Positions 1-64,000 are shown, counted from the first letter of the stretch. The stretch is 64,000 nt of DNA from Geoglobus acetivorans (GCF_039641995.1 NZ_CP087714.1:1-64000); one strand, 5' to 3'. The notes: a model not told the origin generated them from the letters alone. Numbers and translations: made by a program.

Positions 1-2373
<2,373 letters not shown>

Positions 2374-2401
2374 ATTTTTTGTTTGAGGGGAGGTGAGAAA
2401 A

Positions 2402-2935
2402 ATGCCCTGGAGAAGGAGGAAAAAGGACTGGGATGAGGATGACTGGTTCGATGACTTTTTCAGATTCCCGTTCGAAGAATTTGATGAGATATTCAGGAAA
2501 ATGCTGAAGGAGTTTGACGAGATATTTAGAGCGGCTGAGCTTTCGGAAGGAAAGCCAATAGTGAGGGGTTTCAGCATCAGAATAGGCCCGGATGGTAAAC
2601 CGGAAATCAGAGAGTTCGGAACAAAGCCCACAATCAAGGAGGAAGACCTGGACCAGAGGAAACCTCTCGTTGATGTTATCGAGACTGACGAGGAAATTCA
2701 GGTTATTGCAGAGATGCCCGGAGTCAGCAAGGAGGACATCGAACTGAACGCAAGCGAGACCAAGCTCGAGATCAAGGCTGAAGGAGAGAACAGAAAATAC
2801 TACGAGATCGTTGACCTGCCAGACGACGTGGATCCGGACTCTGCAAGGGCAAGGTACAACAACGGAGTCCTTGAGGTTATACTGAAGAAGAAACATCCAA
2901 AAAGAGAGAACAAGAGAAAGATCGACATCGAATGA
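2402..2935 (+). CDS. hsp20: Small heat shock protein Hsp20 (alpha-crystallin family)
   Basis: ATP-independent holdase chaperone that forms oligomers and keeps denatured proteins soluble. The N-terminal arm is rich in Trp, Asp and Phe. The alpha-crystallin domain covers about residues 80-165 and ends in the family signature YNNGVLEV, followed by a basic tail. The ATG at 2402 is chosen because GGAGGTGA at 2388-2395 sits at ideal Shine-Dalgarno spacing; the GTG at 2393 overlaps that site. The gap to cdc48 is short, which suggests co-transcription of an unfoldase and a holdase. A T-rich tract follows the stop. Confidence 0.93.
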   Translation: MPWRRRKKDWDEDDWFDDFFRFPFEEFDEIFRKMLKEFDEIFRAAELSEGKPIVRGFSIRIGPDGKPEIREFGTKPTIKEEDLDQRKPLVDVIETDEEIQVIAEMPGVSKEDIELNASETKLEIKAEGENRKYYEIVDLPDDVDPDSARARYNNGVLEVILKKKHPKRENKRKIDIE

Positions 2936-2956
2936 CTGCCTTCAAATTTTAAGACC

Positions 2957-2975
2957 TTACATTATTTTTTTATGC
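2957..2975 (+). terminator. Poly-T terminator after hsp20
   Basis: A run of seven T within an A/T tract lies in the 43-base gap between the converging hsp20 and SpoIIM-like genes. Archaeal RNA polymerase stops at such U-tracts without needing a hairpin. The call rests on composition and position. Confidence 0.5.
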
Positions 2976-2978
2976 TCC

Positions 2979-3533
2979 TTATAGCCCGCCAACTACAGGC
3001 GTAATGTATGTTTCTATCAGAGCGGCAACAAGTAGCATTGGGAGTGGTATTTTAACGAACTTTTTCAGATGCTCCAGAATTACTGCGTCAAGGCTTATCC
3101 GCTCTCCCCTAAGCAGTCTGTAAAATGCAATCCCCATTTCGAAACCGTATGCGCAGCTGACAAGGATTGCGGGAATCTCAAGTATGCCGTGGGGTATCAG
3201 CAGCAGCAGGGTTCTGAGAATACCTATCTCCATACCAACGTACCCCACCACAACTCCGATAACTATCCCGTTGAACACGACAAACAGCAGGGGAACAATG
3301 CCCAAAAAGACGCCCAGTATCATTGCCGAGAAGGCCTTCAGAGTGTTGTTGAGGAATATGAATGCAAATACCTCATAATGTTTCAGGCTGCCCACAAAAC
3401 CGAACTCTGAAAACAGATTCTCCACCATGTTCTTCGTGAGCGGTTCGTATTTCAGGGCGAAGATATATCCAAATGCGATGGATATGAAAAAAACAAATGT
3501 CAGCGAAATCAGAATTGTTCTGCCTGTCCTCAT
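2979..3533 (-). CDS. SpoIIM (DUF95) family membrane protein
   Basis: Integral membrane protein of 184 residues with about five hydrophobic segments. The central stretch FLNNTLKAFSAMILG and the later segment LIPHGILEIPAIL match the SpoIIM/DUF95 family. In Firmicutes SpoIIM acts with SpoIID/P in peptidoglycan remodelling during engulfment. Archaea have no spores or murein, so the role here is unknown; archaeal homologues are often linked to membrane trafficking or cell-shape hypotheses. It starts 4 bases after the DUF63 gene ends, so the two form an operon. Confidence 0.8.
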   Translation of the reverse strand: MRTGRTILISLTFVFFISIAFGYIFALKYEPLTKNMVENLFSEFGFVGSLKHYEVFAFIFLNNTLKAFSAMILGVFLGIVPLLFVVFNGIVIGVVVGYVGMEIGILRTLLLLIPHGILEIPAILVSCAYGFEMGIAFYRLLRGERISLDAVILEHLKKFVKIPLPMLLVAALIETYITPVVGGL

Positions 3534-3537
3534 GGCC

Positions 3538-4326
3538 CTACACCCCGAACATCATCCTAAGTCCATTTCTGATGCCGGGAGCAAAGCCAAGTGTGAAAAC
3601 CACGAACTTTATGAATCCCAGAAGGTTTTCGTCCTCCTTTGTTCTCTCAGAGTCTATGAGATACAGCAGTGGAACAATCACCGCAAGCTTGAGGGGTATC
3701 ATAACCCATGGTCCGGCAAGATCGATGAAGAACCTGGGAAGGACATGAAGCTCCCAGTATCCGAGGTACTGAATTCCGAGAAAGCTCGATGCCCCATCGA
3801 GAAGCTGCCCGAAAAGGACAAACTTGCTGAATGTATCTGCATGTAACCTGTCAGAGAACACGTGGTAGATCAGGACAGCTGTTCCTGCTATGCTGATTGC
3901 CGCCGGAAATATCCACCAGTTTTCAACCCTCAGATTGAGGAGAAGGAACGCCAGGACAGACAGCGAGAGAATCACACCGGGCAGAGGGTAGTACCTGTAT
4001 TTTGTCCTCAGTGCAACCATCAGCGACGAAAACGTGATCACGAAAATCAAAATGTAGATGAATGGAGTCATGAGAATGTACGAAAGCGGTGGTTTGACGA
4101 AGCCCGCATCCTCAACAACCCGTGTAGAGGAGCCGAGGAGAATGTACGGGAATGTGTAAAGGGCAAACCTGACGTCAAACCTCACTCTCGGACTTAGATA
4201 ACGGTAGATTAGGTAGACGGAGACTATCAGCAGTATGGCGAATGTCAGGGTGTTCACGGGATTGTACCCCTGCTTGTACACTATCGAGTCGATATAGTAT
4301 TTTTTTATAAATTCGTAAAGTCCCAT
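3538..4326 (-). CDS. DUF63 family archaeal membrane protein
   Basis: Polytopic membrane protein of 262 residues with about seven hydrophobic helices. Around residues 55-80 it has the pattern FPYILLGSSTRVVEDAG, followed by FVKPPLSYILMTPFIY, which I recognise as the archaea-specific DUF63 family. No function is established for the family. A TATA-like CTTTAAATAC on the minus strand lies about 30 bases ahead of the ATG, so this is the first gene of the two-gene unit with the SpoIIM-like gene. Confidence 0.78.
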   Translation of the reverse strand: MGLYEFIKKYYIDSIVYKQGYNPVNTLTFAILLIVSVYLIYRYLSPRVRFDVRFALYTFPYILLGSSTRVVEDAGFVKPPLSYILMTPFIYILIFVITFSSLMVALRTKYRYYPLPGVILSLSVLAFLLLNLRVENWWIFPAAISIAGTAVLIYHVFSDRLHADTFSKFVLFGQLLDGASSFLGIQYLGYWELHVLPRFFIDLAGPWVMIPLKLAVIVPLLYLIDSERTKEDENLLGFIKFVVFTLGFAPGIRNGLRMMFGV

Positions 4327-4339
4327 TGTTCTGCTCCAT

Positions 4340-4437
4340 ATCTGAAAATGTATTTAAAGCTACTGCATCGGCCACCGAAAAGTTAAAATTAGGTAGATAT
4401 CAAAAATCCAAAAACAAAAAGGAGGTTAGATAAAAAG
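4340..4437. promoter_or_regulatory. Divergent promoter region, DUF63 / aIF1
   Basis: The gap between the divergent genes holds a minus-strand TATA-like CTTTAAATAC near 4350-4359 and a plus-strand AAAGTTAAAATTAG near 4379-4392. AAGGAGGTTAG at about 4420-4430 is a strong ribosome binding site for the aIF1 gene. Confidence 0.55.
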
Positions 4438-4746
4438 ATGGGCTTGGACATATGTAATGTTTGCGGTCTCCCTAAGGATCTCTGCGTTTGCGAAGAGGTC
4501 GCAAAAGAACAGCAGCAGATAACAATAAAGGTTGCAAAGAGGAGGTACGGAAAAGAGGTTACCGTGATAGAGGGCATTGACAAATCAGAGATAAACCTGG
4601 ACGAGCTTGCGAAGTACCTCAAATCCAAGCTGGCGTGTGGCGGGACGGTTAAAAATGGTGCGATAGAACTGCAGGGGAACCATGTGAGTCGTGTAAAGGA
4701 GCTTCTCATAAAGAAAGGATTCAACCCGGACAGGATTAAAACCTGA
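4438..4746 (+). CDS. Translation initiation factor aIF1 (SUI1 family)
   Basis: Binds the small ribosomal subunit and promotes accurate start-codon selection. The SUI1 domain fills about residues 27-100, with [10 protein letters not shown] and IELQGNH as hallmarks. The N-terminus has a zinc-binding pattern (C-x2-C then C-x-C within the first 19 residues) typical of archaeal members. At 102 residues the length is normal. The ATG follows a strong Shine-Dalgarno site. The 3' end overlaps the converging TraB-like gene by 11 bases. Confidence 0.92.
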
Positions 4747-5908
4747 TCAGGCTGAATATTATCTCTTTTATGTCCACCCCGTAGTGGGTGGATAAATACC
4801 ATATTCCATAAACCGTTCCTATTGTGCTTCCTATGTTTGTCATGGCGGCTACAAAAAGAACCCTGAACGCTCTGTTTCTGTAAAGCGCTCTCAGGGAGTC
4901 CACACCAAGCATTTCCTCCAGGTCATGCTGTGTGGGCTTTCTCACAATAAACTCGGTCAGACCTGAAAACCATCCTGCTGCCAGGAAAGGGGACAGAGAG
5001 GTGAGCCACGCCATGAGAAAAGCCACGAGAATTGAAAGAGGGTGAGCACCGGCAATGCCAGCAAAGATAGCTGAAAGGATTCCATTGGCAAGGAACCAGA
5101 CTGCAAAAGCTGAAAGAAATTCCGAAGTGCCGAGCTTTATGAAGATCGTGAGCATTATGGCTAACACGAGCAGTGTTATGCCAAAGCCCAGAAGTTTAAG
5201 CGAGCTGAACCTTCTCCTCCTGACCTCGACGAGAGATGCCATATCCGGCAGTTCCTGTGGGTTCGAAATAAGCTTTTCAATACCTCTTTTATGGCCAGCC
5301 CCTACCACAGCCACGACCTTACTGTACCTCTGCATGGCCCTCAGGAGATTGTGAGCCATGTACGCATCCCTCTCATCTATGAGAACCTCCGCTGTTTTCG
5401 GTGAAATTTTTCTGAACTCTTCTGTCAGCATGTCGAGGATGTCCTTCTCAAGCAGATCATCCACCTCGATGTCGTCAGATTCAAACAGCCCTCTAACTAT
5501 GTGGAAAAAGAGCTTTAACTTTTCAAAAAAACCCAGTGAACTCCAGAGTCTGTTGAATGTTACGGCAAGGTCTCTGTCTATCAGCAGAACATCAGCACCG
5601 ATTTCCTTGGCTTTCTCTATTGCAGAGAGCATTTCCTCCCCAGGCATTACGCCCGTTTCCTTCCCAATCCTCCTCTGGAAATTAGATAAAATGAGCTGAA
5701 AAAGCAGGAGAAATACGTTCCCCTTTTTTATAACATCAAGGAGATTAATCTCCTCTCTTTGGCCCTCAAGAGCCCTATATCTTCTCAGATCAAGTTCTAC
5801 TGCAACTGCATCGGGCTTTTCTTCCTCAATGGTTCTCACGACCTCCTCAACGCTTTTCCTTGAAACGTGTGCCGTGCCAACAATGACAAGCTTTTTTTCT
5901 TCACTCAA
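4736..5908 (-). CDS. TraB/PrgY-family membrane protein
   Basis: The soluble TraB domain (about residues 1-220) begins with the GTAHVS motif and carries later VELD and GAGH motifs, followed by four or five C-terminal hydrophobic helices. TraB/GumN/PrgY proteins are proposed metallopeptidase-like factors; the bacterial founder modulates pheromone peptides, and the archaeal role is unknown. The start is a TTG: GGAGGTG lies 7 bases upstream of it and no better in-frame start exists. It overlaps the preceding S2P gene by 8 bases, giving an S2P-TraB operon of two membrane proteins with possible proteolytic roles. Confidence 0.85.
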
Positions 5909-6953
5909 GCCTCAGCACCTCCTGTATCTGCATCAACCTTATCAGGTCTGTTTTTGTAATTATGCCCACAAGCTCACCATTCTCGACGATGGGTATCCTG
6001 CCAACACCGGTGGAATTCATGACTTCAAAAGCCTTCATTGCCGGTTCATCTGGTGAGAGGGTTATGAGCTCCCTGTTCATGTACTGCGAAATCCTGTCCT
6101 CAGGGTTTCTGCCGGTCACATCGTGGAGAGTTATTATTCCCACAAGCCTTCCGGACTCCATAACAGGATAACCCAGGTGTTTGTGTTTGAAGGCGAATTC
6201 AATGAATTCCCTCACGGTCATGTCCGGAGGGACTGTCTTCAGCTCGGTTGTCATTATGTCCCTCACTCTGAACCTGCTCAGCAGGGCTTCCATACGTGAA
6301 TACTTGAGCTCCTCCGCTGCACCGAGATAGATGAATATTGCAATGAATGTGAGCCACAGATTGTAAACGAGTCCCGCAATTCCCATGAAGATCGCTATGG
6401 CCTTACCAGCTTCAGCCGAAAAATAGGTCGCCTTCCGATAACCTATTTTTTCAGACAGCAAACCTCTCAGAACTCTACCACCATCAAGAGGAAATGCAGG
6501 AATCAGGTTGAAGATTGCAATAATCAGGTTGATCCTGTAAAAAACAGCCGAAAATTCGGAAAGAGGTTTCAGAGAACTTCCGGACAAAATGTAAAATACC
6601 ACTGCTATGAATACACTGACTGCCGGCCCTGAAAGTGAGATTATCGCCTCCCTCATACCCCTCGCAGGTTTTTCGATGAGTGCCAGCCCACCGAATATGA
6701 AAAGTATAATCTCTCGAACATTGTGGCCGAATCTTTTGCTGACCACAGCATGGCCCAGTTCATGGAGAAATACAGCCAGAAACAGCGATACCGCTGCTAC
6801 GATGGCCATCACGGCCGAGTATTCGCTACCTCTGAAGCCGTACGGATACTCCTGTATGTAGAAGATATACGCCAGAAAGGCTATGACTATAAAAAGAGAG
6901 TAGTGAACCTTGACGTCAATTCCCGATACCCTGAACAGTCTTATCGATGCCAT
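5901..6953 (-). CDS. Site-2 protease family metalloprotease with CBS pair
   Basis: Intramembrane zinc metalloprotease. HELGH (zinc site) lies near residue 65 within a hydrophobic segment, and the second motif NLIPAFPLDGGR near residue 150 supplies the third ligand Asp. About six membrane segments are followed from about residue 225 by two CBS domains, which usually bind adenine nucleotides and regulate activity. The architecture matches the archaeal SpoIVFB-like S2P-CBS group. It is followed directly by the TraB-like gene. A TTAATTAT element precedes the start. Confidence 0.92.
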   Translation of the reverse strand: MASIRLFRVSGIDVKVHYSLFIVIAFLAYIFYIQEYPYGFRGSEYSAVMAIVAAVSLFLAVFLHELGHAVVSKRFGHNVREIILFIFGGLALIEKPARGMREAIISLSGPAVSVFIAVVFYILSGSSLKPLSEFSAVFYRINLIIAIFNLIPAFPLDGGRVLRGLLSEKIGYRKATYFSAEAGKAIAIFMGIAGLVYNLWLTFIAIFIYLGAAEELKYSRMEALLSRFRVRDIMTTELKTVPPDMTVREFIEFAFKHKHLGYPVMESGRLVGIITLHDVTGRNPEDRISQYMNRELITLSPDEPAMKAFEVMNSTGVGRIPIVENGELVGIITKTDLIRLMQIQEVLRLE

Positions 6954-6991
6954 AAAAAAAGTGGTTCAAAAGGATAATTAATTTTCCATCC

Positions 6992-8230
6992 TCAGGGAAA
7001 TATTCCCCTGATCTTTATTGCATCCACGACCCTTCTCAGAGCAGCGATCATCGCGGCATCTCTCCAGATTATGTCGCTGTATTCCCTCTTGATTGAAAGC
7101 AGTTCGTTGAAGGCCTTTACAAGAATCTTTTCAAGCTCGTGATTGACCTTCTCCAAGTCCCAGAAGTACCTTTCGAGGTCCTGCACCCATTCGAAGTAGC
7201 TGACGACAACACCACCCGCATTTGCAAGAATGTCAGGAACAATAAGCTCACACCTGTTGTCCAGATGTTCCTCAGCCTTTGGCGAGACGGGACCGTTTGC
7301 GCCCTCAACAATCATTCTGGCTTTAACATTCTTCACATTTTCCTCATTTATGACGTTCTCAACCGCAGCAGGAATTAGAATGTCCACCTCCAGTTCGAGA
7401 AGCTCCTCATTCGTGAGGAACGTGTCTGTACAGCCCACTACACTGCCGGTTTTCTTCTTGTGTTCAAGCACCCTGTCCGGATCGAGGCCTTTCTCGTCAA
7501 AGATCCCACCTCTGCTGTCAGATACCGCAACAATTTTCGCACCCATCTCATGCAGGGTTTTTGCGGCCCAGTAACCCACATTCCCAAATCCCTGGATGGC
7601 AACACTCGCACCTTCAAGCTCAAGCCCGATGGCCTTCGCAGACTCTCGTGTGATTATTGCAACACCCCTCCCCGTTGCGGAGGTTCTCCCAAACGATCCT
7701 CCGAGGTCAACCGGCTTTCCGGTTACAATTCCGGGGACAGCATACCCCTTGAAGTTGCTGTAGGTGTCCATTATCCAGGCCATGACCTGCTCGTTCGTGT
7801 AAACGTCTGGAGCAGGAATGTCCCTTTCAGGACCCACAAACGGAATCAGGGCTGTTGTGTATCTCCTTGTCAGTCTCTCAAGCTCCCGGGTGCTCAGTTT
7901 TTTCGGATCCACTCTGACTCCGCCCTTCCCACCACCGAACGGTATGTTTACGAGGGCGCACTTCCAGGTCATCCACATTGCCAGAGCCTTCACCTCGTCC
8001 AGAGTAACCGACGGGTGATACCTTATCCCACCCTTGTACGGTCCCCTGACTCCGCAGTGCTGCACCCTGTATCCCGTGAACACCCTGAGCGAGCCATCGT
8101 CCATTTTCACCGGAATTTTTACCTCCACAGCCCTGTCCGGATACTTCAGATACTCCACAATATCTTCCTCAATTCCAGCAATTTCCCCGGCCCTTTCAAG
8201 CTGATAACAGGCCATTTCATACGGATTCAT
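6992..8230 (-). CDS. gdhA: Glutamate dehydrogenase
   Basis: Interconverts glutamate and 2-oxoglutarate plus ammonia with NAD(P)+. At 412 residues it has the hexameric GDH length. The N-terminal dimerisation domain contains GPYKGGIR, the substrate lysine region MTWKCALVNIPFGGGKGGV, and the Rossmann motif GFGNVGYW near residue 215. GAGGTG lies 5 bases before the ATG. The gene overlaps the DUF357 gene upstream by 14 bases, and that gene overlaps nfeD, so nfeD-DUF357-gdhA reads as one transcript. Confidence 0.97.
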   Translation of the reverse strand: MNPYEMACYQLERAGEIAGIEEDIVEYLKYPDRAVEVKIPVKMDDGSLRVFTGYRVQHCGVRGPYKGGIRYHPSVTLDEVKALAMWMTWKCALVNIPFGGGKGGVRVDPKKLSTRELERLTRRYTTALIPFVGPERDIPAPDVYTNEQVMAWIMDTYSNFKGYAVPGIVTGKPVDLGGSFGRTSATGRGVAIITRESAKAIGLELEGASVAIQGFGNVGYWAAKTLHEMGAKIVAVSDSRGGIFDEKGLDPDRVLEHKKKTGSVVGCTDTFLTNEELLELEVDILIPAAVENVINEENVKNVKARMIVEGANGPVSPKAEEHLDNRCELIVPDILANAGGVVVSYFEWVQDLERYFWDLEKVNHELEKILVKAFNELLSIKREYSDIIWRDAAMIAALRRVVDAIKIRGIFP

Positions 8231-8456
8231 CCAACCACCTCACAAACCCGTATTCCTTTCCAATTTCAAGCCATGCCCATGCCCACACAACACATTCAAA
8301 AGCCCTCACAAGGTCATTTATCTCCAGAAAGTACTTTGAATCGGAAATGTACGCTCTGATGTTCTCCACAAAGCGACTATCACCTTCAAAATCAATGTTC
8401 TCGATTTTCTCCAGCCATTTGAGCGTTTCCTTTTTCAAATCTTCCTCCAGGCTCAT
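8217..8456 (-). CDS. DUF357 family protein
   Basis: Small soluble helical protein of 79 residues with the DUF357 pattern RAYISDSKYFLEINDLVRAFECVVWAWAWLEIG; the repeated W-A-W pattern near the C-terminus is typical. Archaeal-specific, with no known biochemical activity. GGGTGA precedes the ATG at proper spacing. The start overlaps the nfeD stop (ATGA) and the end overlaps gdhA. Confidence 0.8.
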   Translation of the reverse strand: MSLEEDLKKETLKWLEKIENIDFEGDSRFVENIRAYISDSKYFLEINDLVRAFECVVWAWAWLEIGKEYGFVRWLDESV

Positions 8457-9715
8457 GCTTTTTTCACCCTCAGTTTCAGACCCTCCCTTCCAACAACCTC
8501 GACAGCATCACCTCTCTCAAGCACATCATCGCTCTCTATGTTCCACAGCTCGCCATGAATTCTCGCTACACCTTTACCATTCGAAAAGCTGAGAACCTCT
8601 CCCTTTTCGCCAATTAGAGCCTCAGCACCAACCTTCTTTCTCTGGTCTTTCAGCTGGACTATTTTAACCATCATATAGGTAACAACTCCACCGAGACCGA
8701 GGGCCATTCCACCCGCAAGCAGGTAAAAACCCCTGTAAAAGTCTTTGGGCATCAATGGCTCCTCATACAGAGTCAGAATTCCCAGAACAATGCAGATTAC
8801 TGAGGCGGCACCGAGAATTCCGTAGGTTGGCGTAACCATTTCAGCGATGAAAAGCACTATCCCCAGCATGATGAGAAGTGCTCCGAGGTAATTGATGTTT
8901 ATGACACCGAGACCAAAAAGAGCAAGTATGAGGGAAACCACTCCCACAATTTCTGCCCCCATTCCAGGGGATGTGAGCCCGAAGACGAGAGCGTAGATGC
9001 CTATGATCAGCAGGATTGATGCTAGCTCTGGAGACGACAGTACTTCATAAATTCTCGCATTAGCAGGTTTTTCAAACACAACAATTTCCTCATCCGCAAG
9101 TTTCAGCATCTTTTCGCCACTGGCAGTCATAACCACCTTGCCATCTGCCATCTCAAGGAACTCATCCCTGCTGTCGGCGAGAATGTCAATTATGCCGTAA
9201 TCGTAAGCCTCTTTTGCCGATGCGGTGTATGCTTCCGTAACAAACTTTTCAATTGCTGTCTCGTTTCTGTCCCTTTTCTCAGCTATGGACTTCGCATATT
9301 TGGCCAGGTAGTTCACAGTTTTCTGCTCAACCTTCTGATCTGTAACTCCAACAGATATGGGCGTTGCCGCACCAATGGAAGTCCCGTTGGACATTCCGAG
9401 AACGTTTACCGAAACAGCGATTAGCGAGCCGGCAGATGCGCAGAAAGCTCCTGGAGGGACATAGGCAAGAACTGGAATATCAGAGTTCAGGATCAGAGAC
9501 ACTATCTTCTCAGTTGAAGAAACCAGACCTCCCGGAGTGTTGATTAAAATAAGTATGGCATCGAAATTTTCCTCCTCAGCCTTGGTGAAGGCAGACTGAA
9601 GGGTGAGGTATGTGCCTTCATTAATCGTACCATCAATCCTGACCTCCAGAATCTGGGCGCTGGAAATGTGAGTGAGAAGTGATAATGCCAGAAGGAAGTA
9701 AAGGCACTTCTTCAT
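8453..9715 (-). CDS. nfeD: NfeD family membrane-bound serine protease
   Basis: Long-form NfeD (420 residues): an N-terminal signal peptide (about 1-20), an outward-facing ClpP-fold protease domain (about 25-220) with INTPGG and the nucleophile region ASAGS, then four membrane helices (about 235-345) and a C-terminal cytoplasmic OB-fold NfeD domain. Homologues in Pyrococcus cleave the C-terminal region of stomatin; no stomatin gene is adjacent here. A TATA-like AATTTTTTAAC on the minus strand lies about 25 bases ahead of the ATG. Confidence 0.92.
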   Translation of the reverse strand: MKKCLYFLLALSLLTHISSAQILEVRIDGTINEGTYLTLQSAFTKAEEENFDAILILINTPGGLVSSTEKIVSLILNSDIPVLAYVPPGAFCASAGSLIAVSVNVLGMSNGTSIGAATPISVGVTDQKVEQKTVNYLAKYAKSIAEKRDRNETAIEKFVTEAYTASAKEAYDYGIIDILADSRDEFLEMADGKVVMTASGEKMLKLADEEIVVFEKPANARIYEVLSSPELASILLIIGIYALVFGLTSPGMGAEIVGVVSLILALFGLGVININYLGALLIMLGIVLFIAEMVTPTYGILGAASVICIVLGILTLYEEPLMPKDFYRGFYLLAGGMALGLGGVVTYMMVKIVQLKDQRKKVGAEALIGEKGEVLSFSNGKGVARIHGELWNIESDDVLERGDAVEVVGREGLKLRVKKA

Positions 9716-9745
9716 GGAATTGATAACGAGATGAAAGTTAAAAAA

Positions 9746-12538
9746 TTATTCGATATAAATGGCCGGCTTGCCCGGCATCGAAACTTTCCTCTTCTGCTCG
9801 GGGACCTTCGAAATGTCGAACTCCACAGCAAGACCTGTTTCACGTTCGATGAAGTCCTTCGCACCCTTCACGATCCTTTCCTCATCGAGGTTCGCAAGCT
9901 CAAAACCCTCCCTGAATATTCTCTTCAAGAAGGCCTGAACTTCCCTTGCCATCGTCCTGAGCCTGTCGTCTTTCATCAGCTCCTTCATCGCATCTTTCAA
10001 GCTTCCTGCGTTCTGTGCGGCCTCAACAGCTTTCCTTTTCCATTCTTCGGCAAAAACGATGTAAACCCTTTCTGGATTTTCGATGAACTTCTTAACCTCG
10101 TTGATGTCGTCAATGAGTGATTTCAGGTACTCTTCAGCAATTTCAGCCTCTTCATCAACTCTTGTTTCGTCATATTCAGGGTAGCTCTCAAGAGAAATGA
10201 ATGTATCGTGCTTCCAGTGCCATATCTCCTCACAGAGGTGCGGTATGAAGGGTGTGAGCAGCTTTAGCCAGTCGTCAAAGATTATGGTCAGATTTTCCCC
10301 ACCCCTTCTAAGGTACCATCTGACAACGTTCATAGCCTCGAAGAAAGCAGTGTTTATGGCTCTCCTCGTTTGCAGAGCATCCATTGCCTCTCTTGTCTCT
10401 CTGATTATCTTCTGGAACTTGCTGACGAGCCACCTATCAAGCCCGGTAATTTCACCCGGCTCTTTGAGGTAGTATTTCTCAGCCAGGCTGTAAAACCGTC
10501 TCAGATGGGTTGAGACGTTCTCAACTTCCTTCCTCTTCCAGTCCGCATCACTCTCATACTCTGAAGCGTGGAGGATGTAGAGTCTCGTAACATCCGCGCC
10601 AAATTCCTTAACGGCCCTCTTCAGGGTCAGCAGGGGGCCTTTACTCTTGCTCATTTTTTTGCCTTCGAGGCTGACAAATCCATTCACGGCTATTGCCCGT
10701 GGCCAGTAATCTTTCGGAAAGAGCGCTATGTGGTGGAAGAGGAAGAAGAGCAGATGGTTGGCCACAAGGTCCTTGCCACTGCTTCTGAGGTCTACAGGAT
10801 ACCAATAATTGAATTCGACCCTCAGCTTTTCAAGGAAGTCAGCATCGAGACCGGTTTTTTCGGCCACTTCTCCAACATCCCCTTTTCCGAGGAAAACATA
10901 GTCGAAAAATTCAGGAATGAGGTTTTCAGCTCTTAGAGATCCGTCATTAATGTACCTGGCTATGATGTAATACGCCATGTATACTGTCGAATCCGAAAGG
11001 CTTTCGATGAGCCATTCCCTGTCCCACGGAATCCTCGTTCCGAGACCTTTTCTTCTCGCACAGGCCTTGTCCTTAAGCCACTCAATTTTATTTCTGAATT
11101 CCTCTTTGTAGTAATCCGGGATTATGGCCATTTCTTCGAGCCATTCAAGAACCTTCTCCTTCCACTCCGGGTTGGAATAGTTCAGGAACCACTGGTCCCT
11201 CACAACCTTAACCACACACTTGGTTCCACATCTGCAGATGACAGGTTTTTCGCTGAACTCAAAGAAGACATCTCCGTTGCCAGAGTTTACGAGGTCTTCG
11301 TGAACCCTGTCCTTGGCGATGGAGACTCTGAGCCCGGCATACCTGCCGGTGTTTTCGAGCATCACACCCTTGTGGAATTCTTTCTTGTAAACCATCTTCG
11401 TTGCTTTTTCCAGAAGTTCCACATCATTCTGGCTTTCAACGCCAAGCTCTTCAACAACATCCTTTGCGGGAATCTCGAAGTCCTCACCCTCTATTTCTAT
11501 TAGCACGATTGGTCTGATGTCTTTCAGGATGTCCTTTGAAATTCCGTATTTTTCGAGAAGATCGCTTTTTTCGAGGTCCTTCAGCGCAACGTAGTCAAAT
11601 GGGGCGTGAGCGGGGACACTCATAACAACTCCGGTGGCGTTGTCCGGATCAACAAACCCGGCAGGAAGCACCGGAACCTCGGTACCGGTAACAGGATTTA
11701 CGGCATATTTCCCAAAGAGCCGGGAAGCTTCAAGGTCCTCCAGAAATCGGATGTTCTTGTCAGTGAACCTGAGTTTCTCATAAGCCTCCCTGCTCACAAC
11801 CCACTTTTCGCCGTTAACCTCCACCACAGCGTATGTGGATGGCTTTAGCCACAGGTTTGTAACGCCAAACACCGTCTCAGGCCTGAGAGTCGCAGCCGGC
11901 AGAACGAGGTCATCAATTCTGAACTTTATTACCGTGAACTCAACGATGGTTGCATCCTCTCCTGCCAGGAGGTCATGGTCCTCAACCGGATTGTCGTCGT
12001 TGGGGCAGTACCTGACCGGGTGAGATCCCTTCACAATAAGCCCCTTCTCCTTCAGCTTCCAGTACTGCCACTCTATGAATTTCTGATAAGTTTCATCCAT
12101 TGTTGTGAACTTTCTCCTCCAATCAATTGAATAGCCAATGATCTTCAGCGCCTTCTCTGCCTCTCTTGAGAAATATTCAACGATTTTTTCGGGAGTGGTT
12201 AGCTGAACCAGTTCCTCGAAAGGAACGTCATGATACTTGGTGTAAACTTCAACCGTTCTCTCGTCCCTTTTCGCTATAAGTTCCGCCAGACCGATTATCG
12301 GTGTGCCGGTTACATGAAACCCCATTGGAAAGAGGACGTTATATCCCAGCATCCTTTTGTATCTTGCAACGGCGTCACCTATGGTGAACGTTCTCGTATG
12401 TCCGGCATGCAAATTTCCGTTGAGGTAAGGATACGGAATGGTTATGAAGAACTTTTTCCTGTCCGACATTTCGGGCTGAAAGGCCCTTCCTTCTTCCCAC
12501 GCTCTCTGCCATTTCTCTTCAATCCCGTGAAAGTCCAT
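9746..12538 (-). CDS. leuS: Leucyl-tRNA synthetase, archaeal type
   Basis: Class I aminoacyl-tRNA synthetase of about 930 residues, the archaeal/eukaryotic length. HIGH appears as HAGH in NGNLHAGHTRTF near residue 44, and KMSKS as KKMSKSKG near residue 610. The CP1 editing insertion lies between them, followed by anticodon-binding and C-terminal tRNA-recognition domains. The start at 12538 (MDFHGIEEKW) is preferred over the upstream TTG because a TATA-like TAAATATTTTTAATC lies about 25 bases ahead, which fits a leaderless message. The 3' end abuts the nfeD promoter. Confidence 0.97.
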   Translation of the reverse strand: MDFHGIEEKWQRAWEEGRAFQPEMSDRKKFFITIPYPYLNGNLHAGHTRTFTIGDAVARYKRMLGYNVLFPMGFHVTGTPIIGLAELIAKRDERTVEVYTKYHDVPFEELVQLTTPEKIVEYFSREAEKALKIIGYSIDWRRKFTTMDETYQKFIEWQYWKLKEKGLIVKGSHPVRYCPNDDNPVEDHDLLAGEDATIVEFTVIKFRIDDLVLPAATLRPETVFGVTNLWLKPSTYAVVEVNGEKWVVSREAYEKLRFTDKNIRFLEDLEASRLFGKYAVNPVTGTEVPVLPAGFVDPDNATGVVMSVPAHAPFDYVALKDLEKSDLLEKYGISKDILKDIRPIVLIEIEGEDFEIPAKDVVEELGVESQNDVELLEKATKMVYKKEFHKGVMLENTGRYAGLRVSIAKDRVHEDLVNSGNGDVFFEFSEKPVICRCGTKCVVKVVRDQWFLNYSNPEWKEKVLEWLEEMAIIPDYYKEEFRNKIEWLKDKACARRKGLGTRIPWDREWLIESLSDSTVYMAYYIIARYINDGSLRAENLIPEFFDYVFLGKGDVGEVAEKTGLDADFLEKLRVEFNYWYPVDLRSSGKDLVANHLLFFLFHHIALFPKDYWPRAIAVNGFVSLEGKKMSKSKGPLLTLKRAVKEFGADVTRLYILHASEYESDADWKRKEVENVSTHLRRFYSLAEKYYLKEPGEITGLDRWLVSKFQKIIRETREAMDALQTRRAINTAFFEAMNVVRWYLRRGGENLTIIFDDWLKLLTPFIPHLCEEIWHWKHDTFISLESYPEYDETRVDEEAEIAEEYLKSLIDDINEVKKFIENPERVYIVFAEEWKRKAVEAAQNAGSLKDAMKELMKDDRLRTMAREVQAFLKRIFREGFELANLDEERIVKGAKDFIERETGLAVEFDISKVPEQKRKVSMPGKPAIYIE

Positions 12539-12558
12539 GTCCAAAAAATGATTCCTGA

Positions 12559-13134
12559 TTAAAAATATTTACCCATTTTATCATGGAAAGGCGGTGAGAT
12601 CAAATAAAGAACATTCAAAACGAAGAGAGCATACACTGCGGGGGTGTAGAAGACAGACAGGATCAGGATTATGGCTGTTATCGACAGCAGGGCAGTATTC
12701 CTTATTTTCTTATAGGTTATGTTGCTTATCATGAAAAACGAAAGGATGATGCTGAAAAACCCCGCAGCAAATTCTCCAAAAAGGATTGCGGAGGTTATTA
12801 CCGCCAGAGAGGATGAGGTTATGGGAAACCCCATGAAGTCCTCTGTGTCCTCGGCCGTGAACCTTGCGAGCCTGTACATTCCCGCAAGCAGATACGGCAG
12901 CGAGTAATACGGTATGAAAAACGCCGTTGCAACTCCAAACGATACGAAATCGGCCAGCGAATCGACGAACTTGCCGTATTTACCTGAATAACCTTTTCTC
13001 GCAAAGTACCCATCAAAACCGTCCATCAGTGCCGCGATGAATATGAAACGCATGTCATTGAAGATTATCGCAAGAAAGCCCGCAACGACGTTCGAAAAGG
13101 AGAAGTAATCTGCAAAGTCGAGATGTCGCTTCAT
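12559..13134 (-). CDS. pssA: CDP-archaeol/diacylglycerol serine phosphatidyltransferase
   Basis: Membrane enzyme that moves the archaetidyl group from CDP-archaeol to L-serine. The CDP-alcohol phosphotransferase signature starts at DGYFAR (about residues 41-46), continues with a Gly about 8 residues on, and ends with two Asp (about 58 and 62) that bind metal and CDP; hydrophobic helices surround it. The ATG overlaps the psd stop by 4 bases. The order artA-psd-pssA makes the product of this enzyme the substrate of the neighbouring decarboxylase. Confidence 0.9.
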   Translation of the reverse strand: MKRHLDFADYFSFSNVVAGFLAIIFNDMRFIFIAALMDGFDGYFARKGYSGKYGKFVDSLADFVSFGVATAFFIPYYSLPYLLAGMYRLARFTAEDTEDFMGFPITSSSLAVITSAILFGEFAAGFFSIILSFFMISNITYKKIRNTALLSITAIILILSVFYTPAVYALFVLNVLYLISPPFHDKMGKYF

Positions 13135-13697
13135 TCCATCACCGCCACAGTCTGACCCGCCTTTATCTTCTGTCCCTTTCGCACCACAAACCGGAAGCCT
13201 TCGGGAATCTCCAGAGCCACCCTTGAACCAAATACGATCATGCCAAGCTTCTGGCCCTTTTCAATGGTATCCCCTTCACCAACATAGCATAAAATCCTTC
13301 TCGCAAACACACCGGCTATCTGTTCCACTGCAAATACACCCTCATCACTTGAAATCACTATCCGGTTCCTTTCATTCTCTGAAGCTTTTAAAAAAGCGGG
13401 CTTAAACCTCCCAGGCCTGTATTCGATTTTTTTCACAACTCCATCCCATGGGGAGAGGTTGACGTGGCTGTCGAACAGGCTCATAAAAATCTCAATTCTC
13501 CTGCCGTCAACGTGCACAACCCTTCCATCTGCCGGTGAAACCACACCTTCCTGAATCTCTCTGCCCGGCTCTCTGAAAAAGAAGAGCGTGAAGGCTATGA
13601 AAAAAAGTGGTGCTGCAGCAAGGTAGGGGTTCAGCAGATAACACAGAGGGGTTATCAGAAGCAGTGCTGCAACTACTCTCTTTCCTGCCGGCTCCAT
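13131..13697 (-). CDS. psd: Archaetidylserine (phosphatidylserine) decarboxylase proenzyme
   Basis: Pyruvoyl-dependent decarboxylase that converts archaetidylserine to archaetidylethanolamine. It has 188 residues, the short archaeal form. Two N-terminal hydrophobic helices anchor it. SPADG (about 54-58) and SHVN (about 77-80) are conserved active-site segments. FGSR near residue 156 gives the self-cleavage point between Gly157 and Ser158, where Ser becomes the pyruvoyl group. It overlaps artA by 25 bases and pssA by 4. Confidence 0.9.
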   Translation of the reverse strand: MEPAGKRVVAALLLITPLCYLLNPYLAAAPLFFIAFTLFFFREPGREIQEGVVSPADGRVVHVDGRRIEIFMSLFDSHVNLSPWDGVVKKIEYRPGRFKPAFLKASENERNRIVISSDEGVFAVEQIAGVFARRILCYVGEGDTIEKGQKLGMIVFGSRVALEIPEGFRFVVRKGQKIKAGQTVAVME

Positions 13698-14428
13698 GCT
13701 CTCACGACCTCGTCCTTGAGATTGAAGATCATGTCTGCAAATTCAGGTAGGAATCTGAATACTGTTAGCGAGATAACAATTAAAGCTATTGTTGCAAGAA
13801 CCTTGGATATTACGTGGTGTGCAATGTAGAAACTCTCCGGCCCAAACCATTCCCCGCCAAATGCTGCAACTATGAAGACGTTTCTGAGAAGATTGAGAAC
13901 GTAGATTACAGGAACTGAAGCCATGAAGGCGTAAAACCTTCTTTTCAGTTCAGCACTGGTGGATATTGCAATGCCTGCAAAAAGCGCCATGCTTTCAATG
14001 CCCGTGCACGCCAGGATTATCTCAACATATTTGCCCATGTACTCTATGAGGTTGTAGCCAAACGGTGTGAATTCAAATCCCAGATTCCGGGCAAGCCACA
14101 CGGTCGTATCCCTGGTATGCTCTATCAGGATCGCTTTGAGGGGTGTCAGAGAGAACGAAAAGTAAACAAATGACGATATCAGCGCCACAGACGTTGCTGA
14201 AATGAAGACTTCAAGCCGATCGGTTCTGAAAATCGTCAGACCGAGAAACGTGAATGTCAGAAATGCAAGAACCATGACGCCGGTGTTGAAGTAATCTGAG
14301 ATCTCGAGGTAATGAGGGACTTTAAAGAGCCAGGAAAGCCCGAAGAAGTGCCAACCGAGAAAACCCGATAGCCTGTTTCTCGTAAAAATGAATATTGCCA
14401 TGAATGCCAGCGACAGGAATTCAAACAT
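13673..14428 (-). CDS. artA: Archaeosortase A
   Basis: Multi-pass membrane transpeptidase of the exosortase/archaeosortase superfamily. It cleaves PGF-CTERM tails of surface proteins and is thought to attach the new C-terminus to an archaeal lipid. The catalytic Cys is C141 in ACTGIESM; the conserved Arg is R182 in LLRNVFI, and a His pair at 204-205 in the next helix completes the triad. Eight or so hydrophobic segments fit the family. Linkage to pssA and psd matches the haloarchaeal finding that phosphatidylethanolamine-type lipid synthesis supports ArtA. I saw no PGF-CTERM substrate in this window. Confidence 0.9.
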   Translation of the reverse strand: MFEFLSLAFMAIFIFTRNRLSGFLGWHFFGLSWLFKVPHYLEISDYFNTGVMVLAFLTFTFLGLTIFRTDRLEVFISATSVALISSFVYFSFSLTPLKAILIEHTRDTTVWLARNLGFEFTPFGYNLIEYMGKYVEIILACTGIESMALFAGIAISTSAELKRRFYAFMASVPVIYVLNLLRNVFIVAAFGGEWFGPESFYIAHHVISKVLATIALIVISLTVFRFLPEFADMIFNLKDEVVRAWSRQERE

Positions 14429-14468
14429 AACCGGGAAAATTTATTTACTGAATTTAAGTTATTCGGAT
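14429..14468. promoter_or_regulatory. Divergent promoter, artA / PHP gene
   Basis: This 40-base gap contains an A/T-rich AAAATTTATTTACTGAA element at 14437-14453. It sits about 25 bases before the GTG at 14469 on the plus strand and close to the artA start on the minus strand. Confidence 0.45.
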
Positions 14469-15122
14469 GTGGATCTGCACATACATAGCATGTACTCGGA
14501 TGGTGCTGCAAGCATCGATGAAATTGCGAGAAAAGCGAAGGAGAGGAATTTGAAAATAATCGCCATTGTAGACCACTCAGTTGAACATCCGAAGGGTCTG
14601 AATGAAAGGAAGGCGAGAAAAAGGAAGATCGAAATAGAACAGGCTGAATCGAAATACGGAATCAGGATTCTTGACGGAGTGGAATGTGGCATTCTGGAAG
14701 ACGGGAAGATAATCCTGCCAAAACATGATTTTGAGCTCGTGATAGCGTCAGTCCACTCGATTGTGCCTCAAAAAGAGATGTACAGGAGGCTGAAGAGAGC
14801 TATTGAAGAATACGATTTCCACATCCTCGGCCATCTTCACGCCGGCATATTCTCGCTTGATGGGAGAGCTGAGGAATACGATCTCGAGATACTTGATTTG
14901 TTGGAAGAGACGGGGAAAGCCCTTGAACTGAATACACACCACAGCGCACCACCGGAGGAAACCCTGAAACTCTGCCTCAGCAGAAAGATCACATACTCCT
15001 TCGGAAGTGATGCCCACACGGTCTCGAGAGTTGGAGACCTTGACCACGCGAAAAGGATGGCAAAGATTTTTCTGAAAAATGGTAGATTTATACTGGATGA
15101 GATGCATAACGTTGACGGTTGA
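14469..15122 (+). CDS. PHP-domain metal-dependent phosphoesterase
   Basis: PHP-fold phosphatase of 217 residues. The N-terminal DLHIHSMYSDG is the first metal-binding motif; DHS near residue 35, ECG, HLH and SDAH further on are the remaining PHP motifs. The substrate is not predictable; homologues include histidinol-phosphatase-like and 3',5'-bisphosphate nucleotidases. The GTG at 14469 is preferred over the ATG at 14388, because the latter lies within artA and a TATA-like element sits 25 bases before the GTG. The 3' end overlaps the Nudix gene. Confidence 0.85.
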   Translation: MDLHIHSMYSDGAASIDEIARKAKERNLKIIAIVDHSVEHPKGLNERKARKRKIEIEQAESKYGIRILDGVECGILEDGKIILPKHDFELVIASVHSIVPQKEMYRRLKRAIEEYDFHILGHLHAGIFSLDGRAEEYDLEILDLLEETGKALELNTHHSAPPEETLKLCLSRKITYSFGSDAHTVSRVGDLDHAKRMAKIFLKNGRFILDEMHNVDG

Positions 15123-15510
15123 TGCCATAATACCATACGGGAATGGAATAGTGCTTGTAAAAAGAAAAAACGAGCCATTCAAGGGCAGTTATGCTCTGCC
15201 CGGCGGGATCGTGGAATATGGAGAAAGCGTTGAGAGAGCAGTAATCAGAGAAACAAAGGAGGAGACCGGCCTCGACGTTGTGGTTGAAAAACTCGTGGGT
15301 GTGTATTCCGATCCGGACAGGGACCCGAGGGGGCATTTTGTCAGCATTTGCTTTCTGACCAGGGTCGTGGGAGGTGAGCTGAAAGCCGGAAGCGATGCGA
15401 GGGAGGTAAAGATATTTAAATTGAATGAACTTCCTGAACTTGCATTTGACCATTCAAAAATGATTGAAGATGCTGGGGTGATGATCCGTGGAATTCTGTC
15501 CGAAGTGTAA
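15097..15510 (+). CDS. Nudix hydrolase (ADP-ribose pyrophosphatase-like)
   Basis: Cleaves a nucleoside diphosphate linked to another group. The Nudix box is complete: GG-x5-E then RETKEETGL, around residues 36-60. The short 137-residue form resembles archaeal ADP-ribose pyrophosphatases, but substrate specificity cannot be read from the motif. The ATG at 15097 (MRCITLTVDA) gives a normal N-terminus; an upstream ATG at 15079 would only add six residues within the PHP gene. It overlaps the PHP gene by 26 bases and the TFS gene by 23. Confidence 0.87.
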   Translation: MRCITLTVDAIIPYGNGIVLVKRKNEPFKGSYALPGGIVEYGESVERAVIRETKEETGLDVVVEKLVGVYSDPDRDPRGHFVSICFLTRVVGGELKAGSDAREVKIFKLNELPELAFDHSKMIEDAGVMIRGILSEV

Positions 15511-15799
15511 AAGCATAATGATATATCAGGGAGATAAGGCGGTTTGCAGAAAATGCGGTTATGAAAAGGAAGCAGATGATAGCATTAACCTCGTCACGGT
15601 TGCAAAAAGGAAAGAAGACGAAATACCAGTTATAGAAGGGGAGAACGTCAAGACCCTGCCCACAACGAATGCGATCTGTCCTGCGTGCGGACACAGAGAA
15701 GCTTACTGGTGGCTGAGACAGTTGAGAGCGGCAGATGAGAGCGAAGTGAGGTTTTTCAGGTGTACAAAATGCGGAAAAACCTGGAGGGAGTATGACTGA
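15488..15799 (+). CDS. tfs: Transcription factor S (RNA cleavage factor, TFIIS/RpoM-like)
   Basis: Stimulates transcript cleavage by arrested archaeal RNA polymerase. The N-terminal zinc ribbon (C-x2-C at residues 4-7 and C-x2-C near 20-23) matches RPB9. The C-terminal zinc ribbon (CPAC, then CTKC) carries the acidic tip RAADE that enters the polymerase secondary channel. The length of 103 residues is normal. The start is the GTG at 15488, which begins V-E-F-C-P-K-C. It is the third gene of the PHP-Nudix-TFS run and stops one base before the converging DUF502 gene. Confidence 0.93.
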   Translation: MEFCPKCKSIMIYQGDKAVCRKCGYEKEADDSINLVTVAKRKEDEIPVIEGENVKTLPTTNAICPACGHREAYWWLRQLRAADESEVRFFRCTKCGKTWREYD

Positions 15800-16384
15800 C
15801 TACTGGCTGAACCCTCCAGATATTATTACCTTCATCGCATCCTCGACGCTCATGTCCAGATAGACAAGCTCCTCCTCGGGAACGAGTATCACAAAACCCG
15901 AGGTCGGATTGGGAGACGTTGGAACGAATACATTCACAAGCTTTTTTCCCGTGCTCTCACAGGCCTGAGATATCTTCGTTCCCGAAGTGAATCCGAGAGC
16001 ATACATCCCCTTCCTCGGGTATTCCACGAGTACCACGCCCTTCAGCCTTTCTATGTCAGACTGCAATAGCGTTCTGAGTGCTTCTTTTGTTCCAACATAG
16101 ATCGTTCTGATCAGGGGGATCTTTTTTATCCAGCCTTCGAAAACATCAATCATTCTCTGACCAAAGGTCCTCGTTCCAACGAAGCCAAGACCAAGAATCA
16201 CTAAAGCGAGAATAACAAGACTCATCCCCGGAAAGTAATAGGGGCTTTTGGACGCGAACGGTCTCAGAAAATCCTCAACAAAGCCAACTGCCCAGTATAT
16301 TATCAGAAAAGTTGCCGCCAGAGGGAGAAATATCACAACGCCGGTTATGAACATCCTCCTCAACCTTTCCATAGCCATATACAT
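15800..16384 (-). CDS. DUF502 family membrane protein
   Basis: About 195 residues. Two N-terminal membrane helices (FITGVVIFLPLAATFLIIYW and a second near residue 55) precede a soluble domain with FGQR, IPLIRTIYVGTKE and the later VFVPTSPNPTSGF, which are DUF502 hallmarks. A plant homologue is a Golgi/chloroplast membrane protein; the prokaryotic role is unknown. The frame opens further upstream to 16465, but a TATA-like GGTTATACAC on the minus strand at about 16397-16406 favours the ATG at 16384, or those at 16378 and 16372. Confidence 0.82.
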   Translation of the reverse strand: MYMAMERLRRMFITGVVIFLPLAATFLIIYWAVGFVEDFLRPFASKSPYYFPGMSLVILALVILGLGFVGTRTFGQRMIDVFEGWIKKIPLIRTIYVGTKEALRTLLQSDIERLKGVVLVEYPRKGMYALGFTSGTKISQACESTGKKLVNVFVPTSPNPTSGFVILVPEEELVYLDMSVEDAMKVIISGGFSQ

Positions 16385-16576
16385 TCTGGTTAGTGTATAA
16401 CCTTTCCGCAGTGGACCTAACATAATAACCATAATAATCAGTACCACTACGTTATTATATGGCATTCCGTGAGGATAAAGCCAGATAAATTCAATTCCAT
16501 GATTATAATGAAAATTATAATTTCAGAAAAATATAAATATTTTATACTATCATGATTATTCTGGAGGTGAAAAGAT
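16385..16576. promoter_or_regulatory. AT-rich divergent regulatory region with CATGATTAT repeats
   Basis: CATGATTAT occurs as a direct repeat at 16498-16506 and 16551-16559. Between the copies lies an AATTATAATT-type palindrome (about 16513-16523) and a strong TATA element ATATAAATATTTTATAC (16531-16547). GGAGGTGA at 16563-16570 is a perfect Shine-Dalgarno site for the short ORF at 16577. The repeats bracket the TATA box, so a repressor could bind both; that part is inference. Confidence 0.55.
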
Positions 16577-16654
16577 ATGGAGAAGAAGGTCGAGAGAAGG
16601 GAGAAGGAAGTTGAGGAAGTGTTCAAGGGAATAAGGATTTACTTCACAGTGTAA
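16577..16654 (+). CDS. Small ORF, 25-residue charged peptide
   Basis: The ORF encodes 25 residues. The first 15 are almost all Glu, Lys, Arg and Val, predicting an amphipathic helix; the last part (GIRIYFTV) is hydrophobic. It ends in two tandem TAA stops. A perfect GGAGGTGA site 6 bases before the ATG, and a strong TATA box about 35 bases upstream, are the best evidence that it is translated. It lies 23 bases before a UbiA-type prenyltransferase gene that has no Shine-Dalgarno site of its own. It could be a leader peptide, a small regulatory protein, or a peptide substrate. I know of no family for it. Confidence 0.55.
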   Translation: MEKKVERREKEVEEVFKGIRIYFTV

Positions 16655-16677
16655 TAAACCCCTTCATTTATACAATA

Positions 16678-17538
16678 ATGATTTCCGAAATATTTAGATG
16701 TTCTATCCGCCCATTTAATATAATATTCCCATTTCCCATACTTCCACTAGTAGTTGCAATTTTTGCAGGGGACATCCAGAGTATATGGAAACCAGTACTA
16801 TTCACTTTTCTTTATTATCCAGCCAATAATCTGTGGAACCACATTAACGATGCAGAAGACGACTTCAACGCAGGAAAAGATACACCACTAATCAATGAGC
16901 AAGTTAGAAAACTTGCGATATGGATATCCACACTATTTTACTTGTGCTCTTTCACATTCCTTCTTTTTTTTTCAAATTACAAATACTCTATTTTAATATA
17001 CCTCGTTATATTTACAGCAACGTTCCTCTACTCAGACAATCTTCTAACACATTTAAGACTTAAAAAACATTACTTAGGCGAGTTTTTTGTGTATATCGTT
17101 GCAGTCCCGACTTACGTAATTCTGATGTATTCAATATTAAAGCCACCAGATTTGACCACTCTAAAACTCGTTTTACTATTTACACCAATTATGATTTCAA
17201 CACTTTTCATAAAAGACCTCAAAGATATCTCAGCAGATAAATTAGCGGGCCTAAACACTTTTGCAGTGAGATTTCATTATAAGACTTTACTAAAATTATT
17301 CTATTTTTCATTGATAGTCTATTTCGTACTAGAGTTCATAGTATTCTGGAAAGATATATTGCAGGTCGCAGTTTTACCCTTAACAATTGTGATTTATTCT
17401 ATTCTGAAGCTATATAAAGAAAACTGGGAGATTTCTCATAAATCTGTAGAATACATTCAGTACTCTATCATGTCGGGGATTCTTTCGTTACTAATAATTC
17501 TTTTAATCAAATCATTCATGTTAATTACCCTATTCTAA
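16678..17538 (+). CDS. UbiA-family prenyltransferase, AT-rich
   Basis: Membrane prenyltransferase of 286 residues with about eight helices. The first Asp-rich motif is NHINDAEDD near residue 60 and the second is KDLKDISADKLAG near residue 180; both bind Mg-prenyl diphosphate. The acceptor is unknown: family members prenylate aromatic quinone precursors, geranylgeranylglyceryl phosphate or sugar phosphates. Codon use is clearly more A/T-rich than the neighbours, which suggests acquisition from elsewhere. The gene follows the 25-codon ORF closely and probably shares its promoter. The 3' end overlaps the converging gene by 14 bases. Confidence 0.82.
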   Translation: MISEIFRCSIRPFNIIFPFPILPLVVAIFAGDIQSIWKPVLFTFLYYPANNLWNHINDAEDDFNAGKDTPLINEQVRKLAIWISTLFYLCSFTFLLFFSNYKYSILIYLVIFTATFLYSDNLLTHLRLKKHYLGEFFVYIVAVPTYVILMYSILKPPDLTTLKLVLLFTPIMISTLFIKDLKDISADKLAGLNTFAVRFHYKTLLKLFYFSLIVYFVLEFIVFWKDILQVAVLPLTIVIYSILKLYKENWEISHKSVEYIQYSIMSGILSLLIILLIKSFMLITLF

Positions 17539-18868
17539 GGGAAAGCAAGATCGAAGTGCCTGACCCGAAGAAAAATACACCGTTTTCGATTTCAGAGACA
17601 AGCTTTTTTTCCGGCAATTTTACAAGTCTTGATGAAGGAGAAGGAGTAAATATGAGCAGGTAATCATTCCCATTCAGTTTTTCAGACAGAAAATCAAAAA
17701 TCCTGTATGCTTCACCATAATACGCTAGCAAGCTTGTTGAATCAACAAAAAATAGCCTAAATGAGTCTGGACTAACCAATGCTCCCCCAAAATCTACAAA
17801 CTCATATGGTTTTTCTGAAAAAATCTCACCAAGCATCAAACCATCTTTAACAAAATCACCTAATTCCAAATGATACGGGTAAAAATTTAATGGAAATGCA
17901 GTCAAACCCACAACAGATGCTCCAAATGTCTTTTCACTAATTAAAGCCAGTCCAAAAGGAGATATCCCCGAGAAATCACCTGTTTCAACCTTTTCTATAA
18001 ACTCATCTTTCTCAATCTCAAGCCCCAGTTTCTCCCGTATATAATCCTTAACTGGCATCCCGTTTATCTCCCCAATCACGTTGCCTTCCTTGATCACCCT
18101 GACCTCGTCCTTCAGGGCGAAGAAGCTGCTGAGTATCTTCTTGGTTTCTTCAACGCTGTTGCCCCTCTCTGGAAATATGTCCTTGAAGTGAAGCTCCGCA
18201 TCCCTTATGGCAAGAACGAGAACATTCTGCCCTATGGGCCTGAAGTTGTAGAGAATCAGCGGAGTTTCTTCGTGAACCTCAAGGGGTACGAGATTGATCG
18301 AGCCTACAGGGATACCGGAAGTACCGAGGATCCTAAGCACCTTGTTTACGGGTATAAACAGCCTCTCCTTCTGAACCCATTTCGAATAGTCTCTCAGAAT
18401 CCTCCTCTTGCGGTCCTCGTTTTTGCACCTTCTGTATCTGAACCAGTAAAGTCTGTCCCTCAGAAAACCCTTGAACAGAGTCATTTTCCCGGGAAAATAA
18501 AGGGCAGGATAGATCGCAAGGGCCACGTCGTGGCTTTTAATTTTACCGGCAATTTTTTCAAGCTCTTTTTCCAGGTTTCCTCTGCCCGTAACGTGGATTT
18601 CGTGGTCAATTTCAAGCAGAACAATGGCAATCCCGTGCATGAATATGCCCTCGTTTGTCCCAAACCCATCCACGAAAAAGATAATGCTGTTGAAAACCAG
18701 CAGTTTTTTCAGAAAATCTATTAGCTCGCTCCTGTTTTCGAACAGAGATTGAGTAATGATTACCACACCGAGATTGGGGCTAAAATCGAGTCTTTTGAGT
18801 TTGTGTTCAATATCCGCAATTATCGATTTCACGTCCTTCGAGGATGAGGACAGTACGCTATATTTCAT
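17525..18868 (-). CDS. Unrecognised protein in roadblock/KaiC operon (possibly FIST-like)
   Basis: Soluble protein of 447 residues without clear membrane segments. The N-terminal 110 residues have alternating strands and helices (LGVVIITQSLF, then FVDGFGTNEGIF and AIVLLEID) that recall the FIST_N sensor domain, but the similarity is weak. The C-terminal third is rich in aromatic beta-strand patterns and ends in GVFFFGSGTSILLSLRIG. It overlaps the roadblock gene by 11 bases and must be co-expressed with it and the KaiC-like ATPase, which suggests a sensory or signalling complex. Function is not assigned. Confidence 0.6.
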   Translation of the reverse strand: MKYSVLSSSSKDVKSIIADIEHKLKRLDFSPNLGVVIITQSLFENRSELIDFLKKLLVFNSIIFFVDGFGTNEGIFMHGIAIVLLEIDHEIHVTGRGNLEKELEKIAGKIKSHDVALAIYPALYFPGKMTLFKGFLRDRLYWFRYRRCKNEDRKRRILRDYSKWVQKERLFIPVNKVLRILGTSGIPVGSINLVPLEVHEETPLILYNFRPIGQNVLVLAIRDAELHFKDIFPERGNSVEETKKILSSFFALKDEVRVIKEGNVIGEINGMPVKDYIREKLGLEIEKDEFIEKVETGDFSGISPFGLALISEKTFGASVVGLTAFPLNFYPYHLELGDFVKDGLMLGEIFSEKPYEFVDFGGALVSPDSFRLFFVDSTSLLAYYGEAYRIFDFLSEKLNGNDYLLIFTPSPSSRLVKLPEKKLVSEIENGVFFFGSGTSILLSLRIG

Positions 18869-19214
18869 TCAGTAAAATTGGTTTTAGAGAGTTTATTACT
18901 CTTTTGGCTTCAATTTCAAGTCTGTACTCGGCTATGGGCAGAAACAAAATGCTCAGAACCAGAGTTCTGGTTACAGGAAGAAGAAGAATTTTTATATTAC
19001 CGACTTTTATTGAAACGTCCTCAAGTTTACGGTTAAAGATGTAATCAAGCAGAGACTTGATGTGTTTCTCGAGAAAGTAAAGATGAGTAAGCACAGCCCG
19101 TTCATCTTTGATTTCGGCATAAATGGGGGTGCCATCCACTCTGTAAAGAATGACACCCTTCACTGAGGGGTCGTTTGACAGCTCTTTTATCAGCTTACTT
19201 ACTCTCTGACTCAT
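18858..19214 (-). CDS. Roadblock/LC7 domain protein
   Basis: A 118-residue single-domain protein. The N-terminal helix and strand pattern VSKLIKELSNDPSVKGVILYRVDGTPIYAE is typical of roadblock/LC7 proteins, which dimerise and regulate small GTPases or ATPases. Here the partner is likely the KaiC-like ATPase whose gene overlaps it by 20 bases upstream. No GTPase gene is adjacent. Confidence 0.78.
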   Translation of the reverse strand: MSQRVSKLIKELSNDPSVKGVILYRVDGTPIYAEIKDERAVLTHLYFLEKHIKSLLDYIFNRKLEDVSIKVGNIKILLLPVTRTLVLSILFLPIAEYRLEIEAKRVINSLKPILLNEI

Positions 19215-20025
19215 AGATCCTCAGCACCCTTTCTATGAGAGATTTTGTCACGGGTACATTTCTGTCAATCATGAACCTGAGCCGCTTCCTAAGGCTATCA
19301 TCAACCCTTGAGTCCTTAATGGTCGCTTCAACGTCTTCAGCTCCTTTGTATTCATCAATGTCGCTTTCAACAACAATGCCAAGTCCGGGGAATATCCTGT
19401 AGGGGAACACGCCATCAGCATGCCAGGATGCACGGTGCTTTATGACCTGTATTGTCCTGCTGAAAGCCTCACCGTATCCAATATTCTTGAGATACACTGC
19501 GGAATCTCCAAGGAAAATGGGCAGGGCCACATCGGGCTTGCTGAGCGTTGATGTGAAAGGCTCTTCGACGGTTACTATGGACGTGCCACTTGCTCTGAGC
19601 TGATCAAAGAACCAGTTAATGTCCTTCCTGACCGTAAAATCGAGGGATGAGATGAGCGGAGTGAACGAATCAATAACAATTCGGGCATTCCCATCCGAAT
19701 TGTTCTCGATATAGCCTATAATATCCTCGTTGAGATACGAAATAGAGTCGGCATGACTTCTGGTAACGAGCAGTGTTCCCTCCTCGATAGCCTTCACCAG
19801 CTCATACCATCCAAGAGATTCAGCCAGAACCATGATGGCCTTCCCATCCATATCAAAGGAAACATAAATCCCCTTCTCGCCATTTTCAATACCCTTAAGC
19901 AGAAACTGAAGGGAGAATATGGTTTTTCCAGTCCCGGATGCACCAACCACAATATTTACAGTGCTGGGTCTGTATCCACCTCCGATTATGGTATCGAAAC
20001 CTATAATCCCCGTCTTTATCCTCAT
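19195..20025 (-). CDS. KaiC/RadA-like RecA-superfamily ATPase, single domain
   Basis: A 276-residue ATPase. GIIGFDTIIGGG near the start is the KaiC-family lead-in, GASGTGKT (about residues 28-35) is Walker A, and RIVIDSFTPL (about 115-125) is Walker B. The C-terminal 60 residues are helical and charged, possibly an oligomerisation or output region. Archaeal KaiC-like proteins act in signal transduction, including motility and growth-state control, rather than as circadian clocks. It is the first gene of the operon with the roadblock protein and the 447-residue protein. Confidence 0.85.
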   Translation of the reverse strand: MRIKTGIIGFDTIIGGGYRPSTVNIVVGASGTGKTIFSLQFLLKGIENGEKGIYVSFDMDGKAIMVLAESLGWYELVKAIEEGTLLVTRSHADSISYLNEDIIGYIENNSDGNARIVIDSFTPLISSLDFTVRKDINWFFDQLRASGTSIVTVEEPFTSTLSKPDVALPIFLGDSAVYLKNIGYGEAFSRTIQVIKHRASWHADGVFPYRIFPGLGIVVESDIDEYKGAEDVEATIKDSRVDDSLRKRLRFMIDRNVPVTKSLIERVLRIYESESK

Positions 20026-20116
20026 TATAACAAGAAGAAGGCATATTCCTATTTAAATTTTTGGTAGCCCACGACTGCAGAACAGGGAGCAAACACGCAT
20101 CAGAATTGAAAAGCAA

Positions 20117-20157
20117 GCTCAAAATTCCAGAGCGAGACCGTAGCTTGGAATTTGAGC
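20117..20157. other. Strong hairpin downstream of the initiator tRNA gene
   Basis: Arms at 20117-20133 and 20143-20157 pair over about 15 bases, with single-base bulges at 20124 and 20130 and a 9-base loop. On the minus strand it lies about 30 bases after the end of tRNA-iMet and is followed by a pyrimidine-rich stretch. It may be a processing or stability element, or a separate small RNA. Confidence 0.5.
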
Positions 20158-20188
20158 CTACATCGAGGTGGGGTGATTTTAGGGATTA

Positions 20189-20263
20189 TAGCGGGGCGTG
20201 GATTTGAACCACGGATCTGCGGGTTATGAGCCCGCCGGGATTACCTGACTACCCCACCCCGCT
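20189..20263 (-). tRNA. Initiator tRNA-Met (CAT)
   Basis: A complete cloverleaf can be folded. Anticodon CAT lies in the loop CTCATAA. The first acceptor pair is A1-U72 and three consecutive G-C pairs close the anticodon stem (GGG/CCC); both are hallmarks of archaeal initiator tRNA rather than elongator Met or Ile2. U8, the GG of the D-loop and TTCAAAT in the T-loop are present. The discriminator is A and CCA is not encoded. There is no intron. A TATA-like TAAATATTAAATAC lies about 25 bases upstream on the minus strand. Confidence 0.95.
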
Positions 20264-20341
20264 TCACGACTCTTTGCTCTTGTGCTGTATTTAATATTTA
20301 TGGCCAAAAAGACATAAATAATCCTGATTCCACCATCAACC

Positions 20342-21244
20342 GTGCAATCCAATTTCAGGGGCAGTTTACTTGGCCTCGCAATAGGTGATGCTCTCGGCAT
20401 GCCCGTCGAAGGTATGAGTTACGAGGAAATTAGACGGAGATTTGGCGAGATCAAGGACTTCATGCCATCAGAGGATGGATTATCTGCGGGAGAATGGACA
20501 GATGATACTGCCCAGGCATTGATTCTTGCAGAATCGCTTTTGGAAACCGTGTATTTCTCACCGGAGAATTTTGCGGAAAAGCTGGCAGGGCTGAGCATAA
20601 GCCACAGATTCGGACCCACATCTTCCCAGGCGATACGTCTGCTGAGACAGGGGTATTCCTGGAGAGAGAGCGGAATAAATTCAGACACGAACGGTTCTGC
20701 CATGCGAGTTGCACCCATTGGCCTTCTGTACAACCACAACTACAACCTCGTAGAGGAATATGCAGTTATTGCATCATCGGTAACGCACAAGGGCTCTGCT
20801 GCAATAGCAGGGTGTGTTGCCGTTGCCACCGGGGTTGCCTGTGCCGTAAATGAAGATGAAGAACTGGTAAACGAGGTGGTCAGAAGAGCAGAAAAATATG
20901 ACACTCTTGTTGCTGAAAAAATAGAATATGCATATCAGATAAGAAAATCAGGTCTGGAAAAGGCAGTAAAGGAGCTGGGAAATTCAATCATGGCATTTGA
21001 ATCCATACCCTTTGCATTTTACTGCTACTTTTCGTCAAAAAATTTCGAGCAGGCAGTTATCAAGGCTGTCAATGCTGGTGGCGATGCCGACACTGTTGCT
21101 GCTATTTCTGGAACGCTGAAAGGTGCCGAAGCCGGCATCGAGAGAATACCCGAAAGATTCAGAAAAATAAAGGATTACGAGCTTATTCTTGACTTGGCAG
21201 ACAGGCTTTACGAGGTTCACCTGAAGATTACGAGGGTTGGTTAG
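20342..21244 (+). CDS. ADP-ribosylglycohydrolase (DraG-like)
   Basis: Metal-dependent hydrolase that removes ADP-ribose from modified proteins or small molecules. GDALGMPVEG at the start, WTDDTAQ near residues 52-58 and GGDADTVA near residue 243 supply the binuclear Mg/Mn ligands of the DraG family. At 300 residues the length is normal. No nitrogenase or DraT gene is adjacent, so the target is unknown. The GTG at 20342 is supported by a TATA-like ACATAAATAATC about 25 bases upstream. It overlaps trxB by 4 bases tail to tail. Confidence 0.88.
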   Translation: MQSNFRGSLLGLAIGDALGMPVEGMSYEEIRRRFGEIKDFMPSEDGLSAGEWTDDTAQALILAESLLETVYFSPENFAEKLAGLSISHRFGPTSSQAIRLLRQGYSWRESGINSDTNGSAMRVAPIGLLYNHNYNLVEEYAVIASSVTHKGSAAIAGCVAVATGVACAVNEDEELVNEVVRRAEKYDTLVAEKIEYAYQIRKSGLEKAVKELGNSIMAFESIPFAFYCYFSSKNFEQAVIKAVNAGGDADTVAAISGTLKGAEAGIERIPERFRKIKDYELILDLADRLYEVHLKITRVG

Positions 21245-22203
21245 CTTTTCATCATTTTAATGTATTCGAAGGCCGAATTTGCCGCAATGGCTCCTTCAGC
21301 ACAAGCAGTTACCACCTGCTTCAGAGGGTTCTCGGTGCAGTCGCCTGCTGCATATACGCCATCCACGTTCGTCCTCTGCTTTCTATCTACCTTAATGTAG
21401 CCGGCAGAGTCCCGTTCCACTCCCAGATCCATGACAATGTCTGTCGCAGGCCTGATACCGACCGCAATGAAGATACCATCGACCTCAACAACCTGCTCCT
21501 CCCCGGTAGCTCTGTTGAGCAAAACAACCCGCTCTACCTTCTCGCCTCCTTCAATTCTTTCGACAACACTGTTCCAGATTACGGGGATCTCTCTTTTGAA
21601 AAATTCTTCCTGTAAAGCCCTATCTGCTCTCAGTTCGTCCCTTCTATGCACGAGTGTTACATCACATCCCGTTTCCTTAAGATAAATCGCATCGGTCAAG
21701 GCCGTATTTCCTCCACCGACAACCAGGACTTTCTTACCTCTGAAGAAATGGCCATCACAGGTTGCGCAGTAACTCACTCCCCTGCCCACAAACTCCCTTT
21801 CCCCGGGAACTCCGAGCTCCTTATGTTTTCCACCTGTGGCGATGATGAGGGCCCGTGCATAATATGTTCCGCCATCGGCAGCAACCTCGAATTTTCCGTT
21901 TGCTTTTTTCACATTCTCCACGTTCTCAAACTTGTGCACTGCTCCAAATTTAAGTGCCTGGTTCTTCATCCTCTCAAGAAGCTCAAATCCACTTCCCTCA
22001 TACCCGGGATAGTTTTCAATCCAGGGTGTTAAAGAGAGCTGGGAAACAGGGTCCACACTTTCAAAAAAAGCCGTATTCAGACCGTATCTCGCCGAATATA
22101 TGGCCGCAGTCAGCCCTGCCGGTCCTGCACCGATAACTATCACATCATATTCGTTGGTATCCTCGCCTTTCCCCATCAGATCCGAGCTTAGCATGACCTG
22201 CAT
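21241..22203 (-). CDS. trxB: Thioredoxin-disulfide reductase
   Basis: FAD- and NAD(P)H-dependent reductase of thioredoxin. It has the FAD-binding GAGPAGL near residue 26, the redox-active CATC near residue 150, a second dinucleotide motif GGGNTA, and the C-terminal FAD motif VYAAGDC. The ATG at 22203 is preferred over the GTG at 22212, because GGGAGGTG at 22210-22217 is a Shine-Dalgarno site at the right distance. The promoter lies in the repeat-rich region shared with the marker-protein-11 gene. A thioredoxin is encoded at 60.1 kb. Confidence 0.93.
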   Translation of the reverse strand: MQVMLSSDLMGKGEDTNEYDVIVIGAGPAGLTAAIYSARYGLNTAFFESVDPVSQLSLTPWIENYPGYEGSGFELLERMKNQALKFGAVHKFENVENVKKANGKFEVAADGGTYYARALIIATGGKHKELGVPGEREFVGRGVSYCATCDGHFFRGKKVLVVGGGNTALTDAIYLKETGCDVTLVHRRDELRADRALQEEFFKREIPVIWNSVVERIEGGEKVERVVLLNRATGEEQVVEVDGIFIAVGIRPATDIVMDLGVERDSAGYIKVDRKQRTNVDGVYAAGDCTENPLKQVVTACAEGAIAANSAFEYIKMMKS

Positions 22204-22212
22204 TCTGTTCAC

Positions 22213-22394
22213 CTCCCACTAACCTGAAAAGATTGCAGTAAAATAAACTTTTTCAGGTTTTAGCCTCTCTGTCCAATTCGACAGGTATGTTTTTACCTGA
22301 AAAGTTTACATTTTGGTTCAGGGTGTCGCTGAAAAGATGCCCAAGCTTTATTTAGTGCAGTAAAAATAAGATCAATAATTGTCAGCACATTAAG
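22213..22394. promoter_or_regulatory. Divergent control region with repeated CCTGAAAAG / CAGGT motifs
   Basis: AACCTGAAAAG at 22221-22231 faces CTTTTTCAGGTTTT at 22249-22262 as an inverted repeat. ACCTGAAAAG recurs at 22295-22304, and GCTGAAAAGATGC lies near 22329-22341. CAGGTA at 22282-22287 faces TACCTG at 22294-22299. TGCAGTAAAATAA (22234-22246) recurs as TGCAGTAAAAATAA near 22356-22369. These multiple copies between trxB and the marker-11 gene look like operator sites for one or two regulators. Confidence 0.6.
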
Positions 22395-23345
22395 GTGGTG
22401 CAGGTGAACCTCCTGAGCAAAAATGAATTGATGAAAAAATACGGAGAAATTCCGTGGATCTCGCCCTACAGAAAGCTTGTAGCAATGACAGATGGAGAGT
22501 TTATCGAGCTTCACGAGTATCATGCGAGGGGAAAGTGCATAGGGGGTGCAGCATGGGAGACTTACCACTATCCGAGAGTGAGCGACTTAATAATATCTGC
22601 AAGAAGAGAGGGTGCGAGAAACATTTTCGTACTTAAAAAAGGTGAGACAAAGCTAAAACTGATACCCGGGATTGCCGGAGCCGGAATTGAGTCAGCCACA
22701 ATCAAAAAAGACAGTATAGAGATAACATACTCGGGTCTTGCCGGCGGCGGGATAGCTGCAACGGTTTGCAGGGGTCTCGCCGAGGGGGTTGACGGTATTG
22801 AAATCATCAACCTCGGAGGTGGGGCTGAACTTGGCAGAGCAAAAATAAGGTTAAAACCTCACAGAAAGGTTGTCATAGGCATCGATGACACGGACAGCCG
22901 GGAAGGGGGCGCCACGTGGGCGCTTGCAAATGAGATAGCACACGCAATCGAGAAGAAAGGGCTCGGTCATTACCTGTCCCATGCAATCGTGCAGCTCTAC
23001 ACCAAGACACCAGAGAAGACAACAAACTGCGTTTCAATTGCAGTAACATTTGCAACAGAAAGTAAGGAAAAGCTCGTATCCGAATTCGCCACACGGCTCA
23101 GGGAGACTACGCTCAGCGATGAAACCGCCATGGCTGTGTGGGATAGAGTTCTCATCCCGGACGAGTTGAAGAGATACGCGAAGGATGCAAAAAGCAGGGT
23201 GGTACAGATTGAAGAGGCCATGAAGGTCGCAGAGAGGCTGGGCATTCAGGTGGTGGAGATAACTGGCGAAAGAGGCGTGATAGGAGCGATGGCATCGCTT
23301 GGTTTTGCAGACAATCCAGACGAGGCTGTGATGGTTTATGCTTGA
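22395..23345 (+). CDS. Methanogenesis marker protein 11 family (TiaS-like domain)
   Basis: A 316-residue protein I match to methanogenesis marker protein 11, a family almost confined to methanogens and relatives. A glycine-rich middle (GIAGAGIESA, SGLAGGGIAATV) precedes IGIDDTDSREGG near residue 160, the nucleotide-binding motif shared with the tRNA-Ile2 agmatidine synthetase TiaS. The biochemical role is unknown. GTG codons at 22395, 22398 and 22404 are all possible starts; a TATA-like GTAAAAATAAG lies about 30 bases before the first. The stop overlaps the radical SAM gene by 8 bases, so the pair is co-translated. Confidence 0.75.
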   Translation: MVQVNLLSKNELMKKYGEIPWISPYRKLVAMTDGEFIELHEYHARGKCIGGAAWETYHYPRVSDLIISARREGARNIFVLKKGETKLKLIPGIAGAGIESATIKKDSIEITYSGLAGGGIAATVCRGLAEGVDGIEIINLGGGAELGRAKIRLKPHRKVVIGIDDTDSREGGATWALANEIAHAIEKKGLGHYLSHAIVQLYTKTPEKTTNCVSIAVTFATESKEKLVSEFATRLRETTLSDETAMAVWDRVLIPDELKRYAKDAKSRVVQIEEAMKVAERLGIQVVEITGERGVIGAMASLGFADNPDEAVMVYA

Positions 23346-24372
23346 TCCCGAACTGAAACTGAAGCTTCTCATTCTCGGAGTGAGAAGTCCGAGAGGTCCG
23401 CTTAGGAAAGGCGGCGGTGGACCGAACGGAGGAGTTGGATTCAAAGTGGAGAAATCAGTAGTGTCGGCACCGGTACGGCAGAAATATGCTCGAAATTCGC
23501 CATTCAAAATCGTACAGGAGGGTGGAAAATACATCCTTTACGAGCTTGAAAACAGAATAGGTTATGTGGAGTACCCGGAGCCGGACTACTACGGCACAGT
23601 TGTCGGAGGTGTTCCTGCAGAGAGGTATGTTGCTCTGGACGGATACGACACCCTCGTTTCTGCTATCTCAAGAAAATGCATCCACTGGGAGCTCGGTAAA
23701 AAATGTTCATTCTGTAACATTCAGAAGGGGCTTAAAGACGCCATAGACGTGAAAAACCCGGAATTGCTGGCTCAGGCTGTAAAAATAGCCCACGAAAAGG
23801 ACAGGAGAAGGCACCTCACACTAACAACGGGAACCGTGAACACGACAGGCAGGGGCGCCGAACTTCTCGCAACGGCGGTTAAAGCAATAAAAAAGGAGGC
23901 AGATATCCCGGTCCATGTCCAAATAGAGCCTGTGGACCGGTACTGGATAGAGAGACTGTATGAAAGCGGTGCAGACACGATCGGGATACATGTTGAAGTG
24001 TTTGACAAGGAGATCAGATCAAAAGTCATTCCGGGGAAACCCTCCCTGGACAGATACTTTGATGCATGGAAAATTGCCGTTGATGTGTTCGGAGAGTGGA
24101 ATGTCTCGTCATGGCTCCTGACCGGACTCGGAGAAAGGCCAGACAGTGTAACCAGAGGTCTGGAGACAATGCTCAGCATGACAGTTTACCCGTTCATCGC
24201 CCCTTACAGACCCCCACCCGGAGCAGACCGCGAGCCTCCAGACCTGAATTACCACACAAATCTGCTTGAAAAAGTAGAGGAAACATTAAGTGATCTGCAG
24301 ATTGTTCCAGCAGAGTTTAAATCCGGATGTCCCAGGTGTGGTGGCTGCTCGTTTATTCCTGAATTGCTATAA
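23338..24372 (+). CDS. Radical SAM protein (MSMEG_0568-like)
   Basis: A 344-residue radical S-adenosylmethionine enzyme. The cluster motif is the unusual C-x8-C-x2-C (CIHWELGKKCSFC, about residues 112-124), followed by a TIM-barrel-like core with TTGTVNTTGRG. A GGGGPNGG segment precedes the radical SAM core, as in the MSMEG_0568 family. The C-terminus CPRCGGC may hold another metal. The reaction is unknown. It overlaps the marker-11 gene, so the two probably act together, perhaps in cofactor or peptide modification; that is inference. A T-rich tract follows the stop. Confidence 0.75.
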   Translation: MLDPELKLKLLILGVRSPRGPLRKGGGGPNGGVGFKVEKSVVSAPVRQKYARNSPFKIVQEGGKYILYELENRIGYVEYPEPDYYGTVVGGVPAERYVALDGYDTLVSAISRKCIHWELGKKCSFCNIQKGLKDAIDVKNPELLAQAVKIAHEKDRRRHLTLTTGTVNTTGRGAELLATAVKAIKKEADIPVHVQIEPVDRYWIERLYESGADTIGIHVEVFDKEIRSKVIPGKPSLDRYFDAWKIAVDVFGEWNVSSWLLTGLGERPDSVTRGLETMLSMTVYPFIAPYRPPPGADREPPDLNYHTNLLEKVEETLSDLQIVPAEFKSGCPRCGGCSFIPELL

Positions 24373-25086
24373 ACTTTAAACCCTTCTTTTTGCCGGACCA
24401 TTAACACTCACATCATGACTCACATCTCACCAAATCAATAAATTTTTAATAAATTTTATATTAAATCCTTTTAATTTAAATGATGAAAATATTAAATATT
24501 AAATTAAAATGTAAAATATTTTACTGATTAAATTTATTTCATTAAATCATTTCATTAAAATTTAATAATTTTAAATATATCTAATAGACAATACAACTTA
24601 GGTTTTTTAAATTAAATTTTCTGAATAAAATTGTTCCACAATTAGTGGAATAGAAATAAATTAGGCGACCCTAAAAATGCGGATTTAGGGAGATCGGTTG
24701 TTCCAAAATATATGTGAATACGGGGTATACGGTGTGTTCAAGGGGGGGTAACTGCACAAACCATCTGGAGTCGTGAAAAAATGGGTGAAGTGAGGATCAT
24801 TTGTTACAAAATTTTTGGAATTGCATATTTTGCGAAGTGAGATTAATATTAATAAAATTATTTATTTAGTTTAATTCTTGAAATTTAATAATTGCGACTG
24901 TTTAGTATATTCAAAAACAAAAACATTAAAATCAATATATTTTAAATTTTTATTAAATTAATTCTAAAAAAATAATTAATTTAGTCAATTTAATAAAAAT
25001 AGAAGCGATAAAATAACCGGTGAAAATTGTGAGTATTAAACGTGGAAGGATAAAAAAGAAAAAATTAAAATCAGTTCATAAAAGAT
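24373..25086. other. 714-base AT-rich gene-free region with a GC-richer island
   Basis: Both flanks are almost pure A/T with many TTAAAT and AATTTA words. An island at about 24630-24840 is richer in G/C. It holds hairpin TTCCAC-5-GTGGAA (24634-24650), hairpin CCCTAAA-8-TTTAGGG (24669-24690), two TTGTTCCA words (24631 and 24708) and a run of seven G (24742-24748). A 19-codon ORF (24781-24840) is preceded by a weak Shine-Dalgarno-like GGAG. Candidates are a structured RNA, an unlinked replication origin or a regulatory region for the coenzyme M operon. No long ORF is present. Confidence 0.6.
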
Positions 25087-26280
25087 ATGGAATCAATGAA
25101 ATATGCTCTTCACTGCCCGATGTGTGGCAGGCAGTTCAGAGATAATGGATTTACGCTCAGATGCCCAGATGGTTGCAATTCCATCGTGAGAACAACATAT
25201 TTTGATAAACTCAGGCCTCAGGGTGTTGGTTTGTGGAGATACATCAACCACCTCCCGGTCAGATCCCCGCTCAGCTATGGGGATTACCCGGCCATCCTGA
25301 AAAGTGAGGAGTATTCATCAATGTACGAGAGCGAGATATACCTTATCATCAACGGATACTCTCCAGACTTCAATGTGAGAATGAAAACGTGTACGTTCAA
25401 GGAGATTGAAGCAATTGTTTCGTTAAAATATGCTGAGGAGTGGGGAAAGAACATAACCCTTGCATCTGTGGGCAATACGGCAACAGCGTTTCTCGAGCTT
25501 GGAAAGTACGTTGAAGATACAAGTGTTGTGCTGTTTGTCCCCGAAAAAGTGTTTGACTGTACATTCGAAATAGAGAGAAGCGAAAATGTGAGTCTTGTCA
25601 TGGTGAAAGGCGGGTACAGCAGAGCCACAGAACTCGCACAGAGATTTGCACGCGCAAGAGATGGCTGGGAATATGAAGGCGGGGGCCTGAATTTTGCGAG
25701 GCGTGATGGACTTGCAACTTTTGCGTATGCGTTTTTCGAGAGGTTTGGATTTGTCCCCGACATGTATGTCCAGGCTGTCGGTAGCGGCACTGGAGTGATC
25801 GCATTTTATGAGGGTATGAAGCGCCTTGGAGTGATGCCGCCTTCCATGGTCATCGCACAGAATTCACCATTCACACCGATAGTCGATTCATGGTTGCAGA
25901 GGACTGAGAAAATTCCAGAGTATCCATTCGATCCCCTTGAAGCAATTTACGCCAAGGTGCTTTCCAACAAAAAACCACTTTACGAACATAAAGGAGGTTT
26001 GTTTGACATTCTGACAGAGACGAAAGGCCAGGCAGTATCCATTACGGACAGTGAGGCAAAAAAAGCAGGGAAGCTCTTTAAAAAGACCTGTGGATTTTCA
26101 CTATTCCCTGCCGCAGAGGTGGCCATGGCGGTTTTGGACAAAATTGACCTGAACGGTAAAAGAATACTGATCAACATAACAGGCTCAGGACTGGACAACC
26201 TGAAAAAGGATTTTAAAGTAAGAAAACCAAAGCCCGATTACGTTGTTGAAGGTGAAGAGGATCTGGAGATGATTGAATGA
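25087..26280 (+). CDS. Cysteate synthase (threonine-synthase-like, PLP)
   Basis: PLP enzyme of 397 residues that matches Methanosarcinales-type cysteate synthase, which makes L-cysteate from O-phosphoserine and sulfite as an early step to coenzyme M. An N-terminal zinc-ribbon-like pattern (C10, C13, C26, C30) is followed by the PLP lysine in KTCTFKEIEA (K105) and the phosphate-loop region ASVGNTATA near 126-134. Threonine synthase is the main alternative, but the K-T-C-T-F-K-E context and the downstream sulfopyruvate decarboxylase favour cysteate synthase. It overlaps the next gene by 4 bases. The upstream region is extremely A/T rich. Confidence 0.83.
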   Translation: MESMKYALHCPMCGRQFRDNGFTLRCPDGCNSIVRTTYFDKLRPQGVGLWRYINHLPVRSPLSYGDYPAILKSEEYSSMYESEIYLIINGYSPDFNVRMKTCTFKEIEAIVSLKYAEEWGKNITLASVGNTATAFLELGKYVEDTSVVLFVPEKVFDCTFEIERSENVSLVMVKGGYSRATELAQRFARARDGWEYEGGGLNFARRDGLATFAYAFFERFGFVPDMYVQAVGSGTGVIAFYEGMKRLGVMPPSMVIAQNSPFTPIVDSWLQRTEKIPEYPFDPLEAIYAKVLSNKKPLYEHKGGLFDILTETKGQAVSITDSEAKKAGKLFKKTCGFSLFPAAEVAMAVLDKIDLNGKRILINITGSGLDNLKKDFKVRKPKPDYVVEGEEDLEMIE

Positions 26281-27362
26281 TCGAGGATGAGGTCATAGAT
26301 AGAATTAAGTCTGCCGGTATCACCCACACTCTGTTTCTGCCATGTGAAAGAATAAAACTTCTGATTTCAAAGCTTCAGGATAATTTCAAATCCGTTCCCC
26401 TTTCGAGAGAGGAAGAAGGTGTGGGAATCTCAGCGGGACTCTATCTCGCAGGTCAGAAACCGCTGATGGTTATTCAGTCTTCAGGATTCGGAAACATGGT
26501 AAATGCTCTTTTAAGCCTTACAGAAACTTACAGACTTCCACTCCCGATACTCATAAGCTGGAGAGGTGTGTTCGGTGAGAAAATTGACGCACAAAAACCC
26601 ATGGGCAGAAAAATCAGGAGCATGCTGAATGCACTCGGCATCCATTATACTGTTTTCGATGGCAACAACTCTGAAGACATTGAAAACACAATCTCCACAG
26701 CTTACGAGGAAAATAAGATTACAGCAATTCTGCTCAGACCGGATGTCTGGAGCATGGGTGAAGACCTTGCTTTTGAACCGAGAAGTTTCGAAACCAGGAA
26801 ATTCGAAGTGCCTGGAGGAAAAGCCAGATACACCAGATACGAACTGATACAGGGAATGAAAGAGTTTCTGGAGGGAAAGATAGTTGTTTCAAACATAGGA
26901 TATCCAAGCAGAGAGCTATACCATGTGATTGACCAGCCCTCGAACTTTTACATGCTCGGCAGCATGGGTCTTGCAACTTCAATAGCCCTCGGGATAAACC
27001 TGACAGGCAAAGAGGTGATATCCATTGACGGAGACGGCTCGATTCTGATGAATCCCTCAACGATATTCACCGCAGGGCTCCTTTCAGAGGAGGGGTTGAA
27101 GGTGATAGCAATTGATAATTCTGCATACGGTAGCACGGGAAACCAGACCACCGCCACGATCAGGGCAGATCTTTCGCTCCTCGGAATTTCGGCTGGACTC
27201 GAAACATTCAGAACCGTAACGCCCGATCAAATCACCTTACATGCCTCCAGACCGGAATCCATGTTTATTCATGCTCTTGCAAAACCCGGAAACGCCAGAG
27301 TTGGGACAATTCCACTCAGCCCTGAGGAGATACGGGACAGATTCATGGAGGCGATAAAGTGA
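26277..27362 (+). CDS. comDE: Sulfopyruvate decarboxylase, fused alpha and beta subunits
   Basis: Thiamine-diphosphate enzyme that decarboxylates sulfopyruvate to sulfoacetaldehyde in coenzyme M synthesis. The N-terminal half (about 1-165) is the ComD PYR domain, with SREEEGVGISAGLYLAG providing the catalytic Glu region. The C-terminal half (about 185-361) is the ComE PP domain, with GDGSILMN near 251 and ending in AIDN as the TPP/Mg motif. Class I methanogens such as Methanocaldococcus have separate comD and comE; a single fused gene is the Methanosarcinales arrangement. It overlaps both flanking genes by 4 bases. Confidence 0.88.
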   Translation: MIEDEVIDRIKSAGITHTLFLPCERIKLLISKLQDNFKSVPLSREEEGVGISAGLYLAGQKPLMVIQSSGFGNMVNALLSLTETYRLPLPILISWRGVFGEKIDAQKPMGRKIRSMLNALGIHYTVFDGNNSEDIENTISTAYEENKITAILLRPDVWSMGEDLAFEPRSFETRKFEVPGGKARYTRYELIQGMKEFLEGKIVVSNIGYPSRELYHVIDQPSNFYMLGSMGLATSIALGINLTGKEVISIDGDGSILMNPSTIFTAGLLSEEGLKVIAIDNSAYGSTGNQTTATIRADLSLLGISAGLETFRTVTPDQITLHASRPESMFIHALAKPGNARVGTIPLSPEEIRDRFMEAIK

Positions 27363-28243
27363 GGATCGGTTATCTGTCCACACTTTACCACACGTCGCAC
27401 ATGCTAAAAGCAAAGGGACTCGTCAGAGCAGAGTGGAAAATATATGGCACAGGGATGGAGATTGTAAAGGCTCTTGAAGAGAAAAGGATAGACCTTGCAT
27501 ACGTGGGACTCACTCCCGTGATTTTCGCAATCGATAAGGGTGTTGACATATTCTGCATCTCAGGTGGACACGTGGAGGGGACTGTCATTGCCGGAAGGTT
27601 CGAGGGCAGATTTCCGGATTGCCTCGAGAGTAAAAAAATAGGAGTCCCTGCGAGGGGGAGCATACACGACGTCATACTGAGAAGTTACCTCGCAGAGCTT
27701 GACTTCCAAGTGGTCAACTACCCCTGGGCCGAGATGATTCTCGATGACTTTGCGGAAGGTAAGCTCGATGGCGTATGCGGGACACCCAACCTCGCAATAC
27801 TGGCCAAGAGGTATGGAGCGGTGATTTGCGGCAGACCTTCAGATATATGGCCCTGGAACCCGAGCTATGGTATCGCTGTGAGAAGAGACTTTTTTGAAGA
27901 GAGCTGCGACACATTGAGAGAGTTCCTCATAAAGCATGAGTGGGCAACCAACATCCTGAGGGAGGCCGTGGATTACTCAGGAGCATTTCTTGAAAACTAC
28001 ATAAGAGGAGAACTGGATCATCTGACGATAAAAGATATGCTCACTCTGAGTCCAAAGTATTGTGCCTCCCTACCGGACGAGTACGTGAGCAGCACGCAGA
28101 CTCTTGCTGCACTCATGAAAAAGCTCGGATATGTCGAAAACAGCCTTAAAAAGTCAGATGTGTTTAACTTCGATTTGATTTCTGAAGTGCATCCCCAAAG
28201 AGAACATTACTCCGTATGGAAAAACGGGAAAACGGAAAAATAA
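27359..28243 (+). CDS. Solute-binding-fold (NMT1/SsuA-like) protein, no signal peptide
   Basis: A 294-residue protein with the type-2 periplasmic-binding fold of the NMT1/THI5/SsuA group: GYLSTLYHTSHML, GMEIVKALEEKRIDLAYVG and PARGSIHDVILRSYL align with the substrate-cleft segments. No signal peptide or lipobox exists and no ABC permease or ATPase is adjacent, so it is likely cytoplasmic. Enzymes such as THI5 and MqnA/MqnD use this fold. Its overlap with comDE suggests a step in coenzyme M synthesis, such as handling sulfoacetaldehyde or a sulfur donor; alternatively it is a sulfonate-binding regulator. The GTG at 27359 starts within the comDE stop region. Confidence 0.65.
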   Translation: MRIGYLSTLYHTSHMLKAKGLVRAEWKIYGTGMEIVKALEEKRIDLAYVGLTPVIFAIDKGVDIFCISGGHVEGTVIAGRFEGRFPDCLESKKIGVPARGSIHDVILRSYLAELDFQVVNYPWAEMILDDFAEGKLDGVCGTPNLAILAKRYGAVICGRPSDIWPWNPSYGIAVRRDFFEESCDTLREFLIKHEWATNILREAVDYSGAFLENYIRGELDHLTIKDMLTLSPKYCASLPDEYVSSTQTLAALMKKLGYVENSLKKSDVFNFDLISEVHPQREHYSVWKNGKTEK

Positions 28244-28274
28244 AGTGTGGAAAATATTCTTTCATTGTAGCCGG

Positions 28275-28505
28275 TTACGCCATTTCTCTTCTATCAAAGC
28301 TCTCAGACTTTCCAAAAGCTCTGGAAAATCTCATCACTGCACCGACGAGACCCGCCAGAACGATCGATGACAGGAATGTTATCCCGATTACTCTGAGATG
28401 TGTGCTGGGTTCAGGCATACCACCGTATGCAATCGACAGGATAAAGAAATTCACTGCAGAGAGGGCTACAAACATTATCCCCCAGAGCCTCAGGAACTCT
28501 TTCAT
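28275..28505 (-). CDS. Small membrane protein with two helices
   Basis: A 76-residue protein with hydrophobic segments at about residues 8-27 and 38-60 and a charged C-terminus (SFDRREMA). No family recognised. A GGTGAT site 7 bases before the ATG and a TATA-like CTATTTATATGG on the minus strand support expression. It converges on the coenzyme M operon, ending about 30 bases from its stop. Confidence 0.6.
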   Translation of the reverse strand: MKEFLRLWGIMFVALSAVNFFILSIAYGGMPEPSTHLRVIGITFLSSIVLAGLVGAVMRFSRAFGKSESFDRREMA

Positions 28506-28861
28506 TATTAATCACCAATAATTAGTTAACGCTGTTACCATATAAATAGTTTTCCATAATCAATTATGAGTGAGTGCCTGTCTGAAGTTAGGTAAAGATG
28601 TGAATGCAGCAGGGTTTAAGGCATCCTCCCGACCTCAACAATTTTCAGCCCCACTTAAGGTGTGTGGATCTGGAAGCCTGAGGTTCTAAATTAAATTTCT
28701 ATTTGAGTATGAAACACTTTATACCTAAATTAAAGAATGAAATTTATTTAACTATAAAAACTATTTCCTTGAACATTGAAGACAGATGATTGAATACACA
28801 ATTTTATACAGCCTTCGAGAGTCGAAAACTATATATTTAATCATTGTGATTTAAATAATTA
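28506..28861. other. Intergenic region with a GC-richer structured island
   Basis: A/T-rich DNA encloses a G/C-richer island at about 28570-28690. GTGCCT (28574-28579) can pair with AGGCAT (28619-28624), and ACCTCA (28632-28637) with TGAGGT (28679-28684), with inner CCAC/GTGG pairing. An ATATAAATAG element near 28540 lies about 25 bases ahead of the island. A second TATA element, CTATATATTTAATC near 28829-28842, serves the CheY gene at 28862. The island is a candidate small RNA; no ORF of note is present. Confidence 0.5.
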
Positions 28862-29221
28862 ATGAAAAAAGTGTTATTAATAGCCGACGATGATTCAATG
28901 GTTCAGGATGTTCTAAAAATCATGCTCTCAGACCGCTACGAGATAATTCTTGCATCAAACGGAAAAGAAGCGGTTGAACTGTACAAAAAACTGAAGCCAG
29001 ATATCGTTCTAATGGATATCGTTATGCCAGGTATGGACGGTATTGAGGCCACAAAAATGATTAAACACATCGATCCTGATGCCAAGGTTCTCGCAATTAC
29101 TGCCTACGCATCCCATAAGGGTGATAAAATGCTGGAAGCGGGTGCTGTGGACGTCATTGGCAAACCCCTGAAGAAAATGGACCTTGTAGAGAAAATCGAA
29201 AAGTACATCAATTCTCCATAA
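28862..29221 (+). CDS. CheY-like single-domain response regulator
   Basis: A 119-residue receiver domain without an output domain. The phospho-acceptor is D52 in VLMDIVMPGMDG, the acidic pocket is D9-D11 in IADDDS, and T80 and K101 complete the conserved set. The ATG follows a TATA box by about 25 bases, so the message is leaderless. It sits alone on the plus strand, facing a KaiC unit and a PAS protein that lacks a kinase domain; the cognate kinase is not in this window. Confidence 0.92.
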   Translation: MKKVLLIADDDSMVQDVLKIMLSDRYEIILASNGKEAVELYKKLKPDIVLMDIVMPGMDGIEATKMIKHIDPDAKVLAITAYASHKGDKMLEAGAVDVIGKPLKKMDLVEKIEKYINSP

Positions 29222-29232
29222 TTGCTCTATAT

Positions 29233-29628
29233 CTACCTCACCTCAGAGTTATTACTGGATTCATGGTACTTCACCGCACCGACGATGATTTTCATAATGG
29301 TCTCTGCATCACCGATTCTTAATGCATGGACAAACTTTGCTGCAACTTCTTCAACCTCACCATATGGATAAAACTTTATAAAAATCGTTTTAAAGAAAGT
29401 TATTATCATCTCCTGACTGCCATTGAAAAAATTCAATAAGCAGCGATATGTCTCAATTGGCTCTCTTATGGTTCTCTGAAAAAAGCTCAAGTCTTTAATA
29501 TTCTTCCCACACGCAGAACTCAAATAAAAGTTCAAAATCGCAAGGAAACCCTGACCGTAAACGTCAGTAATCAATCTGTCCAGTATCTTCGCTGCATGAT
29601 CAACATCAATGTTGGTGTCAAAGCGCAT
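29233..29628 (-). CDS. Unrecognised 131-residue protein after double KaiC gene
   Basis: A mostly helical soluble protein with several aromatic residues and a central Cys (SACGKN), ending in SSNNSEVR. No family recognised; the size and position recall small partner proteins found beside archaeal KaiC-type ATPases. GGGAGG lies about 9 bases before the ATG, and the gene starts 23 bases after the KaiC stop, so the two are co-transcribed. Confidence 0.6.
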   Translation of the reverse strand: MRFDTNIDVDHAAKILDRLITDVYGQGFLAILNFYLSSACGKNIKDLSFFQRTIREPIETYRCLLNFFNGSQEMIITFFKTIFIKFYPYGEVEEVAAKFVHALRIGDAETIMKIIVGAVKYHESSNNSEVR

Positions 29629-29651
29629 ATCATGTCCTCCCTACACTTTAA

Positions 29652-31010
29652 TCACCAGATTATAACTCTCCCTTCTTTGAAATCCATGGATCTGATTCTT
29701 TTATCATGAGTGGACCCCCTCTCTTTCAAAATTGTAATTCTACGCTTTATCTCATCTTTCTCGCGTTCAAACCAGAGAGCTATTATGTTGTCAGCTATGG
29801 TGCTAAGCTCAGCAATCTCTCCGCCAACCAAGTTTTTAAGAGCAGTCATTACCACCGTTGTCCCCTTAGCCTTGGACAGTAAAGCAAAATTTCTCGCCAC
29901 TTCTAAGAACTCTTCCCTACCATAGTGACGTTCTAAAGCCCCCAACCCGTCCACAACAAGCCTTGACGGTCCGAATTCATCGTGGATTTTCCTGAAAAAT
30001 TCATAATGTAACCCGGGTGTCAATTTCTGAGGGCTGTATGAAACAATCTTCAAATTGTCTTCAAGCTTACCGAGATCAAACTTCATATCTCGAATGACAT
30101 TCTTGAGCTGCTCAGCCGATTCCTCATAACTCAGGTAGACCACCCTCTCCCCGCTAATGATGCCCTCGATGCAGAACATTAGGGCGATCATGGTTTTACC
30201 AGTACCGCTTGGTCCAGAAACGAGCGTAATGGACCCTTTACGTAAACCGCCTCCGAGCATTTTATCCAGTTCCGGTATCCCTGTAGACAGTCTTTTTCTC
30301 CCTATAGACCCTGAAAGCATTGGTTCCAGTGGAACATACAACCTCACACCCCTATCAGTTATGATGAATTCGTATGCTGAGTGTGGTATCAGTACTCCCC
30401 TCATTTTCTTTATTCTCAAAAGCCTCCTCGTGAGTCCTCTAAGTGAGGTTAACTCCAGCACTATGACTCCATCAACTATGAATTCCTCCACACCATGGCC
30501 AATAGTGGTAGCCCCAATAGGCATGTCAGCAATCAAAATTGTGGTAAGCCCCATGGATTTGGCTATCCGCGTCAAAGTTGAATGCAGAAAAGACCTTACC
30601 TCTTTCTCTCTCAAAAGAGCAATTAATGCAGTTATAGAGTCTATGACCAGTCGTTTAGCAGAGATCTCATCAGCAGTTTCCAGAATGGATGTGGCAATTG
30701 CATCCAATGCTTCCTTATCAGCAATTGTGAGTGCTTCAATGAACCTGAAATCCTTTTCATCAAGCCTATCAAAATCAAGGCCAATGGTACGCATGTTCCT
30801 GTAAAACTCACTCCTGTTTTCAGCAAAACTAACATAAATTCCGGGTTCACCATGGTGAAGCGCTCCGGAATAGATAAACTGCGCCCCAAATGTGCTCTTT
30901 CCAGAACCGGGATGGCCGGCCAGCAGCACTATGCTGTTTTTTACAATCCCTCCATTCATTATCTCATCGAAGCCGGGTATGCCCGTTTTCACCTTCACCA
31001 GCTCATCCAT
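29652..31010 (-). CDS. KaiC-like ATPase with two RecA domains
   Basis: A 452-residue tandem KaiC-family ATPase. Domain 1 has TGIPGFDEIMNGG and Walker A GHPGSGKST (near residue 30) and Walker B RLVIDSITAL. Domain 2 has TGIPELDKMLGGG and Walker A GPSGTGKTM (near 270) and Walker B RLVVDGLGAL. The second domain keeps the EE pair (SYEESAEQ), while the first has AEN at the equivalent place. The start at 31010 is chosen because AAGGAGCTGA precedes that ATG; the frame opens 14 codons further upstream. An output by protein-protein contact is likely but unproven. Confidence 0.88.
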   Translation of the reverse strand: MDELVKVKTGIPGFDEIMNGGIVKNSIVLLAGHPGSGKSTFGAQFIYSGALHHGEPGIYVSFAENRSEFYRNMRTIGLDFDRLDEKDFRFIEALTIADKEALDAIATSILETADEISAKRLVIDSITALIALLREKEVRSFLHSTLTRIAKSMGLTTILIADMPIGATTIGHGVEEFIVDGVIVLELTSLRGLTRRLLRIKKMRGVLIPHSAYEFIITDRGVRLYVPLEPMLSGSIGRKRLSTGIPELDKMLGGGLRKGSITLVSGPSGTGKTMIALMFCIEGIISGERVVYLSYEESAEQLKNVIRDMKFDLGKLEDNLKIVSYSPQKLTPGLHYEFFRKIHDEFGPSRLVVDGLGALERHYGREEFLEVARNFALLSKAKGTTVVMTALKNLVGGEIAELSTIADNIIALWFEREKDEIKRRITILKERGSTHDKRIRSMDFKEGRVIIW

Positions 31011-31253
31011 ATTCTCAGCTCCTTCAGGGGAATATCCCCCTCTGGCCACCACAATACAATGGACTGGAGCAATTTCCTGAAGCCCCCCACGTTATTCGCG
31101 GAGGTGAAGTTGATATTACATTACATCCCATAGTCATTATTTATTATTCATATTTTTTTCGATGAACGGTTGCAAGCCTCTCGATGATTGCGTGTAATTC
31201 AACAAAAGGCGATCAGGGATAAAACAGCCATTTGGGCACTGAAAGAATTTGCT

Positions 31254-32639
31254 TTAAACCTTGGCCGGCTCATACAGTACTTTCTCAGACTCGCCCCATG
31301 CATCATCCAGCTCCCCGATAATCTCAACAATCCTGTCAACAGCCTGAAGTATCTTTTCTCGCGTCTGATCATCATCGATCAGTGTTTCTGCATATCCACG
31401 AATGGCAGTAAGAGGATTTCTAATCTTATCCACCAAATGTGCCAGAACAGAAATGTTGCCAGATATGTGTGTACTAAGTACATTTTTCGCATTTGCGTCG
31501 TCTATCGCTTTTATTGCAAATGCCAGATCTTCTGCAAGGCTTTGCAATAGCTCCTTCTCTGCATCACCAACATTCTCCATACACAAGTAACCGTAATTTC
31601 TTCCGCCATAGTTAATGCCAAAATACATACCCTCAGGTTCATTGGTTATTTTCGCAGAGTAATCAACGAGAATTTCTTCAACACGTTTCACCAGCTCCTC
31701 ACGATTTTTTGCCCTGGCTATCGCCTCATGAACCCGTATAATTGTCCTGAGGAGTTTTCCCAGCCTCAGATACTCTGTAATGTCCACAGAAATTACCAGA
31801 CAGAGTCTTTCTCCTCCCATTTGCACAGGAATAACCTGATTGAAAAAGTATTTTCCATCCCTCCTGTCTTTGAAAGAGACCACTGCATTCTCTTCAATAA
31901 CTTTTCTCACCATCTGCATTCTCCATTCGGCAACATCTATGGGCAGAACGTCATAGATAGATTTCCCGACAGGGTTTGTACCAAGGCTTTTTATCATCGA
32001 CGGATTTGCCTCAATAAACACGCCATCCCTATTCAATATCGCAATGAGGTCCGGCGAATTTTCGAATACCTTCCTGAATTTCTCCTCACTTTCACGCAAT
32101 TTTTCGTCCTTCTTTTTCCTTTCAGTTATATCTCTGAAGATGAGCAGGATGGCAGGTCTTCCCCTGAAATTTACAAGGCTTGGATTCGCCTCCACCCACA
32201 ATTCTCCCCCATCTGGCATGATGAGTGGCACCTCGACCGAATCGACATCCTCACCACATAGAACCTTTTTAATCCCATTTTCAATAAATGCACGATAGTC
32301 GGGGTGTATGCGATCCATAATCGTATTTTTCAAATCTCTTGAGTCGAGAAATTCTTTTGCTTTAGGATTGGCATACAGTATCTGATCGTCATTGTAGATA
32401 ATTATCGGGTCGGGACTCTGGTTCACGATCATTTCAAATAACTCGAAATCCGAGAGCATTTCGGCAATTCTATTGGCAGTGTTGTGATCTGTCGAATCCA
32501 TCCTGTCGCCCAAAACCACAACGAATTTGCTGTGCATTTTTGCTTCCTTCAAGAGCGTTTCATCAAAATCTCCTGTAGGGATTACTGCAATATCGCAATC
32601 CCGTATGTCGTCGAGATTCCTTATTACTATTATGCTCAT
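31254..32639 (-). CDS. PAS-domain sensor protein lacking a kinase ATPase domain
   Basis: A 461-residue soluble protein. An N-terminal segment of about 60 residues (IVIRNLDDIRDCDIAVIP) is followed by PAS domain 1 (about 65-190, ending FRDITERKKK) and PAS domain 2 (about 195-310, ending SVDITEY), then a GAF-like/helical stretch. The C-terminus has a HisKA-like helix VDKIRNPLTAI in which Asp replaces the usual His. The protein stops there, with no HATPase_c domain. It may signal by dimerisation to KaiC or CheY neighbours, or be a degenerate kinase. A TATA box TTAAATATTTAAAC lies about 25 bases before the ATG. Confidence 0.82.
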   Translation of the reverse strand: MSIIVIRNLDDIRDCDIAVIPTGDFDETLLKEAKMHSKFVVVLGDRMDSTDHNTANRIAEMLSDFELFEMIVNQSPDPIIIYNDDQILYANPKAKEFLDSRDLKNTIMDRIHPDYRAFIENGIKKVLCGEDVDSVEVPLIMPDGGELWVEANPSLVNFRGRPAILLIFRDITERKKKDEKLRESEEKFRKVFENSPDLIAILNRDGVFIEANPSMIKSLGTNPVGKSIYDVLPIDVAEWRMQMVRKVIEENAVVSFKDRRDGKYFFNQVIPVQMGGERLCLVISVDITEYLRLGKLLRTIIRVHEAIARAKNREELVKRVEEILVDYSAKITNEPEGMYFGINYGGRNYGYLCMENVGDAEKELLQSLAEDLAFAIKAIDDANAKNVLSTHISGNISVLAHLVDKIRNPLTAIRGYAETLIDDDQTREKILQAVDRIVEIIGELDDAWGESEKVLYEPAKV

Positions 32640-32769
32640 CACAATAATTTATGACGTTTAAATATTTAAAATTTGCCAGAGAAGAAACAGATCCATAACA
32701 CCATGACACACCCAACAATACAAATACATGGCAAAACAAATGGTAATGGGTCTTTTTGGAAGAATTTCA

Positions 32770-32852
32770 CGCCGGGGCTGGGACTTGAACCCAGGAGCCC
32801 GAAACGGGCACCGGCTCTCAAGGCCGGCGCAGTGCCTCTCTGCAACCCCGGC
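32770..32852 (-). tRNA. tRNA-Ser (TGA)
   Basis: A type II cloverleaf. The acceptor stem GCCGGGG pairs with CCCCGGC, the anticodon loop is CTTGAGA with anticodon TGA, and a long variable arm (GCCCGTTTCGGGC) and G discriminator are serine identity elements. The T-loop TTCAAGT is present. There is no intron and CCA is not encoded. It reads UCA codons. Confidence 0.95.
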
Positions 32853-32939
32853 TCAATCTGCCATTAAACGAATATGGTTTATGAACGTTTTGGTTAAAAT
32901 TCGAATGTTTTTTATTTTATCGAAGATGAAAACAGAGTA

Positions 32940-33788
32940 ATGATTATTGACTTCCACGTACACGTTTACGAGACCGTCTGGCACCCATGGGTGATGGAGT
33001 TTCTGAAAAGATCAAATCCAAACTTCGATTTCAGCAAGAAAATCACAAGAGAAAGACTTCTGAAAATACTGAACGATGCTGAAGTGGATTATGCTGTTGT
33101 TCTGGCAGAAAACGCGCCATCCGTTACAGGAATAGTCAGAAACGAATTCGTGGCAGAGTTCTGCAGGGGAAATGAGAAACTCATACCCTTCGCCTCGATA
33201 AATCCCAACACCTCTCCAGATATGGTGGAGGAGCTTGAAAAAGCCTTCGAAATGGGATGCAGAGGCCTCAAACTTCTTCCATCGTACATGTACTTCTACC
33301 CCAACGAAAGCAGAGTTTACAGGCTTTACGAAAGGTGTGCCGATCTGAAAATTCCGATCATGTTCCACACAGGCACATCCGTGTTCAGAAATGTCAGGCA
33401 GAAGTTTGCCGATCCGATATACTTAGATGACGTTGCTGTGGATTTTCCCGATCTGACCATCGTGATGGCACACTCTGGAAGGGGGATCTGGTATGATGCA
33501 GCCTTCATGCTTGCGAGAATCCATGACAACATTTACCTCGAAATCTCGGGCCTTCCACCGAAAAAGCTGCTCGAATACTTTCCGAGGCTGGAAGAAGTGG
33601 AGGACAGAATAATATTCGGCAGCGATTTCCCCGGAGTGGATATAAAAAAGAACATTCACGAGATTCTCGCTCTTCCATTAAAAGAAAAAACAAAGAGGAA
33701 GATTCTTGGACTCAACGCTGCTAAAATTCTGGGACTTGGAGAAGGTCAATCCCTGTCAGGGATGAGTGAACTCAGCCATCCAATGTAG
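32940..33788 (+). CDS. Amidohydrolase-2 family metal-dependent hydrolase
   Basis: A TIM-barrel metallohydrolase of 282 residues. DFHVHVYE at the start, MFHTGTS near residue 143, MAHSGRG near 178 and GSDFPG near 227 are the metal-ligand motifs of the amidohydrolase-2 (decarboxylase/lactonase) group. The substrate is unknown. The start lies shortly after an A/T-rich TTTTATTTTATCG element. The 3' end overlaps the converging AIM24-like gene by 43 bases. Confidence 0.85.
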   Translation: MIIDFHVHVYETVWHPWVMEFLKRSNPNFDFSKKITRERLLKILNDAEVDYAVVLAENAPSVTGIVRNEFVAEFCRGNEKLIPFASINPNTSPDMVEELEKAFEMGCRGLKLLPSYMYFYPNESRVYRLYERCADLKIPIMFHTGTSVFRNVRQKFADPIYLDDVAVDFPDLTIVMAHSGRGIWYDAAFMLARIHDNIYLEISGLPPKKLLEYFPRLEEVEDRIIFGSDFPGVDIKKNIHEILALPLKEKTKRKILGLNAAKILGLGEGQSLSGMSELSHPM

Positions 33789-34405
33789 TCAGATACCGAC
33801 CTTGTCTGAATCCAGACCTTTCCCTTACCTTTGAATTTTGCTACCAGACCTTCCCCGCTCAGTATGGTCGCCTTAAGTCCGCCAGACCTCGAAATGGTGA
33901 AGTCAAGACCATCTTCAAACGCAACTATGTGTCCAGTATCGATTACGATCTCGCCATCCACTTCCAGTTCCTCTATGCCGCCAAACGATGAAAGGAATGC
34001 CTTGCCTTCCCCCTCTATTTTCAGCAGTATTATACCCTCACCTGCAAAAAAGGACTTTGCACCGCCCCATTTGCTCGTGATGTTCAGATTGGGAGAGCCA
34101 GCAAGAAAAGCTCCACTCTGAGCATATAAAGTTCCGCTAACATCCACAGCAACCACATCTCCCTGGTACGGCGGAGCAAGTCCGAGAACTGCGTTATTTT
34201 TCTCTGCGATGAACCTGTTCACGAAAAAGGATTCTCCGCCTATTGCCCTCTTTAATCCGCCCAGAAGGCCGCCCTTCATCTCAGTTTTCAGTTTTACGCC
34301 ATCCATAAAAACCATTGCACCGGTCTCAGCTATTACCTCCTCTCCCGAATCCAGCACAAGCTTCAGGAGAGAATAGCTGGGTTTTGAGAGAATTTCGTAA
34401 TTCAT
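33746..34405 (-). CDS. TIGR00266/AIM24-like beta-prism protein
   Basis: A glycine-rich all-beta protein of 219 residues. ETGAMVFMDGV, GGLLGGLKRAIGGESFFVNRF and the later GEGKAFLSSFGG are signatures of the TIGR00266 family, homologous to the yeast mitochondrial AIM24 protein. The function in prokaryotes is unknown. The start at 34405 (MNYEILSKPS) matches the family N-terminus; the frame opens 16 codons further upstream. It follows the arsenite exporter by 32 bases on the same strand and may be a read-through passenger of that operon. Confidence 0.85.
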   Translation of the reverse strand: MNYEILSKPSYSLLKLVLDSGEEVIAETGAMVFMDGVKLKTEMKGGLLGGLKRAIGGESFFVNRFIAEKNNAVLGLAPPYQGDVVAVDVSGTLYAQSGAFLAGSPNLNITSKWGGAKSFFAGEGIILLKIEGEGKAFLSSFGGIEELEVDGEIVIDTGHIVAFEDGLDFTISRSGGLKATILSGEGLVAKFKGKGKVWIQTRSVSDYIGWLSSLIPDRD

Positions 34406-34437
34406 GGGCTGTCTATGTATACCACCATATTTTAACT

Positions 34438-35496
34438 TCACGACCGAACACAAGTTTCAGCATACAACCTCTCTTTCAGCTTCAGAGCAACGTTTACCAG
34501 GCTTATAAGCACGGGAACCTCGATTAATGGGCCAATCACTGTTGCGAAAGCCTGGTTGCTGTGAATTCCCCACATGGCAACAGCAACAGCTATGGCAAGC
34601 TCAAAGTCGTTGCTTGCTGCGGTAAAAGACACTGCCGTGGTTTTCGGGTAGTCAACTCCGAGTTTGTAAGCTATGAAGAAAGTTGTGAACCACATGATGA
34701 GGAAGTAAAGTGTTAGCGGGACTGCAACCCTCACAACCTGGAGCGGGAGCTCCACTATGTACTCTCCCTTAAGCGAGAACATCACGACGATCGTGAAGAG
34801 TAAAGCCGCTGGAGTTAGTGGACTTAATTTTGGAGCGAGAACATTTTCGAACCAATCTCTGCCCTTCAGCCTGAAACTCACATACCTTGTAACCACCCCT
34901 GCAATGAAAGGTATGCCCAAGTATATGAACACGGTCTTTGCAGCCTCAGTAATGCTGACATCCGCCTCAACACCCGTAACAAGTCCAAGCCAGTTCAGGG
35001 CGATGGTTATGAAGACGTATATGTAAATCGCGTAGAAGAGAATCTGAAATATGGCGTTGAAAGCTACAAGCCCTACAGCAAGCTCTCTGTCTCCCTCAGC
35101 CAGCTCGTTCCAGACTATGACCATCGCTATACATCTCGCCAGTCCAACGAGTATAACACCCATCATGAATTCCGGCAGGTCTCTCAGCAAAGTTATGGCG
35201 AGCAGAAACATGACCACCGGTCCCACAATCCAGTTCTGGATGAGGGAGAAGGCCAGGAGCTTCAGGTTCCGGAAAATCCTTCCCATCTCTTCATACCTCA
35301 CCTTCGCAAGGGGCGGGTACATCATCAGAATCAGGCCAATGGCTATGGGAATCGATGTGGTGTCTACGCTAAGAGAACTTATGATGTCAGCTATGTCAGG
35401 ATAGACGTAGCCAAGAGCCACCCCACCTATGATCGCCAAGAGTATCCAGAGTGTCAGATATTTCTCTATGATCGACAGCTTTCTACCTCCACTCAC
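34438..35496 (-). CDS. acr3: ACR3-type arsenite efflux transporter
   Basis: Expels arsenite using the proton gradient. It has 352 residues and ten predicted membrane helices. The conserved cysteine lies in [13 protein letters not shown] (near residue 125), the residue essential for arsenite transport in ACR3 proteins, and [15 protein letters not shown] near the C-terminus is the second signature. It overlaps the AbrB-type regulator gene by 4 bases, giving a compact regulator-exporter operon. No arsenate reductase or ArsA is adjacent. Confidence 0.93.
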
Positions 35497-35732
35497 TGCA
35501 CGACACCCCTTAGCATGGGTGAAAGTACATCTCTGATGCTTTCGTCCAGAAGTTCAGCCCTGACGAGGATGAGACAGCAAGGTTCGCCATTTTCGTCGCA
35601 CCCGCTTATGGCCACGAGTCTATCTCCGGGTTTAATGTTTGCCTTCTCTCTAAGCTCCTTTGGCAAGAGTATCTGCCCCTTGCTGTCGACTGTTAAAATC
35701 GCCTCAATTCTCGTAGCTTTGCAATTTTTCAT
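35493..35732 (-). CDS. AbrB/MazE/SpoVT-type DNA-binding protein with Cys pair (HgcAB-associated-like)
   Basis: A 79-residue protein with a swapped-hairpin AbrB domain: [25 protein letters not shown] at residues 15-39. Cysteines at positions 4, 45, 52 and 53 (ending in EPCCLIL) form a possible thiol sensor. The C-terminal tail resembles proteins annotated as HgcAB-associated. Because it leads the acr3 operon and its own promoter carries a palindrome, I infer that it is the arsenite-responsive regulator in place of ArsR. Confidence 0.75.
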
Positions 35733-35743
35733 ATTTTTCAGAA

Positions 35744-35772
35744 ATTTCGTAATATTAAAAATTTTACGAAAT
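35744..35772. promoter_or_regulatory. Palindromic operator around the acr3-operon TATA box
   Basis: ATTTCGTAA at 35744-35752 and TTACGAAAT at 35764-35772 form a perfect 9-base inverted repeat with an 11-base A/T spacer. On the minus strand the spacer is the TATA region, centred about 26 bases upstream of the AbrB-gene ATG. Protein bound to both arms would block TBP. Confidence 0.7.
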
Positions 35773-35813
35773 CATCCATACAAGGTTTAAATCATGAGAT
35801 AATACTACAATCC

Positions 35814-36092
35814 ATGGAACTCGCAGAGCTCGCAAAGAAGATAAGCGAGAAATACGGTGAAATCGATAGAAAATCCGGCCCCCTGTTCCTCCTGTCGGTC
35901 TTCTTCGAAGAGGCTGGAGAACTTGCCGAGGCAGTGAGGAAAAAAGATGCTGAGTCCATAGAGGAGGAGCTTGCAGACAACCTATTTATGATCCTGAGCC
36001 TTGCAAACTACTTCAACGTTGATGTCGAGAGAAAGCTGATTGAAAAGTACATTGAAAATGATCCCTCAGGAAGGTGGGATCTTCCTTCTTAG
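35814..36092 (+). CDS. MazG-like nucleotide pyrophosphohydrolase
   Basis: A 92-residue all-helical NTP pyrophosphohydrolase of the MazG/dUTPase-helical type. The metal motif is FFEEAGELAEAV (residues 30-41) plus EELAD near 52-56 (EExxE and ExxD). It probably hydrolyses non-canonical or excess NTPs. A TATA-like GGTTTAAATC lies about 25 bases before the ATG. The 3' end overlaps the converging AIR-synthase-like gene by 27 bases. Confidence 0.85.
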   Translation: MELAELAKKISEKYGEIDRKSGPLFLLSVFFEEAGELAEAVRKKDAESIEEELADNLFMILSLANYFNVDVERKLIEKYIENDPSGRWDLPS

Positions 36093-37382
36093 CCTCTCAA
36101 CAACCCTTTTTCTTTTTTCCACCGCGTTGTGAAATGCCTGATCCACCCGGGCTTTCATTTCCTCGAAATCCTCTGGATATTCCTCTCCGACAAGTTTCTT
36201 TATTGGAGTGTACGCAGATTCCCTGAACCTCGGTTTCAGGGGTTTTGTCTCTCCGTCCTCCACCGCAAAGGCTCCCTGACCCCTCTCAACCCATCCAACG
36301 ATGTCCGCATTCACTCCCGCTTTTCGAATAATGCCAAGAACATCATCAGCAAGGCTTTCCGGGCAGATGACCATCAGAGAGTCAATGGATACGCCCATGA
36401 AATCTATCTCGAGCTTTTCAAGCATCTGAAACACTCTCCTGTTGATCAGGCCCCTGATTTTCTCAGTGTCGAAGTAGAGGGCCGTTCCGCTTGTTTTTGA
36501 AATCTCCTCCGCATCCCCTCTTACCCCCCCATTGGTAACATCGGACATCGCATGTATGCTCTTCACAACATCAGACTCTATCAGCGCCATGGCGGCAAAA
36601 ATGAAGTCCAGATTGACAGTCTCCTCAACAACCTCATGCATTCCGTAATATATCGCAGCCGTAGCAACTGTCCCTCCTCCTGCCCCCTCTGTTAGAATTA
36701 TCACATCCCCTGGCTCAGCATTCCTTCTCGGCGTTATATGCCTGGACACACCCACGCACCCAACAGCCCCGGTCATTCTTTCTCCTATGACCATGTCTCC
36801 ACCTATCCTCAACGTGCTTCCCGCAACGAGCGGTACACCAGTAAGCTCGCTGACAGCAGTTATGCCCGCGAGATGGTCAAAAATTTTTGAAACGTCGCCA
36901 TCGTCGGCCACATGGATGTCGGAAAAGAGAGCTACCGGCCTTGATCCCATGACAAGCACATCTCTCATCGCAGCCCTCGTTACGTGAAATCCCGCAATGA
37001 AGGGAAATTCCGAAAGTCTCGAGTGAATACCATCGATGGCAACTGAAATGTAGTAATCTCCCACCTTCACGACACCCGCATCATCCAGGTCCTTTGAGCT
37101 TACGACCGCATCGCCACACATCTCGGCAATCTTTGAGTGCACGTAGAAGTCGCCAGTGCCCCTGCTGCCCACTCCGAATTTGCCCATCGAAACGTTGCTC
37201 CTGTAATAATCCAGCAACCAGTCAGTTCTTGAGTAAGCGTTCCGCACCTCGACGATGACGGCCCTGGCAAGTTTAAACGCTCCATCCTCACTGATGTCCT
37301 TGAACTCCATGATGCGCTCCGCCAGCTTTCTCTCAAGATCCGGGTCGTCAATGTGTTTTCTTGCATAGCCCTCGATGTCCAT
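36066..37382 (-). CDS. AIR synthase-related protein (PurM/HypE superfamily)
   Basis: A 438-residue ATP-binding protein of the PurM/HypE/ThiL/SelD fold. GVGSRGTGDFYVH, then DDAGVV and the AIDGIHSR region form the N-terminal ATP-binding half, and DVTNGGVRGDAEEI is the HypE-like motif of the C-terminal half. The N-terminal 60 residues and a basic C-terminal tail are additions seen in archaeal relatives of unknown function. GAGGTGAAAAA precedes the ATG. It is the last gene of the rlmB-EamA-AIR operon. Confidence 0.8.
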   Translation of the reverse strand: MDIEGYARKHIDDPDLERKLAERIMEFKDISEDGAFKLARAVIVEVRNAYSRTDWLLDYYRSNVSMGKFGVGSRGTGDFYVHSKIAEMCGDAVVSSKDLDDAGVVKVGDYYISVAIDGIHSRLSEFPFIAGFHVTRAAMRDVLVMGSRPVALFSDIHVADDGDVSKIFDHLAGITAVSELTGVPLVAGSTLRIGGDMVIGERMTGAVGCVGVSRHITPRRNAEPGDVIILTEGAGGGTVATAAIYYGMHEVVEETVNLDFIFAAMALIESDVVKSIHAMSDVTNGGVRGDAEEISKTSGTALYFDTEKIRGLINRRVFQMLEKLEIDFMGVSIDSLMVICPESLADDVLGIIRKAGVNADIVGWVERGQGAFAVEDGETKPLKPRFRESAYTPIKKLVGEEYPEDFEEMKARVDQAFHNAVEKRKRVVERLRRKIPPS

Positions 37383-37386
37383 TTTT

Positions 37387-37809
37387 TCACCTCTGAATCA
37401 GAATCAGGCCTGCAACAATCAGCATGGTTCCGAGAATCACGTTCTGAAAATTGAAGCTCTCTTTCAGGAGCATTGCCGAAAAAATTACGGTGAAAAGCGG
37501 GTAAACAGAAGTTACCGGAATGGTCTTAGAAACACCAATCTTCTGAATTGCTGTGAAGTACACAATCATTGCAATGCCTCCAGCTATCGCTCCCGCTGCG
37601 AAAAGCAGTGAAACACTCTTGGCGTTCAACTCCTGCGCTTTGAACTCTCCCGATGCTGCGAGAACGAGAGACATGACAATAACAGCACCGATCGACCTGA
37701 TCAGAGTTGCAGTGTAAATCGACATCCCTTCAGATATGCCGAGCTTGTCCAGTATCGGCACAAAACCCCAGAGAACTGCTGCCATGATGGCATAAACGAT
37801 TCCGTTCAT
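37387..37809 (-). CDS. EamA-family transporter, half-size
   Basis: A 140-residue protein with five membrane helices. The start MNGIVYAIMAAVLWGFVPILDKLG and the end VILGTMLIVAGLILIQR match a single EamA repeat; full-length drug/metabolite exporters have two. Such half-size members work as dimers. The substrate is unknown. It overlaps rlmB by 4 bases and precedes the AIR-synthase-like gene by 4 bases. Confidence 0.87.
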   Translation of the reverse strand: MNGIVYAIMAAVLWGFVPILDKLGISEGMSIYTATLIRSIGAVIVMSLVLAASGEFKAQELNAKSVSLLFAAGAIAGGIAMIVYFTAIQKIGVSKTIPVTSVYPLFTVIFSAMLLKESFNFQNVILGTMLIVAGLILIQR

Positions 37810-38489
37810 TTCAACCTCCTCCTGAACTCATACATGAGTACTGCAGATGCAGATGAGAGGTTCAGACTTCCCACATTTCCGTATCCCGGTATTTCAACGA
37901 TTTCATCACACTGCTTTTTAACAGGGTTCGAAAGTCCCCTGTCCTCACCTCCAACAACAATTGCCAGTGGTGGATCCATAAAAGCATTTTCAATTTTCTC
38001 GCCACCGATTTCAGCACCCACAGTATGAAATCCAAGTTTTTTCAGGTTTTTGATTGTGTTGGCGAGGTTTGCAACCCTTGCAATGTCAGCGTGGAACACT
38101 GCCCCGGCGGAAACTTTCACCACAGTCTCGTTTATCTGCGCACTCCGTCTTTTGGGGATGACCACACCGGAGCATCCGAAAAACACCGCATTTCGTATGA
38201 CTGCCCCAAGATTCTGCGGGTCCTGAACAGAGTCCAGCAGCAGTAGAAAGCCGCCCTGCCTGACTGCCTTCTCAGCCACATAATCGACGTCCTTGTATTT
38301 TATCGGAGATACCTCCGCCACAATTTTATTTTCGATATTATTAACGGCGTAAACAGGAACTCCTGCTTTTTTTGCCGTATTAATCAGCCTTTTGAGCCTT
38401 TCGGATCTGAAATCAGGATTGAAATAAATTTTGTTGACCTTCCCCACATTCAGGGCCTCTGAAACGCTGTTTATCCCCGAAACACGCAT
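37806..38489 (-). CDS. rlmB: SpoU/TrmH-family rRNA 2'-O-methyltransferase (RlmB-like)
   Basis: SPOUT methyltransferase of 227 residues. An N-terminal substrate-binding domain (about 1-65) is followed by the catalytic knot: LDSVQDPQNLGAVIRNA (motif 1, near residue 85), VVGGEDRGL (motif 2, near 178) and VGSLNLSSASAVLMYE (motif 3, near 205). RlmB methylates a guanosine of 23S rRNA in bacteria; the archaeal target may be tRNA or rRNA. A TATA-like TATAAATATCC lies about 25 bases ahead of the ATG, so the operon mRNA is leaderless. Confidence 0.88.
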   Translation of the reverse strand: MRVSGINSVSEALNVGKVNKIYFNPDFRSERLKRLINTAKKAGVPVYAVNNIENKIVAEVSPIKYKDVDYVAEKAVRQGGFLLLLDSVQDPQNLGAVIRNAVFFGCSGVVIPKRRSAQINETVVKVSAGAVFHADIARVANLANTIKNLKKLGFHTVGAEIGGEKIENAFMDPPLAIVVGGEDRGLSNPVKKQCDEIVEIPGYGNVGSLNLSSASAVLMYEFRRRLK

Positions 38490-38524
38490 ACAGGATAATG
38501 ACCTGAACGGATATTTATACTGTG

Positions 38525-38962
38525 CTATCTCAAATACGTCCCGGTTACAGCCCCTTCAATTTTTGCCACAAGTTTTTTGACAAAGTCAACCACATCAACG
38601 CTTTCAATATCGTCAAGCCCGATCCAGGCAACTTCCTCGGCATCACTCATGGCTCTGGGTTCCCCGGTTATTTCGGCAAAGAAATCCACTATGACGTAGT
38701 GATACTCCACATTTCCCTTTTCGTCGAGTATGATTTCATCCGTAACACAGGCAACGTCCTTAATAACCACACCCACACCAAGCTCCTCCCATATCTCCCT
38801 CTCAAGGGCTTCTTCAAGCCTTTCGCCCTTCCTCACAAGACCGCCCGGCACGGACCACTTGCCCTTATTCGGCTCGTTCGCCCTCTTAACGAGGAGTATT
38901 TTTCCGTCCCTGATAACCACGGCCCCAACTCCAACCAGCGGTCGCTCAGGATAACGTCTCAT
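38525..38962 (-). CDS. Nudix hydrolase
   Basis: A 145-residue protein with a full Nudix box: GGLVRKGE then REIWEELGV near residues 41-63. The N-terminal PLVGVGAVVIRDGKILLVKRANEP recalls ADP-ribose pyrophosphatases; the substrate is not predictable. It is the last gene of a five-gene operon, starting right after the mtxX stop with no gap. Confidence 0.87.
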   Translation of the reverse strand: MRRYPERPLVGVGAVVIRDGKILLVKRANEPNKGKWSVPGGLVRKGERLEEALEREIWEELGVGVVIKDVACVTDEIILDEKGNVEYHYVIVDFFAEITGEPRAMSDAEEVAWIGLDDIESVDVVDFVKKLVAKIEGAVTGTYLR

Positions 38963-39706
38963 TTAAATCACCGACGCAAGGGCTATTGCTCTGGCAAACC
39001 CCTCAGAAGTCTGACCTCTGCTCGTATCCACCAGCCGGTACGGAATGTTGAAGTACACCGCACCGTATTCCTTTCCGCCGCCAAGATAGCAGAGGCTCCT
39101 GAAAATCAGGTTTCCGGAAATGCCATCAGGTGCTATAACCACTCCTTCTCTCACAGCCTCCTCCAGTTTTATTTCGTAATTCCTGCCACCCACCAGTTTT
39201 GCAACCAGTTCAGCTTCAGCAAGAGTTCGATCAACTCGCTCACTCCTGCCCAGGTCTCCGTACCTCCCACCTGCAAGAACCGCCACGCCAGCATTCAGTC
39301 CGAGCTTTTCTGCAAGTTCTCTTGAAAAACCGGCCAGCATCACTTTTTCCCGAACGCTTTCCCCCTCATCAACACCCACAGGAGATAGCAGAAAGAGATT
39401 TCCGTCAGCATCTTCAAGAACCGCCACCCTCACGGGACTGAAACTTTTCCTGAGCAGTCTCAGAAGAGAGGATGCTCTTGCAGTTCCCCTGACAGCAGAA
39501 TAGACTCTTTCCCTCTCGAGCATTTCGATCAGCTTCCTTTCCGTCTCCTCGCCCTCATCCACCACAACAACATCTGCAAATTCAGATGCAAGATCAACCG
39601 CATTCAGGATTCTCTCCTCGCTTGTGCTGTCAAATCGGTAAAGCCCTACAGCCACCCTCTTTCTCCTGCCCAGTTTCTCCCTGATAAAAGGGTGAAGGTG
39701 AATCAT
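38963..39706 (-). CDS. mtxX: MtxX / methanogenesis marker protein 4
   Basis: A 247-residue protein. RGTARASSLLR near residue 75, GVAVLAGGRYGDLGR near 143, and IAPDGISGNLIFRSLCYLGGGKEYGAV near 195-221 match the MtxX family (methanogenesis marker 4), which is related to phosphotransacetylase-fold enzymes. Its activity is unknown. It overlaps marC by 4 bases. It is the second methanogen-marker family in the window. Confidence 0.77.
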   Translation of the reverse strand: MIHLHPFIREKLGRRKRVAVGLYRFDSTSEERILNAVDLASEFADVVVVDEGEETERKLIEMLERERVYSAVRGTARASSLLRLLRKSFSPVRVAVLEDADGNLFLLSPVGVDEGESVREKVMLAGFSRELAEKLGLNAGVAVLAGGRYGDLGRSERVDRTLAEAELVAKLVGGRNYEIKLEEAVREGVVIAPDGISGNLIFRSLCYLGGGKEYGAVYFNIPYRLVDTSRGQTSEGFARAIALASVI

Positions 39707-40329
39707 AACCCGCTCACCTTGCTTATAATGCCGTCAAGAATGTACTCAACGCTGATTGCGGCAAGAAGTATTGCCATGACTCTCGCAATTATGTCCGAAC
39801 CGCTCCTGCCGAGAACTCTCATCAGGAGGAGGGAATAGACATGCGTGAGTCTGACTATGACATAAACAAGTATCACCGCAAGAACCACCAGCATTTTGCC
39901 AACTAGGTCAACACCGGAAGAGAGAACAACAACTGCTGTAATCGCCCCCGGACCACTGTAGAGTGGAAGTGCAAGCGGGAACACCGCAATAGAGTCTATA
40001 TCAGCACTGCTCTTCCCCTTCTCCTCGTAAATTTCTCTCGACTTTCTTCCGAAGAGAATGTCAACCGAGATTATGAACATCATCAAACCGCCGGCTATTT
40101 TCAGAGCCTCGATCGAAATTGAGAAAAACTCCATTACTGCCCAGCCGGCAAAAACGAATATTATGAGGATGACCGCACCGATGAGCGTTGCCTTCTCGGA
40201 TATTCTTTTCACAAGCCTCGCATCCATGCCCTCCGTCAGAGCCATGAATGTGGGGATGTTTCCGGGCGGGTCGATTATGATGAAGAGCGTGGTAAAAGCC
40301 GTTATGAAAAACGCAAAGTAGTCCGTCAT
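39703..40329 (-). CDS. MarC family membrane protein
   Basis: A 208-residue protein with six helices. The start FFITAFTTLFIIIDPPGNIPTFMALT and the central PLALPLYSGPGAI match the MarC (UPF0056) family. The early link with multiple antibiotic resistance in E. coli was not upheld, so the function is unknown. It overlaps its neighbours by 4 bases on both sides. Confidence 0.9.
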   Translation of the reverse strand: MTDYFAFFITAFTTLFIIIDPPGNIPTFMALTEGMDARLVKRISEKATLIGAVILIIFVFAGWAVMEFFSISIEALKIAGGLMMFIISVDILFGRKSREIYEEKGKSSADIDSIAVFPLALPLYSGPGAITAVVVLSSGVDLVGKMLVVLAVILVYVIVRLTHVYSLLLMRVLGRSGSDIIARVMAILLAAISVEYILDGIISKVSGL

Positions 40330-41273
40330 AGTGATCTTCTCGCCTTGTTTATATTTTCAAGGAGCTTAACGGCATGCTCCTGGGACGGAAAGCTGAAAAG
40401 TCCACAGTCCGGTCCGATATACTTCAGTCTGTCGTCAAAGAGCTTCTGAGCTTTGAGGATTCGCTCCTTTATGACCTCAGGGCTTTCGATGGTATCAATC
40501 GCCTTCAGTATCTCATCTCTGTCCTTCCAGGCATTGCTCCCAGTCCTCGCATTGTATTCTGCAACAATACCGTCAATGTCACTTCTCGCAATGCCAACAC
40601 GTACATACTTGCCGGCGGATTCAAGCTCCTCCCTATCGACGAATTCCATCGCCCTCTCATCTTTTGCTGATTCAATACCAACCACGTTTATGGACTCGAT
40701 ACCCAGAATTTTGGTATAGTAGAGCGGTGAGTGAAGATGTATCTGAACGTCTCCACCGAAACTTATGTTTTCATACGCAATTTCAAGCTGGTCCTCGGTT
40801 GGCTGCAGTTCTGGATTTGTTCCGAGACTCGGTTCATCGAGGCTTATGCACCTCACCACAGCCTCATCAAGGTTATCCACAAATCTACCCACTGAAATGG
40901 AAATTTTTTCGAGAACATCATCGTAGATTACAGAGCCGAACTCTCGATAGTACAGCTCAAACGGTCCGGTTATGCAGACTCTCAGCCCCTCAACTTCCAT
41001 TTCCATTAAGGCCTCGACCTCTCTTATCCTCGCAAACTCCTTTTCGATCAGATACACGTCCTCCTGATACTCGGGATTCTTGATTAAATCGAGAAACATC
41101 CGATTCATATCCCTGAACTGGGGGTATGTGGGAACGTCAACGCCGGCGTTAACCTTCATCAGAAATGCTCTCCTCACCATCTCGGCATACTCTCTGGAAT
41201 GAAGGTTTTCCTCAACCCAGTCTCGGGATATCCCCTCGGGGAGAGGAAAGCTTCCGATTTCGTCGAAGATCAT
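40326..41273 (-). CDS. Core-MetE-like methionine synthase family protein
   Basis: A 315-residue protein corresponding to the C-terminal catalytic half of cobalamin-independent methionine synthase. SLDEPSLG, VQIHLHSP, GIESAKD and YIGPDCGL align with the MetE zinc and substrate motifs. The usual H-x-C pair appears as H-x-P, so one canonical zinc-binding Cys is missing, while the Glu and final Cys remain. Archaeal core-MetE proteins take the methyl group from a corrinoid protein rather than folate. It overlaps the PLD gene and marC by 4 bases each. A role in methyl transfer other than to homocysteine is possible. Confidence 0.75.
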   Translation of the reverse strand: MIFDEIGSFPLPEGISRDWVEENLHSREYAEMVRRAFLMKVNAGVDVPTYPQFRDMNRMFLDLIKNPEYQEDVYLIEKEFARIREVEALMEMEVEGLRVCITGPFELYYREFGSVIYDDVLEKISISVGRFVDNLDEAVVRCISLDEPSLGTNPELQPTEDQLEIAYENISFGGDVQIHLHSPLYYTKILGIESINVVGIESAKDERAMEFVDREELESAGKYVRVGIARSDIDGIVAEYNARTGSNAWKDRDEILKAIDTIESPEVIKERILKAQKLFDDRLKYIGPDCGLFSFPSQEHAVKLLENINKARRSL

Positions 41274-42556
41274 TTTTCCACCTCCCTCCTGCTTTTTATG
41301 TCCATGATCAGGGCCCAGGCAACCTTGGGGTCGATGGTATCATGATCGAGAGATATCGAGTCCTCAGACTCCCACACGGCCTCGAAAAATTCCTTGGCCT
41401 TCTTTGCCAGTGCCGGGTTTTCGGCATAAAAACCTATTTCATAGTTCTCATAGAGTCCTGTCTGGGACAGGTTGGCGGTCGTAACAAGGACCTCTCTCTC
41501 GTCAACAATCACCATTTTTGCGTGAATGTTGTCGTTGAGCTTGACACTTCCCGGAGGGAACATCTCAAGGAACCTCTTCAGTGTGAAAAACTGTTTCCTG
41601 TCCTCCTGAACATCCTCAATGTTTTTGTAAACGTCTCTCCTGTAGCTGGGCCAGGTCACAATTCTGAACTTCACACCCTTCCCCATCAGGGGCTGGAGTT
41701 CTGCAGTGAGCCAGTCAGTGTAGTAGATGTGCGGAGAGGTGATCAGAATTTCCTTCTCAGCATTCCTTATCATTTCCTTCATTTTGGATAGCAACTCCCC
41801 ACTCCACGGGGGGTTCTTAACAATATCGTGCTTCTTCAACCTTTTTTCAATCCTCAGGTTGTAGTAAAGCAGTCCGGTGAATGCCAGAACTGTGAGAAAG
41901 GCACCCATTATGTTCAGGAGGTAAAAATTCGGCACCTTTTCAAAGGTTACATAGACGCTTATCTGATCGGGCGGGTTTATGAAGTCCCAGTCAATGCCGT
42001 CAATCCTGTTCAGGGATTTGTAATAGAACTTTGAGTTGGAAGAGACGGTCAGAATGTTGTAATTCGAGAAGAGCGAATCGGGAAAGTCAAGAAATATCCT
42101 GAACCTCTCAACATTGTACCCGAATCCCCTGAAATACGACGGAAATTCGTAGGTTCCGAAAGAGTACGTGTTTTCGCCCAGAGCTTCCAGTGCGTTTCTC
42201 AGCTCCCTCTTTATTGTAATCTGGTACTCCTCAAAAGGTCTCAGCGTTTTTTCTATCTTTATGACCGCATACCTCCTCCCATTCTCATCCGTAGTGCGGG
42301 TGAGCTTGTAATAACCAGAGGGTTTCTCGTTAACCTCGACAACCTTGGCCATGTCCGATTCGGGAATGGTCAGGACGAAATTCAGCACCTCCACCTGATT
42401 TTCATTTGTGTTCTTGAACTTTAAAGTGAACTCGTCCTCAACAAGGTCAACTGAAATCATCTTGTAGGTTATTTTCGCATCCACCGTTATATTCTGGCCC
42501 TTAACAGGAAATGCAAGCATGGCCAGAATAACCGCGGCGAGGATAATCCAGTCCAT
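41270..42556 (-). CDS. Membrane-anchored phospholipase D-like protein
   Basis: About 428 residues. A signal peptide (MDWIILAAVILAMLAFPVKG) is followed by a long extracytoplasmic beta-rich domain, a membrane helix (about 233-252) and a C-terminal PLD domain. The H-x-K motif is IHAKMVIVDEREVLVTTANLS; only one HKD copy is obvious, so it may dimerise. The start at 42556 gives a proper signal peptide; the frame opens 22 codons upstream, but a TATA-like AAATATAAAATAC there argues for a downstream start. First gene of the operon PLD-metE-marC-mtxX-Nudix. Confidence 0.75.
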   Translation of the reverse strand: MDWIILAAVILAMLAFPVKGQNITVDAKITYKMISVDLVEDEFTLKFKNTNENQVEVLNFVLTIPESDMAKVVEVNEKPSGYYKLTRTTDENGRRYAVIKIEKTLRPFEEYQITIKRELRNALEALGENTYSFGTYEFPSYFRGFGYNVERFRIFLDFPDSLFSNYNILTVSSNSKFYYKSLNRIDGIDWDFINPPDQISVYVTFEKVPNFYLLNIMGAFLTVLAFTGLLYYNLRIEKRLKKHDIVKNPPWSGELLSKMKEMIRNAEKEILITSPHIYYTDWLTAELQPLMGKGVKFRIVTWPSYRRDVYKNIEDVQEDRKQFFTLKRFLEMFPPGSVKLNDNIHAKMVIVDEREVLVTTANLSQTGLYENYEIGFYAENPALAKKAKEFFEAVWESEDSISLDHDTIDPKVAWALIMDIKSRREVEK

Positions 42557-42622
42557 GTTCCGGAGAGATTTCACCACTACCACGAATAACATTGAAAATG
42601 TCCAGTATTTTATATTTACCAT

Positions 42623-42712
42623 GTAAAAATTGGACTGACAGGAAAGCGATATAGGATTTATTCAATCAGAAATTCGGTTCTTTTAAAGAATACGGTTAAC
42701 CCTGACAACGTT
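42623..42712. promoter_or_regulatory. Divergent promoter, PLD operon / DUF58 operon
   Basis: TTCTTTTAAAGAA at about 42677-42689 is a short dyad that also serves as a TATA-like element about 25 bases before the DUF58 ATG. GGTTAACC follows. The minus-strand promoter ATAAAATAC lies just inside the long open frame of the PLD gene. Confidence 0.45.
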
Positions 42713-43897
42713 ATGTCAAAAGATTTATCTGCTTTTTTTCAAAAGTATGCAGAGATGCAGACCATCGAGAAAAAACTCATGGAGTCTCTGATCGCAGTGG
42801 TGCTTCTATCAGTCCTCATAATATCCGACAAGATACTCTACCTCGCAATAATACCTGCAATATTTTTCCTGTTTCCCGCCAGGATGCTCGTAAGGGTGGA
42901 GAATTTTCATTTAACAAGTCCAGTTTACGTTGGTGATGAGTTCCACGTGCGGGCGGATTTCACAGTCATTGGATTCGGATACGTGAGGATAAAATACGAT
43001 GTGGAAGATTTGAGTGAAAACCACTCTGATCCCGTCACAGGAGGATTTGTCCCGTTTTTCAGAAAATTCAATTTAACCTTCAAGGGGAAGGTTACCAGAA
43101 GAGGGTTGAGAAACTTCGGAAAATTCAGCTTAGTTTTCGAAAATCCGTTTTTGGTCAATCGAAGAGAAGATGTTATCGATCTCAGAAAATTTGTCGAAAT
43201 CAAGGTCAGAGTTAAGAAAATCAGGAAAATTGGAACCAGAAGAGTGAAAACGAAAAACAGCATACCGGACATAGACAGATCGAAGATAGGTGTCCCAGGT
43301 ACTGATTTCAGAGAGGTCAGGCTATACCATCCTGGAGACCCTGTAAAATTCATCAACTGGAAGGCTACGGCAAGAAAGGGTGAGGTTCTCGTCAATGACT
43401 TCGAGGTGGAGGGTAAAAGAACGATCTGGCTTCTGATAAACACAACAGAAGACACATACTCCGACAGCACATACCTGGACAGCGCCCTAACACTCGCCGC
43501 CTCACTGGCATACTTCTACACGAAAAGAGGACACAAGGTCGCTCTGACCCTGACCGGTTCTGGAAAAACCGTTTATCCAGATTACGGAAGAAAACAGTTT
43601 ACGAGAATTCTCAAAGAACTCAGCAATGCCGGGTTTTCAGGAAAATCTGTATTAAATACATTCTCCGAGACAAAAAAGCTGATGCTGTATTACCAGCCGC
43701 ACATCATTTACATCACATCACCATTCGATGGCCTGGAAATCAGAAGGGAGCTGATCAGGGCAGGGCTTGCATTCAGGATTGTAATGTGTCGGGGCAGACA
43801 GCCTGAAAACGAGATTGCCGGACTGATCATGGGCTGCATTACGAAAGAAAAAATCAAATCAGGTGCTGAGCCAGAGAACAGGCTGGTGGTGGTATGA
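42713..43897 (+). CDS. DUF58 domain protein
   Basis: A 394-residue protein with two N-terminal membrane helices (about 25-57), a beta domain, and the DUF58 core DFREVRLYHPGDPVKFINWKATAR near residues 200-225, followed by a von Willebrand-A-like fold. DUF58 proteins are regularly coupled to MoxR ATPases and transglutaminases, as here, and are thought to assemble or quality-control membrane complexes. It overlaps the next gene by 4 bases. Confidence 0.9.
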   Translation: MSKDLSAFFQKYAEMQTIEKKLMESLIAVVLLSVLIISDKILYLAIIPAIFFLFPARMLVRVENFHLTSPVYVGDEFHVRADFTVIGFGYVRIKYDVEDLSENHSDPVTGGFVPFFRKFNLTFKGKVTRRGLRNFGKFSLVFENPFLVNRREDVIDLRKFVEIKVRVKKIRKIGTRRVKTKNSIPDIDRSKIGVPGTDFREVRLYHPGDPVKFINWKATARKGEVLVNDFEVEGKRTIWLLINTTEDTYSDSTYLDSALTLAASLAYFYTKRGHKVALTLTGSGKTVYPDYGRKQFTRILKELSNAGFSGKSVLNTFSETKKLMLYYQPHIIYITSPFDGLEIRRELIRAGLAFRIVMCRGRQPENEIAGLIMGCITKEKIKSGAEPENRLVVV

Positions 43898-44478
43898 ACT
43901 ACAGATACCTTGCCCTCACACTTGCAGTTGCATCCGGGCTCATATCAGTCAATCATTTCGTACAAACGCCCCTTTACGGGTTCGTAAGGATGTTTGTCCC
44001 TGATGTTGCGGTATATACCATTGTCGCAATACCGGTAATCGCATATCTGAGCAACAGGTCTGTTTTCAGCACTCCATACCTCACAGTTCTCTTAATGCTC
44101 ACCATTCTACCATCGGCAACAGGATTCGAGCTTTTTGAGGGTATCCTGGATAGCATATACTACCTCGGTTTCAGAGATATTTCAAAGGAAATAGCAGGTT
44201 TGCTGAACTTTCCATTTTCAATGGAAATCGCATATACCATATTTTCCGCATTTATAGTCTCGGTGTTTGCAGAAGGGTTGGAAAATCACAGGGTGTCTGA
44301 AAGAGATCATGGAACAGGTTACAGCTATTTACCGACGTTCACGCTCGTTCTCATAATTCTGGCAGGTTATTACCGGCTCCTCAGCAGCATTCCCAGTCTG
44401 GATGCAGGGTTCATGCAGGCACTCATTGCAGCCTTTGCAATTCTGATGGCACTGTGGGCAATGTGGTGGTGGAAGTGA
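43894..44478 (+). CDS. Polytopic membrane protein of the MoxR-DUF58 operon
   Basis: A 194-residue protein with about six hydrophobic helices, ending in the unusual MALWAMWWWK. No family recognised. It lies between the DUF58 and transglutaminase genes and overlaps both, so it is probably a structural membrane subunit of that complex. Confidence 0.75.
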   Translation: MNYRYLALTLAVASGLISVNHFVQTPLYGFVRMFVPDVAVYTIVAIPVIAYLSNRSVFSTPYLTVLLMLTILPSATGFELFEGILDSIYYLGFRDISKEIAGLLNFPFSMEIAYTIFSAFIVSVFAEGLENHRVSERDHGTGYSYLPTFTLVLIILAGYYRLLSSIPSLDAGFMQALIAAFAILMALWAMWWWK

Positions 44479-46949
44479 AGAGTCAGGCAATGGCAGTTGC
44501 AGTGATACTGGGGATTGTGATTCTCGGATCGTTTCTGAGATCACTGGACTTCAGCAACACGGGTTTACCAGGCCTCATTGGGGAAGGAGTGTTCACATCC
44601 AGCGGTCCGGAGAACCAGTATCCCGTCAGTCAGGACGAGGTGAGCGTAGCAAACACAAACAACCCGGTCTGCATGCCCATTTTCACCATCTCAGGGCTGG
44701 ACGCAGAACACACACATCTCAGAACGGGTGTCAGCTCGGAATACAGGGGCGGCAGGTGGATCATGGAGGATCTAAGTTATTCCGACAGTCAGGGGGTGGA
44801 ACTGGGTAAAATCTTTTCAGTAACTCCTCTCGCAACCCTGCAAACAGTCCCTGTGCCGAAAGACACGGTATCGATTTCGCTCCCGTCAGGATACAACAGA
44901 TCGGCAGGGGTCTTCAACGTGGAGGGCAACGTAACCAGATTTTACGGAGTATACGTTTCAGACCTGAAAACATACGAGAATGCTGCACTCGCAAAGATTG
45001 ATCTCGATCAGGAAGAATTTGCGAGAATAAAAAGTCTTGCCGAGGAAATCACAAAAAATGCCACAGACGATTATGAAAAAGCCAGATTGATTGAGGAATA
45101 TCTGAAATCCTCTTACGAGTATTCTCCTTACTTCAACGACAGCGGTGACATGATTTACGATTTTCTATTCGTTGAAAAAAAGGGAATATGCGTTCACTTT
45201 GCCTCAGCATTTGTGGCTCTTGCAACCGCAGTTGATCTGCCCGCAAGGGCAGTTTTTGGATACCTCGCAAAGCCAGCATCCGGCGAACAGGTCGTTTATT
45301 CCTGCCAGGCACACATGTGGGCTGAAGTCAGGATAGGAGACAGGTGGATTGAGTTTGACCCGACGCCACCCTACAGGCTGAGAATCCCCACAGAGACTTC
45401 AATCACATCATGGAGCAGCGAAATCATAGCTGGTCAGCCTTTAAACGTAACCGGGACTGTGAAGCTGATGGATGGTAGAGCCGTTGAAAGCGGGTATGTG
45501 GAGATTTATCTGAAGAAAGACAAGAACTCGAGTTCCGGAGAACTTATCGGCATTTCCCGCATCACCAATGGTAGCTTCAGCCTTTCGAAGGTGGTCAACG
45601 AGACCGGCAGGTTCAGCATAGTTGCCCACTATACAGGCAGTCTCCTCTACTCTGACTCCTGGAGCGATCCTGAAGTTGTTGTTTACGAAAAAACCGAAAT
45701 ATTGATCAATCTGAACGATCCTGTCCCGACAGAGTTTCTGCTGAAAGGCAGCGTAACGTGCAGTGCGAGCCAGAACGAAAGCCAGGTGATAATCTATGTA
45801 GACGGGGTCGAAAAAACCATTTTAACTGAAAAGAACGGTTCGTTTTCGATCCCCGTCAAATTACCGGAAGGTGAACACGAAATAAGAGTTTTGTTCCCCC
45901 GACAGGGCTTGTGTGCTGAAGCCAGCCTGGAAAAACACGTTCGTGCAGGCACTCTGAAAATTGTGGCCGAACCTCCAGAAATCACTGCGGGAGAGGGCAA
46001 CACGGTAGCCATCCACGTTAACTTTAACGAGGAGCCTTACGAGGGGCTAATTGAGGTAAACGGTGAGGTCTACAGAATTAACGGAACGCTGAATCTCACT
46101 CTGAAACCCGAATCTCCCGGGCCATACACGCTCAATTTCAGGGCTGGTGGGCTTGAAACCAGCGTTACGCTATCTGCCAAGGCCAGAACTATCATCAAGG
46201 CAGAGGAAAAAAACGGTTATCTTGAGATAAGGGTTTCGGATTCGTTTGGCAGCAGACTCAACGGCACCGTATTTGTCAACGACGTGCCCGTTGAACTCAG
46301 AAACGGTGTTGCTGTTGCTGAGAAAACAGACGGAAGGGCAAAAATAAAGTATCCCGGAGACCGGTATCACTTTCCGGCGGAAATCGAGTATTCGCAGGCA
46401 AATGTGTTCATGTACCTGATTCCACCAGTTTTGCTGGCTCCTGCCATTTACGTTTACTATTACCGCTTCCATCCGAGACTTGAGGTGAAGCTGGAAAAGG
46501 AGTATCCCGAACTTCCTGATATATGGGGAGTTGGTGAAGAGATAGAAGTCTCTGTCAGATCAAACCTTCCATATACCATAACCTCCGATAGCCGAATCCT
46601 GAGTAACAGGATTGCCTTCGATTCACCGGGGCCGAAGGAGATTACCGTCAGCGCAATTAAAGACGGAAGAGTGAGGAAAAAAACGAAAGTTGCAGTCCTG
46701 ATAGTGGAAGATTACGGTAAAGGTGTTGAAGAGGTTTACAGAATGTTCGAAAACGAGATACGAAGGAAAGGTGTCGATCCCGAAAATTTAACGGCGAGAG
46801 AGATCATGATACTTGTAAAATCTGAAAAAAGAGAGAAGTTTCTCAGACTGTTTGAACTCTACGAATATGCCGGAAAAAGGCAGTATTCAAGGCAGGAGTT
46901 TGTTGAGGCGTTTGAGATCTATACTGAACTGAGGAGGAGTTTGAAATGA
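44454..46949 (+). CDS. Membrane-anchored transglutaminase-like protein
   Basis: About 831 residues. An N-terminal membrane helix is followed by a large outward-facing region with the transglutaminase-like core: Cys in KGICVHFASAFVALA (near residue 245), His in AHMWAEV (near 281) and Asp in EFDPTP (near 297), giving the full Cys-His-Asp triad. Several Ig/carboxypeptidase-regulatory-like beta domains with many N-x-S/T sequons follow, then a second helix (about 650-670) and a cytoplasmic tail. The start is uncertain between GTGs at 44454-44475 and the ATG at 44490. It probably processes surface proteins. Confidence 0.87.
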   Translation: MGNVVVEVKSQAMAVAVILGIVILGSFLRSLDFSNTGLPGLIGEGVFTSSGPENQYPVSQDEVSVANTNNPVCMPIFTISGLDAEHTHLRTGVSSEYRGGRWIMEDLSYSDSQGVELGKIFSVTPLATLQTVPVPKDTVSISLPSGYNRSAGVFNVEGNVTRFYGVYVSDLKTYENAALAKIDLDQEEFARIKSLAEEITKNATDDYEKARLIEEYLKSSYEYSPYFNDSGDMIYDFLFVEKKGICVHFASAFVALATAVDLPARAVFGYLAKPASGEQVVYSCQAHMWAEVRIGDRWIEFDPTPPYRLRIPTETSITSWSSEIIAGQPLNVTGTVKLMDGRAVESGYVEIYLKKDKNSSSGELIGISRITNGSFSLSKVVNETGRFSIVAHYTGSLLYSDSWSDPEVVVYEKTEILINLNDPVPTEFLLKGSVTCSASQNESQVIIYVDGVEKTILTEKNGSFSIPVKLPEGEHEIRVLFPRQGLCAEASLEKHVRAGTLKIVAEPPEITAGEGNTVAIHVNFNEEPYEGLIEVNGEVYRINGTLNLTLKPESPGPYTLNFRAGGLETSVTLSAKARTIIKAEEKNGYLEIRVSDSFGSRLNGTVFVNDVPVELRNGVAVAEKTDGRAKIKYPGDRYHFPAEIEYSQANVFMYLIPPVLLAPAIYVYYYRFHPRLEVKLEKEYPELPDIWGVGEEIEVSVRSNLPYTITSDSRILSNRIAFDSPGPKEITVSAIKDGRVRKKTKVAVLIVEDYGKGVEEVYRMFENEIRRKGVDPENLTAREIMILVKSEKREKFLRLFELYEYAGKRQYSRQEFVEAFEIYTELRRSLK

Positions 46950-47863
46950 GATGGGTCATCGGAGGGGCAGGCATAGTCCTGATGGCTGTGAAATACATTC
47001 AGACTGGAGATTACATGCCGGCCATAATCCTGACCGGGCTTCTGACCATGTATGAGATTTTCAGCAGAATTGGAAGGCTTGAGATTGCGAGGGTTCCTTT
47101 GGCGTTTGCAGCATCATATTACTTTTTCACCCAGAGTGGGGAGTTCTTAATCACCGGCTCCGATAGCTTCACAATCCTGTTTTCAACCGGACTTGCACTT
47201 ACCGCATTTCCGGCAAGATACCGCTGGGGTGCATACATCTCCTCAGCAGGCATAGCATTAATCGCAGCATCGCTTATATTCATCCCCGAATCCGTTCCGG
47301 TGTACAGGTACAGATTTATGCTGGCAGCAATAGTGGGCTTTCTGGCAGTAACGTCCATTCTCAGTCTCTTTTCAGAAAAATTCGAATTTCTTGTGTCTCA
47401 GAGGTTTGCAATAGGGTTTATTGCAGGGCTTGCAGGCATATACTACACAGAGCTTCGTCCGATACTTGCTCCGGGGTTAAAGAGCCTTGGAGACTGGCTG
47501 ATAGTCGCAGGAGCCATTTACTACCTTGCAGGAAGACTCAGATTTGAAATTGAAGAAGAGGCAGAAGAGCACGACCAGATGGACTTCGAAACGCTGGCAG
47601 AGAGAGCAGAAAAGGAATATCTGGAGAACGGAGATCCTCTACCTCTCGCCGTCCTGATTTCACATACATTCGGTAAGGCAGGAGTTTCACCTCTCAAAGC
47701 CGAACAGGTGTTGCGTGACCTGATCGATCCTGAAAAAACACCAAAATATGCATTTGGCTTTGAAAAGGCAATAATTCAATCAAGGAAAAAGAAAAGGAGG
47801 CTTAAAAAGCTTGAAAGTATTAAAAACAAAATGAAAGAGGCTGGTGGAGAGTATGGAGACTGA
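46946..47863 (+). CDS. Membrane protein with cytoplasmic C-terminal domain, MoxR operon
   Basis: A 305-residue protein. About eight hydrophobic helices fill residues 1-200; the remaining 100 residues are charged and helical (FETLAERAEKEYLENGD, ending in a Lys/Arg-rich stretch). No family recognised. It overlaps the transglutaminase gene by 4 bases. The cytoplasmic tail is a plausible contact site for the MoxR ATPase encoded next; this is inference. Confidence 0.75.
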   Translation: MRWVIGGAGIVLMAVKYIQTGDYMPAIILTGLLTMYEIFSRIGRLEIARVPLAFAASYYFFTQSGEFLITGSDSFTILFSTGLALTAFPARYRWGAYISSAGIALIAASLIFIPESVPVYRYRFMLAAIVGFLAVTSILSLFSEKFEFLVSQRFAIGFIAGLAGIYYTELRPILAPGLKSLGDWLIVAGAIYYLAGRLRFEIEEEAEEHDQMDFETLAERAEKEYLENGDPLPLAVLISHTFGKAGVSPLKAEQVLRDLIDPEKTPKYAFGFEKAIIQSRKKKRRLKKLESIKNKMKEAGGEYGD

Positions 47864-48806
47864 AGTCTTTGTTAAAAAGTCTGAAGAGATTCTGGAAGTC
47901 GTTTCAGAATATTTTGTGGGAAAGAAAGACGTGATAAGGAGAGTTCTTGCAGCAGCACTTTCAAACGGGAATGTTCTTTTCGAAGATTTTCCGGGACTCG
48001 GAAAGACTCTCCTTGCAAAGGTTTTCGCCAGAGCCATCGGAGCGGACTACAGGAGAATCCAGTTCACTCCAGATTTGCTCCCCTCAGACATTACCGGAAC
48101 CAAGATACTGAGAGACGGGAGATTTGTGCTGCAAAGGGGGCCAATATTCACACATGTTCTGCTTGCCGACGAGATCAACAGAAGTCCACCAAAAACACAG
48201 TCAGCTCTGCTTGAGGCAATGGAGGAGAGGCAGGTTACAATAGAGGGTGAGACATTGAGGCTGCCCGAACCATTTTTTGTTCTTGCAACCCAGAACCCCG
48301 TGGAACAGGAAGGTACCTACCCGCTGCCCGAAGCACAGATTGACAGATTTCTGATCAGGCTGAAGCCTGGATATCCCGAAAGTGTCGATGACGAAATGGA
48401 AATTCTCAGAAGGAGGATTTCATGGAAGATGGATGATCCGATTGAGCTTGTAAAGCCCGCAGTGAGTTTGCAGGAATTCAGAGAGATGCAGATGATGACT
48501 GAAAACGTTTTTGTAGATGAGAAAATACTTAAATATATATCCGAAATCGTCAGAGCAACCAGGAGTCACGAAATGGTAGAGATTGGATCGAGTCCGAGAG
48601 GAGGTCTCGCTCTGCTGAAAATGGCAAGGTCTCTGGCACTGATGGATGGCAGGAACTATGTAATTCCGGATGACGTTAAGAGCGTTGCAGTTGACTGCCT
48701 TGCCCACAGAATAATGCTTAAAATAGAATACGAAATAGAGGGAGAAAATCAGGAGAGGATCGTGGAGGATGTGCTTAACAGTGTGAAGGTTCCAAAAGGT
48801 GAATGA
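47853..48806 (+). CDS. MoxR-type AAA+ ATPase
   Basis: A chaperone-like AAA+ ATPase of 317 residues. Walker A is GLGKTLLAK (near residue 48), Walker B LLADEINRSPPKTQSALLEAM (near 108), sensor 1 ATQNPVEQEGTYPLPEAQ, then a C-terminal lid. This matches the MoxR subgroup that remodels von Willebrand-A partners such as DUF58. The ATG at 47853 is preferred, since GGTGGAG lies at Shine-Dalgarno distance; the GTG at 47844 is within that site. Last gene of the five-gene module, although the CinA-like gene overlaps it. Confidence 0.93.
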   Translation: METEVFVKKSEEILEVVSEYFVGKKDVIRRVLAAALSNGNVLFEDFPGLGKTLLAKVFARAIGADYRRIQFTPDLLPSDITGTKILRDGRFVLQRGPIFTHVLLADEINRSPPKTQSALLEAMEERQVTIEGETLRLPEPFFVLATQNPVEQEGTYPLPEAQIDRFLIRLKPGYPESVDDEMEILRRRISWKMDDPIELVKPAVSLQEFREMQMMTENVFVDEKILKYISEIVRATRSHEMVEIGSSPRGGLALLKMARSLALMDGRNYVIPDDVKSVAVDCLAHRIMLKIEYEIEGENQERIVEDVLNSVKVPKGE

Positions 48807-48807
48807 A

Positions 48808-49482
48808 ATGAAATTTGCCATCTTGGTCGTTGGAAATGAAATACTGAGTGGAGAGGTTCAGGAAAGTAACGCAAATTACATTGCCAAAAAGCTCACCATG
48901 ATGGGGCACAGGGTTGAGAGAATAGTTACGGTTCCGGACAGGGTCGAGGATATTGCTGAAGAGCTGAAAAGGTTGCTCAGATACGATTTTGTCTTCGTAA
49001 CCGGAGGTCTCGGAGCCACGCACGACGACGTTACCGCCGAAGGGATTGCGAGGGCAATCGAGAGAAGGCTCATTCACAGCGATGAGGTGGAGAGATTCGT
49101 GAAAAGATGGACGGACAAGAGAGAGGTCATAAACAAGGTCTCTCAGGTACCGATGGGTGCAGAGATAATAGAGAACAGTGTTGGTGTTGTTCCGGCATTT
49201 GTGATTGACAAGGTTGCCGCACTGCCCGGTGTGCCAAACGAGATGAGGGATACGTTCGGAAAGATCGTCAAGAGGTTCTCCAAGGAGGATTATCATGTAG
49301 ATTACCTGAGAATCGATGGGTACGAGGAGAACATAGTGAACCAGCTCCATAAAGTCGTTGAAAAGTTCCCCGAAGTTGAGATAGGGTCGTATCCAAAACC
49401 AGGATACGTGCTTGTAAAGTTCTCAGGAAGGGATCCATCAAAGGTTGCAGAGGCAAAGAAATATCTTGAGAGCCTGCTATGA
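48808..49482 (+). CDS. CinA N-terminal/MoaB-like molybdopterin-binding domain protein
   Basis: A 224-residue protein with the molybdopterin-binding (MoCF) fold: VVGNEILSGEVQESNANYIAKKL at the start and VFVTGGLGATHDDVT near residue 65 are typical of CinA-type proteins. In bacteria CinA is a nicotinamide-nucleotide/ADP-ribose hydrolase; archaeal stand-alone forms lack the deamidase domain. The ATG at 48808 follows AAAGGTGA by 5 bases; a GTG at 48799 is less likely. It starts just after moxR and overlaps the riboflavin gene by 4 bases. Confidence 0.85.
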   Translation: MKFAILVVGNEILSGEVQESNANYIAKKLTMMGHRVERIVTVPDRVEDIAEELKRLLRYDFVFVTGGLGATHDDVTAEGIARAIERRLIHSDEVERFVKRWTDKREVINKVSQVPMGAEIIENSVGVVPAFVIDKVAALPGVPNEMRDTFGKIVKRFSKEDYHVDYLRIDGYEENIVNQLHKVVEKFPEVEIGSYPKPGYVLVKFSGRDPSKVAEAKKYLESLL

Positions 49483-50144
49483 GGAGACCGTTTGTTTTCA
49501 TAAATTCTGCAGTGAGTCTTGATGGAAAGATAAGCAACGAGAGAAGAGAACAGGTGAAGATTTCAAGCCCCGAAGACTTTGCAGTGGTTGATAAACTGAG
49601 GGCAGAGAGTGATGCAATTCTCGTTGGAATTGGAACCGTTCTCTCTGATGATCCCAAACTGACGGTGAAAAACCCTGATCTGAGAGAAGAGAGGGTCAGA
49701 CAGGGGTTACCGCCAAATCCGGTTAGAGTAGTGGCAGACAGCCTGGCCAGAACACCTCTCAATGCCCAGGTGCTTAACAGTGATGCCAGGACGGTGATTG
49801 CAGTTTCAGAGAGAGCTGAGGGAGAGAGAATAGAGAAGCTAAAGGAGAAGGCCGAAATAGTAGTCGCAGGAAAGAACAGAGTGGATCTGAAAGCCCTGAT
49901 GGAGTACCTGTGGGACGCAGGCATTAGAAAACTGATGGTAGAGGGCGGAAGTGAGATAAATTACACATTCATCAAAGAGGGTCTTGTGGACGAAATCAGA
50001 GTTTTCTATTCCGGAATTGTTATTGGTGGTGCCAAAGCCCCCACCCTTGTGTCAGGAAAATCTTTTGATGTGCCTGTAAAGTTCAAAATAAAAAGCTGCG
50101 AGATTCTCGGCAATGGCGTTGCTGTCGTGTGGAGTTTGAGATAG
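49479..50144 (+). CDS. 2,5-diamino-6-(ribosylamino)pyrimidinone 5'-phosphate reductase
   Basis: A riboflavin and F420-flavin pathway reductase, homologous to the RibD C-terminal domain and archaeal ArfC. It has 221 residues. NSAVSLDGKI at the start, LVGIGTVLSDDPKLTV near residue 50 and VEGGSEINYTFI near 155 are the NADPH- and substrate-binding motifs. Archaea reduce before deamination, so this acts directly after GTP cyclohydrolase III/ArfB. It overlaps the CinA-like gene by 4 bases. Confidence 0.92.
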   Translation: MRRPFVFINSAVSLDGKISNERREQVKISSPEDFAVVDKLRAESDAILVGIGTVLSDDPKLTVKNPDLREERVRQGLPPNPVRVVADSLARTPLNAQVLNSDARTVIAVSERAEGERIEKLKEKAEIVVAGKNRVDLKALMEYLWDAGIRKLMVEGGSEINYTFIKEGLVDEIRVFYSGIVIGGAKAPTLVSGKSFDVPVKFKIKSCEILGNGVAVVWSLR

Positions 50145-50150
50145 CTGAAA

Positions 50151-50192
50151 TTCTGGAAAATTTTTTTAAGATGATGAGTGCAAGCAAGTAGC
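50151..50192 (+). promoter_or_regulatory. Promoter of ppaC
   Basis: GGAAAATTTTTTTAAGATG near 50156-50174 is a TATA-like element about 25 bases ahead of the ATG at 50193. The layout, with AAATTTT-TTAAGA then GCA and AGCATGATA at the start codon, is strikingly similar to the region ahead of the Usp gene at 51193. Confidence 0.5.
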
Positions 50193-51116
50193 ATGATATA
50201 TGTTATCGGACATAAGAATCCGGACACAGACAGTATATGCTCAGCTATCGCTTATGCAGAGCTTAAGAAAAAGCTTGGCGTTGACGTAAAAGCTGCCAGA
50301 AATGGAGAAATTAACCCCGAAACTGCATTCGTGCTGGAAAAGTTTGGTTTCGATGTGCCGGAACTTGTTACAGATGGCACAGATAAGAAGCTGATTCTCG
50401 TTGATCACAGCGATGTTTCCCAGTGTGTCGAGAATTTAGACAAAGCTGAAATTGTCGAAATAATAGACCATCACAAGATTGGAGATGTGACCACTCCAAA
50501 CCCGATATTCTTCCTCGCAATGCCTGTAGGCTCCACAGCGACGGTTGTAAAGACACTTTATGACTATTACAACGTGGAGATCAGCAAGGAAATTGCAGGA
50601 ATTCTACTCTCAGCCATCCTCAGCGATACGGTGATTTTCAAATCACCGACGACAACTGATAAGGACATAAACGCAGCTGAGGAGCTGGCAAAGATTGCCG
50701 GAATTGAGGACCTGAACACGTTCGGCATTCAGGTGAAGTCCAAGCTCTCAGATGTTGAGAAGCTTACCGCTGAGGAGATAATAACGAGAGACTTCAAGGA
50801 TTTCAACATGTCTGGAAAGAAGGTGGGGATAGGACAGATAGAGCTCGTGGACCTCAAGCTGATAGAGGAGAGGATAGACGAGCTTCTCCAGAAGATGGCG
50901 GAGATAAAGGAGGAAGGCAACTACAGCGGGATGTACCTCATGCTCACGGACATAATCAGGGAAGGTACCCTGCTCCTCGCCATCGTGGACGACGAAAAAG
51001 TCGTGGAGAGAGCGTTCGGCAAGAAGCTCGAAAACAGCAGGGTCTGGCTGGACAAGGTCATGAGCAGAAAGAAAGAGATTGTTCCACCACTCGAAAGCGC
51101 ATACTCTGCTGGCTGA
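50193..51116 (+). CDS. ppaC: Manganese-dependent (family II) inorganic pyrophosphatase
   Basis: Hydrolyses pyrophosphate and drives biosynthesis. It has 307 residues, the normal family II length. The DHH-superfamily motifs GHKNPDTDS at residues 5-13, LVDHSD near 73 and IIDHHKIG near 94 bind the metals; the C-terminal DHHA2 domain holds MLTDIIREG and SRKKEIVPPL. The start at 50193 (MIYVIGHKN) matches the family and the promoter position; the GTG at 50178 is rejected. A T-run follows the stop. Confidence 0.96.
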   Translation: MIYVIGHKNPDTDSICSAIAYAELKKKLGVDVKAARNGEINPETAFVLEKFGFDVPELVTDGTDKKLILVDHSDVSQCVENLDKAEIVEIIDHHKIGDVTTPNPIFFLAMPVGSTATVVKTLYDYYNVEISKEIAGILLSAILSDTVIFKSPTTTDKDINAAEELAKIAGIEDLNTFGIQVKSKLSDVEKLTAEEIITRDFKDFNMSGKKVGIGQIELVDLKLIEERIDELLQKMAEIKEEGNYSGMYLMLTDIIREGTLLLAIVDDEKVVERAFGKKLENSRVWLDKVMSRKKEIVPPLESAYSAG

Positions 51117-51119
51117 TTA

Positions 51120-51135
51120 TTCCCTTTTTTTCACA
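51120..51135 (+). terminator. Poly-T terminator after ppaC
   Basis: TTCCCTTTTTTTCAC just after the ppaC stop has seven consecutive T, typical of intrinsic archaeal termination. Confidence 0.5.
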
Positions 51136-51192
51136 ATCGGAGATGAATAACGTCGAAAAAAATTTTAAGAAGGTGCTGCACTACTTATTAGC

Positions 51193-52047
51193 ATGATAAA
51201 AAGAGTCCTGTTCCCGACAGATTTCTCAAAAGCAAGTGAAGAAGGTATTTGTGTTTTCGAAGACCTCAAATCTGTGGGGCTTGAAGAGGTAATAATAACG
51301 CATGTCATAGACCTGAACAGGCTCATCGGTCCTGTTTCCGGAATCGACATTCCCGCTGTAATACACGATTACGAGGAAGAGAGCAACCAGAACCTCAGAA
51401 AGTTCGCCGAACTTATAGAAAAAACGGGTGTGAAAGCAATTATAGATGACATAAGAATGGGTGAACCATCATCCACAATATGTGATGTCGCTGAGGAAAA
51501 GGGCGTGGATGCAGTAGTAATTCCCTCTCACGGAAAAAGCCTGCTCGCAGGGGTTCTTCTCGGCAGCGTCTCTGAAGGCGTCGTGAGGAGGAGCAAGAAA
51601 CCTGTTCTCGTCGTGAAACTGACCGCCCAGAATAATGGAGATATCAGAAAGGAGTTTGACAGGCTTTTCAGCAGGATACTGTTTGCCTACGACTTTTCCG
51701 AGCAATCAGACAGGCTCAAAGACTACGTGAAGATATTTGCAGAAAAAGGCGGGTCTGATGAGGTTATGATAGTGCACGTTATCGAGAAGGGCGAAGAGCT
51801 GTCCGACGATCAAATAGAAAAACTTGAAAGCATCAAAAGAGAATTTGAGGACGCTGGAGTTTCGTCAGACCTGTTCATTGAAAGCGGAACTCCGTACAAG
51901 GAAATTGCAAGACTGGTAGACGAAAAACTTGCCTCGCTCGTTGCCATCTCCAGCACAGGAAAGGGCCTGATCAAATCTCTGCTTGGTGGCACTGCTGACA
52001 ATGTCGTGAGGAGGAGTAAAGTACCGGTATTTGTTTACAAGCAATGA
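51193..52047 (+). CDS. Tandem universal stress protein (UspA-like)
   Basis: Two Usp domains in 284 residues. Domain 1 (about 1-142) starts VLFPTDFSKAS and ends with GSVSEGVVRRSKKPVLVV; domain 2 (about 152-284) starts ILFAYDFSEQS and ends GTADNVVRRSKVPVFVY. Each has the G-x2-x9-G-S/T type nucleotide-binding signature. The protein may bind ATP in the stress response. The ATG lies about 25 bases after a TATA-like AAAAAAATTTTAAG. It overlaps the Brix gene by 4 bases, so it leads the Brix-Pcc1-prefoldin operon. Confidence 0.9.
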   Translation: MIKRVLFPTDFSKASEEGICVFEDLKSVGLEEVIITHVIDLNRLIGPVSGIDIPAVIHDYEEESNQNLRKFAELIEKTGVKAIIDDIRMGEPSSTICDVAEEKGVDAVVIPSHGKSLLAGVLLGSVSEGVVRRSKKPVLVVKLTAQNNGDIRKEFDRLFSRILFAYDFSEQSDRLKDYVKIFAEKGGSDEVMIVHVIEKGEELSDDQIEKLESIKREFEDAGVSSDLFIESGTPYKEIARLVDEKLASLVAISSTGKGLIKSLLGGTADNVVRRSKVPVFVYKQ

Positions 52048-52502
52048 TAACCCTCACAACCTCAAGGGACCCATCTCAGAGAACCCGGAGCTTTGCAAAG
52101 GTCATCTCAAGGTACATGAACTGGTACTACCTGCAGAGAGGTAAGCTCAGCATGGAGGACCTGTTCGAAAAATCGGACAGGATTGTGCTCATAAGAGAGA
52201 TAAAGGGCAACCCGGCTTTCCTGGATCTGTACACAGGGGACAAAAAATCAGTGACGATGAGGATTAACGTGGGAACAATAAAGAAGGAAAAAATGGACGA
52301 CAGTCCGGTATACTTTGCAGGCAGACCCCCCTTCGACCCGGTAATACTCGGAGCCATGCCAAAGATAGATGCCGGAGAGAAGCTCGCCAGAAAACTGAAT
52401 CTGAGAAAAATAGTATATGTCAGAAAAGACGGGAAACTGGTCTTTACATTTGATGGTAAGGAAGTACTTACTGTAAAACTCCTCGGTGTCTATGAGGGCT
52501 GA
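52044..52502 (+). CDS. Brix-domain ribosome biogenesis protein (Imp4-like)
   Basis: A 152-residue Brix domain. ITLTTSRDPSQRTRSFAKVISR at the N-terminus is the anticodon-binding-like Brix lead. Eukaryotic relatives such as Imp4 act in rRNA processing, and the archaeal form probably helps rRNA folding. The linkage to pcc1 and prefoldin beta is the usual archaeal ribosome-biogenesis neighbourhood. Confidence 0.87.
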   Translation: MITLTTSRDPSQRTRSFAKVISRYMNWYYLQRGKLSMEDLFEKSDRIVLIREIKGNPAFLDLYTGDKKSVTMRINVGTIKKEKMDDSPVYFAGRPPFDPVILGAMPKIDAGEKLARKLNLRKIVYVRKDGKLVFTFDGKEVLTVKLLGVYEG

Positions 52503-52725
52503 AATCGAGATCTCCGGAAAAAAGGACTGGCTCGAAATCCTGAAAGAGATATTTGTTGAGAAGCCAGAAGATAGAAGGAGCAGAGCGAAAGTTTATTTAA
52601 CCGATGAAAAATTCGTAATTGAGATAATAGCCGATGACCTCACCGCTCTGAGAGCGAGTGTCAACTCGTATTTGAGGTTGATTAGAGCCTGTATCGGTAC
52701 ATTAGAGGTGATAGAAAATGGGTGA
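52492..52725 (+). CDS. KEOPS complex subunit Pcc1
   Basis: A 77-residue dimerisation subunit of KEOPS, the complex that makes t6A at position 37 of ANN-decoding tRNAs. The C-terminal helix LTALRASVNSYLRLIR is the Pcc1 signature. The ATG at 52492 (MRAEIEISG) is the likely start; a GTG lies two codons upstream. It overlaps the Brix gene by 11 bases and the prefoldin gene by 8. Confidence 0.87.
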   Translation: MRAEIEISGKKDWLEILKEIFVEKPEDRRSRAKVYLTDEKFVIEIIADDLTALRASVNSYLRLIRACIGTLEVIENG

Positions 52726-53065
52726 ATTACCTCCTCAGGTTCAGAACCTGGCAGGACAGCTTCAGCAGGTTCAGCAGCAGCTACAGCTGATAATCTCACA
52801 GAAGGCTCAGCTTGAAGGGTTGATCAAGGAAGCGAAAGATGCACTTGACGAACTGCAGAAGTCCGAGTCAGATGTGGCATACAGGGCAGTAGGAAACGTT
52901 CTTGTCAAGCTCAAAAAAGAAGAGATCGAAAAGGACCTTCAGGAAAAGATAGAAACCTACGAAGTTAGAAGGAACATGCTCGAAAGGCAGGAAGGAAAGC
53001 TGAGAGACAGGCTGACAGAACTGCAGGAAAAGCTAAGGTCTGCTCTCGGCGTTCAGGCTGGCTAA
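52718..53065 (+). CDS. pfdB: Prefoldin beta subunit
   Basis: A 115-residue coiled-coil protein. Two long heptad helices (about 1-45 and 68-110) flank the beta hairpin DVAYRAVGNVLVKLKKEEI, the prefoldin beta signature. It assembles with an alpha subunit, not encoded here, into the jellyfish-shaped chaperone that hands proteins to the thermosome. The start lies within the pcc1 end. Confidence 0.93.
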   Translation: MGELPPQVQNLAGQLQQVQQQLQLIISQKAQLEGLIKEAKDALDELQKSESDVAYRAVGNVLVKLKKEEIEKDLQEKIETYEVRRNMLERQEGKLRDRLTELQEKLRSALGVQAG

Positions 53066-53365
53066 TATTTTTTCAAGTATTTTTTCATCAATATCTCTGC
53101 TCACACGCAGAAACCTCCCATCCCAGGCAATGTAGCCCTTATCAAAAAACCAGGCGTTTCTAAATGGATAGAGTTTCTTTTTCCTTCCCCCGAACTCGCC
53201 CACCAGGCTTTCATTGATGTTCAGCTCATTCTCAAATCGTACCACAAATGACAGATCATCTCCAACCGATATGACGTTCTCACACAACGCCTTCAGTTCG
53301 GACTGAAGCTCTGCGGGACTGTCCTCAAATGACTTTGCTGTTCTCAGAAGTTTGAGCAGATCCAT
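53033..53365 (-). CDS. Uncharacterised 110-residue protein
   Basis: A protein with a likely alpha/beta fold; the C-terminal third (FFDKGYIAWDGRFLRVSRDIDEKILEKIL) has alternating strand and helix. No family recognised. A TATA-like AATTATTTTTAACC on the minus strand lies about 25 bases ahead of the ATG, which supports expression. It overlaps pfdB tail to tail by 33 bases and is divergent from the small ORF at 53401. Confidence 0.5.
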   Translation of the reverse strand: MDLLKLLRTAKSFEDSPAELQSELKALCENVISVGDDLSFVVRFENELNINESLVGEFGGRKKKLYPFRNAWFFDKGYIAWDGRFLRVSRDIDEKILEKILASLNAESRP

Positions 53366-53400
53366 AACAGTTAAAAGTACGGCGCCGGTTAAAAATAATT

Positions 53401-53568
53401 GTGGAGGAGTACTACGCCCGTTTGATTGTCAAATTCCTGGGAGGGATACTGCTCATATTCATCTCTATCTTTGCCCTGATAATAAACCAGCCACTCCTAA
53501 CGATGGTTGGAATCGCTCTTGGACTTTACCTCTCAGTCACTGCCTATAGAGAAGGGAGTAAACTCTGA
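53401..53568 (+). CDS. Small membrane protein, 55 residues
   Basis: A GTG-initiated 55-codon ORF with two hydrophobic segments at about residues 13-29 and 32-47 and a short charged tail (YREGSKL). Codon use fits the neighbours. No family recognised. It has no convincing Shine-Dalgarno site, and its 3' end overlaps the aldolase gene by 32 bases. Confidence 0.45.
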   Translation: MEEYYARLIVKFLGGILLIFISIFALIINQPLLTMVGIALGLYLSVTAYREGSKL

Positions 53569-54085
53569 CAAGATAGTAAACCTTGCAGGAGTGTTCCACA
53601 AAGCTCGCCAGTTTGAATGCGTCCATGAAAGACTTGCCCGCAGCATAGATCCCGTGGCCCTTCACAGCAGCAAATCCATTCTTGCGTATTTCATCAGAGA
53701 TGAGCTCCGCATACCTTTCCGTCCCAAATTTTCCCTCGATGAATCTGATCTCCTTCAAAAACATCCTGCCCTCCAGGTCTACAGGGGTCATTCCATCTTC
53801 AAGTAGAGAAAGAGCGACGTTGTAAGAGCCGTGACAGTGCAGAACTGCCCGAAAGTTTGTTTTTTCATACACCTTCCTGTGAACCTCAAGGTCTGATGAA
53901 GCACTTCTGTCCGTGCCCCTGAAGTCCACTCTGACGAAATCATCAGGAGTGAGTTCATCGAGAATTGCTCCGCTTTTTGTGATAACTATTCCCTCGCCAT
54001 CAACAAAACTCAGGTTTCCGCTCGATCCATCAATCAGATGCTGTTCTGCAAGTTTTTTACCGATCCTGATCGCCTCATCAATCAC
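53537..54085 (-). CDS. Class II aldolase/adducin-family protein (FucA-like)
   Basis: Zinc-dependent aldolase of 182 residues. GNLSFVDGEGIVITKSGA (residues 23-40) and the SDLEVHRKVY and VLHCHGSYNVA region (about 64-90, holding two zinc His) plus KGHGIYAAG near 142 match fuculose/rhamnulose-phosphate aldolases. In archaea such proteins may act on fuculose-1-phosphate or other sugar phosphates. The substrate is not certain. Confidence 0.87.
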   Translation of the reverse strand: MIDEAIRIGKKLAEQHLIDGSSGNLSFVDGEGIVITKSGAILDELTPDDFVRVDFRGTDRSASSDLEVHRKVYEKTNFRAVLHCHGSYNVALSLLEDGMTPVDLEGRMFLKEIRFIEGKFGTERYAELISDEIRKNGFAAVKGHGIYAAGKSFMDAFKLASFVEHSCKVYYLVRVYSLLYRQ

Positions 54086-54165
54086 ATTAACTCAATGAAA
54101 CTGATGTATTAAAACCGTTGTGGGTTGCAGGAAAACAGTTTTATTTAGGAGACAGATTCAGGAAC

Positions 54166-54780
54166 ATGGGTTTTCTCATTGCTGTCGAGGGAATAGATGG
54201 TGCAGGCAAAACCACAATCGCAAAACACATAAAAGAAATTCTTGAGGATTTCGGGTTCAGAGCTGAGGTTCTCAAGGAACCGGGTGATAGCGTTTACGGA
54301 AAGATGATAAAAGACTCCGAGAGCAGATTTTCTCCGGAAAAGGAACTTGAACTGTTCATTCTTGACAGAATCGAGGACGTGAACAAAAACATACTTCCAA
54401 GGGTTAATGCTGGGATATGTGTTATCATGGACAGGTACTACTACTCAAACGTGGCATATCAGGGCGCTCTCGGAATAGATCCACAGGAAATCCTGAGAAA
54501 AAATGAAGAAATTGCACCAAAACCAGACCTCACCATACTGCTCGACGTTCATCCAGACATTGCACTTAAAAGAATTCAGAAAAGGCAGAAGATTACACCC
54601 TTCGAGGATGCGGAGTATCTTGAGAGAGTGAGAGAGCTGTTTCTCAGCATAAAGTCTGATGAGATCAGGGTGGTTGATGCCAGCCAGCCTCTGGATCACG
54701 TGAAAGGTGAAGTGTACCAGCTTGTGATGGAGCTCATATCATCAAGGGGTTCGTTCTTTGAAATGGCAATGAGAAAATAA
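54166..54780 (+). CDS. tmk: Thymidylate kinase
   Basis: Phosphorylates dTMP to dTDP. It has 204 residues. The P-loop EGIDGAGKTT (residues 8-17), the DR-x motif DRYYYSNVAYQG near 90 and the lid region QKRQKITPFED near 143 are typical. The ATG at 54166 (MGFLIAVEG) is chosen because a TATA-like GTTTTATTTAGG lies about 25 bases upstream; the frame opens at 54118. It has an ordinary C-terminus. Confidence 0.94.
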   Translation: MGFLIAVEGIDGAGKTTIAKHIKEILEDFGFRAEVLKEPGDSVYGKMIKDSESRFSPEKELELFILDRIEDVNKNILPRVNAGICVIMDRYYYSNVAYQGALGIDPQEILRKNEEIAPKPDLTILLDVHPDIALKRIQKRQKITPFEDAEYLERVRELFLSIKSDEIRVVDASQPLDHVKGEVYQLVMELISSRGSFFEMAMRK

Positions 54781-54785
54781 AAAAG

Positions 54786-55631
54786 TTATATTTCAACCTG
54801 CTCAAACGCTCCCAGCAGATCCTTGTCGGAAATCATTCCGACAAACCTTTCGTTGAAATCGAGAACCGGCAGGTAGTCCAGATCGTTACTGATCATCTCT
54901 TTTGCAACCTTAGACACGCTGGTCTGAGGATTCGCAAATACGGGCGTTTTCATGAACTTCTTCACAGGATCCTTGGGGAGCTTCAGAACGCTCACCTCAA
55001 AGTACTTGACCGAGTAATCCCTTATGCCCTCCCATGCCCAGTTATCGTCGCTATCACTTGAAGATGCATACTCCCTCGATTCTATGAAGTCCTCAATCAG
55101 AGACTCGGTGAGCAGGATTTTTTCATCTATGATACCGACAACCTTTGCGTCGCTGTCGAGTACCGGGCACGCCTCTGCATTGGCAATTCTCATCATTTCT
55201 CCAGCCACATTTAGCGGGGTCTCCTCCCAGACAGACGCTGTCGAGTTTCTTACGTACTCCTTGATCGGTATCTCCACATTCCTCTCGGCGAGAACCTTGA
55301 CAATATCTCTGACCGTGATGATTCCAACAAGTTCGTCACCATCGACCACTGGCAACCTCCGGAAATGTGTTGTATTCAGAATGTGTATAACCTCCTTAAT
55401 ATCAACATCAGGTGAGATGTATGTCGGATCAGGAGTCATTAACAGAGCGAGCTGATCCTCATCTATTTTTCTCAGGATGTCCTTCCGTGTAACAATCCCG
55501 GCAAGCTTTCCGTCCTTGAGCACAGGCACGGCTGAAATGCCGTATTTTTTAAAGAGTTCGAGGACACTTTCCCTTGTTGAGGGCAGTTCTTCGTAGATCA
55601 CATCCGGGTTCATAATTTCCTTCGCCTTCAT
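54786..55631 (-). CDS. Protein with four CBS domains
   Basis: About 281 residues composed of two CBS pairs (roughly 3-120 and 125-280). Each CBS has a pattern such as AVPVLKDGKLAGIVTRKDIL. Such proteins bind adenine nucleotides or S-adenosylmethionine and act as energy or ligand sensors. No effector domain is present. The start at 55631 is preferred, because a TATA-like GTAAAATATATATTG lies about 25 bases ahead; a TTG at 55676 would place the TATA box inside the gene. Confidence 0.88.
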   Translation of the reverse strand: MKAKEIMNPDVIYEELPSTRESVLELFKKYGISAVPVLKDGKLAGIVTRKDILRKIDEDQLALLMTPDPTYISPDVDIKEVIHILNTTHFRRLPVVDGDELVGIITVRDIVKVLAERNVEIPIKEYVRNSTASVWEETPLNVAGEMMRIANAEACPVLDSDAKVVGIIDEKILLTESLIEDFIESREYASSSDSDDNWAWEGIRDYSVKYFEVSVLKLPKDPVKKFMKTPVFANPQTSVSKVAKEMISNDLDYLPVLDFNERFVGMISDKDLLGAFEQVEI

Positions 55632-55718
55632 GACAGTTATTGCTGGAGTTGCATCATCAATATATATTTTACTCAAAAAATGGTTGTTCGAATCTGAAAA
55701 ACGGAAATGAAATTAAAA

Positions 55719-56687
55719 TCAACCCTGCTTTGCTCTCTTTTTACCAACCAGGGTTAGAAATGCCAGAAATGAGTTGAGCTGGATTCGCTCGTGTGCCCCT
55801 TCCGTCAGTCTGAAATCGATCTCACCAAGCTTTTCCACGAGAACAACTTTCAGAGATTCGTCGAAACCCGAGGAGATTATTTCCCTGTACATCTGGGAAA
55901 CTATGTCCTCACCGCTCATCCCGTATTCGATCATGAGCCTGTCAAGGTAGTCTCTCGCTGAAAGGAAGTCTCCCTTCAGAGCTGTCTCTATAAGCTTTTT
56001 CAGTTCTTCCGGTCGTGCGGTAGCAGTAATCTGGTAAATCAGATCGGCTGTAACCTTCTCCCCCAGCGCCGAAGCACCCTGCAGAGCGTTAATCGCCTTT
56101 CTGAAGTCCCCTCCAGAGATGTAGATCAACGCCTCAATGGCCTCATCATCGATATCTATTCTCTCCTCTTCGCATATCTCGAGCAGCCGTTTCCTCATTG
56201 CCTCTGTGGGAACTGGCCTGAACTTGAAGACCGCACATCTGCTCTGGATGGGCTCGATAATCCTGCTGATGTAGTTGCAGCTTAGGATGAATCTGCATGT
56301 CTTTGAATACATTTCCATCGTTCTTCTGAGAGCCGCCTGAGCGTCAGCAGTCAGGGCATCCGCCTCATCCAGAAATATGATCTTGAACGGTGCCGAAATC
56401 GGTGCGGTTCTCGCAAACTCCTTTATCTTGTGTCTGACAACATCAATCCCCCTTTCATCACTCGCATTCATCTCGATGAAGTTGTCCTGCCATACATCAC
56501 CGAAAAGGTCTCTCGCGAGGGCTATGGATGTTGCCGTTTTTCCTGTGCCCGGAGGACCTGCAAAAAGCAGATGTGGTATGTTTTTCTTATGAACATAACC
56601 CTTAAGACGCTGAATCACCTCATCCTGACCGACAACTTCATCGAGGGTCTTTGGCCTGTATTTCTCAACCCAGATTATCGTGTCCAT
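55719..56687 (-). CDS. rfcS: Replication factor C small subunit
   Basis: Clamp-loader AAA+ subunit that loads PCNA. It has 322 residues, close to the archaeal norm, and no intein. WVEKYRPKTLDEVVGQ at the start, Walker A GPPGTGKT (near 45), Walker B LDEADAL (near 106) and the arginine-finger motif SRC (near 150) are present. The start at 56687 (MDTIIWVEKYRP) matches the family; the frame opens 15 codons upstream. The large subunit is not adjacent. Confidence 0.96.
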   Translation of the reverse strand: MDTIIWVEKYRPKTLDEVVGQDEVIQRLKGYVHKKNIPHLLFAGPPGTGKTATSIALARDLFGDVWQDNFIEMNASDERGIDVVRHKIKEFARTAPISAPFKIIFLDEADALTADAQAALRRTMEMYSKTCRFILSCNYISRIIEPIQSRCAVFKFRPVPTEAMRKRLLEICEEERIDIDDEAIEALIYISGGDFRKAINALQGASALGEKVTADLIYQITATARPEELKKLIETALKGDFLSARDYLDRLMIEYGMSGEDIVSQMYREIISSGFDESLKVVLVEKLGEIDFRLTEGAHERIQLNSFLAFLTLVGKKRAKQG

Positions 56688-56803
56688 CACAGATTCAAAC
56701 GGCGAACGAATATTAAAAACCTTCTGAGTCAATTATGCACCATCTCACAAAAGCGGCAGAGTATTATATTTCCAATTCGAATTTCGAAATAAGGTGATAC
56801 ACA

Positions 56804-57490
56804 ATGGGATTGCTGAGAGATGAAGATAAGGCGTATCTGAAAAAGGAGTTTGAAAAAAGTCTGAAAAACGATGTCAGGCTGATTCTGTTCTCCAGTGAGG
56901 ATGAACACTGCATATACTGCAAAGAGACCAGACAGCTCCTTGAAGAAGTCTCTGGACTTTCAGATAAGATACTGCTGGAAGTCCACGATATAAAAAGCGA
57001 AGATGCAAAGACGATGGGTGTTGAGCACACGCCAACAATCGTCATAACAGACAGCGAGAGCAGACTTGGGTCGAGGATAAAGTTCATCGGAATTCCGTCG
57101 GGATATGAGTTCACAACCCTGATTAAGGACATAATGTTCGTCTCGTCCGGTGAGCTTGAGGTGTCTCCAGAAACCAAAGAGGCGCTGAAGGGTGTAAACA
57201 GCAAACTTCTGATTGAGGTTTACGTAACCCCGAGCTGCCCGTACTGTCCAAAAGCCGTGCTTGTGGCTCACCAGTTTGCGATGATAAGCGAAAAAATAGA
57301 GGGTGTGATGATTGAAAGCCTCGAATTCCCATCACTGGCCGACAGATGGAGCGTGATGGGCGTACCACACACGGTCATCAGAAACCTCGACAAGGGCAAT
57401 GTTGTTCAGTTCGTGGGTGCATATCCTGAAACGCATGTTATCAACTTCGTAAAGGATGCAGACGAGGGTAAGAATGTCGACATGAGGTAA
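56804..57490 (+). CDS. pdo: Protein disulfide oxidoreductase (two thioredoxin folds)
   Basis: A 228-residue glutaredoxin/PDI-like protein typical of hyperthermophiles. It has two thioredoxin-fold halves with active sites CIYC (near residue 36) and CPYC (near 146), and cis-proline segments HTPTI and GVPHTV. It catalyses intracellular disulfide formation and exchange, probably with thioredoxin reductase. A GGTGA site precedes the ATG. Confidence 0.93.
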   Translation: MGLLRDEDKAYLKKEFEKSLKNDVRLILFSSEDEHCIYCKETRQLLEEVSGLSDKILLEVHDIKSEDAKTMGVEHTPTIVITDSESRLGSRIKFIGIPSGYEFTTLIKDIMFVSSGELEVSPETKEALKGVNSKLLIEVYVTPSCPYCPKAVLVAHQFAMISEKIEGVMIESLEFPSLADRWSVMGVPHTVIRNLDKGNVVQFVGAYPETHVINFVKDADEGKNVDMR

Positions 57491-57558
57491 ACTCCACTTT
57501 ACCTTTCTTTTCAAGCCCCCAACAACTATTTAAATAACCTTCTGACAAAACACTTTCA

Positions 57559-57828
57559 ATGGATGAGTTTGAAGAAATAATAGAAATAGAAATTGACGAA
57601 GAGGAGTTTGAAACCGAAGATGATGCCAGGCTTGCAGAAATTTACAAGCTTGCGGTAAAGCTCGTGGAGCATCTCGAAAGGCTGAAGAGCCAGGAGCTAA
57701 AGGAGGCAACGTCTCTGATGATAATCAGGGAAATTCTCTCTGACGACAGGATTTTGCTTGGTCTTGTAACCAAAATGATTCAGGACCTGTCTCTTGGCTA
57801 TGAGGATGACCCTACGTATTCTTCCTGA
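57559..57828 (+). CDS. Uncharacterised acidic 89-residue protein
   Basis: The first 23 residues are nearly all Glu, Asp and Ile; the remainder forms amphipathic helices (LAEIYKLAVKLVEHLERL). No family recognised. A TATA-like CTATTTAAATAACC lies about 25 bases before the ATG, so the message is leaderless, which supports a real gene. Confidence 0.65.
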   Translation: MDEFEEIIEIEIDEEEFETEDDARLAEIYKLAVKLVEHLERLKSQELKEATSLMIIREILSDDRILLGLVTKMIQDLSLGYEDDPTYSS

Positions 57829-57880
57829 AAATTTTTGTGCCAACGGTAAAATATTTTAACCTCTTTATATGCATATTAAT

Positions 57881-58855
57881 GTGGAAGTGCGCAAACTTCA
57901 GCTCATTGGCGGATCAAGTTTCATGGTTAGCCTGCCAAAGAACTGGATCAAGAAAAACAATCTCGACCAGGGCGACGATATAATTCTCGACATCGATGAG
58001 GACGTAATCAAAATAATGCCAAAAAAGTATTCTGAGGAGAGCAAGGTCGTAAAGGCCATTATTGAGAAGTTGCCTGCTTATGACGAGCGGTTTTTGAGGC
58101 GCTTCATCATTGCGCTGTACATACAGGGGCTGGACGAAATAGAGATCAGGGACAAAATGCTCTCTCCCAAGCTCGTGAGCAGGATCAGCGGAATCGTGCA
58201 TGAGATTATAGGTTTTGAGGTAATTGATGCTCAGGAGAACACGATTGTGCTCAGGAGCCTGACAACCGCAGAATTTGACATAATAGGCGTGCTTAAGAGA
58301 ATGTCCCAGATTGTTCTCGGCATTATAGACAGCATAATAGACAGCATCAACATTGATGACAGAGATGGGCTGAAAGAGATCCAGAAGCTTGAGGAAGACA
58401 GCGACAGGCTGTACATGCTGGCTGTCAGACTTGAAAACAGGGTTATAAGGGACCTGATGTCCCCATCGAAGTGGAGCGAGACGAGAAACATACTCGGAAT
58501 GAGGATTGTAGCAAAAACCCTTGAGGAGATCTCAGACTCGCTGTATGATTTTTCAGACGCACTCTACTCGCTCGACAACTTTTCGGAAGATTCAAAGCAG
58601 TATCTCGAGATTCTCTCAAGGATTGAGGATGTGTTCAGGAAAGTGATGGACTCGTACATGAAGTCAAGCACCGAAGCAGCAAACGATGCGATAGACATAG
58701 CTGACGGAATAGAGAACGATCTGCTCGCAAGCATCAAAGAGGGCAGGGAAAATCCGACAATAATGTATCCGCTCATAGACATATCGAGACGGATCAAAAG
58801 TATTGGAGAGATTGCAATCAACAAATCGGTCAGAGAGCTGATAATAACAAAATAA
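57881..58855 (+). CDS. PhoU-like phosphate uptake regulator with AbrB-type domain
   Basis: A protein of about 324 residues. The N-terminal 45 residues are a swapped-hairpin AbrB/SpoVT DNA-binding domain (KLQLIGGSSFMVSLPKNWIKKN); the rest is two PhoU helical-bundle repeats. Archaeal PhoU-AbrB proteins are thought to regulate phosphate uptake genes. The start GTG at 57881 gives MEVRKLQL and fits a leaderless mRNA from a TATA box near 57849; the ATG at 57869 is also possible. No Pst transporter is adjacent. Confidence 0.87.
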   Translation: MEVRKLQLIGGSSFMVSLPKNWIKKNNLDQGDDIILDIDEDVIKIMPKKYSEESKVVKAIIEKLPAYDERFLRRFIIALYIQGLDEIEIRDKMLSPKLVSRISGIVHEIIGFEVIDAQENTIVLRSLTTAEFDIIGVLKRMSQIVLGIIDSIIDSINIDDRDGLKEIQKLEEDSDRLYMLAVRLENRVIRDLMSPSKWSETRNILGMRIVAKTLEEISDSLYDFSDALYSLDNFSEDSKQYLEILSRIEDVFRKVMDSYMKSSTEAANDAIDIADGIENDLLASIKEGRENPTIMYPLIDISRRIKSIGEIAINKSVRELIITK

Positions 58856-58862
58856 TAAAATT

Positions 58863-60092
58863 TCAGCTCTCTTTTTCCAGCTCCTTTATGTTTTCATACA
58901 GCTCAGGCAAGAACAGCCCAACGTCAGTTACAATTCCGATGGCCTGATGGCTTCCCCTGTCAACCAGCTTTGTAACGGTGGACGGATTTGAATCAACGCA
59001 TATTGTCTTCACGACCGAGGGGAGGAGATTTCCAACCGCTATGCTGTGAAGCATCGAGGCCAGCATTATCACCATGTTCACACCCTTGAGGGCGTTCTTC
59101 ATGGCCTTCTTGGCCTCCATTGTATCGGTTACAACCTCTGGAAGAGGCCCATCATCCCTTATTGATCCAGCGAGAATGAAGGGGACGTTGTTTCTGACAC
59201 ATTCATACATTATGCCATCCCTTACAATGCCCTTCTCAACGGCCTGCTTTATGCCTCCAGCAGCTATGATTTTGCTGATGGTGTGAATGTGGTGCCTGTT
59301 TCCACCAGGCACGGGCCTTCCCGTCCTGATGTCCATTCCGAGAGACGTGCCGAATATGGAGATTTCCATGTCATGAACTGCAAGAGCGTTTCCGGAGAGG
59401 AGGACGTCAACATACCCATCTCTGATCATTCCGGCCAGAGCATCCCTCGCACCCGTGTGATCCACCGCAGGCCCTGCAACCACGGCGATTTTTCCTCCAT
59501 TCCTTTTCAAATTAACGATTTCACTCGCTATCGCCTTTATCACGTTGGGGGTAGGTCTCTCGGTAGAGACGTGCCCTCCCATGAACTCAAACGTTGTCGA
59601 CTTTCTCGGTCTTTCTGGAGGGATTATTTTGACACCCTTCTCGCCAATCAGAACGAGGTCTCCCTTCTTTATCTCATTGAGGAACCTGCAGTAAGCTCTT
59701 TTCCCTTCAGGATCAACGACGATGACCCTGTCCATTCCTATGTCCTCAACCTCTATCCACTCGCCGTTCAGCCTTACGAAGGTGGGATTGTTTGTCGTTA
59801 CGTAAAAACCATCGGGAAGAACTCTATCATCGGGTGCCTCAGCAAATTCAGCATCCTCAGCATCCGCAACCCTTGCACCGAGCTTGTGGAGTTCCTTCAA
59901 AAGCTCATCGAGATGGTTTTCATCCCTCCCAAAAACAATAAGTCTGGCGTAGCTGGTGTCCTCTTTCCTTTTTCCAATCCTGAATTCAGTTATTTCAAAT
60001 TCACCATCAAGATCAAGAATCAGATCCAGAACCTTTGGCAGTATGTTGGAATCTATAAGATGGCCCTCAAATTCAACCTCCCTTGCTATCAT
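58863..60092 (-). CDS. Archaeal ornithine cyclodeaminase (TIGR00300; LOR/SDH-like domain)
   Basis: A 409-residue protein of the TIGR00300 family. Its N-terminal part (about 1-95) is related to the LOR/SDH region, and the middle is an adapter domain. The C-terminal Rossmann domain holds GPAVDHTGARDALAGMI, SGNALAVHDME and DSNPSTVTKLVDRGS. A Methanococcus maripaludis homologue was shown to be an alternative ornithine cyclodeaminase, which makes proline and ammonia from ornithine. This assignment relies on family recognition. It is 54 bases from the thioredoxin gene upstream. Confidence 0.85.
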   Translation of the reverse strand: MIAREVEFEGHLIDSNILPKVLDLILDLDGEFEITEFRIGKRKEDTSYARLIVFGRDENHLDELLKELHKLGARVADAEDAEFAEAPDDRVLPDGFYVTTNNPTFVRLNGEWIEVEDIGMDRVIVVDPEGKRAYCRFLNEIKKGDLVLIGEKGVKIIPPERPRKSTTFEFMGGHVSTERPTPNVIKAIASEIVNLKRNGGKIAVVAGPAVDHTGARDALAGMIRDGYVDVLLSGNALAVHDMEISIFGTSLGMDIRTGRPVPGGNRHHIHTISKIIAAGGIKQAVEKGIVRDGIMYECVRNNVPFILAGSIRDDGPLPEVVTDTMEAKKAMKNALKGVNMVIMLASMLHSIAVGNLLPSVVKTICVDSNPSTVTKLVDRGSHQAIGIVTDVGLFLPELYENIKELEKES

Positions 60093-60146
60093 CAGGTTGA
60101 ATTTGATGGAGAATACAAAAACATTTTTGTTAAAAATTTGGAAAGT

Positions 60147-60557
60147 TCAGATGTTTCTCTCAACCCATCTCTTCAGCTCGGCTTTCGGAAGTGCGCCAAC
60201 AACCTTGTCAACTGGTCTGCCGTCCTTGAAGAAGATCAGAGTCGGAATTCCTGTGATCCCATACCTGCTGGCAATCATTGGATTCTCGTCGGTGTTCAGC
60301 TTTGCAAATACCACCTTGCCGGCATACTCCTTTGCCAGCTGTTCGACAATCGGGGCAATCATTCTGCACGGCATGCACCACTCCGCCCAGAAATCAACAA
60401 CAACATTGCCGTATTTTTTCAGAACCTCATCAAAATTTGATGCATCCACCTTTATCGGGTGATCAACAGCATTCTGAACAGGCTGATCGTCTTTATCACC
60501 GATCTTTTGCATGAGTTCCATCATCCTCTTCTGCCGGATTTTCTCAATCTCGTCCAT
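60147..60557 (-). CDS. trx: Thioredoxin
   Basis: A 136-residue thioredoxin with a roughly 30-residue N-terminal extension (MDEIEKIRQKRMMELMQKIG). The active site is WCMPC near residue 62, with Met replacing the usual Gly; the cis-proline segment is GIPTLIFF. It is probably reduced by the TrxB encoded at 21.2 kb. The start at 60557 is chosen, as it lies just after the trm10 stop. Confidence 0.93.
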   Translation of the reverse strand: MDEIEKIRQKRMMELMQKIGDKDDQPVQNAVDHPIKVDASNFDEVLKKYGNVVVDFWAEWCMPCRMIAPIVEQLAKEYAGKVVFAKLNTDENPMIASRYGITGIPTLIFFKDGRPVDKVVGALPKAELKRWVERNI

Positions 60558-60568
60558 AAGGCTAAATC

Positions 60569-61546
60569 TCAGCCACATACATTAAAAATTTTTGCTGGAT
60601 TGAAATCCACATCAACCACGATTATGCCCATATCCGATGCACACCTGTAAAAATCCTCCAGCTCAACGTTCAGCCAGGTTTTCACATCCTCAAAGAAGGA
60701 CTTTCTGATAACCCTGAAAGACCTGCTGTTTCTCTTAATCTTTTCAGAATTTTTCACAATTTCCTTTCTAAGCCTCCACCTGGCAATTTTTCTGCTCTGA
60801 ACAGATAGAATGGCCTCCTCAACACTCGTTCCATCCATCACGGCTCTCAGCACAATTTCGGCGATGTGGTTTATTCTGTCCGGAACACCTATAACATCAC
60901 CTCTGAGAAGTATCTTCCTCCTTTCAACAGAATAGCCATTCTTTACAAGTCTTTCATATATCAGTGCTGTGGTGCCCCTCTTGTTACCGGTTTTGTCAAC
61001 AATTCCCCCTATGATGTAGCAGTCCGCATTTTCTCCCCTGAACTCTTCCTCTGCACCGGGATCGAGCAAAATTACCTTTCCCGGTCTGACCTGGTCAAGA
61101 AAATCCTCGACCGATGGGAAGTGCTGTGCGGAAGTGCCTGTATCCATTCCCGCCACAACATACCTCTCGTCCCACATGAATTCCCTTACCACTCTCAGGG
61201 TCCAGTTAACCTGCTTTTTGAGGCTCCTCAGCTCCTTTTCGCTGTGCAATCCGGCAAGAGAGCAGTCCACAACCAAGTATGGAAAATCTCCCAGTCTGTC
61301 CTCTATCTCTTCCCTGCCAATTCCCTCACGGCTCTTCCATGCAACATACCTGCAGGCATCAATCCTGTTTCCATCAAGATCAAACGAAAACCTCCCCTGG
61401 CCTTCAAAAATTCTGAACTTTCCCGAAACAAAATTTCTGGCAATGTATGCAATGGGGTCCTCGCCCAGCACCTTTCTGGAGTTTGTTGATATGCATTCTA
61501 TCCCCCGGCTTTTTAAAAATTCCACGAACAGATGTTTTAACCTCAC
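60569..61546 (-). CDS. trm10: Trm10-family tRNA (m1G9/m1A9) methyltransferase
   Basis: A SPOUT-fold methyltransferase of 325 residues. An N-terminal domain of about 85 residues is followed by the catalytic core with MDTGTSAQHFPS (near 145) and YIIGGIVDKTGNKRGTTA (near 195), the SAM-knot motif of archaeal Trm10. The C-terminal helical part is typical of the archaeal type. Homologues methylate G9 or A9 of tRNA. The start is GTG 61546. The thioredoxin gene follows after 11 bases. Confidence 0.87.
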   Translation of the reverse strand: MRLKHLFVEFLKSRGIECISTNSRKVLGEDPIAYIARNFVSGKFRIFEGQGRFSFDLDGNRIDACRYVAWKSREGIGREEIEDRLGDFPYLVVDCSLAGLHSEKELRSLKKQVNWTLRVVREFMWDERYVVAGMDTGTSAQHFPSVEDFLDQVRPGKVILLDPGAEEEFRGENADCYIIGGIVDKTGNKRGTTALIYERLVKNGYSVERRKILLRGDVIGVPDRINHIAEIVLRAVMDGTSVEEAILSVQSRKIARWRLRKEIVKNSEKIKRNSRSFRVIRKSFFEDVKTWLNVELEDFYRCASDMGIIVVDVDFNPAKIFNVCG

Positions 61547-61681
61547 GGGAGTTGCTGGAATTCTCGGCTATAAAATAATTTCAGGAGCGGTAGAAGGTGT
61601 GGTTTATATATCTGTTTTGTAATAACACTATTAATAATTTCGAGTAAATAATAAATACTTCTGCTGCGTAAATTACAGCAA
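61547..61681. promoter_or_regulatory. Divergent promoter, trm10 / GNAT gene
   Basis: On the plus strand GTTTATATATC near 61610 and GAGTAAATAATAAATAC near 61644 are TATA candidates, with the second about 25 bases before the ATG. A dyad TGCTG...CAGCA with central GTAAATTAC lies at 61662-61680, immediately ahead of the start codon. The minus strand has ATTATTTTATAG for trm10. Confidence 0.5.
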
Positions 61682-62200
61682 ATGATGTCTTCAGAAGTGA
61701 AAAGGCAATTCCTGGAATTCGAGCCAGTAATTTTCAAGGACAGGAAAGGGGACGAGGTCACCATCAGGCAGTACCACCATGAAGAGGACAGGGAAAGGCT
61801 GATCAGCATGTACGAAAGCTTCTCCCCGGACAACAGATGTCTCGGACTCCCACCGTCAACGAGAATAGCCATTGAGAACTGGATAGACTATCTTGCAGAA
61901 AACGGATTCGCCATTGTAGCGGAGCTTGGAGGGAAGCTGATTGGACACTGTGTTATTGTCCCAACAGCAGACTGGAAGAAGGTGGACCTGTCAATATTCG
62001 TCCACCAGGATTATCAGGACAGAGGGATAGGGCAGGCCCTTCTCAGACACATAATAGACTACGCAAAGAGAATGGGTTTCGACGGAATAATGCTCGTGAC
62101 AGAGAGAGACAACCACAGGGCCGTCCACGTCTACAAGAAATTCGGATTCAGGATAGTCAATCCAGAGCATGAGTTCGACATGTACCTCCAGCTCAAATGA
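61682..62200 (+). CDS. GNAT-family N-acetyltransferase
   Basis: A 172-residue protein. The acetyl-CoA loop is QDRGIGQALLRHII (near residues 116-129), and VYKKFGFRIV near 150 is the C-terminal signature. The acceptor could be a protein N-terminus, lysine or small molecule. The start is the first of two ATGs, with a TATA-like element about 25 bases upstream, and it stands alone as a unit. Confidence 0.87.
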   Translation: MMSSEVKRQFLEFEPVIFKDRKGDEVTIRQYHHEEDRERLISMYESFSPDNRCLGLPPSTRIAIENWIDYLAENGFAIVAELGGKLIGHCVIVPTADWKKVDLSIFVHQDYQDRGIGQALLRHIIDYAKRMGFDGIMLVTERDNHRAVHVYKKFGFRIVNPEHEFDMYLQLK

Positions 62201-62244
62201 AAAATGAAAAAATTTTTACACAACACCCCACATAAGGCCCAAAC

Positions 62245-63993
62245 GTGAGATCATCCTACTCAAAAGGTCATTTCCTGTTTCTCGTTGTTCTCACGGGGAT
62301 CGTGTCAGGATTGGGGGCCATTGCGCTGTATCTGCTAATAGACATGACCAACGCATTCTTCGTAGGCTCCCTTGGCAACATTACACTCCCCGCACCGGCA
62401 GGCGAACCCGAAATGTTCTCTTTCAGCTTCTCCGGTGTCAGGGTTCCCTATTACCTCCTTCCGGCCATTGGAGGTCTGCTGAGCGGATACATCGTTTACA
62501 CTCTCGCACCAGAAGCAGAGGGTCACGGGACAGATGCAGTGATAAAAGCATTCCACAGGGAGAGAGGTGTGATCAGGGCAAGGGTCCCATTTGTCAAGGC
62601 TCTGGCAACGGCGTTCACAATCGGCACAGGAGGGAGTGCAGGAAGGGAAGGACCTATCGCGCAGATAGGTGCCGGTTTTGGCTCCGTACTGTCCACATTC
62701 TTCGACCTCAGCGACAGAGAAAGAAGAATCCTGCTGATTTCTGGTGTTGCGGGAGGTATAGGTGCGATTTTCAGGTCTCCCCTTGGAGGGGCGCTTTTTG
62801 CCGTTGAAGTGCTTTACAGGAGAGATACCGAAACAGAGGGTTTGATATATGCGTTCCTCTCATCGATAATCTCCTACACCGTGTTCGTTGGCTTTCTGTA
62901 CTCTATGAGACATTCTATGCCAACGAGTATCTTCGCCACACCCTCCTTTGCACTCACAGGCTTTGAGGAAGTTCCGTTTTTCGCACTGACCGGCCTTCTT
63001 TCTGCCATTGTGGGTATAGTCTACATCAAGACCTTTTACTCAGTCCATAACATATTCAAAAATCTGAAAATGAAAAGCTGGATGAAGCCTGTGGCCGGAG
63101 GCCTGCTTACCGGAGCCATAATCTATCTCATTCCTCCTGCCATGGGTATGAGCTACGGCTACGTTCAGCTCGCAATAGACGGAAAGCTGACTGTGATCAT
63201 GGCACTCTCGCTTCTTCTCGGAAAAATACTCGCCACCTCGTTTACCGTGGGCAGCGGAGGAAGTGGAGGTGTATTCGCCCCATCAATAGTTATCGGCAGC
63301 ATGGTGGGCGCACTGACAGGTTTCCTTGCCCAGTCAATACTGCCGGACTGCTCCCTCCCCATAGGAGCTTTCGTACTCGTGGGCATGGGTGCATTCATTT
63401 CCGCCATTGCAAAGACGCCGATAGCAAGCATCATAATGGTTCTCGAAATGAGCGGGGGCTATGAGCTTCTTCCAGCAATAATGACTGCCTCGGCCATCTC
63501 ATACCTGCTCTCAGGAAACTACAGCATCTACAGCGAACAGGTTGATACGAGGGCCGACAGTCCTGCCCACAGAAGGGAAATGATTAAGGATGTTCTGGAG
63601 AACCTCACCGTGAGAGAGGCGATGAGTTCGGAGAATCTGATAACAGTCTCGCCAAACAATTCCGTCGATGATGTGCTGCAGCTCATACAGCTCACAGGCC
63701 ATCTGGGGTTCCCGGTTGTCGATGAGGGGAAGCTCATCGGCGTCATTACACTCAGCGACATCAACAGGGTTTCCGACGAGATGAAGGAGAACATAAAGGT
63801 GGAGGACATAATGACCCGTAACCCCCTCGCAGTCAAGCCTGACGAGAACCTCGAAAAAGCCCTCAAGCTCTTAATCGCAAAGGACATCGGAAGGCTCATG
63901 GTCGTGGATGATGCGGGCAGACTGCTTGGAATAATAACCAGGAGTGATATAATGAAGGCGCACGCAAAGGAGCTGACGAGGCTGGGATTATGA
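62245..63993 (+). CDS. ClC-family chloride channel/antiporter with CBS pair
   Basis: A 582-residue protein. About 10-12 membrane helices fill residues 8-440, with the selectivity motifs GSAGREGPIAQIG (near 132; the gating Glu is present) and GSGGSGGVFAPS (near 337). Two CBS domains (about 455-575) form a cytoplasmic regulatory tail. Members are H+/Cl- exchangers or channels. The start is the GTG at 62245. The stop overlaps a possible downstream ATG at 63990. Confidence 0.93.
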   Translation: MRSSYSKGHFLFLVVLTGIVSGLGAIALYLLIDMTNAFFVGSLGNITLPAPAGEPEMFSFSFSGVRVPYYLLPAIGGLLSGYIVYTLAPEAEGHGTDAVIKAFHRERGVIRARVPFVKALATAFTIGTGGSAGREGPIAQIGAGFGSVLSTFFDLSDRERRILLISGVAGGIGAIFRSPLGGALFAVEVLYRRDTETEGLIYAFLSSIISYTVFVGFLYSMRHSMPTSIFATPSFALTGFEEVPFFALTGLLSAIVGIVYIKTFYSVHNIFKNLKMKSWMKPVAGGLLTGAIIYLIPPAMGMSYGYVQLAIDGKLTVIMALSLLLGKILATSFTVGSGGSGGVFAPSIVIGSMVGALTGFLAQSILPDCSLPIGAFVLVGMGAFISAIAKTPIASIIMVLEMSGGYELLPAIMTASAISYLLSGNYSIYSEQVDTRADSPAHRREMIKDVLENLTVREAMSSENLITVSPNNSVDDVLQLIQLTGHLGFPVVDEGKLIGVITLSDINRVSDEMKENIKVEDIMTRNPLAVKPDENLEKALKLLIAKDIGRLMVVDDAGRLLGIITRSDIMKAHAKELTRLGL

Positions 63994-64000
63994 GATTCAT
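63990..64000 (+). CDS. Possible start of a downstream gene, cut by window end
   Basis: ATGAGATTCAT overlaps the ClC stop by 4 bases in the way most operon genes in this window do. Only three codons are visible, so the gene cannot be identified. Confidence 0.25.

What the first reader, a model, noticed from the sequence alone, without database searches (positions are those of the whole stretch)
25087..28243. Apparent coenzyme M biosynthesis operon in an Archaeoglobales-like genome
Three genes joined by 4-base overlaps encode cysteate synthase, fused sulfopyruvate decarboxylase and a solute-binding-fold protein. Cysteate synthase plus ComDE is the Methanosarcinales route to coenzyme M. The rest of the window reads as Archaeoglobales, whose best-known members lack methyl-coenzyme M reductase. 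The host may be an mcr-bearing lineage, may keep coenzyme M for another use such as alkyl or disulfide carriers, or may make a related sulfonate.
Basis: partly seen in the sequence, partly recalled or inferred. Interest (0 to 1): 0.78.

Follow-up and report, generated by a model that had tools for sequence, protein, structure and literature searches.

The report
Coenzyme M operon without methane genes
An iron-reducing archaeon that cannot make methane carries a compact operon for the methanogen cofactor coenzyme M, and its third gene belongs to an unrecognised protein family that tracks this pathway across archaea and some bacteria and may perform the last, poorly understood step.

Summary
Three genes joined by 4-base overlaps encode a divergent cysteate synthase (CS), a fused sulfopyruvate decarboxylase (ComDE) and a cytosolic sulfonate-binding-fold protein (here "SBP"). 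The host is a Geoglobus-type archaeon with a complete 1.90 Mb genome and no mcrA, so the MCR-bearing alternative is rejected. Trees place both enzymes with CS and ComDE, apart from threonine synthase and phosphonopyruvate decarboxylase.

What is new is the third gene. Methanosarcina acetivorans has MMP16, the CoM synthase, beside cs-comDE. No Archaeoglobi genome has MMP16. The SBP family has two near-invariant cysteines. It occurs in all 11 ComDE-bearing Archaeoglobi and 4 of 48 others, and 36 of 38 SBP-bearing relatives elsewhere in the phylum have CS. Thirteen CS-bearing methanogen-clade genomes lack MMP16 and all carry SBP; one of 28 SBP-less genomes lacks it. Most SBP-bearing Nitrospirota also encode CS, in an HdrE-HdrD-CS-comDE operon.

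Best reading: CoM is made from phosphoserine and sulfite, with SBP as a non-homologous CoM synthase. Pathway identity is strong. The SBP role is inferred, not significant under a phylogeny-controlled test, and rivalled by a role in sulfur supply. No CoM measurement exists.

The parts
25087..26280 (+). Divergent cysteate synthase (CS), PLP enzyme; phosphoserine + sulfite -> cysteate (function inferred)
   Evidence: TIGR03844 E 1.8e-82; PDB 9k3c cysteate synthase E 8.2e-58; inside CS clade, 100/100 branch from ThrC; 28 CS-only columns and PLP Lys105 kept
26277..27362 (+). Fused sulfopyruvate decarboxylase ComDE (alpha 3-158, beta 187-361), TPP enzyme; sulfopyruvate -> sulfoacetaldehyde (function inferred)
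   Evidence: TIGR03845 over cut-off, TIGR03846 E 2.5e-57; GDGS...DN TPP region invariant in 11 relatives; groups with ComDE, apart from AepY
27359..28243 (+). Cytosolic SsuA/TauA-fold protein ('SBP family'); candidate non-homologous CoM synthase
   Evidence: no signal peptide, first strand begins at residue 2; model pLDDT 94.7, best folds SsuA/TauA, also MqnD and Thi5; C66, C235, H71, H103, E73, W26, Y48 97-100% conserved in 64 diverse members; phyletic link to CS/ComDE and to MMP16 loss
24373..25086 (.). AT-rich (about 23% G+C) 714-bp intergenic region upstream of CS with a core (about 24660-24770) conserved across four Geoglobus genomes; promoter/regulatory region or possible replication origin, membership in the operon unknown
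   Evidence: no Rfam match
22395..24372 (+). Conserved upstream neighbours: methanogenesis marker protein 11 (22395-23345) and variant radical SAM protein (23338-24372); same strand but separated by 714 bp; link to the operon uncertain
   Evidence: TIGR03280 345 bits over cut-off and NF045502 over cut-off; order kept in G. acetivorans-, G. ahangari- and UBA235-type genomes

Best explanation
The operon makes coenzyme M (2-mercaptoethanesulfonate) by the cysteate route in an MCR-less Geoglobus. CS turns O-phosphoserine and sulfite into cysteate, a general aspartate-type aminotransferase gives sulfopyruvate, and ComDE decarboxylates it to sulfoacetaldehyde (inferred from strong orthology). The SBP-fold protein then most likely binds sulfoacetaldehyde in its ancestral sulfonate pocket and replaces the aldehyde by a thiol. 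Its conserved pair C66/C235 would carry sulfur or supply the two electrons, with sulfide or a sulfur-carrier protein as donor, so that it substitutes for MMP16/ComF (inferred, not shown). The product is probably used as a redox thiol or methyl carrier and not for methane.
For: CS and ComDE identity by profile, tree and residues. No ComA, no MMP16 over cut-off and no mcrA in the own genome. M. acetivorans has cs-comDE-MMP16 side by side (MA3297-3299; PMC12068725; L238), and Geoglobus has the SBP gene in that position. All 11 ComDE-bearing Archaeoglobi have SBP, against 4 of 48 others (Fisher 5e-9). Outside Archaeoglobi in 334 genomes, 36 of 38 SBP-bearing genomes have CS (Fisher 1e-9). Among CS-bearing genomes MMP16 is missing in 13 of 36 with SBP and in 1 of 28 without (p 0.002); on the CS tree these are 4 changes, all in SBP-bearing clades. 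CS and SBP coordinates were both listed for 12 of the MMP16-less genomes, and SBP lies within 3 kb of CS in 6 of them (0.2 kb in G385); it does so in none of 19 genomes with both SBP and MMP16 (coordinates). G075, whose length equals Methanocella paludicola (2,957,635 bp; PMC3146512), keeps CS and ComDE, has SBP and lacks MMP16. 23 of 40 genomes outside the phylum's sample with SBP have CS over cut-off, nearly all Nitrospirota, and none of the CS-bearing ones tested among them has MMP16. SBP-CS-ComDE clusters also occur in Hydrothermarchaeota, Hecatella and Nitrospirota. The fold is that of alkanesulfonate binders and of the cytosolic biosynthetic enzymes MqnD and Thi5. In other archaea SBP lies beside ThiS, ThiF, TusA, IscU or sulfite reductase genes, which fits a sulfur-inserting enzyme.
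Against: The MMP16 association is not significant when phylogeny is controlled: 1-2 concordant independent pairs, 0 discordant, 6-7 uninformative. 23 genomes carry both proteins. Many SBP genes lie with sulfate-assimilation genes, which fits a sulfite or sulfide supply role as well. Some SBP-bearing genomes lack CS (Asgard, deltaproteobacterial and other lineages), and three mcr-bearing Archaeoglobi have SBP without CS or ComDE. Geoglobus has L-ASST (HcyBio+CBS with a NIL-ferredoxin), which may stand in for MMP16 (PMC12068725). From memory, not verified here: Methanoregula boonei, whose genome length matches G108 (CS+, SBP+, MMP16-), is described as requiring CoM for growth. CS and the ComE part score below curated cut-offs. 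No CoM has been measured in Geoglobus.
Confidence: 0.45

Rival explanations
1. The operon makes CoM, but the SBP-fold protein works in sulfur supply: it binds or channels sulfite (or sulfide) from assimilatory sulfate reduction to cysteate synthase, and L-ASST or uncatalysed sulfide addition performs the last step.
For: SBP genes lie by CysN/CysD-type, sulfite reductase, ThiS/ThiF and TusA genes in several archaea; CS consumes sulfite; M. paludicola and relatives have an assimilatory sulfate reduction pathway (PMC3146512); Geoglobus has L-ASST, and M. acetivorans lacking MMP16 still grows when sulfide is present (PMC12068725).
Against: Does not explain why MMP16 is lost almost only in SBP-bearing genomes or why SBP moves next to CS-ComDE in MMP16-less ones; does not explain SBP with ComDE but no CS in L098 and L141.
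Confidence: 0.27
2. CS and ComDE make sulfoacetaldehyde, but the end product is another sulfonate (for example taurine, isethionate or a new mercapto-sulfonate), and SBP acts on that product in MCR-less hosts.
For: No mcrA, no MMP16 and no known CoM-dependent enzyme was shown in the host; CS is a divergent sister clade to methanogen CS.
Against: The same SBP family accompanies CS and ComDE in methanogens that need CoM, some without MMP16; Nitrospirota couple CS-ComDE with HdrDE-like genes, which suggests a thiol/disulfide product.
Confidence: 0.13
3. The genes are a decaying remnant of a methanogenic ancestor with no present function.
For: Archaeoglobi are thought to descend from methanogens (PMC4600277, PMC7380581); methanogenesis marker 11 lies upstream.
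Against: Open frames, overlapping gene structure and 60-94% protein identity kept across Geoglobus, Ferroglobus and deeper Archaeoglobi; 28 CS-specific residues kept.
Confidence: 0.05

Closest known systems
Methanosarcina acetivorans cs-comDE-MMP16 locus (MA3297-MA3298-MA3299)
   Same: Cysteate synthase followed by fused ComDE; a third CoM gene close by (PMC12068725; L238)
   Different: Third gene is an SBP-fold protein with no homology to MMP16; host lacks MCR; CS only 34% identical
MMP16 / ComF CoM synthase (COG1900)
   Same: Proposed reaction (sulfoacetaldehyde to CoM) and genomic position
   Different: Unrelated fold and sequence; MMP16 is a COG1900 + ferredoxin metalloprotein, SBP is a type II binding-protein fold with two conserved Cys
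SsuA / TauA periplasmic alkanesulfonate-binding proteins
   Same: Fold (TM-score 0.73-0.80) and several pocket segments
   Different: No signal peptide, no ABC transporter genes beside it, invariant Cys/His set, operon with biosynthetic enzymes
MqnA/MqnD and Thi5 (cytosolic SBP-fold biosynthetic enzymes)
   Same: Precedent for SBP-fold proteins turned into cofactor-biosynthesis enzymes (2czl, 4h67/4h6d)
   Different: Different pathway and conserved residues; sequence identity 14-18%
Bacterial CoM pathway (Xanthobacter XcbB1-E1; from memory)
   Same: CoM made in organisms without MCR
   Different: Different chemistry and enzymes (PEP + sulfite start); here the archaeal cysteate route

Membership tests
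Cysteate synthase (TIGR03844) | profile score over curated cut-off 324.9 | tested here: not met
   277.2 bits; relatives G031, G056, G057 have E 7e-105 to 2e-109 against 1e-82 here, so orthology is gradual
Cysteate synthase (TIGR03844) | groups with cysteate synthases, not threonine synthases | tested here: met
   51 CS in one clade, 100/100, long branch from 7 ThrC
Cysteate synthase (TIGR03844) | PLP lysine and CS-specific residues | tested here: met
   K105 aligned in all; 28 columns conserved in Archaeoglobi and other CS but not ThrC
Cysteate synthase (TIGR03844) | makes cysteate from phosphoserine and sulfite | not testable with these tools
   needs enzyme assay
Sulfopyruvate decarboxylase ComDE | alpha domain over TIGR03845 cut-off | tested here: met
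   179.9 bits vs 147.95
Sulfopyruvate decarboxylase ComDE | beta domain over TIGR03846 cut-off | tested here: not met
   193.7 vs 221.5 bits, full-length match
Sulfopyruvate decarboxylase ComDE | groups with ComDE, not phosphonopyruvate decarboxylase | tested here: met
   AepY separated by 100/100 branch
Archaeal CoM pathway as in Methanosarcina | MMP16/ComF present | tested here: not met
   no match over cut-off in 59 Archaeoglobi; best own hit is L-ASST
Archaeal CoM pathway as in Methanosarcina | CoM present in cells | not testable with these tools
   needs LC-MS
Periplasmic sulfonate-binding protein (SsuA/TauA) | type II binding-protein fold | tested here: met
   AlphaFold pLDDT 94.7; Foldseek E down to 9e-17
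Periplasmic sulfonate-binding protein (SsuA/TauA) | signal peptide and ABC transporter partner genes | tested here: not met
   chain starts at first strand; no recurrent transporter gene family among the neighbour clusters examined in 80 loci
CoM synthase (proposed role of SBP) | phyletic complementarity with MMP16 | tested here: inconclusive
   13/36 vs 1/28 without MMP16, p 0.002 uncorrected; not significant on the tree

The most novel reading that the evidence does not exclude
The third gene founds a new class of coenzyme M synthase built on a sulfonate-binding-protein fold, non-homologous to MMP16. It lets MCR-less archaea and Nitrospirota bacteria make CoM by the archaeal cysteate route and use it with HdrDE-type disulfide reductases, so CoM would be a wider redox or methyl carrier unconnected to methane.
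Probability: 0.35. Interest if true: 0.9.

Novelty: new variant of a known kind. Interest (0 to 1): 0.72.

Why it matters
CoM is regarded as the signature cofactor of methane and alkane archaea plus a few alkene-oxidising bacteria. A complete-looking cysteate-route operon in MCR-less iron reducers, and a conserved HdrE-HdrD-CS-ComDE operon in Nitrospirota, would make CoM a broader thiol carrier and bear on how methanogenesis was lost. The last step of CoM synthesis has been disputed. A second, unrelated enzyme family that appears to stand in for MMP16 in cultured methanogens such as Methanocella paludicola makes the question directly testable by complementation.

Tried and rejected
MCR-bearing host: rejected, no mcrA in the 99.98% complete genome. 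ComABC route: no ComA. Threonine synthase or phosphonopyruvate decarboxylase identity: rejected by trees. Ordinary ABC-transporter binding protein: rejected (no signal peptide, no transporter genes in the operon). A three-cysteine Fe-S site from C66, C140 and C235, suggested by the Archaeoglobi alignment: dropped, because C140 is not conserved in the wider family. MMP16 as own-genome homologue: the COG1900 hit is L-ASST with CBS domains. CoM users in the own genome: the HdrD/TfrB profile gave only sub-cut-off hits in all Archaeoglobi, including a GlcF-type one, so no CoM-dependent enzyme was established. Literature searches found no prior report of the SBP link or of CoM genes in Nitrospirota; the library is open-access only. 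Coordinates of the model were not available, so the C66-C235 distance could not be measured.

Full report
OBSERVATION. The three + strand ORFs 25087-26280, 26277-27362 and 27359-28243 exist and overlap by 4 bases twice. The best family models are cysteate synthase, ComD+ComE fused in one chain, and SsuA-type sulfonate-binding protein. The same order and overlaps recur in other Geoglobus genomes, and CS-ComDE-SBP also in deeper Archaeoglobi (G031, G056, G057); in Ferroglobus CS-ComDE (about 870 kb) and SBP (about 747 kb) lie apart. The window genome is one 1,903,522-base contig, 99.98% complete, with no mcrA. Its genus holds contigs of 1,860,815 and 1,770,093 bp, lengths I recognise from memory as G. 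acetivorans and G. ahangari.

IDENTITY OF THE FIRST TWO ENZYMES. CS scores 277 bits, below the curated 325, so I did not rely on the profile. In a 58-sequence tree all CS (methanogens, Nitrospirota, Hydrothermarchaeota, Archaeoglobi) form one side of a 100/100 branch from seven threonine synthases; Archaeoglobi are a divergent group within CS. Twenty-eight columns are conserved in Archaeoglobi and other CS but not in ThrC, and the PLP lysine K105 is kept. The solved cysteate synthase 9k3c matches at 8e-58, against 9e-5 for the best threonine synthase. ComDE passes the alpha cut-off and groups with the M. acetivorans ComDE, apart from AepY phosphonopyruvate decarboxylases, by a 100/100 branch. 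In M. acetivorans cs and comDE deletions are CoM auxotrophs (PMC12068725). Function in Geoglobus is inferred from this orthology.

THE REST OF THE PATHWAY. ComA is absent, as expected for the cysteate route. MMP16, the CoM synthase of M. acetivorans encoded beside cs-comDE (PMC12068725; L238), has no match over cut-off in any of 59 Archaeoglobi. The only COG1900 protein of the window genome is L-ASST: HcyBio plus two CBS domains beside a NIL-ferredoxin. That enzyme may back up MMP16 (PMC12068725), so the last step is not necessarily missing without SBP.

THE THIRD GENE. The protein starts directly at its first strand. The model (pLDDT 94.7) has the fold of SsuA and TauA, and also matches the cytosolic enzymes MqnD and Thi5. 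In 64 diverse members C66 and C235 are 97-98% conserved and W26, Y48, H71, E73, H103, Y170, S231 and Y234 are invariant. This looks like an enzyme built on a sulfonate-binding pocket and not a transport protein.

CO-OCCURRENCE. In Archaeoglobi 11 of 11 ComDE-bearing genomes have SBP, against 4 of 48 others (Fisher 5e-9). In 334 other genomes of the phylum 38 have SBP and 36 of these have CS over cut-off (1e-9). Of 40 genomes outside that sample reached by SBP, 23 have CS over cut-off, nearly all Nitrospirota. SBP is not required for the route, since M. acetivorans lacks it and has MMP16.

SBP AND MMP16. I tested 64 CS-bearing genomes of the phylum for MMP16. With SBP, 13 of 36 lack it; without SBP, 1 of 28 lacks it (G342, sister to two SBP-bearing MMP16-less genomes). 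Fisher p is 0.002. In one genus (g48) five SBP-bearing genomes lack MMP16, and the SBP-less G361 has it beside CS. For the 12 MMP16-less genomes with both coordinates listed, SBP lies within 3 kb of CS in 6; for 19 genomes with both proteins it does so in none. On a CS tree MMP16 state changes 4 times, always in SBP-bearing clades, but the independent-pairs test cannot reach significance. This is the main support for SBP as a replacement CoM synthase and also its main weakness.

RIVAL CONTEXT. Elsewhere SBP lies beside ThiS, ThiF, TusA, cysteine desulfurase/IscU, sulfite reductase and CysN/D-type genes, and methanogens with SBP include ones with assimilatory sulfate reduction (PMC3146512). A sulfite or sulfide supply role is therefore a serious rival; a ThiS partner would equally suit an enzyme that inserts sulfur. 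From memory, Methanoregula boonei (length match to G108) is described as needing CoM, which would count against an active SBP synthase; I could not verify this here.

BEYOND THE WINDOW. At least 12 Nitrospirota loci carry HdrE-like, HdrD-like (two ferredoxin motifs, two CCG motifs), CS and ComDE genes in a row, often with RACo-type corrinoid activase and FolD upstream. SBP is elsewhere in these genomes, or beside ComDE in L098 and L107. None of the CS-bearing genomes tested outside the phylum's sample (most of them Nitrospirota) has MMP16. In mcr-bearing Archaeoglobi G050, G051 and G053 SBP follows a radical SAM gene; in L067 these follow MtrH and RACo genes, with no CS or ComDE in the genome. 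These contexts suggest CoM as a partner of disulfide reductases or corrinoid methyl transfer outside methanogenesis.

VERDICT. CS and ComDE identity: about 0.9. Operon makes CoM: about 0.7. SBP is the CoM synthase: about 0.35-0.45. I found no previous report of the SBP link or of CoM genes in Nitrospirota in the open-access library.

Noticed in passing
L304, L306-L313, L315, L316, L318, L319, L107 (Nitrospirota): Conserved bacterial gene row HdrE-like, HdrD-like (2 ferredoxin + 2 CCG motifs), cysteate synthase, fused ComDE, often with RACo-type corrinoid activase, DUF6951 and FolD upstream: archaeal-type CoM synthesis coupled to a heterodisulfide-reductase-like complex in bacteria.
   Followed up: partly
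L067 2407-9563 (G051); also L068, L069: In mcr-bearing Archaeoglobi without CS or ComDE, the SBP gene directly follows a variant radical SAM gene (NF045502); in L067 they lie in a cluster with a URO-D-type methyltransferase, MFS transporter, MtrH and RACo corrinoid activase.
   Followed up: partly
window 24373-25086: AT-rich intergenic region whose core (about 24660-24770, with GTTCAAGGGGGGGTAACT) is conserved across four Geoglobus genomes although flanking DNA diverges; no Rfam match; could be a replication origin or regulatory element.
   Followed up: partly
window 22395-24372: Methanogenesis marker protein 11 (over cut-off) and a variant radical SAM protein in tandem in a non-methanogen, conserved in Geoglobus next to the CoM operon.
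   Followed up: no
L150, L153, L154, L160, L100, L130: A small ThiS/MoaD-like gene directly precedes the SBP gene in several archaea, with ThiF, TusA, sulfite reductase or CysN/D-type genes nearby: possible thiocarboxylate sulfur donor.
   Followed up: partly
L239 3372-5949 (window genome 1,886,000-1,897,000): L-ASST pair (HcyBio-CBS plus NIL-ferredoxin) with a 256-aa gene directly downstream (no Pfam match): homocysteine synthesis genes that could also back up CoM synthesis.
   Followed up: yes
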